A stretch of 20,043 nt of DNA, taken from a virus. Of this stretch, positions 1 through 20,043 are shown in pieces. Under the pieces are notes generated by a model, which was not told the origin of the DNA, did not search any database, and saw nothing but the letters and a program-made list of their open reading frames with translations. The stretch lies in IMG/VR virus record IMGVR_UViG_3300017770_000245, positions 1 through 20,043 of that record; one strand, given 5' to 3'. The position numbers and the translations under genes are program-made. The stretch's first letter is position 1, and each line of letters opens with the position of its first letter.

Positions 1-461
1 AGGTCAATGTTCTTTTCGACTAATGTACCTGCTGCGCTCGATGTTAAGCCAGTGATTTGTTCTCCTAACTTAAACCTGCCTGACAGTGAATCAACGAATT
101 GGTTAACTGTTCCATCAGAGTTCTTTAACAATGTAGGATGTGTATTGATTGCAAATCCGCTATACTCAGTGTTAATATAGTCTGCTAAGACTTCTTCTGA
201 CATTGGCCAAGCTCTTGTTCCATCATGAAGAAACTCATTGACGACAAAGAATGTCCAATAAAAGTCCGGTGTACCATATAGTCTTTGTGATACTATGTCA
301 GGTCTTTCACCGTTTTGTACTGTATAGAACTTGTAATTAGTCATATTGTCAATGAAGTTCTGCAGTGGTCGTACATTTCGAAAGATGTTAACAACACTTT
401 GAACTGCGCCATCGGCGTATAAATCGTAATCTACCTTTGGAAATTGTTTAAAGAATGACAT
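1..461 (-). CDS. 53: Baseplate wedge protein gp53, N-terminal part
   Basis: The gene is cut by the left window edge, leaving about 153 residues from its start codon. It begins MSFFKQFPKVDYDLYADG and contains YTVQNGERPDIVSQRLYG followed by PDFYWTFFVVN. That is the LysM-like segment typical of T4 gp53 and its marine homologues. In T4, gp53 joins the baseplate wedges to one another and to the central hub. The start ATG (459-461) overlaps the stop of the upstream gene as TAATG, with a GGAGG ribosome site at 471-475, so the two are translationally coupled. Identification rests on recognised sequence and on its position next to gp48. The C-terminal part lies outside the window. Confidence 0.85.
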   Translation of the reverse strand, partial: MSFFKQFPKVDYDLYADGAVQSVVNIFRNVRPLQNFIDNMTNYKFYTVQNGERPDIVSQRLYGTPDFYWTFFVVNEFLHDGTRAWPMSEEVLADYINTEYSGFAINTHPTLLKNSDGTVNQFVDSLSGRFKLGEQITGLTSSAAGTLVEKNID

Positions 462-1276
462 TATCCGTTACCTCCAGCAGTTGCAACACCACTTTTCTGT
501 GGTGGATATGTTCTATTTGGTGAGATATCGCCTGGTGCAACATCATCAGCACTATATAAATCATCTCTTGTTAACTGTCTTTGTTCCTGGAATGATAGTT
601 CAATCGATGTATCGACAGGTGAACCATCAGCATGGAAGATATTGGATGATTCGTTATATGAAACTGTCATGCCAGTTAAATAAGAATCAAACAAATGAGG
701 TAAGAATTCGTTGACTTCAGTACCTTTCATGAACTTAATTCGGAATACTGGAGGGTATTTGAGTATGTATTCACCCTCTTTCTTGGCATACATATACTTT
801 CTAAAGGTGTTTTCAATCACTCGTACTACCTGTGCTTCTTCTGCTGACTCTGTTACAAGTGTAAATCCTAATGTAAATGTTCTGATTGATGACCCTTCAT
901 AGGTTAAAGTTGTGGCATTGTTAACTGCAACTCCTGCTTTTTGCATTGCTGCATCTGCTGCACCGAATTGGTCAACACCTACTGATTTGAGTATCATTGC
1001 ACCTATACCGATTGCTTCGATATCTGCTTCGTTCTTTCCTTCTTCTTTTGCCTGCTTTCTTAATGTATCTCTTTCTGTTACAGCGTTAATCATACCCAGG
1101 TCAATTGAACCAAAGTTAGCACTATCACCTAGTGAAAAGTTTGGTGGAATGTAAAGATGTATCTTAAATAAGTTTGAGTCTAATCCATCTCCAATGATTT
1201 GAAAAGAGACATGATTTGCTGTACCATCGTCGATATCTTTTCTCAATGTTGAAGGAAATGCTATTGTATTTGCCAT
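461..1276 (-). CDS. 48: Baseplate tail-tube cap protein gp48-like
   Basis: The protein has 271 residues, shorter than T4 gp48 (364). The C-terminal half has the tail-tube-like pattern of gp48/gp54 proteins: PPVFRIKFMKG, then LPHLFDSYLTGMTVSYNESS, then IELSFQEQRQLTRDDL. In T4, gp48 caps the baseplate hub and, with gp54, starts tail-tube polymerisation. The central stretch (about residues 65-115) is Ala/Glu-rich and probably helical. The ATG at 1274-1276 has AGGA seven bases upstream, and the gene sits behind a late promoter at 1320-1327. It is coupled to gp53 downstream. The alternative is that it is a gp54-type initiator, since the two families are related. The gp54-like gene at 2389 favours gp48 here. 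Confidence 0.75.
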   Translation of the reverse strand: MANTIAFPSTLRKDIDDGTANHVSFQIIGDGLDSNLFKIHLYIPPNFSLGDSANFGSIDLGMINAVTERDTLRKQAKEEGKNEADIEAIGIGAMILKSVGVDQFGAADAAMQKAGVAVNNATTLTYEGSSIRTFTLGFTLVTESAEEAQVVRVIENTFRKYMYAKKEGEYILKYPPVFRIKFMKGTEVNEFLPHLFDSYLTGMTVSYNESSNIFHADGSPVDTSIELSFQEQRQLTRDDLYSADDVAPGDISPNRTYPPQKSGVATAGGNG

Positions 1277-1286
1277 TCTTTTGTCC

Positions 1287-1294
1287 TATAAATA
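1287..1294 (+). promoter_or_regulatory. T4-type late promoter for the gp4 to tape-measure run
   Basis: A perfect TATAAATA on the plus strand lies 44 bases upstream of the gp4 start. It faces the minus-strand late promoter at 1320-1327, so the two predicted transcripts overlap at their 5' ends by about 15 bases. Confidence 0.7.
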
Positions 1295-1319
1295 ACTATG
1301 TTAAATCAACTATACAATC

Positions 1320-1327
1320 TATTTATA
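1320..1327 (-). promoter_or_regulatory. T4-type late promoter for gp48-gp53
   Basis: A perfect TATAAATA on the minus strand lies about 45 bases upstream of the gp48 start. T4 late promoters consist essentially of this octamer, read by gp55 with the gp33 co-activator, and gp33 is encoded in this window. Transcription would start near 1314 and run left. Confidence 0.7.
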
Positions 1328-1337
1328 AGGTTTGGAC

Positions 1338-1781
1338 ATGAGTTATAAAGGTAAATACGCAATAAAGAATAAGAATAAGTACATTGGTGACCCAACCAAG
1401 GTAGTATATCGTTCATTATGGGAACGTCAAACGTTTAGATGGTGTGAATCATCTCCTCGAGTTAAGAAATGGAACTCAGAAGATATCGTAATCCCCTACA
1501 AATGCAGAACTGATAACAAAATACATCGGTATTATGTCGACCTATTAGTTGAATTAGACAATCGTGAAATCATTTTGGTAGAAATCAAACCAAAAAAGGA
1601 AACAATCCCACCTAAAAAGAGAGCTAAAACTAAAAGATATATCAATGAAGTGATGACATACGTAAAGAATACTTCTAAATGGCAAGCTGCACAACAATAT
1701 GCAGACCATAAAGGATGGAAGTTTCAGGTATGGACAGAAGAAACTTTAAAGAATCTTGGCATCAAACTCTTGAAAAGCTAG
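1338..1781 (+). CDS. 4: Head completion protein gp4 (gp50/gp4 family), nuclease-like
   Basis: The protein has 147 residues from ATG 1338, the usual length for T4 gp4 (150). That start is preferred over the in-frame TTG at 1332 because AAGG (1327-1330) is spaced seven bases from 1338. It opens MSYKGKYAIKNKNKYIGDP and has a TnsA/PD-(D/E)xK-like layout: E29 in SLWER, D68 in YYVDLL, then E82 and K84 in ILVEIKPK. In T4 the protein is needed to finish DNA-filled heads so that tails can attach. The nuclease resemblance is visible in the motif, but catalytic activity is not shown. It is the first gene of the plus-strand structural run. Confidence 0.85.
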   Translation: MSYKGKYAIKNKNKYIGDPTKVVYRSLWERQTFRWCESSPRVKKWNSEDIVIPYKCRTDNKIHRYYVDLLVELDNREIILVEIKPKKETIPPKKRAKTKRYINEVMTYVKNTSKWQAAQQYADHKGWKFQVWTEETLKNLGIKLLKS

Positions 1782-1789
1782 TATAAATA
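1782..1789 (+). promoter_or_regulatory. T4-type late promoter almost touching the next start codon
   Basis: A TATAAATA starts directly after the gp4 stop codon (1779-1781), and the next ATG is only six bases beyond the octamer. A T4 late transcript normally begins about six bases past the octamer, so the message would be leaderless or nearly so. No Shine-Dalgarno sequence is visible in the gap. Confidence 0.6.
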
Positions 1790-1795
1790 GACTAT

Positions 1796-2386
1796 ATGGC
1801 TAGTTTATTCGACACTCTACAAGCACAAGCATTCCGCGCAGGAGTTACTGCACGGACTAAACAATCACGAGCCTGGTTTGAAAAGAAAGTTAAAGACCTA
1901 GGTAGTGTTAATAGAAAACAATTACTCGGAGATGATGCTCTTGACCCTGTTTCTACCGAAATAGCTGGTAATATGTATATGTATTTCTATGACCCTAAGA
2001 TGAAAAAGACATTACCTTATTACGATAGGTTTCCTATGACGATTATGGTTGAGGAAGCACCTAATGGATTCTACGGTTTAAACTTACATTACCTAAGACC
2101 AGACATTAGAGCTAAATTCCTTGATGAGTTAATGAAAACTGCACCAAAGAATTTAAAAGATAAAACGCGCTTAACTAAAATGCGTTATGAATTGTTAAAA
2201 GGTGTCAGTAAGTATAAAGAGTTTAAACCCTGTTTTAAACATTACTTAACAAGTCATGTCAAATCAAAAATGGTTAGAGTACCAATGACCGAATGGGAAA
2301 TTGCTGTATTCTTACCAACAGAACAATTTACTAAGTCCACTAAAACTAAAGTATGGGCTGAAAGTATTAAGATTGCTAGGAGTTAA
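1796..2386 (+). CDS. Conserved structural-module protein, possibly DNA end protector gp2-like
   Basis: A 196-residue soluble, basic protein beginning MASLFDTLQAQAFRAGVTAR. It carries a conserved-looking centre: PYYDRFPMTIMVEE, then GFYGLNLHYLRPDIRAKFLDEL. Similar proteins lie between gp4 and gp54 in marine T4-like phages as I remember them. In T4, gene 2 (DNA end protector, 274 aa) is next to gene 4, so a shortened gp2 is the best guess, but no diagnostic residue proves it. There is no ribosome site before ATG 1796, and the late promoter at 1782-1789 sits right against it. The reading frame is secure and the function is not. Confidence 0.8.
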   Translation: MASLFDTLQAQAFRAGVTARTKQSRAWFEKKVKDLGSVNRKQLLGDDALDPVSTEIAGNMYMYFYDPKMKKTLPYYDRFPMTIMVEEAPNGFYGLNLHYLRPDIRAKFLDELMKTAPKNLKDKTRLTKMRYELLKGVSKYKEFKPCFKHYLTSHVKSKMVRVPMTEWEIAVFLPTEQFTKSTKTKVWAESIKIARS

Positions 2387-2388
2387 AT

Positions 2389-3039
2389 ATGTTTGGAAGT
2401 AATGGTAACATCGATACATTAAAAAGTACAATCGCCAAAAAGGGCGGAATAGCCAGGTCAAATAGATTTAATGTAATCTTTACACCTCCTACACAATCTC
2501 TTTTAAATTTAAATCCAGAAGTATTAGTTGGTTCTTTACTTTCTGGTAATACTCCTAGTGTCAAGAATTTAATTAATGACCCTAGGGATATAGCTTTGTT
2601 ATGTGATTCTGTGAATTTCCCAAGTAGAACTATTTCTACAAGTGATGTTGCACTTGACCGACAGGTTAATCAGTTTCCATATACTATTATTGATGGCGAA
2701 GTTACAATGAGCTTTGTTTTAACCAATGATTACTATATGAAGACAATGTTTGATGGTTGGCAATCAGGTGTAATCGATGTAGATACTTTTACTGTGGGTT
2801 ATAAAAACGATTATTCAACTGATGTAATAATTCAGCAATTGGATAATAATAATAAGCCAGTGTATGGCGTTAAATTAGAAAAAGCTTTTCCGACAACTGT
2901 AAACCAAATCGACCTATCTCAGGATAGTGGAGAATATGCTAAGTTATCGGTTACTTTTTCATATGATAAATATGTTGTAGAAGGTCCGTTAAGTTCCACA
3001 GCCTCTGTGCTTGGTTCTGTTGCAGACCTACTTGGATAA
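2389..3039 (+). CDS. 54: Baseplate tail-tube initiator gp54-like
   Basis: The protein has 216 residues (T4 gp54 is 320). It has the beta-rich tail-tube fold pattern: RFNVIFTPP near the N-terminus, CDSVNFPSRTISTSDV in the centre, and a C-terminal strand series VNQIDLSQDSGEYAKLSVTFSYDKY. In T4, gp54 sits on top of gp48 and primes polymerisation of the tail tube. AGGAG at 2378-2382 is six bases ahead of the ATG, and the gene begins two bases after the preceding stop. The main alternative is another tail-tube paralogue. The position before gp26/gp51 and the tape measure supports gp54. Confidence 0.72.
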   Translation: MFGSNGNIDTLKSTIAKKGGIARSNRFNVIFTPPTQSLLNLNPEVLVGSLLSGNTPSVKNLINDPRDIALLCDSVNFPSRTISTSDVALDRQVNQFPYTIIDGEVTMSFVLTNDYYMKTMFDGWQSGVIDVDTFTVGYKNDYSTDVIIQQLDNNNKPVYGVKLEKAFPTTVNQIDLSQDSGEYAKLSVTFSYDKYVVEGPLSSTASVLGSVADLLG

Positions 3040-3056
3040 TATAATAGGAGAAAATT

Positions 3057-3788
3057 ATGGCTTTGCCAGTAGTGAATGCTTCGAAATATACTACGGTTAT
3101 ACCTAGTACTGGAGAAGAAATTGAATTTAGACCTTTCCTTGTGAAAGAAGAAAAGGTCCTCATGGTTGCTTTAGAATCTAAAGATAATAAACTAATTATG
3201 AGAAGCTTAAAGGATGTGTTATCAGCCTGTACATTTGATACAGTAGTAACTGATAACCTAACGAGTTTTGACCTTGAATACTTGTTTTTACAATTAAGGT
3301 CAAAAGCTGTAGGAGAAACAGCAGATATTTCTCTAAAATGTCGTAATGATGATTGTGATGATGTTGGTAAACATAGTATACCATTGGAAAAAATCACAAT
3401 GGACATTCCTGAAAAGGACGATAAAATTGTTATGATGACTGATGATGTTGGTATTACTTTTAAATACCCATCAGTTAAACAATTAGAAAGTCTTGGTACT
3501 GAGGATTTAGATAGCCTAACCCCAGAACAAAAGATGGAATCGACAATGGGATTAATTATGGTATCAATTGATAATATTTTTGATGCCGATAATGTATATC
3601 CTGCTGATAGTGAAACAGAACAATCACTAACAGGATTTATAGATGGATTAAATGCATCACAGTTTGCAAGTATTACAGAGTGGTTCCAGGGAATGCCGGC
3701 ACTATCTCACACAGTTGAATGGAAATGTAATAAATGCGATAATGATAATAAGGTAGAGTTAAGAGGCCTTCAGAATTTTTTTACTTAG
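3057..3788 (+). CDS. 26: Baseplate hub assembly protein gp26 (T4_baseplate family)
   Basis: A 243-residue protein of the gp26 family in marine T4-like phages. It opens MALPVVNASKYTTVIPSTGEE and contains PFLVKEEKVLM. Four cysteines (C95, C100, C224, C227) form CxxxxC and CxxC pairs that look like a zinc site. T4 gp26 is needed for hub assembly. AGGAG (3046-3050) is six bases ahead of the ATG. The last codons are CAG AAT TTT TTT ACT TAG. The seven-T run there is an in-frame slippery heptamer, and a -1 shift would bypass the stop and add the gp51 sequence, giving a product of about 306 residues. Confidence 0.82.
   Translation: MALPVVNASKYTTVIPSTGEEIEFRPFLVKEEKVLMVALESKDNKLIMRSLKDVLSACTFDTVVTDNLTSFDLEYLFLQLRSKAVGETADISLKCRNDDCDDVGKHSIPLEKITMDIPEKDDKIVMMTDDVGITFKYPSVKQLESLGTEDLDSLTPEQKMESTMGLIMVSIDNIFDADNVYPADSETEQSLTGFIDGLNASQFASITEWFQGMPALSHTVEWKCNKCDNDNKVELRGLQNFFT
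3761..3782 (+). promoter_or_regulatory. Predicted -1 ribosomal frameshift site joining gp26 to gp51
   Basis: The run T3776-T3782 reads T TTT TTT in the gp26 frame, a canonical -1 slippery heptamer. A Shine-Dalgarno-like AAGAGG (3761-3766) lies nine bases upstream. That resembles the stimulator of E. coli dnaX frameshifting, which sits about ten bases from its slip site. After a -1 slip the ribosome reads TAC TTA GGC CTT, which encodes the conserved start of gp51 (YLGLSHDTL). The arrangement is seen directly; use of the site is inference. Confidence 0.6.
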
Positions 3789-3976
3789 GCCTTTCGCATG
3801 ATACACTTGTGAACTATTACAAAGTGAATTTTGCAATGATGCAACATCACAATTATAGTTTAACTGAATTAGAGAATATGCTACCATGGAAAAGGGAAAT
3901 ATACGTAACGCTATTACAGCAGTATATTAAAGAAGAGAACGAAAAACAAAAGGCACAGAATAAAAGGTATAAATGA
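3782..3976 (+). CDS. 51: Baseplate hub assembly catalyst gp51, apparently made as a gp26-51 fusion
   Basis: This frame encodes FFYLGLSHDTLVNYYKVNF (its first Phe codons lie in the T run), then MMQHHNYSLTELENMLPWKR and a charged tail. This is recognisable as gp51 of marine T4-like phages. The frame is open only from 3752 and has no ATG before 3836. An ATG 3836 start would delete the conserved front part, and the GTG at 3809 has no ribosome site. The coordinates given are the 64 codons plus stop read after a -1 slip in gp26. The stop TGA overlaps the next ATG (ATGA). T4 gp51 acts in hub assembly and is not part of the finished baseplate. Confidence 0.72.
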   Translation, partial: YLGLSHDTLVNYYKVNFAMMQHHNYSLTELENMLPWKREIYVTLLQQYIKEENEKQKAQNKRYK

Positions 3977-4299
3977 TGGAAGAAGAAATTAAAAACGCAG
4001 GATATCATCCCGCAGACACCAACGGAGACGGAAAGGTGACCAAAAGAGAACAGGATATGTATCTCGAATTTAAACGTAAAGAGCTTGAAGATGCTGATGC
4101 AATGAGAGATGCGCAAAGACAAATGGCTTGGTATTCACTATATGGAATGCTTCTTTACCCAGTATTAGTAATTGGCTCTAATGTAGTCGGTTATGAAAAG
4201 GCTGCTGATATTCTTGGCGATATGGCAGGAGTATATTTTATTGCTGTTGCTGGTATTGTTGCTGCATTCTTTGGTGCACAAGCAATGGGTAAGAAATAA
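3973..4299 (+). CDS. EF-hand membrane protein of the tail module
   Basis: A 108-residue protein with one textbook EF-hand calcium loop, D15-T-N17-G-D19-G-K-V-T-K-R-E26. A charged helix follows (about 27-50), then two hydrophobic segments (about 51-68 and 86-104). I recall similar proteins beside gp51 in marine T4-like phages, without an assigned function. It could help the tail or tape measure meet the inner membrane, or use seawater calcium as a cue, but this is speculation. The start is ATG 3973, overlapping the gp51 stop. The next codon, ATG 3976, is equally possible, with AAAAGG at 3962-3967. It is coupled to the following gene by TAATG. Confidence 0.8.
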   Translation: MMEEEIKNAGYHPADTNGDGKVTKREQDMYLEFKRKELEDADAMRDAQRQMAWYSLYGMLLYPVLVIGSNVVGYEKAADILGDMAGVYFIAVAGIVAAFFGAQAMGKK

Positions 4300-4421
4300 T
4301 GGAAGGTTTATCAGAGTTAAACAACCTAAGCTATTTTGATGGTTTAATGATTACCATTTGGTTAGGTTTAGTATATTATGGAAAGTGTTGGATAGATAAT
4401 CGCTTTAATAATAAGGAATAG
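4299..4421 (+). CDS. Small membrane protein (40 aa) ahead of the tape measure
   Basis: A 40-residue reading frame beginning MEGLSELNNLSYFDGLMITI, with one hydrophobic stretch (about residues 14-27) and a basic/polar C-terminus. Its ATG overlaps the stop of the EF-hand gene as TAATG, and it ends five bases before the tape-measure start, so it fits the operon exactly. I do not recognise the family. Its position suggests a tail-assembly helper or a membrane peptide. Confidence 0.6.
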   Translation: MEGLSELNNLSYFDGLMITIWLGLVYYGKCWIDNRFNNKE

Positions 4422-4425
4422 GTAA

Positions 4426-6162
4426 ATGGCAGAAGACACCACGAATAAGAACATAAAGGCCCTTTTGGAAAAGACAGAAGGTAGTACAAAACGCTCAGCT
4501 AAAAGAGAAGAAACTCTACTTGAAGCTGTTAAGCTTGGAAATAAGATTGAAGACTTAAATAGTCGTGGTGAATCTAGGAGAGCAGATGCTCTTCAAGGAA
4601 CAATGGATGCAGTCCTTGCAACCCTAGAAAATAGCAATACATCTAAAGCTTTGGATAATAGATTATCCGAAATGGTTAGTCTAAACGACCAAGCTAATAA
4701 CATTCTAGAATCACAGAAGAATGCTATTGAAGGTGATGAAACAGTTAACTCATTAAAGAGATTAACCGAAGAATTATCAGGTCAAAAAGATTTAATTGAA
4801 TTACAGACTAAAGCACAAACTGATGGTAAAAAGGCTTTAAACAAATTGTCTATGACTACCGAAGCTGGTGACCCACTTCTTGATGAATTAAAATCTTCAT
4901 TTACTAGTAGTCAAGATGCATTGGAAGCTGCTCTTGAAACCGGTGACCAACAACAAATCGATTTAGCTCAAGCACAATTAGAAGCTGTTTTAAAAGGTAT
5001 ACTAACCGAAGAAGAAAGACGAGAAGCTCTAAAGAAACAAGAAGAGGCTAATTCTTTATTGTCTAATATGGCTGATAAGATTGAAAGTGGTGGAGGTAAA
5101 GTTGCAAAAACTGCTGGCTTCCTAGCTGGTATTGCAGGTATTGCCACACTATTCTTTTCACCAGAAACATTTGGTGCTATTGTAAGAAAGGCTATTGATA
5201 CTGTTGGTGCAATCGTTGATACAATCGATAAATTTATTAATGGCGATATGGAAGGAATGAGGAAAACTATTGATGAAAACTTTACATCGTTTTCTGTTAT
5301 TCTAGGAAGTCTTGGATTAATGATATTACCTAAAGTTTTAAGAGCTATAAGATTCTTAAAGAATGGATTTATGGCATTTAGAACATTCATGATATCAGAC
5401 TTTGTTGCTAACATGATGGCAAATCTAAAATCAATGATGGCATCAGTTGGTGGTGCATTCATGAAAGTATTCAGAGGTTTAGTTACCCTGACCAAAGTAT
5501 TTAGAGTATTCATGATGACCACATTTATACCTAGTATGACGGCTGCATTTAGTGGTATGATGGCTGCAATGGTTCCAATTATCGCGGCAATGGCTCCAAT
5601 ATTAGTACCAATCCTAGCTATTATGGCATTAGTTGGTGGTTTATACCTTGGATTTAAAGCGTTACAGGATTCATTAGGACCAGGCGCAAGTATTATGGAC
5701 ACTCTAAAAGTTGCAATGTTATATTTCGTTGACTTCTTAGCAATGATTGTTAACGGCATTACCTTTATACCTAGAAAGATGATAAGTTTCTTAGGTAAGA
5801 GAGCTGCTAAGTGGATATTAGGAGATGATTTCGACACATCAGCATTGGATGCTATAGGTGAGGGCCTTGATACAGGAAGAGGTAAAAGAGCAGCTGAAGA
5901 AATTAGATTGAAAAATGAAGAAGCAGCTATGCAAAAAGAGCAAGAAGAGCTTCGACAAAAAGACCAAGAGAATCTAACTGGTGCAGATATTCCAGATATA
6001 TCTACAGAAAATGCATTAGCTCAAGTAGAGGTTAAACAGAATCCAGTTGTAGTTTCAAATCAACAAAGTAGTAACGTAAATAACTCATCAAGTGTAACAT
6101 CAAATATTATATCAGGTAGACCTTTAAGAACTTCCGGCCTACAATTATCATTCTCAAGATAA
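4426..6162 (+). CDS. 29: Tail tape measure / baseplate hub protein, gp29-like
   Basis: The protein has 578 residues, close to T4 gp29 (590), the tail-length determinant. The first 220 residues are Glu/Lys/Gln-rich and predicted helical or coiled coil. Hydrophobic, Met/Ala-rich segments follow (about 226-245, 285-310, 375-412 and 425-450), a composition typical of tape-measure proteins. The C-terminus is Asn/Ser-rich. Direct identity to gp29 is not obvious by eye; the call rests on length, composition and position after gp26/gp51. AAGGA (4413-4417) is eight bases upstream of the ATG. The stop runs into an A tract and a hairpin terminator. A long antisense frame inside it is not a gene. Confidence 0.7.
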   Translation: MAEDTTNKNIKALLEKTEGSTKRSAKREETLLEAVKLGNKIEDLNSRGESRRADALQGTMDAVLATLENSNTSKALDNRLSEMVSLNDQANNILESQKNAIEGDETVNSLKRLTEELSGQKDLIELQTKAQTDGKKALNKLSMTTEAGDPLLDELKSSFTSSQDALEAALETGDQQQIDLAQAQLEAVLKGILTEEERREALKKQEEANSLLSNMADKIESGGGKVAKTAGFLAGIAGIATLFFSPETFGAIVRKAIDTVGAIVDTIDKFINGDMEGMRKTIDENFTSFSVILGSLGLMILPKVLRAIRFLKNGFMAFRTFMISDFVANMMANLKSMMASVGGAFMKVFRGLVTLTKVFRVFMMTTFIPSMTAAFSGMMAAMVPIIAAMAPILVPILAIMALVGGLYLGFKALQDSLGPGASIMDTLKVAMLYFVDFLAMIVNGITFIPRKMISFLGKRAAKWILGDDFDTSALDAIGEGLDTGRGKRAAEEIRLKNEEAAMQKEQEELRQKDQENLTGADIPDISTENALAQVEVKQNPVVVSNQQSSNVNNSSSVTSNIISGRPLRTSGLQLSFSR

Positions 6163-6167
6163 AAAAA

Positions 6168-6187
6168 AGGGAGCATTTCTGCTCCCT
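6168..6187 (-). terminator. Hairpin terminator between the converging tape-measure and gp32 genes
   Basis: AGGGAGCA, loop TTTC, TGCTCCCT forms a perfect 8-bp stem. Read on the minus strand it is followed by eight T residues (complement of the A tract at 6160-6167), making a strong intrinsic terminator for the gp32 transcript. On the plus strand the trailing sequence is only weakly U-rich (TCTAAAATTTT), so it may end tape-measure transcripts less efficiently. Confidence 0.85.
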
Positions 6188-6227
6188 CTAAAATTTTCGT
6201 ATCATCGAAACGAATCAGCTACTAATT

Positions 6228-7130
6228 TTATTCCTTTGCTAGCTTGGCAAAGTAGCTTAATGTGTCTTCATCATCACCATCATCAGACGCTGTATTAGCC
6301 ATGGGCTCTGAAGCGGCTGCTGCCATTGGTTGTTCAACTACAGGAGCTGATTCCATTGGGGCATCCATTGACACACCGGCGTCGACACCGAGAACTCTAT
6401 TCAATTTGAGCTTTAACTCATCATAAGTTTTATAGTTCTCTGGCTTCAAGAAATCCTGTAAAGAATATAATTGGTTATATACTCCCTCTAGTCTTTCCTC
6501 TTCGCCTTCATATAGTGCTTTAGGTGCAGCAAACTCTGACTTATCATAGTTTACCCAACCTTCGACCTTTCTGATTTTAATCTTAAAGTCGGCACCTTCC
6601 CAAAAATCGTAAGGATTCACTGGCTCTTCATCGGCAAATTGTGGTTGCATAACATCCATAATTTTGTCAAAGATTTTCTTACCAAACTTATATAGTTTGA
6701 CCTTACCTTCATTTTCAGGGTTTGCTGGGTCAGAAACGATTAACACGTTTGACACATAATGTAATCTACGCTTTCTGTCCCTTGCAGTTGCTTTATCCTC
6801 GTCCCTTCCAGAGTTCCATAACACAGTATTCATTTCTGACACTGGGTCTTGCTCACCGATAGAGGTTAAAGAGTTTTCTATATACCATAGACCTGTAGGC
6901 CCCTTGAACCCGTGGTCCCAATATCTTACCCATGGTAGGTCTTCACCTTCCGTGGCAGGTAAGAATCTTACGACTGCGAATCCGTTGCCAGCTTTATCTC
7001 TGGTAGGTTTCCAAAATCTGTCATCTTCGTAAGAAGAGCTCTCAGTTTTTGGTGTGGATACTGCTTCTGCAGCTTTGACGAGTTTGTCAATAGACGAGCC
7101 TCGTGTGCTCTTTAGATTTTCAAACGACAT
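6228..7130 (-). CDS. 32: Single-stranded DNA-binding protein gp32
   Basis: A 300-residue protein homologous to T4 gp32 (301). It binds single-stranded DNA cooperatively and organises replication and recombination. Visible features are the basic N-terminal cooperativity arm (residues 1-20), the core FAVVRFLP ... WVRYWDHGFKGPTGLWYIEN, the stretch NPENEGKVKLYKFGKKIFDKI, which is close to T4, and an acidic tail ending DDGDDEDTLSYFAKLAKE that would recruit partner proteins. The T4 zinc ligands C77, C87 and C90 are absent here (NSLTS, DPVSE), so no zinc site is expected. GGAG is seven bases from the start. A sigma70-like promoter lies upstream at 7192-7220. The gene is downstream of gp59, as in T4. 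Confidence 0.95.
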   Translation of the reverse strand: MSFENLKSTRGSSIDKLVKAAEAVSTPKTESSSYEDDRFWKPTRDKAGNGFAVVRFLPATEGEDLPWVRYWDHGFKGPTGLWYIENSLTSIGEQDPVSEMNTVLWNSGRDEDKATARDRKRRLHYVSNVLIVSDPANPENEGKVKLYKFGKKIFDKIMDVMQPQFADEEPVNPYDFWEGADFKIKIRKVEGWVNYDKSEFAAPKALYEGEEERLEGVYNQLYSLQDFLKPENYKTYDELKLKLNRVLGVDAGVSMDAPMESAPVVEQPMAAAASEPMANTASDDGDDEDTLSYFAKLAKE

Positions 7131-7191
7131 AGTATTTCTCCGTATTGCGTTGTATTACTGAATTATCCACTTTATACATTATATAGGTTAT

Positions 7192-7220
7192 ATTATACCA
7201 TACTTTCATGGTTTTGTAAA
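7192..7220 (-). promoter_or_regulatory. Sigma70-like early promoter for gp32
   Basis: Minus-strand TTTACA, 17 bp, TATAAT. The -35 element lies within the last codons of gp59, and the -10 is preceded by GG. Spacing and -10 are ideal. A second TATAAT-like box occurs at 7178-7183. The leader of about 55 bases has no clear structure that I could confirm by eye. Confidence 0.7.
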
Positions 7221-7790
7221 GGCCTTTTTGCAAATAAGTTTGATTTTATTTGCATCGAACTTTACGAATGGTGTATACTTCTCGATTAGTCTTTTCTGGT
7301 CAGGCCAAATAATAGTGTCCTTAATCTTCTTAGACTCTCGAGGAATAAACCCCAATATGGAATTAAGAATAACTACTGTTTCCAATAGTATTTCTTCTTG
7401 CATCCATAACTTTATGATTAGAGGATGTTGTCCATCTTCTGAAATAAGAAGTTGTTCTAAATCATAATCACATAGTTTATTTATATCCACTTCAAAGGTT
7501 CGATGAATACTTTCTTGAACTTTTTTGAAGTGTTTAAAATTCTGTTCTGCTTCTGAATCTAACATATCACCTACGTATTTGCCATTATTAACAAATTGTG
7601 ATACATAAAAATCCATTAGATTACCATTATATTTTTTCGCTAACTTAGCAAAGAAATATTTATCCTTACGCTTTAAAAACGAATTGGTAGTTACATTAGA
7701 CTTAAAGTTATATTTCACTGCATCATAATTAGATTCGAAATGCAACTTTAAAGCATTGTATAACTTATATGACTCAAATGGGTCATTCAT
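7206..7790 (-). CDS. 59: DNA helicase loader gp59
   Basis: A 194-residue protein matching T4 gp59 (217), which loads the gp41 replicative helicase onto gp32-coated fork DNA. Shared features include YKLYNALKLH near the N-terminus, DAVKYNF, the basic KRKDKYFFAKLAKKYNG, and a C-terminal helical half containing ETVVILNSILGFI. The gene order 33-59-32 is the T4 order. The start ATG overlaps the gp33 stop (ATGA at 7787-7790). No strong ribosome site is seen, so translation is probably coupled. A TATAAATA at 7478-7485 within the gene may be chance. Confidence 0.9.
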   Translation of the reverse strand: MNDPFESYKLYNALKLHFESNYDAVKYNFKSNVTTNSFLKRKDKYFFAKLAKKYNGNLMDFYVSQFVNNGKYVGDMLDSEAEQNFKHFKKVQESIHRTFEVDINKLCDYDLEQLLISEDGQHPLIIKLWMQEEILLETVVILNSILGFIPRESKKIKDTIIWPDQKRLIEKYTPFVKFDANKIKLICKKAFTKP

Positions 7791-8023
7791 ACTGGTAAGC
7801 TATTCTTTTTCTTTTGTTTAATTAAATTTTTTGAAGTAACTTGAGCTTCTAGTTTTTCTTTTAATGAATCAGTAAGAAGTTTTGGTACGTTTCTCATATC
7901 CAATCCTCTTTTATCCACTATATAAACCATTGCATCAAGGTAATCCATATCGGTTCTTTTTGAGACTAATTCTTCTACAGCTGTAGAGAATCTTTTCTTA
8001 GTCATTATTTTTTCTTCAAGCAT
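7787..8023 (-). CDS. 33: Late transcription co-activator gp33
   Basis: A 78-residue protein, shorter than T4 gp33 (112) but of the size found in marine T4-like phages. The pattern FSTAVEELVSKRTDMDYLDAM, then NVPKLLTDSLKEKLEAQ, resembles gp33 of that group. In T4, gp33 bridges RNA polymerase to the sliding clamp and works with sigma gp55 at TATAAATA promoters, which are present in this window. Two starts are possible: ATG 8023, with AGGA rather close, or ATG 8005 (MTKKRF), which matches the usual beginning of the family better. The start is therefore uncertain by six codons. Confidence 0.8.
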   Translation of the reverse strand: MLEEKIMTKKRFSTAVEELVSKRTDMDYLDAMVYIVDKRGLDMRNVPKLLTDSLKEKLEAQVTSKNLIKQKKKNSLPV

Positions 8024-8027
8024 AATC

Positions 8028-9185
8028 CTATAGTACCCTCAGCAGAATTGTATCAGCGTTAATCCTACCATTTGGCACACTTTGTTTTGTAGTTAATTTA
8101 TCCCACACCTGTTTCTGAATTTTAGTAGGTGCGAGGGTGAGTACATTGGGTAACACATCTTCTGGTTTTCTAAGCTTTGTGGTTTTAGATAGCTTATCGT
8201 CAAAGTTTTTAATTGATGTACCTTTTACTTCAAACCCTGTTGTGCTTACAGAATAATACTCTGTCAGCTTTCTAGTTTTAGTGTTATAGGTAAATAACCT
8301 TTCCTTACCAGGAATCATAACTGGATTGATTGATGTTAGTTTTGCCTCAACATCATCAGTTTTATATTGGAGCTTGGCGACTTGTTCGTCTGATGCTTTT
8401 CTCTTTTTGGCCCTAGGAACTCTAGCTGATTTGGCATTTAATTTTGCCCTTGCTACGTCCTCCAGGATTTTTTCTAGGAGTGTCATCATTTTCTTTTTAT
8501 TGCCCTTAGAGATATGTGAATAAGCTTCTACAGCCTGCTCACATGTTTTATTATAGGCATCAGACACCAAGTCTAGCTCAAATTGAATTCTATCTGCGAA
8601 TATATTTACACCCGCACCTTTGATTTTATGCATTTGTAGTAATGAATAAGCTGGAAATTTAATCTTATCGTATTCACCTTCGAACCATTTATCAATTACC
8701 ATTTCATCAAAGTCTACCCAAATAGTATCGAGTACTTTCTTTTGCATTCTTTGACGAGGTGTAATGACAACTGCCGGTGCAGTTGCTTTTTTCTCTATAA
8801 CAATAGACTTACCAATCTTTAGACATTCTCTTAAATGTCTTTCAATTCTTTGTGGAATAGTTTCGTCTGAGGTTGTTGGCATATCATCGAGTGGAATACC
8901 TGCGTTGAAGCATCGTATGTTATTACCCGTGCCTTGATTGAGTCTCCAGTTTTCTACTTTCTTTAAAGCTACAATATCTTTCTTAGAAAATCCTAATACC
9001 TTTTCGGCATAGATTAGAATAACTGGTGCGTTTGTTTTTGCGTTATTGTAATAGTTAAAATAACGAGTTGACGATGAAAATGCTTTGGATAGTTCTTCAC
9101 CTTTTAACTCTTGACCATGATAATTTGGTTCACTGCCAAGATACTTATCTTCGAGGGATGGACCTCTGCGTTTAGCTTTTGCCAT
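8028..9185 (-). CDS. Conserved marine T4-like phage protein of unknown function (385 aa)
   Basis: A basic, soluble protein that starts MAKAKRRGPSLEDKYLGSEP. A protein with this type of opening lies upstream of gp33 in cyanophages and pelagimyophages as I remember them, without known function. About residues 225-275 are Lys/Ala-rich and helical (KGNKKKMMTLLEKILEDVAR, then KSARVPRAKKRKASD) and would bind nucleic acid by charge alone. The C-terminus has a beta-rich part (RLFTYNTKTRKLTEYYSVST). AGGAG is six bases from the ATG, and a cassette-type early promoter lies at 9211-9239. Early expression and position next to gp33-gp59-gp32 suggest a role in replication or transcription, but this is inference only. 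Confidence 0.85.
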   Translation of the reverse strand: MAKAKRRGPSLEDKYLGSEPNYHGQELKGEELSKAFSSSTRYFNYYNNAKTNAPVILIYAEKVLGFSKKDIVALKKVENWRLNQGTGNNIRCFNAGIPLDDMPTTSDETIPQRIERHLRECLKIGKSIVIEKKATAPAVVITPRQRMQKKVLDTIWVDFDEMVIDKWFEGEYDKIKFPAYSLLQMHKIKGAGVNIFADRIQFELDLVSDAYNKTCEQAVEAYSHISKGNKKKMMTLLEKILEDVARAKLNAKSARVPRAKKRKASDEQVAKLQYKTDDVEAKLTSINPVMIPGKERLFTYNTKTRKLTEYYSVSTTGFEVKGTSIKNFDDKLSKTTKLRKPEDVLPNVLTLAPTKIQKQVWDKLTTKQSVPNGRINADTILLRVL

Positions 9186-9210
9186 AATATACTCCTATAA
9201 TATAAAATCT

Positions 9211-9239
9211 ATTATACCAGGATTAGGTTCAAATGTACA
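9211..9239 (-). promoter_or_regulatory. Early promoter cassette, copy 1
   Basis: Minus-strand TGTACA, 17 bp, TATAAT, with AAAACAC directly upstream of the -35 and CTGG before the -10. It begins immediately after the stop codon of the gene ending at 9245. It drives the 385-residue gene and probably gp33-gp59-gp32. Confidence 0.75.
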
Positions 9240-9244
9240 GTGTT

Positions 9245-9580
9245 TTATTCAGTTGGACCGTATTTAGTTTGATGAGTTTCGGTTGTACCACCATAATTTG
9301 GTACGAATTCTCCTCTCTCATTCAATTTTCCTGGTAAGGGTTTGTCAGAAACTTGGCTTAACCATGAATCTCTATGTGATTCTGTTGTTTCTAAACTTTC
9401 GCCTGGGTACCAATCAACGCCTAAATTAAAGTGGTCTTGTACATATAAGACACCGTATACTAATTTAGGTATAGCGTATTCATCGATATGACTTACTACG
9501 ACTCCTTGATATCTACCTTTTACATCCTTAGATATAAATGTATAATCATTGTCTTTCAAATAGCTGTTTAGGTATTCCAT
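9245..9580 (-). CDS. Hypothetical protein, late-promoter driven (111 aa)
   Basis: I do not recognise this protein. It is acidic and soluble, without signal peptide or membrane segment. The N-terminal two thirds look beta-rich (YTFISKDVKGRYQGVVVSHI, YGVLYVQDHFNLGVDWYPGE), and the C-terminus is polar and probably disordered (GGTTETHQTKYGPTE). A strong GAGGAG lies five bases before the ATG, and a late promoter at 9600-9607 stands just upstream, so a late or virion-related role is possible. It is flanked by DNA ligase upstream and an early promoter cassette directly downstream. Confidence 0.8.
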   Translation of the reverse strand: MEYLNSYLKDNDYTFISKDVKGRYQGVVVSHIDEYAIPKLVYGVLYVQDHFNLGVDWYPGESLETTESHRDSWLSQVSDKPLPGKLNERGEFVPNYGGTTETHQTKYGPTE

Positions 9581-9599
9581 ATATACTCCTCTATTAAAC

Positions 9600-9607
9600 T
9601 ATTTATA
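9600..9607 (-). promoter_or_regulatory. T4-type late promoter for the 111-aa gene
   Basis: A perfect TATAAATA on the minus strand lies immediately downstream of the ligase stop codon and 20 bases upstream of the ATG at 9580, with GAGGAG in the leader. Confidence 0.65.
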
Positions 9608-9609
9608 AG

Positions 9610-11025
9610 TTAAATCTTTTCACCAGGCTTTGAACCTCTCCAACCTTTGAACCTTGGGAACCTTATACTATGCTTTCCATCAATCATTTCAGTAACACAG
9701 TCACCTCTAACTTCAGCAATTAATCCCATGTATTTATCTTTATTGTCCCAGATTTCTTGTCTTTGTTCGTCAGTAAATCCTGAGCCAACATTAGTATTAA
9801 TAAGTTGACCTGTATCTATTCCTTCACAAACTAAATTACCTAACCTTCCTTCATTTTTTCCAGTACCTTCGACGATATCTATAACAGCTAATGATTTTTC
9901 TACAAATGGCTTAATCTTTAACCAATCGTTACTTCGAGTAGCTCTCCATAATGAATTTCTATCCTTTACAATGATTCCTTCAAACTGATATTTTACAGCT
10001 TCGGTTGTATAGTAATGTAATGATTTTGCGGCTTGGCCTTCACCATCTTCTTGTTTTAAATTGACTTCATTATAATCTATAAGCTGTATTTGTTCTGCCC
10101 AAAAGAAGTCTGGTAATTCTCTAGTCAATTCAGTTAATTGTAATTTTCTTTCAATTAATGTTTTAGTACTTTCGCCTTTAATAAATTCGTCAAAAGGTAT
10201 AACATCAAAGATTGCATAATAAATATCCTTTACTTCTATTTCATATTTCTTATGTAATAAATGCATTAACTCTTGAAAGGTTGTACTCATTAATTCGCCA
10301 TCAAAGACTAATCCTTGAAGTTCTGGTACATTTAAAATATTGTGTACTTCATCAGGAATTACTTTAGGGTTAATCTCTTTACCATTTCTTGTATAGTAAG
10401 TTACTTTATTTTTATTCACAACTGCAAGACATCTAACGCCATCGTATTTATTTTCAATAATGGAATCACCCATTAAATGTTCTTTACCTGTGCCATCGCT
10501 GGCTAATTGTACACCGAATGTTTTAATTAGATTGCCTCCATAAGCTTTATTAATTGTTTTTGCAGTAATACCACATTTCAAATCTTTGAGTAGGATTCTG
10601 CGATACCAATAGTTCCATTCATCTACACCTTTAGTATTCATTAACATAAATTCAACTAAGTCTTTAGCTGCATTACCAGTTACATGTCTACTTCTTAATG
10701 ACTTTAAAACTACCAACTCAAAATCAGCATAAGCCATATACTTTGGCAATGCCATGGCTACTTGGTCATACATTTCATCACCACCTGTTGAAAAACTCGA
10801 CCCTCTAATTTGTTGGTGAGCTACTTCTGTAGGTAATGGACACTCCTCAAGTTTCTCTGGTATTTGTTTTATACCATAAGTTACATAAGGGTCATAACAT
10901 GCAATTAAACCATACTTAAATTCATGATTTCTATTTTGAGATTTTAGAATTTCTATCTTATCGTTTCTACCTGGTGTTTCTTCTAGTAGTTTAATAACTT
11001 CCCAGGGTTTCATTTCTTTTTCCAT
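9610..11025 (-). CDS. 30: ATP-dependent DNA ligase, T4 gp30-like
   Basis: The protein has 471 residues (T4 ligase has 487). It seals nicks in DNA with ATP through a lysyl-AMP intermediate. Motif I is ENKYDGVR, with nucleotidyl lysine K193. Further motifs are FDGE (241-244), EGIIVK (349-354) and WLKIKP (368-373), followed by an OB-fold C-terminal domain. The N-terminal 180 residues (FSTGGDEMYD, LKDLKCGITAKTINKAYG) match the DNA-binding domain of T4-type ligases. Start choice is between ATG 11025 and ATG 11013 (MKPWEV). Neither has a strong ribosome site. A GC-rich hairpin lies upstream at 11046-11084 and may limit read-through from the small genes before it. Confidence 0.93.
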   Translation of the reverse strand: MEKEMKPWEVIKLLEETPGRNDKIEILKSQNRNHEFKYGLIACYDPYVTYGIKQIPEKLEECPLPTEVAHQQIRGSSFSTGGDEMYDQVAMALPKYMAYADFELVVLKSLRSRHVTGNAAKDLVEFMLMNTKGVDEWNYWYRRILLKDLKCGITAKTINKAYGGNLIKTFGVQLASDGTGKEHLMGDSIIENKYDGVRCLAVVNKNKVTYYTRNGKEINPKVIPDEVHNILNVPELQGLVFDGELMSTTFQELMHLLHKKYEIEVKDIYYAIFDVIPFDEFIKGESTKTLIERKLQLTELTRELPDFFWAEQIQLIDYNEVNLKQEDGEGQAAKSLHYYTTEAVKYQFEGIIVKDRNSLWRATRSNDWLKIKPFVEKSLAVIDIVEGTGKNEGRLGNLVCEGIDTGQLINTNVGSGFTDEQRQEIWDNKDKYMGLIAEVRGDCVTEMIDGKHSIRFPRFKGWRGSKPGEKI

Positions 11026-11045
11026 ATTTTTTTTCCAATAAAAGT

Positions 11046-11084
11046 CCCCGGCCCAAGTTCAAAGGAGTGAATGAAGGGCCGGGG
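11046..11084 (-). terminator. GC-rich hairpin between a small gene and the ligase gene
   Basis: CCCCGGCCC and GGGCCGGGG form a perfect 9-bp, all-GC stem around a 21-base loop (11055-11075). On the minus strand the stem is followed by ACTTTTATT, a weak U-rich tract, so it may act as an intrinsic terminator or attenuator ahead of the ligase gene. The composition is very unlike the AT-rich surroundings. Termination is inferred, not certain. Confidence 0.55.
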
Positions 11085-11090
11085 ATAAAA

Positions 11091-11309
11091 CTACTCCACT
11101 AAGGCTTTAGACAAGTCTTGAGTTGGTATAGTTTTAATTCCTAAAACATAATTTTCTGCCGCGCTTTCCGCATAGGCTTCGGATTTTCCAACGTACCACT
11201 CTGTTAAAGGAGTGTCGTTGTTTCTGAAGTATTTTACTCCATATCCACTATTCTTTTCGTATACTACTTGAGCTTTTTGCTCTTGATTTGAATATTCAGA
11301 TAGTATCAT
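11091..11309 (-). CDS. Small conserved phage protein (72 aa), function unknown
   Basis: The protein begins MILSEYSNQEQKAQVVYE and contains SEAYAESAAENYVLGIK. I recall small proteins with this beginning and this AEDAAENWVLGI-type ending as common in marine T4-like phages, without known function. It is soluble and looks like one small beta-plus-helix domain. GGAG lies seven bases before the ATG, and the start overlaps the stop of the 46-residue gene upstream (ATGA at 11306-11309). The GC-rich hairpin follows its stop by about seven bases. Confidence 0.82.
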   Translation of the reverse strand: MILSEYSNQEQKAQVVYEKNSGYGVKYFRNNDTPLTEWYVGKSEAYAESAAENYVLGIKTIPTQDLSKALVE

Positions 11310-11446
11310 GTGTTATCTCCGTCTTTATATTTGATTTTTGATTTATCAAATAAGGATTGACCTTTTTCATTCGCTACACATTCACTAGATGCGATTGCAA
11401 AGAGTCCTGTCAGTCCGACAATTATTATTATTCCTAAAGTTTCCAT
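11306..11446 (-). CDS. Small membrane or exported peptide (46 aa)
   Basis: This short frame begins METLGIIIIVGLTGLFAIAS, continues SECVANEKGQ, and ends with a basic tail (KSKIKYKDGDNT). Residues 4-19 are hydrophobic, either a membrane anchor or a signal peptide. Its stop overlaps the next start as ATGA, which supports it as a real gene. A late promoter (11452-11459) ends five bases before the ATG, so the message would be nearly leaderless. I do not recognise the family. Confidence 0.6.
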   Translation of the reverse strand: METLGIIIIVGLTGLFAIASSECVANEKGQSLFDKSKIKYKDGDNT

Positions 11447-11451
11447 AATAT

Positions 11452-11459
11452 TATTTATA
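11452..11459 (-). promoter_or_regulatory. T4-type late promoter five bases before a start codon
   Basis: A perfect TATAAATA on the minus strand lies directly after the stop of the 107-residue gene. Five bases separate it from ATG 11446. It has the same spacing as the late promoter at 17268-17275. Confidence 0.6.
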
Positions 11460-11461
11460 TA

Positions 11462-11785
11462 TCATTTACCGATATGTTCCACGTCCTTTCGTGGGATTAC
11501 TTGGTTTGCACCTTTGTTATATGCCGGTGCAACCGTAAAGTTTTTTGATTCCTCAGCTTTCCAAGATTGGTCTTTTTGAGGTGTGTATACAGATGCCATA
11601 TCCATTGATGGATATTTAGACCTATGGTCTTCTGACCTCTGTTGAGCAAACGTCTTTTCTAAATGTAAAGGTTTGAACTCTGAAATGTTTGGTTTACGCT
11701 TTTTAGAATTAAGAGCATGTTTCTTTCTTTTACGCCCGTGAATATCATATCGTAAACTACCTGTATAAAAACTAGTTACTGCCAT
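11462..11785 (-). CDS. Conserved marine T4-like phage protein (107 aa), function unknown
   Basis: A very basic, probably extended protein. It begins MAVTSFYTGSLRYDIHGRKR, with HALNSKKRKP after that, and ends FTVAPAYNKGANQVIPRKDV followed by EHIGK. The FYTGS...YDIHG opening and the YTVAPAYNKG...VI ending are familiar from cyanophage and pelagiphage small proteins without known function. The strong positive charge suggests nucleic-acid binding, but there is no domain to prove it. The ATG overlaps the preceding stop as TAATG (11785). Confidence 0.83.
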   Translation of the reverse strand: MAVTSFYTGSLRYDIHGRKRKKHALNSKKRKPNISEFKPLHLEKTFAQQRSEDHRSKYPSMDMASVYTPQKDQSWKAEESKNFTVAPAYNKGANQVIPRKDVEHIGK

Positions 11786-12054
11786 TAGTTATACCTCGTG
11801 TATGAGTCAAGTAACGCATCACCTGTAAGCTTTGTTCCAAAGGTATGAATCACTTCGCCATTTTGATGTCTTACAATTACGCCACTATTATACTCTACGT
11901 CAGTAACACCTTTGCCATCTGCTGTATCTTCTGGCCTGTTATCATAGTACATAGAATCAAGTGAATGTGCATGAATAACTTTTACCTTTTCTGCCCAATC
12001 AGTAGCTTCATTAATCAATCTTTGTCTTTCTACGACATCATAATATTGTGTCAT
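11785..12054 (-). CDS. Hypothetical protein (89 aa)
   Basis: I do not recognise this gene. It is acidic and soluble. The first 35 residues are helical (ERQRLINEATDWAEKVKVIH), and the rest looks beta-rich (VTDVEYNSGVIVRHQNGEVI, then HTFGTKL). It is coupled at both ends: its ATG overlaps the previous stop (ATGA at 12051-12054), and its stop overlaps the next ATG (TAATG). It is therefore a member of a six-gene run transcribed from the cassette at 12929-12957 or the one at 13468-13496. Confidence 0.75.
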   Translation of the reverse strand: MTQYYDVVERQRLINEATDWAEKVKVIHAHSLDSMYYDNRPEDTADGKGVTDVEYNSGVIVRHQNGEVIHTFGTKLTGDALLDSYTRYN

Positions 12055-12212
12055 TGAATAACTCCGTTTGGCCTAGATTTAATATTTTCTAAAAGCTCAG
12101 TTAATTTATCCGTCCAAAGTTTTTTGAACTCTGGTGATTGTGCTCTATCTCTTACTGATAAGAGAGATTCAATCCTACGAACATCAGTCGTCATTTGATT
12201 AGTCCCAATCAT
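12051..12212 (-). CDS. Hypothetical small protein (53 aa)
   Basis: I chose ATG 12212 (MIGTNQMTTDVRRIES) because AGGAG stands five bases upstream. A longer in-frame version from 12251 would overlap the previous gene by 53 bases and has no such site. The protein is helical and charged, containing LLSVRDRAQSPEFKKLWTDK and then LTELLENIKSRPNG. It overlaps the upstream gene by 14 bases and the downstream start by four. The function is unknown. Confidence 0.7.
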   Translation of the reverse strand: MIGTNQMTTDVRRIESLLSVRDRAQSPEFKKLWTDKLTELLENIKSRPNGVIQ

Positions 12213-12414
12213 TTGTGCTCCTATAGTTGTCCATATAAGAAGAACCTGCAAGAAAGTCTTGAGTCTCCTTATCGGTATAATACATATTTTCTTCTGAAAA
12301 ACATTCCAATTGGCCAGCTGATAGATGTTTTGCTTTCTTTACAGCTTCCGTAAGTTTATTGTTACGCTTTTGAGCAACCTTTTTAATTAGAGCTAAACGT
12401 TGTTTACTAGTCAT
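12199..12414 (-). CDS. Hypothetical small protein (71 aa)
   Basis: The protein starts MTSKQRLALIKKVAQKRNNK, a basic helix that could bind nucleic acid, and ends with an acidic, aromatic tail (EENMYYTDKETQDFLAGSSY). I do not recognise the family. Its ATG overlaps the stop of the 160-residue gene (TAATG at 12412-12416), so it is co-translated with it. Confidence 0.72.
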   Translation of the reverse strand: MTSKQRLALIKKVAQKRNNKLTEAVKKAKHLSAGQLECFSEENMYYTDKETQDFLAGSSYMDNYRSTNDWD

Positions 12415-12896
12415 TATGCCACCTCTCTTGCATTAAAGTATTCACCGAGCTCAGACTCAGTGAGAATGTCGCCATCTTCCATGAGGAAAGTAGCTTTGTA
12501 ATCTTTACGTTCCTGACCCTCGAGCATTGTCCAGGCCTCAGTCTTTTCAAGGATTTCTTTACGCATCCAACCATCTTGACGATTGTCGATGTTACGAATA
12601 GCTTTAATACTGCCGTCAGCATTGCCACCAACAAAAACCTCAGTGATGGTATCCCACGCATTGATGTGGTTAGCCACTGGGTTATCGAGGGAAATGTCTT
12701 CCCAACCAAGGATGTATTCCTTCTGCATAACAGTAGAAACCTCGAGGAATGGCTTAAGGCCATTGACCAAATCAATGGTATTTACATCGTCAGATGCATG
12801 CACCAAGTAATCTGAGCCACCCTTGAACTTCCAATACGGCTCATCTGGTGTGCCATAATTCTCTTGGTATTGTGTTTGTATTAGTACTTTTTTCAT
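12414..12896 (-). CDS. Conserved phage protein of unknown function (160 aa), higher GC than neighbours
   Basis: The protein begins MKKVLIQTQYQENYGTPDEP and continues YWKFKGGSDYLVHASD. I recall an N-terminus of the type 'QYxENYG...YWKFKGGxxY' in proteins of diverse phages and some bacteria, with no known role. It is acidic and soluble, with no signal peptide. By eye it is clearly richer in G and C than the small genes around it, with synonymous C/G-ending codons, so recent acquisition is possible. It has its own early promoter cassette (12929-12957) and an AAGGAGTGAAT leader seven bases from the ATG. A second frame overlapping it is not a gene. Confidence 0.8.
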   Translation of the reverse strand: MKKVLIQTQYQENYGTPDEPYWKFKGGSDYLVHASDDVNTIDLVNGLKPFLEVSTVMQKEYILGWEDISLDNPVANHINAWDTITEVFVGGNADGSIKAIRNIDNRQDGWMRKEILEKTEAWTMLEGQERKDYKATFLMEDGDILTESELGEYFNAREVA

Positions 12897-12928
12897 AAAT
12901 TCACTCCTTAATTTGATTTTATAGTTCT

Positions 12929-12957
12929 ATTATACCAGGTCTTTGACCATTTGTACA
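12929..12957 (-). promoter_or_regulatory. Early promoter cassette, copy 2
   Basis: Minus-strand TGTACA, 17 bp, TATAAT, preceded by AAAAAACAC and by two tandem AATTAATTGCA units that overlap the stop codon of the upstream gene. The leader carries CAAATTAAGGAGTGAAT before ATG 12896. Spacer, flanks and leader are nearly the same as at 13468-13496. Confidence 0.8.
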
Positions 12958-12970
12958 GTGTTTTTTGCAA

Positions 12971-13162
12971 TTAATTTGCAATTAATTCTTTGCCTTCTAA
13001 AAGAGAACCAAAAGGTTGTGCCTTAACGCTCTTAACATAAGCTCTATTGTCCCACTTTTTCTTCTGAGTTTCGACAATGTGTTCTGCTAAATCTACGGCA
13101 TTCTTATCGCTATCTGCGTATATGTAGAATTCCATAGTCATTGAATATCTATCGATTGACAT
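12971..13162 (-). CDS. Hypothetical small protein (63 aa)
   Basis: I chose ATG 13162 (MSIDRYSMTMEFYIYADSDK) because GGAGG lies seven bases upstream and the ATG overlaps the preceding stop as TAATG. A longer in-frame start at 13198 would lie inside the upstream gene. The protein looks like a small alpha/beta domain: a first beta strand (MTMEFYIYA), a helix (DKNAVDLAEHIVETQKKKW) and a second strand (AYVKSVKAQPFG). Its stop is embedded in the repeat units of the next promoter cassette. The function is unknown. Confidence 0.72.
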   Translation of the reverse strand: MSIDRYSMTMEFYIYADSDKNAVDLAEHIVETQKKKWDNRAYVKSVKAQPFGSLLEGKELIAN

Positions 13163-13434
13163 TACGCTACCTCCAAAAGAGATAGCGGACAGTTCCAAAG
13201 TTTGCCGTCGATTTCGACTACAGCTTTCGTCCTTTTAATTTTAGTAACAACTCCTTGTTCAGAGCCTGACCTAGAGTTAACTATGACTTTAGAACCGATA
13301 TTGATAGAACTTTTAATATCATGTGCGGTCATTAGCCTAAGTTGCTTTTGTTTAATTTTGATTAACGCTATTACCTCGTTCATTTCTTCTAATGATGAGA
13401 TGCCTTTTATTGCGTTTGATATAGATTTTTTCAT
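13162..13434 (-). CDS. Small protein with C-terminal SH3/KOW-like domain (90 aa)
   Basis: Residues 1-40 are helical (SSLEEMNEVIALIKIKQKQL). Residues 45-88 look like a small SH3/KOW-type barrel: INIGSKVIVNSRSGSEQGVV, then TKIKRTKAVVEIDGKLWNCP. The G-V-V-T-K-I-K-R turn is typical of such barrels that bind RNA or ribosomes. I recall marine T4-like phages carrying proteins of this form. It is expressed from the cassette at 13468-13496 with leader AAGGAGTGAAT. The domain assignment is by pattern only. Confidence 0.78.
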   Translation of the reverse strand: MKKSISNAIKGISSLEEMNEVIALIKIKQKQLRLMTAHDIKSSINIGSKVIVNSRSGSEQGVVTKIKRTKAVVEIDGKLWNCPLSLLEVA

Positions 13435-13467
13435 TTATTCACTCCTTAATTTGAATTTGATATAGTA

Positions 13468-13496
13468 ATTATACCAGGTCTTTAGCCATTTGTACA
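13468..13496 (-). promoter_or_regulatory. Early promoter cassette, copy 3
   Basis: Minus-strand TGTACA, 17 bp, TATAAT, with AGAAAACAC upstream and CCTGG before the -10. Its 17-bp spacer differs from copy 2 by only about two bases. The leader again has CAAATTAAGGAGTGAAT before ATG 13434. Confidence 0.8.
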
Positions 13497-13507
13497 GTGT
13501 TTTCTGC

Positions 13508-13536
13508 AATTAATTGCATGTTTTTTGCAATTAATT
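13508..13536 (-). repeat. Inverted repeat next to promoter cassette copy 3
   Basis: AATTAATTGCA (13508-13518) and TGCAATTAATT (13526-13536) form an 11-bp stem with a 7-base loop that includes the stop of the metalloprotease gene. The left arm is also part of a 14-bp palindrome (13505-13518). No T tract follows, so it is not a standard terminator. The same unit recurs as a tandem at 12963-12984. Confidence 0.7.
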
Positions 13537-13944
13537 ATAGGAATTAAATGGAAAGTAATTATAGTATAACTTTTCTTCTTGAGCATGAGCCTTACGTTCC
13601 CATGGTTGATTCTCGTATGCACATTCACTAAAGTTACGACCTTTGTACATAAATGTATCTGTTAAATCGCCTCGTATGAATTGTTCAGCATGTATCATTT
13701 CATGAGCCAAAGTTTTCATTTGGTCTTCAAAAGAGAGTTGTTTTGATATGTTGATTTTAGCGTATGTTTTATCACCAATGCAATCGCCATCGGCAGTACC
13801 TTTTTGAACCCATTTTCTAAAAGTAATGAATATTACCTTTGAATGAAGACGGTTAATCTTTAGGTGTTTTTGCAGTCTATCTAGGTATAAATGTACAGTA
13901 GGAACATCTTTCTTTTTTACACCTGTTAATGCTATAATTGCCAT
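13531..13944 (-). CDS. SprT-like zinc metalloprotease (137 aa)
   Basis: This is a small single-domain protein with the zincin motif LAHEMIHAEQF: H81, E82 and H85 give two zinc ligands and the catalytic Glu. A third ligand is probably Glu in PWERKAHAQEEKLYYNY (residues 114-130). Similar SprT/HEMIH proteins occur in marine T4-like phages. Bacterial and eukaryotic relatives act on DNA-bound proteins, but the phage substrate is unknown. AAGG is eight bases from ATG 13944. It is downstream of the broken small frame at 13955-14223 and of both an early and a late promoter at 14262-14290. Its stop lies within the inverted repeat of the next promoter cassette. Confidence 0.82.
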   Translation of the reverse strand: MAIIALTGVKKKDVPTVHLYLDRLQKHLKINRLHSKVIFITFRKWVQKGTADGDCIGDKTYAKINISKQLSFEDQMKTLAHEMIHAEQFIRGDLTDTFMYKGRNFSECAYENQPWERKAHAQEEKLYYNYFPFNSYN

Positions 13945-13954
13945 AATATATGCC

Positions 13955-14223
13955 TTAAATGAGTTTTAATGGTATTTCAATTTCGTGGGTATTACCCCAG
14001 TTCTTTACACCGTGTCCTTCTAAGCCAGGCCTTACCTGGATTTTATCTAGGTGGATAGGTAACCACCATCAGGTTTCTCGTTTTCCGTATTATCCCAATT
14101 CACTCCTTAAATTTCAAATACTTCATTGTTTCTATTTGTTATAACCTCAATACCATATATCACGTCTTAATTGATTTTAAGTAAGTTATAACCAAGATTT
14201 TCGTAGAGTTTCACAACAACCAA
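13955..14223 (-). pseudogene. Broken small gene or chain of tiny frames between promoter and metalloprotease
   Basis: One minus-strand frame reads KLYENLGYNLLKIN, stop (14167-14169), DVIYGIEVITNRNNEVFEI, stop (14107-14109), GVNWDNTENEKPDGG. After a -1 step near 14062 it continues LPIHLDKIQVRPGLEGHG and NWGNTHEIEIPLKLI to a TAA at 13955-13957. All parts look protein-like, yet two stops and one frame change interrupt them. Each internal stop is followed two codons later by GTG, and the second has AAGGAGTGAAT, as in the intact leaders at 12900 and 13440. It could be a decaying gene, several reinitiating mini-genes or a sequencing error. The rest of the 377-base gap holds only the promoters at 14262-14290. 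Confidence 0.4.
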
Positions 14224-14261
14224 CCAACTACAACTCTTCCTCGATTCCTGTATATGTGTAT

Positions 14262-14290
14262 ATTATACTATACTATTTATAGTTTGTACA
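14262..14290 (-). promoter_or_regulatory. Early promoter cassette, copy 4
   Basis: Minus-strand TGTACA, 17 bp, TATAAT, with AGAAAACAC upstream of the -35, as in the other copies. It follows the stop of the DUF5658-like gene by about 32 bases. It would transcribe the broken small frame and the metalloprotease gene. A late promoter octamer overlaps its spacer. Confidence 0.72.
14274..14281 (-). promoter_or_regulatory. T4-type late promoter nested in an early promoter
   Basis: A perfect TATAAATA on the minus strand sits between the -35 and -10 of the early cassette. The same downstream genes could therefore be read both early and late. Chance is possible in this AT-rich DNA. Confidence 0.45.
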
Positions 14291-14321
14291 GTGTTTTCTG
14301 CAGATTCTTTATACTTTTTTG

Positions 14322-14624
14322 TTATAAGGATATAATATCTAGGTTATTCATCACATTTAGGTTATTAGCAACGGCAATTGTGACCCATGTATTAGGTATG
14401 ATTATATGTTCTGGTTCATGAGTATGCAGTATAAGACTGCCCCATATTAATTTAAAAAGTATTAATCTATCTAAATGAGGGTCTTTTCCTACAATAGGAT
14501 TTAGTTCGTATATATTTGGATGCTTTAATCCTCGATTAGTAGTCCATACATCGAGTGCATTAATGGCCCAAAAATAGTATACGTCTTTTTTATAATCTCT
14601 ATGTGTAAATTGTAATCTGTTCAG
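14322..14624 (-). CDS. DUF5658-like small membrane protein, start uncertain
   Basis: The reliable part reads YYFWAINALDVWTTNRGLKH, then YELNPIVGKDPHLDRLILFK and LIWGSLIL. This is the pattern of DUF5658 membrane proteins: an alcohol/Asp-rich first helix followed by ELNP. Function is unknown. There is no ATG near the end of the cyclase gene. A CTG at 14624 has AAAGG five bases upstream and would give 100 residues, overlapping the cyclase stop by 26 bases. The ATG inside the cyclase gene (residue MGFECC) has no ribosome site. Two or three membrane segments are likely. It ends the curli-like/FecR/cyclase run. Confidence 0.6.
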   Translation of the reverse strand: MNRLQFTHRDYKKDVYYFWAINALDVWTTNRGLKHPNIYELNPIVGKDPHLDRLILFKLIWGSLILHTHEPEHIIIPNTWVTIAVANNLNVMNNLDIISL

Positions 14625-16431
14625 ATTTACCTTTGACTGTAATTGTATCGACTTCAGTGAAGCTTCGTCCTTTACACTCTTCAGCAGTGAACTGTGATAA
14701 CAGCACTCGAACCCCATCGTAATTTCTTGTTTGGCCTTCGAGTCGAGCTGCCAAGTTGACGGCGTCTCCAATAACGGAATAGTCAAATCGAGATTCTGAC
14801 CCCATGTTTCCAACGATGCAGTCGCCGGTGTTGATACCAATACCAACGTCAATACGAGGTAAACCTTTTTCTTCCAATTCTGCAATAAGTACATCTGCTG
14901 CTTCCGTTATTTCATATGCTGTTTTTACAGCCATATCTGCATGATTATTAGATGGCAATGGAGCATTCCAAAAAGCCATTATACAATCACCCATATATTT
15001 GTCAACTGTTCCACCATTCTTTAATATTATTTTTGTCATGGTGTCTAAATAGTTATTTATAATTTCTACTAACCCCTCTGGGTCATCGTTATTTTTATAA
15101 TGTTCTGATATTGGAGTAAACCCTACGATGTCCATAAACAGAAACGACATCTCTTTTCTCTCTCCACCTAATCGTAATAACGATGGGTCTTTCTGTAATA
15201 ACATCACTTGCCTTGGGTCTAAATAAGTTTCAAATTGTTTCTTAATTTGTTGTCGTAATACAAATTGTTTATAGAAATTATTAAAGCCCGCTGAAGTGAA
15301 GGAAAGTATATATAATATTAGATGGAACGTAAGGTCGAGGAGTATGTAAGATTTATTCCAAATATAAAGTACAGAAAAGATTGTCCCTCCGCAGAGAACC
15401 AGAAAGGTTAGCAAAGAAACCCAAATCGGTAAACGATATACCACAAGAATCAGAACAAACACAAGAAGAGTTCCTACAAGAATTTCTAAAGGAGTTGCGT
15501 ATTGAGGCCGAGAAATCGGCTTATCAGACAGAATCGTCTGTAACGCTGAAGCTTGTAACTGATGAGGATATTTCAATCCGCCAGGAGTAGCAACTTGTTG
15601 AGATAAACCTCTGGCCGTTACTCCAACAATAACTGTCCTACCTTTAAAATCTTCATAATCATTTAAGTTATTTACATATTCTAATTCTTCAAATTTCGTA
15701 TTCCATTTTAACCAAATAGAACCATCACTATCTGTAGAGATATTAAATGGTCTTAATACGATACTTTCAATTCCGCTTTCATTTGATTTAATAGTATAAG
15801 ATTGCTTTTCGTTTAAAACACGAGTTGTTTCTAAAGCAAATGATGGATATAATTGTCCATTGACATTAGATATAAGTGGTATTCTTCTTGTAATACTATC
15901 AACTTCTGGCGCGCCGTTAGATAATCCATGTCCCCATGCACCTGCTTCTATCTCAGGTATATTAGTAACTAATCCTTTATATTGGTAAATGAAATCTAAA
16001 GGGTCTGATGTTCCAAAGGTTGCATATCCTACATAAGGTGCAGATTCGCTTCTACCATATTCATCAGCTGTTTGTGTTAGAATAATTCCATTGTCTTTTA
16101 CCCAACTGGCAAATACTTCATCTCCACCAAACCTATCTGCTTCTGGAAACATAATAGTAAACCCAATCATACCTGCATTTTTATTTCTTAAATCAGCTAT
16201 CATTTGAGCATAGTGATGTCGGGGCCAAGGGAATTGTCCTAATTCAGCTAAGGAATCCTCGCCTATATTAAGTAAAACTATTTCTTGTGATTTTTCTTCT
16301 GGAAGTGTTTTGATTAAAGCGTCGAATGTATTTAATCGTGTTTGTTCTAATAATGATGGGTCTATAATTCTCATTAAAATTAATAATGAAGCTAATGCAA
16401 AGGTTGACCATATTGAAGTAATATATTTCAT
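14599..16431 (-). CDS. CHASE2-domain class III adenylate cyclase
   Basis: A 610-residue membrane sensor. One N-terminal membrane helix (about 8-22) is followed by an extracytoplasmic CHASE2 domain (about 25-305; QFPWPRHHYAQMIADL near its start). Three membrane helices follow (about 316-333, 338-356, 361-378), then a cytoplasmic class III cyclase domain (about 425-608). Metal aspartates are D434 (FMDIVGFT) and D482 (KYMGDC). K478 is the adenine-specifying lysine, and the partner position carries S552 where D or T is usual. N559 and R563 (VNLAAR) are the transition-state residues. All catalytic residues are present, so it should make cAMP. The ATG overlaps the stop of the 26-residue gene upstream (ATGA). 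This is an unusual gene for a phage, and in bacteria it is often found near FecR-domain genes, as here. Confidence 0.9.
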   Translation of the reverse strand: MKYITSIWSTFALASLLILMRIIDPSLLEQTRLNTFDALIKTLPEEKSQEIVLLNIGEDSLAELGQFPWPRHHYAQMIADLRNKNAGMIGFTIMFPEADRFGGDEVFASWVKDNGIILTQTADEYGRSESAPYVGYATFGTSDPLDFIYQYKGLVTNIPEIEAGAWGHGLSNGAPEVDSITRRIPLISNVNGQLYPSFALETTRVLNEKQSYTIKSNESGIESIVLRPFNISTDSDGSIWLKWNTKFEELEYVNNLNDYEDFKGRTVIVGVTARGLSQQVATPGGLKYPHQLQASALQTILSDKPISRPQYATPLEILVGTLLVFVLILVVYRLPIWVSLLTFLVLCGGTIFSVLYIWNKSYILLDLTFHLILYILSFTSAGFNNFYKQFVLRQQIKKQFETYLDPRQVMLLQKDPSLLRLGGERKEMSFLFMDIVGFTPISEHYKNNDDPEGLVEIINNYLDTMTKIILKNGGTVDKYMGDCIMAFWNAPLPSNNHADMAVKTAYEITEAADVLIAELEEKGLPRIDVGIGINTGDCIVGNMGSESRFDYSVIGDAVNLAARLEGQTRNYDGVRVLLSQFTAEECKGRSFTEVDTITVKGKSEQITIYT

Positions 16432-16508
16432 ACGTATAAATCTATGTATAAACCCTTAGGAATACCCCAGCCGTATTTAAGACGAAGAAATCTTTGATAG
16501 GAATTCAT
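16428..16508 (-). CDS. Microprotein (26 aa) bridging curlin B and the cyclase
   Basis: The frame begins MNSYQRFLRLKYGWGIPKGL and ends with six more residues (YIDLYV). Its ATG overlaps the curlin-B stop as TAATG, and its TGA overlaps the cyclase ATG as ATGA. This exact double coupling is hard to explain unless it is translated. It is basic and aromatic, without a clear membrane helix. It may be a coupling peptide or a small partner of the cyclase. I do not recognise it. Confidence 0.55.
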   Translation of the reverse strand: MNSYQRFLRLKYGWGIPKGLYIDLYV

Positions 16509-17206
16509 TACTGACCCTGTTCTACTGTCACAGAACAACCGCCTACTGTAACACAATCAACTGCTAAGTTATATGTTTGTGTTGTACTTCCTAATTGTCT
16601 TAATGTCAAATCTGTTCCATATAATCCATCTAGAGTTATATTTGCAGTATGAGTTGCCCATGTACCTTTCTGTCTGAGAGTAACATCATTGTCAGAATTA
16701 TAGATTGTTAGATTTAGTTCTTTTGAACCTTGCCCTTGTTGTCTACCTGATATAATATTATCATTACCAGCTAGATGAAAGTCAAAGTTGTGTCCATCAG
16801 TTGACCCAGCATTTGTTTGATGCCATGTTAAAGAATTGTCATCTCCATATAAATCTAATTCCATATAATGACCACCGCCTTCAATATTATCATAGGTATA
16901 TGAACCATCCGATAACCAAGCAATTCCTTGGCCAAGCTTGAGTGTATTTCCAGAACCACTCATTTCGTCAAATGCAATTATATTCTCAGCACTTGTAAAA
17001 TTATATTGTACTATGTGAACATCTAGATTTGGGGCATTATTAATATATGAACCAGAATCTAACATTTTTATAGTATTATTATATCCTACTTGTTCTATTT
17101 CTAATTCAAAATTATTACCAGATTGTTCTAGAGATATTTGATTATCATCAGCAAAACAAACAAATGGTAATAATAACATTAGAGATATAAAGGCTATATC
17201 TTTCAT
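16508..17206 (-). CDS. Curlin-like secreted repeat protein B
   Basis: A 232-residue exported protein. The signal peptide covers residues 1-19 (LLLPFVCFA, then DDNQ). The mature part begins with a curlin-type unit (QISLEQSGNNFELEIEQVGY NN, residues 23-44) and then imprecise repeats with G-D/N-D-N and Q-x-G cores (GDDNSLTWHQ, GNDNIISGRQQGQG, VTLRQKG, LTLRQLG). The end has two cysteines (C218, C224) and a final VTVEQGQ. This resembles CsgA/CsgB, which form extracellular amyloid. The repeats are too irregular to assign one or the other. It is a paralogue of the gene at 18331-19071 and is coupled to an 18-residue frame upstream by TAATG. Confidence 0.72.
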   Translation of the reverse strand: MKDIAFISLMLLLPFVCFADDNQISLEQSGNNFELEIEQVGYNNTIKMLDSGSYINNAPNLDVHIVQYNFTSAENIIAFDEMSGSGNTLKLGQGIAWLSDGSYTYDNIEGGGHYMELDLYGDDNSLTWHQTNAGSTDGHNFDFHLAGNDNIISGRQQGQGSKELNLTIYNSDNDVTLRQKGTWATHTANITLDGLYGTDLTLRQLGSTTQTYNLAVDCVTVGGCSVTVEQGQ

Positions 17207-17262
17207 TATGCTACCCAGGGCCTAATCCAGTATTTGTAAAATATTTTTTTAAATTTCTTCAT
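17206..17262 (-). CDS. Microprotein (18 aa) after a late promoter
   Basis: The frame reads MKKFKKIFYKYWIRPWVA and its TAA overlaps the ATG of curlin B (TAATG). A TATAAATA late promoter (17268-17275) ends five bases before the ATG, so the transcript would be almost leaderless and this peptide would be the first thing translated. It is strongly basic and aromatic. It may be a leader peptide that delivers ribosomes to curlin B, or an active peptide. Confidence 0.5.
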   Translation of the reverse strand: MKKFKKIFYKYWIRPWVA

Positions 17263-17267
17263 AATAC

Positions 17268-17275
17268 TATTTATA
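17268..17275 (-). promoter_or_regulatory. T4-type late promoter for curlin B, cyclase and DUF5658 genes
   Basis: A perfect TATAAATA on the minus strand lies just past the FecR stop codon. It would place the curlin B, cyclase and DUF5658 genes under phage late control. Confidence 0.65.
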
Positions 17276-17276
17276 A

Positions 17277-18377
17277 TTAATTTTGGTTAATCCTTACTAT
17301 GATGTCTTCTCCATCATTACCTGTTATTATTCCTTCCCAACCTGGTGTTATTGTTTCTAATGTAAATGAACCACCTGCTGCAAATGTTAATTCTATTGCT
17401 CCATTTACATTACGATATAATACTAAATCGCCATCTCTTAAAAATACATTATATTGAGATTCATCGTTTAATCCTCTCATTGCACCTTTAATATCAAACT
17501 CTCCTAATGTATCAAATAGGTCAGATGAATCTACGATTGATAAAAAGTCTAATAAAAACTCTACATCTAATTCATCAACGTCTAATTCTGAGAACTCTTT
17601 TAACTCATCTTCTTCCAATGCGTCTTCTTCTAATTCTGTAAATTCTAAAAAGTCGATATCTAATAAACCTTGGTCTTCATTTTGTTCATCTTGTAATTCT
17701 TCTTGTATTCTATCTTTTACTTCTTGCGGTGGATTTACAATAAACATATTATCAATTAAAGCTGGTGTAATACCATTAATGATAGTAGTTGAAGTTGGTG
17801 GTGTGTCTACAGTATAAACCATTGTTGCAGCATAAGCTTCATCTAGTACAACTGTTCCTGAAGCATTTGAAACTTCTATAACTCCCGATGGATTACCTTT
17901 ATCATCTGGAAGTAATATCACCAATGAACGTCCAAGCTCATCGATTGTTGTTGTAAAATCTGTTCCTCTAACTGCTATTGTAGCTGTAGGTGTTGATATT
18001 GCTATATTCGCATTATTAACTAAACCCAATTTACCTGAAGCAAATCGTGCAGTTCCACTAACCATTCTCATTGACATTTTAGATAATGATGGGTTAGGGT
18101 CGTAATATATTTCGTCTATAAAAACTTTTGAATGTTCTTTTAATTGTAATTCAGCTTTATCTAAAAACTCAATTAACATACGACCTTTGGCTGTTTCAGC
18201 CTGGTCATATAATTCTATTTCTGTAGTTTGAATTTGTTCTTTATCGCGTAGAATTGCAGTGACGCCAGTGGATTCCCTGACATCTCCAATGGGACTAGCA
18301 CTTAAACTAGTCCCACCGATGATTAATAGACTAGCTGTCGTTACCGCTGTCTTTTTGAGTAATGGTAATAGTTGCAT
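17277..18377 (-). CDS. Exported FecR-domain protein with acidic region
   Basis: A 366-residue protein with an N-terminal signal peptide (about 1-28, KKTAVTTASLLIIGGTSLSA). A FecR domain follows (about 30-190) with IGDVRESTGVTAILRDKEQI, LQLKEHSKVFIDEI and the hallmark TPTATIAVRGTDF (129-141). Residues about 222-285 are very rich in Glu, Asp and Leu (FTELEEDALEEDELKEFSEL), followed by a small C-terminal beta domain. FecR domains outside iron regulation often sit in exported proteins and are found next to CHASE2 cyclases in bacteria. It lacks a membrane anchor for signalling to an anti-sigma system. The first 47 bases overlap the end of curlin A in another frame, and no alternative start exists, so the signal peptide is coded in the overlap. 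Confidence 0.85.
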   Translation of the reverse strand: MQLLPLLKKTAVTTASLLIIGGTSLSASPIGDVRESTGVTAILRDKEQIQTTEIELYDQAETAKGRMLIEFLDKAELQLKEHSKVFIDEIYYDPNPSLSKMSMRMVSGTARFASGKLGLVNNANIAISTPTATIAVRGTDFTTTIDELGRSLVILLPDDKGNPSGVIEVSNASGTVVLDEAYAATMVYTVDTPPTSTTIINGITPALIDNMFIVNPPQEVKDRIQEELQDEQNEDQGLLDIDFLEFTELEEDALEEDELKEFSELDVDELDVEFLLDFLSIVDSSDLFDTLGEFDIKGAMRGLNDESQYNVFLRDGDLVLYRNVNGAIELTFAAGGSFTLETITPGWEGIITGNDGEDIIVRINQN

Positions 18378-19071
18378 TGTCTGAAGTTACGTCTAATACG
18401 ATATTAGCATTTGGTGTTGCACATCCAGTTGTCTGTCCTGCACAAGTACCACTTATCTGATTAATATCAACATCTGCAGAATCGCCTACTAAAGTAAACT
18501 CTAGGTTTTGTGAACCATCATTCTGTAATGTGTTTATATTATTACTGTCTCCAGTAACTTCAAAATTCCAAACGTTATCGTCAGATTCAAAATCTATATC
18601 AAATACGTTTGAATTACCTATTAAAATTAAATCGGCATCTAATCTTTCTGCACTCGCTGCATAACCCTGGTCTATATCAAATGTGTTACTGTCTCCAGTT
18701 ACATCAAAATTATAGTCAGAATCATCTGCGCTACCGCTATATCCGATATTCCAATCAATTTCATTTGAATCACCTGTAAAATCAAGCTTATAGGTTGAAC
18801 TATCTGCTTTAACAGGACCAAATAAAATGTTTTGGTTACCAGCAAAATCTAAATCAAACTCTAAACTTGAACCGATAATACTCATTGCAGTAGAACCACT
18901 TGAAAAGTCGTCTCCTCCAATTTTGTTACCGAAACCAATTTGGTCGATGTACAATTCTAGTGTGTCACCAGATTGTGTGATTTTGATTTCATTATCATCA
19001 GTGGCTTGTGCAAAAACGAATCCTGTCGACACTAATAGCCCAGCTAGGACTATACTATATAGTTTATTCAT
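18331..19071 (-). CDS. Curlin-like secreted repeat protein A
   Basis: A 246-residue exported protein with a signal peptide (1-23, ending VFAQA, then TDDN). It begins EIKITQSGDTLELYIDQIGF (residues 28-47), matching the start of curlin B. It then has Asp-rich repeats around T/V-G-D-S-N (FTGDSNEIDWN, VTGDSNTFDIDQG, LIGNSNVFDIDF, VTGDSNNINTLQ, LVGDSADVDINQ), spaced roughly 22-30 residues. Near the end is a cysteine pair (C210, C217) and TITITQ. The repeated D-S-N could coordinate calcium or form ladder turns of a beta-solenoid. It is coupled to csgG by an 8-base overlap and is probably the substrate of that pore. Confidence 0.75.
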   Translation of the reverse strand: MNKLYSIVLAGLLVSTGFVFAQATDDNEIKITQSGDTLELYIDQIGFGNKIGGDDFSSGSTAMSIIGSSLEFDLDFAGNQNILFGPVKADSSTYKLDFTGDSNEIDWNIGYSGSADDSDYNFDVTGDSNTFDIDQGYAASAERLDADLILIGNSNVFDIDFESDDNVWNFEVTGDSNNINTLQNDGSQNLEFTLVGDSADVDINQISGTCAGQTTGCATPNANIVLDVTSDNATITITQKDSGNDS

Positions 19072-20020
19072 TTTCGTTATTTTCCTCTTTTATAGGATGT
19101 TTATCGTTTTTACCACCGACTTGGTGGGGGTGACGATGTCCATCCTCTATAACCCAAAGGCCTCTATCATGCCCTTGGTATATTAGTTCCAACACGGCAG
19201 CCTCAATAGCTGTTCGTGTCGCGTAAGTCACGGACTCATTATTTCCCACACCGTCCTCATATTCTACTAGAGTGGTACTATTATCGACGAATCGAAAAAT
19301 ATCACCACTTCCACCGTAACTAAGAATCGTCTTCTTAGCTTGGACATTCAATAATACTTCACCAGTCAGAACAGAAACTGCTCTAACCGAAACAGTGACG
19401 ACATCTTGTTGATATCGCTTACTTTTGCCTATACCTAATAATCGTGCGCCTCGACCACCAGTTTGTACATTAGTATCATAACCAATTATTCCACCTTCCA
19501 TTATCATACCAGCGAATAGAAGTGGATTCAATGCTTTCGCGCCTTCCGGGCCTGCGAAATCGTTTCTGGCACTCCTGATAATCTGTCTTTCTCTTACCAG
19601 ATTATCAATGCCTTGTCTTTCTACTACTCTAAACCAGCTTCCATCTCCTGCTGTTTTGAGAGCATCTATTAATAACTCAGTTCCACCTTGTGAAACTGCT
19701 GTTGAGAAGTCTGCTATACCTTCTCTTGATTTTCTTTGACCTGTTAAATCTTTAAATCCATATACAGCAACTACAGGTCTATCTTTTGCTGGAGGTAAAT
19801 CTAATAACTCGATGTATGAAGGTAATCTAATTGCTTCAGCTTCTTCAACACAAATATAAGAATGTCTTAATGTTTTTTCTAATCTTGATACTGTGTTAGG
19901 ACCAATATAAGGGTCATCAAATGTAATTTCTTTGCATTCCTCAGGTTTATCAGACCAAACAGGAGTTGCTGACTCATTTAAAAATCCTAATACTAATAAT
20001 AATGCTAAAGCTGCTTCCAT
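19064..20020 (-). CDS. csgG: CsgG-like curli secretion pore
   Basis: The protein has 318 residues (E. coli CsgG precursor 277) and clear homology through the core: VVAVYGFKDLTGQ, DFSTAVSQGGTELLIDALK, WFRVVERQGIDNLVRERQII, then GGIIGYDTNVQTGGRGAR and KKTILSYGGSGDIFRF, and finally GHDRGLW. E. coli CsgG is a nine-subunit outer-membrane lipoprotein channel for curlins. Differences: no lipobox cysteine after the hydrophobic N-terminus, an extra segment of about 50 residues before the core with C29 and C57, and a His-rich C-terminal tail (EDGHRHPHQ). The pore eyelet keeps Phe (F105) but has R/E and D where E. coli has Tyr and Asn. The promoter lies outside the window. Confidence 0.92.
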   Translation of the reverse strand: MEAALALLLVLGFLNESATPVWSDKPEECKEITFDDPYIGPNTVSRLEKTLRHSYICVEEAEAIRLPSYIELLDLPPAKDRPVVAVYGFKDLTGQRKSREGIADFSTAVSQGGTELLIDALKTAGDGSWFRVVERQGIDNLVRERQIIRSARNDFAGPEGAKALNPLLFAGMIMEGGIIGYDTNVQTGGRGARLLGIGKSKRYQQDVVTVSVRAVSVLTGEVLLNVQAKKTILSYGGSGDIFRFVDNSTTLVEYEDGVGNNESVTYATRTAIEAAVLELIYQGHDRGLWVIEDGHRHPHQVGGKNDKHPIKEENNENE

Positions 20021-20043
20021 AATTTATCCATCAGAATCTTGTG

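What the first reader, a model, noticed from the sequence alone, without database searches (positions are those of the whole stretch)
3761..3976. Predicted -1 frameshift makes a gp26-gp51 fusion upstream of the tape measure
gp51 has no start codon before its conserved region, and its frame is only open from 3752. In the gp26 frame the end reads A AAT TTT TTT ACT TAG, with the heptamer T TTT TTT at 3776-3782. A -1 slip gives ...NFF-YLGLSHDTL, restoring the conserved gp51 N-terminus exactly. AAGAGG nine bases upstream fits the known anti-SD stimulation of -1 frameshifting. Lambda and many other tailed phages make tail-assembly chaperones as a -1 frameshift pair (G/GT) directly before the tape measure. 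The same arrangement here suggests that T4 gp26 and gp51 descend from, or replace, that chaperone pair, with the long form made at low frequency.
Basis: partly seen in the sequence, partly recalled or inferred. Interest (0 to 1): 0.85.

Follow-up and report, generated by a model that had tools for sequence, protein, structure and literature searches.

The report
Frameshifted tail chaperone in T4-like phage
A marine T4-like phage appears to make a short and a long version of one tail-building chaperone by having the ribosome slip back one base on a run of T's, as phage lambda does; the signal is conserved in nearly every relative examined, and in phage T4 the two versions have become two separate genes, an arrangement already reported in 2022.

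Summary
gp51 lies in the -1 frame of gp26, lacks a usable start codon, and joins gp26 at T TTT TTT (3776-3782). Across 180 related records (144 distinct junctions: pelagiphages, cyanophages, KVP40-like, Rhizobium and Stenotrophomonas phages) gp51 is always in the -1 frame, and 179 carry the in-register six-T run. That run is the strongest synonymous-site constraint in the gene in two clades, and persists in GC-rich phages that otherwise use TTC. Cyanophages add a covarying hairpin 8 nt downstream; the window's own clade shows none.

T4 supplies the meaning: T4 gp26 is the short form and T4 gp51 the long form (same N-terminal family, PF12322, plus the C-terminal domain), as separate genes forming one clade next to frameshift-type KVP40 and 65.2. 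The predicted N-terminal fold resembles HK97 tail assembly chaperone.

So this is a lambda G/GT-type chaperone pair made by -1 ribosomal frameshifting. The idea is not new: Vladimirov, Gautam and Davidson (Virology 2022) identified the T4-like chaperone genes, including the short + long gene arrangement. Verdict: real, strongly supported, new member of a known kind; the frameshift product itself has not been observed.

The parts
3057..3788 (+). gp26-like short form (TAC-N), 243 aa, PF12322 T4_baseplate; ends ...LRGLQNFFT*
   Evidence: PF12322 E 3.3e-55; phrog_150 E 1.2e-56
3761..3766 (+). Shine-Dalgarno-like AAGAGG, 9 nt before the heptamer; possible stimulator, but also encodes the conserved R-G motif
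   Evidence: (codon at -6: excess synonymous identity 0.63, z 1.8); inconclusive
3776..3782 (+). slippery heptamer T TTT TTT (register NNT TTT TTN of gp26)
3786..3788 (+). stop codon TAG of the short form, 3 nt after the heptamer
   Evidence: same distance in 139 of 144 unique junctions
3788..3793 (+). GGCCTT, synonymously constrained GGC-CTY just 3' of the stop in the pelagiphage clade; role unknown
   Evidence: GGC in all 53 Gly cases listed; excess 0.99, z 3.2
3782..3976 (+). gp51 C-terminal extension in the -1 frame (64 aa after the slip, stop TGA 3974-3976), making a 306-aa long form (TAC-NC)
   Evidence: (phrog_634 E 1.2e-28)
2389..3039 (+). tail tube family gene (gp19/gp54-like) directly upstream: the tail tube then chaperone order
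   Evidence: phrog_45 tail tube E 1.5e-37
4426..6162 (+). 578-aa ORF, candidate tape measure by position, length and hydrophobic stretches only
   Evidence: no family; no match to T4 gp29; homologues in the same place in many loci

Best explanation
Gene '26' plus '51' is one tail assembly chaperone gene. Most ribosomes end at TAG 3786 and give a 243-aa short form (TAC-N). A minority slip back one base in tandem on T TTT TTT and continue in the -1 frame to give a 306-aa long form (TAC-NC) carrying the gp51 domain. By analogy with lambda G/GT, many short forms would coat the tape-measure protein and the rarer long form would recruit tail tube subunits. Shown here: the frame relation, the conserved and synonymously constrained heptamer, the lack of a gp51 start, homology of the fusion to intact T4-type gp51, and a TAC-like predicted fold. 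Inferred: that the slip occurs, its frequency, and the binding partners.
For: Frame and heptamer conserved in 179 of 180 split records. Heptamer codons have the greatest excess of synonymous identity of the gene in pelagiphages (69/69 TTT at the first Phe, codon before always ending in T) and in cyanophages (80/80 TTT). In GC-54% phage DLP_6 only one Phe codon is TTT against 13 TTC, and the slippery site has a TTT. No gp51 start in 124 of 144 junctions. Cyanophages have a hairpin starting 8 nt after the heptamer: 87% of cells paired, 6 of 9 pairs with changes on both sides, covariation 0.265 against 0.193 for shuffles (0/500) and at most 0.133 for slid versions. T4 gp51 and Aes012 gp51 are natural in-frame fusions: PF12322 at 4e-52 and 2e-45, phrog_150 matched nearly end to end including the gp51 part; Aes012 gp51 aligns with the predicted fusion over residues 24-295. 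T4 gp26 is the short form and its FF codons are TTC TTT, not slippery. Fold: the top three PDB matches are HK97 TAC and two related phage-type proteins.
Against: No protein or reporter data. No supported RNA structure in the window's own clade, although the window's own downstream fold is mildly better than shuffles (z -1.7). RNAalifold gave no consensus structure for either alignment. KVP40 and P10VF also have an ATG overlapping the gp26 stop, so coupled reinitiation could add to gp51 there, and Cygsa01 (L182) has TAATG and no heptamer. TAC similarity is modest (Z 6.5-8.5; Foldseek E not significant).
Confidence: 0.93

Rival explanations
1. gp51 is a separate small protein made by reinitiation after the gp26 stop, at a non-AUG or internal codon.
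For: KVP40 and P10VF have ATG overlapping the stop, and Cygsa01 has TAATG without the heptamer; GenBank annotates separate gp51 genes from internal starts in some phages.
Against: 124 of 144 unique junctions have no ATG/GTG/TTG through about codon 5 of gp51. It does not explain the synonymously frozen, in-register T6 or why T4-type gp51 is an N-terminal fusion.
Confidence: 0.03
2. The fusion is made by RNA polymerase slippage on the T run rather than by the ribosome.
For: The site is a homopolymer of 6-7 T in an AT-rich genome; six-T run conserved.
Against: The run is only 6 T plus C in 84 of 144 junctions, short for polymerase slippage (general knowledge). The base after T6 is mostly C in one clade and T in the other, as a ribosomal X XXY YYZ heptamer allows. 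The cyanophage hairpin sits at ribosomal spacing and covaries.
Confidence: 0.04
3. The T run is a sequencing or assembly error and the two frames are truly one ORF.
For: Homopolymers are error-prone (general knowledge).
Against: Identical T7 in four other metagenome contigs and the same split in isolate genomes such as P-SSM2, S-CAM1, KVP40, Mosig and Melnitz.
Confidence: 0.005

Closest known systems
Tail assembly chaperones of T4-like phages (Vladimirov, Gautam & Davidson, Virology 2022, 566:9-15; paper not held, known through PMC10885494 and PMC12846349)
   Same: Apparently the same genes. PRFect cites it for T4-like phages that carry one short gene and one long fusion gene instead of frameshifting; the Adele paper cites it for poly-T slippery signals in TAC-N genes of T4-like phages.
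   Different: I could not read the paper, so what it says about cyanophages and pelagiphages is unknown to me. The synonymous-constraint statistics, the covarying cyanophage hairpin and the pelagiphage GGCCTY element were worked out here and may or may not be new.
Phage lambda gpG/gpGT
   Same: One gene, short and long forms by -1 slip near the end of the short ORF, downstream of the tail tube gene; long form carries an extra C-terminal domain.
   Different: Heptamer T TTT TTY instead of lambda's G GGA AAG (from memory); stop only 3 nt after the heptamer; the short protein is about 240 aa and includes a Cys-containing second part; two small ORFs lie before the candidate tape measure.
T4 gp26 and gp51 (hub assembly chaperones)
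   Same: Both PF12322; gp26 equals the short form and gp51 the long form. gp51 is essential, absent from the virion and described as of unknown function in 2010 (PMC3004832).
   Different: Two separate genes, no slippery site, gp26 on the other strand.
Vandenendeviridae/Andersonviridae TAC with GTTTTT (PMC12846349)
   Same: -1 frameshift at a conserved T run at the end of TAC-N.
   Different: Different phage families and a shorter reported motif; homology of the proteins was not tested here.

Membership tests
Lambda-type tail assembly chaperone pair (TAC-N/TAC-NC) | Short ORF and an extension in the -1 frame joined at a slippery heptamer | tested here: met
Lambda-type tail assembly chaperone pair (TAC-N/TAC-NC) | Position between tail tube gene and tape measure gene | tested here: inconclusive
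   Tail tube family gene directly upstream; downstream 578-aa ORF not identified by sequence and two small ORFs intervene
Lambda-type tail assembly chaperone pair (TAC-N/TAC-NC) | TAC fold in the N-terminal domain | tested here: met
   AF2 pLDDT 92; the top three of 789 PDB chains include HK97 TAC 2ob9, Z 7.1 over 83 residues. Modest scores; Foldseek alone not significant
Lambda-type tail assembly chaperone pair (TAC-N/TAC-NC) | Long form made as a minority product; binds tape measure; absent from virion | not testable with these tools
   needs protein data
T4_baseplate family PF12322 (gp26/gp51) | Score above Pfam gathering cut-off | tested here: met
   187.6 bits against 24.5
Canonical bacterial -1 frameshift signal | X XXY YYZ heptamer in the 0-frame register | tested here: met
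Canonical bacterial -1 frameshift signal | Upstream Shine-Dalgarno-like stimulator | tested here: inconclusive
   AAGAGG present, but confounded by the conserved R/K/E-G codons
Canonical bacterial -1 frameshift signal | Downstream stem-loop 5-9 nt after the heptamer | tested here: inconclusive
   Supported in cyanophages; not supported in the window's clade; window fold z -1.7

The most novel reading that the evidence does not exclude
In T4-like phages the frameshifted chaperone gene is the ancestral state. T4 itself replaced frameshifting by gene duplication, giving separate short (gp26) and long (gp51) genes. The frameshift signal diverged by clade: a covarying hairpin in cyanophages, and a hairpin-less heptamer with a frozen GGCCTY element in pelagiphages.
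Probability: 0.5. Interest if true: 0.5.

Novelty: new member of a known kind. Interest (0 to 1): 0.42.

Why it matters
It gives pelagiphages and cyanophages a named tail assembly chaperone, marks a candidate tape measure (reported as not identified in pelagimyophages, PMC7029224), and corrects a gene pair that is annotated as two genes or loses gp51 altogether in public records. It also explains T4 gp26 and gp51, long described as hub assembly factors of unclear function, as the short and long forms of one chaperone.

Tried and rejected
(1) Consensus RNA structure by RNAalifold on cyanophage-type and pelagiphage alignments returned no pairs; the hairpin was then tested as a named structure. 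(2) A hairpin further downstream in pelagiphages looked good in single folds but showed little covariation above shuffles. (3) Pairing of upstream GAGG/AAGG with downstream CCTC/CCTT: read by eye from alignment A2, changes on one side are not matched on the other, so dropped. (4) Matching the 578-aa ORF to T4 gp29 failed. (5) Foldseek against PDB alone gave no significant match. (6) One gp26 with a +0 relation (L144) proved to be a contig with gp26 broken upstream while its junction keeps TTTTTTC. (7) A sequence-only search of solved structures found nothing. (8) The key 2022 paper is not held.

Full report
What is there. The gp26 frame (3057-3788) ends CAG AAT TTT TTT ACT TAG, with seven T's at 3776-3782. 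The -1 frame is open 3752-3976 and encodes the gp51 domain (phrog_634, E 1.2e-28) with no ATG/GTG/TTG before GTG 3809. The upstream gene is a tail tube family member (phrog_45) and gp26 is PF12322.

Is it more than chance? A scan of IMG/VR brought 80 relatives, including four contigs from other metagenomes at 100% identity with the same T7. With further scans and named phages, 180 records have gp26 and gp51 in neighbouring frames, always gp51 in -1. The set holds some duplicates and reduces to 144 unique junctions. All but one record (Pseudomonas phage Cygsa01, L182) have the in-register six T's: TTTTTTC 84, TTTTTTT 59, TTTTTTG 1; the stop lies 3 nt further in 139; 124 have no start codon for gp51 through about its fifth codon. 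A codon alignment shows that the heptamer codons have the largest excess of synonymous identity in the gene, independently in the pelagiphage group (69 sequences) and the cyanophage-type group (80). Choosing only representatives below 42% identity, ten sequences with GC 35-54% all keep the run, log10 P -8.2 under their own codon usage; in DLP_6 one Phe codon of the fusion is TTT beside 13 TTC, and the slippery site holds a TTT.

Other signal elements. In cyanophages (tested together with KVP40 and DLP_6) a stem CTCTTCCA/TGGAAGGG begins 8 nt after the heptamer: 87% of cells pair, six of nine pairs have changes on both sides, and covariation exceeds all 500 shuffles and all slid registers. RNAalifold did not find it by itself. 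In the window's clade no downstream structure is supported; instead GGC CTY directly after the stop is nearly frozen although GGC and CTC/CTT are minority codons elsewhere in the gene; I cannot explain it. The upstream AGAGG-like motif is present but coincides with a conserved R/K/E-G dipeptide that T4 gp26 also encodes, so its role is open.

What it is. T4 gp26 (208 aa) and gp51 (249 aa) both belong to PF12322 (9e-64 and 4e-52). gp51 alone continues through the gp51 domain: phrog_150 matches 13-280 of 282, against 14-235 for gp26. T4 gp51 is therefore the long form in one ORF and T4 gp26 the short form. In the tree, T4-type gp26 and gp51 form one clade (ultrafast bootstrap 97), and the frameshift-type Straboviridae KVP40 and 65.2 are the nearest group (support 71), which suggests that the two-gene state is derived by duplication; branches are long and the rooting is assumed. 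In Enterobacter phage EC-F2 the long and short genes are adjacent in tandem. The AlphaFold model of window gp26 (pLDDT 92) has its best PDB matches in 3fgx, HK97 tail assembly chaperone 2ob9 and YqbN 3klu, the first three of 789 chains; Z values are modest and Foldseek alone is not significant.

How it most likely works. Short form by normal termination, long form by tandem -1 slippage of two tRNA-Phe on T TTT TTT. By analogy with lambda (summarised in PMC5009743), the short form would coat the tape measure and the long form would bring in tube subunits. The slip, its frequency and the binding partners are inferred. Reinitiation is possible as a supplement where ATG overlaps the stop (KVP40, P10VF, Cygsa01) but cannot explain the frozen T run.

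What is known. Vladimirov, Gautam and Davidson (2022) identified the tail assembly chaperones of T4-like phages. I could not read it. PRFect reports from it that some T4-like phages carry a short gene and a long fusion gene instead of frameshifting, and the Adele paper cites it for poly-T slippery sites in TAC-N genes of T4-like phages. The finding is therefore a well-supported new member of a known kind. The two held papers on pelagimyophages and Melnitz that I checked do not mention it.

Noticed in passing
window 14599-20020 (- strand): Curli-type cluster in the phage contig: CsgG (PF03783, E 8e-51), two repeat proteins of curlin/CsgA type (one with a weak Curlin_rpt match), FecR (PF04773), and a CHASE2-adenylate/guanylate cyclase (PF05226, PF00211). 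CsgG/CsgF in pelagimyophages is published (PMC7029224), which names CsgA/CsgB as missing; the curlin-like repeats and the cyclase could be new.
   Followed up: partly
window 3788-3793 and homologous sites: GGC-CTY directly after the short-form stop is frozen at synonymous sites in pelagiphages without a structure that explains it.
   Followed up: partly
L182 (Pseudomonas phage Cygsa01) 1809: Only split locus without the heptamer; gp51 starts with ATG in TAATG overlapping the gp26 stop, a possible switch from frameshifting to coupled reinitiation.
   Followed up: partly
window 3973-4299: 108-aa ORF with an EF-hand-like DTNGDGKVTKRE followed by likely transmembrane segments, between gp51 and the candidate tape measure; no Pfam or PHROG match. 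Mosig and Melnitz have small ORFs in the same place.
   Followed up: no
public records L003, L006 and others: Several cyanophage records annotate no gp51 at all (S-CAM1, ACG-2014h), or start it at an internal codon (Mosig, Melnitz, P-TIM40), because the frameshift is not recognised.
   Followed up: no
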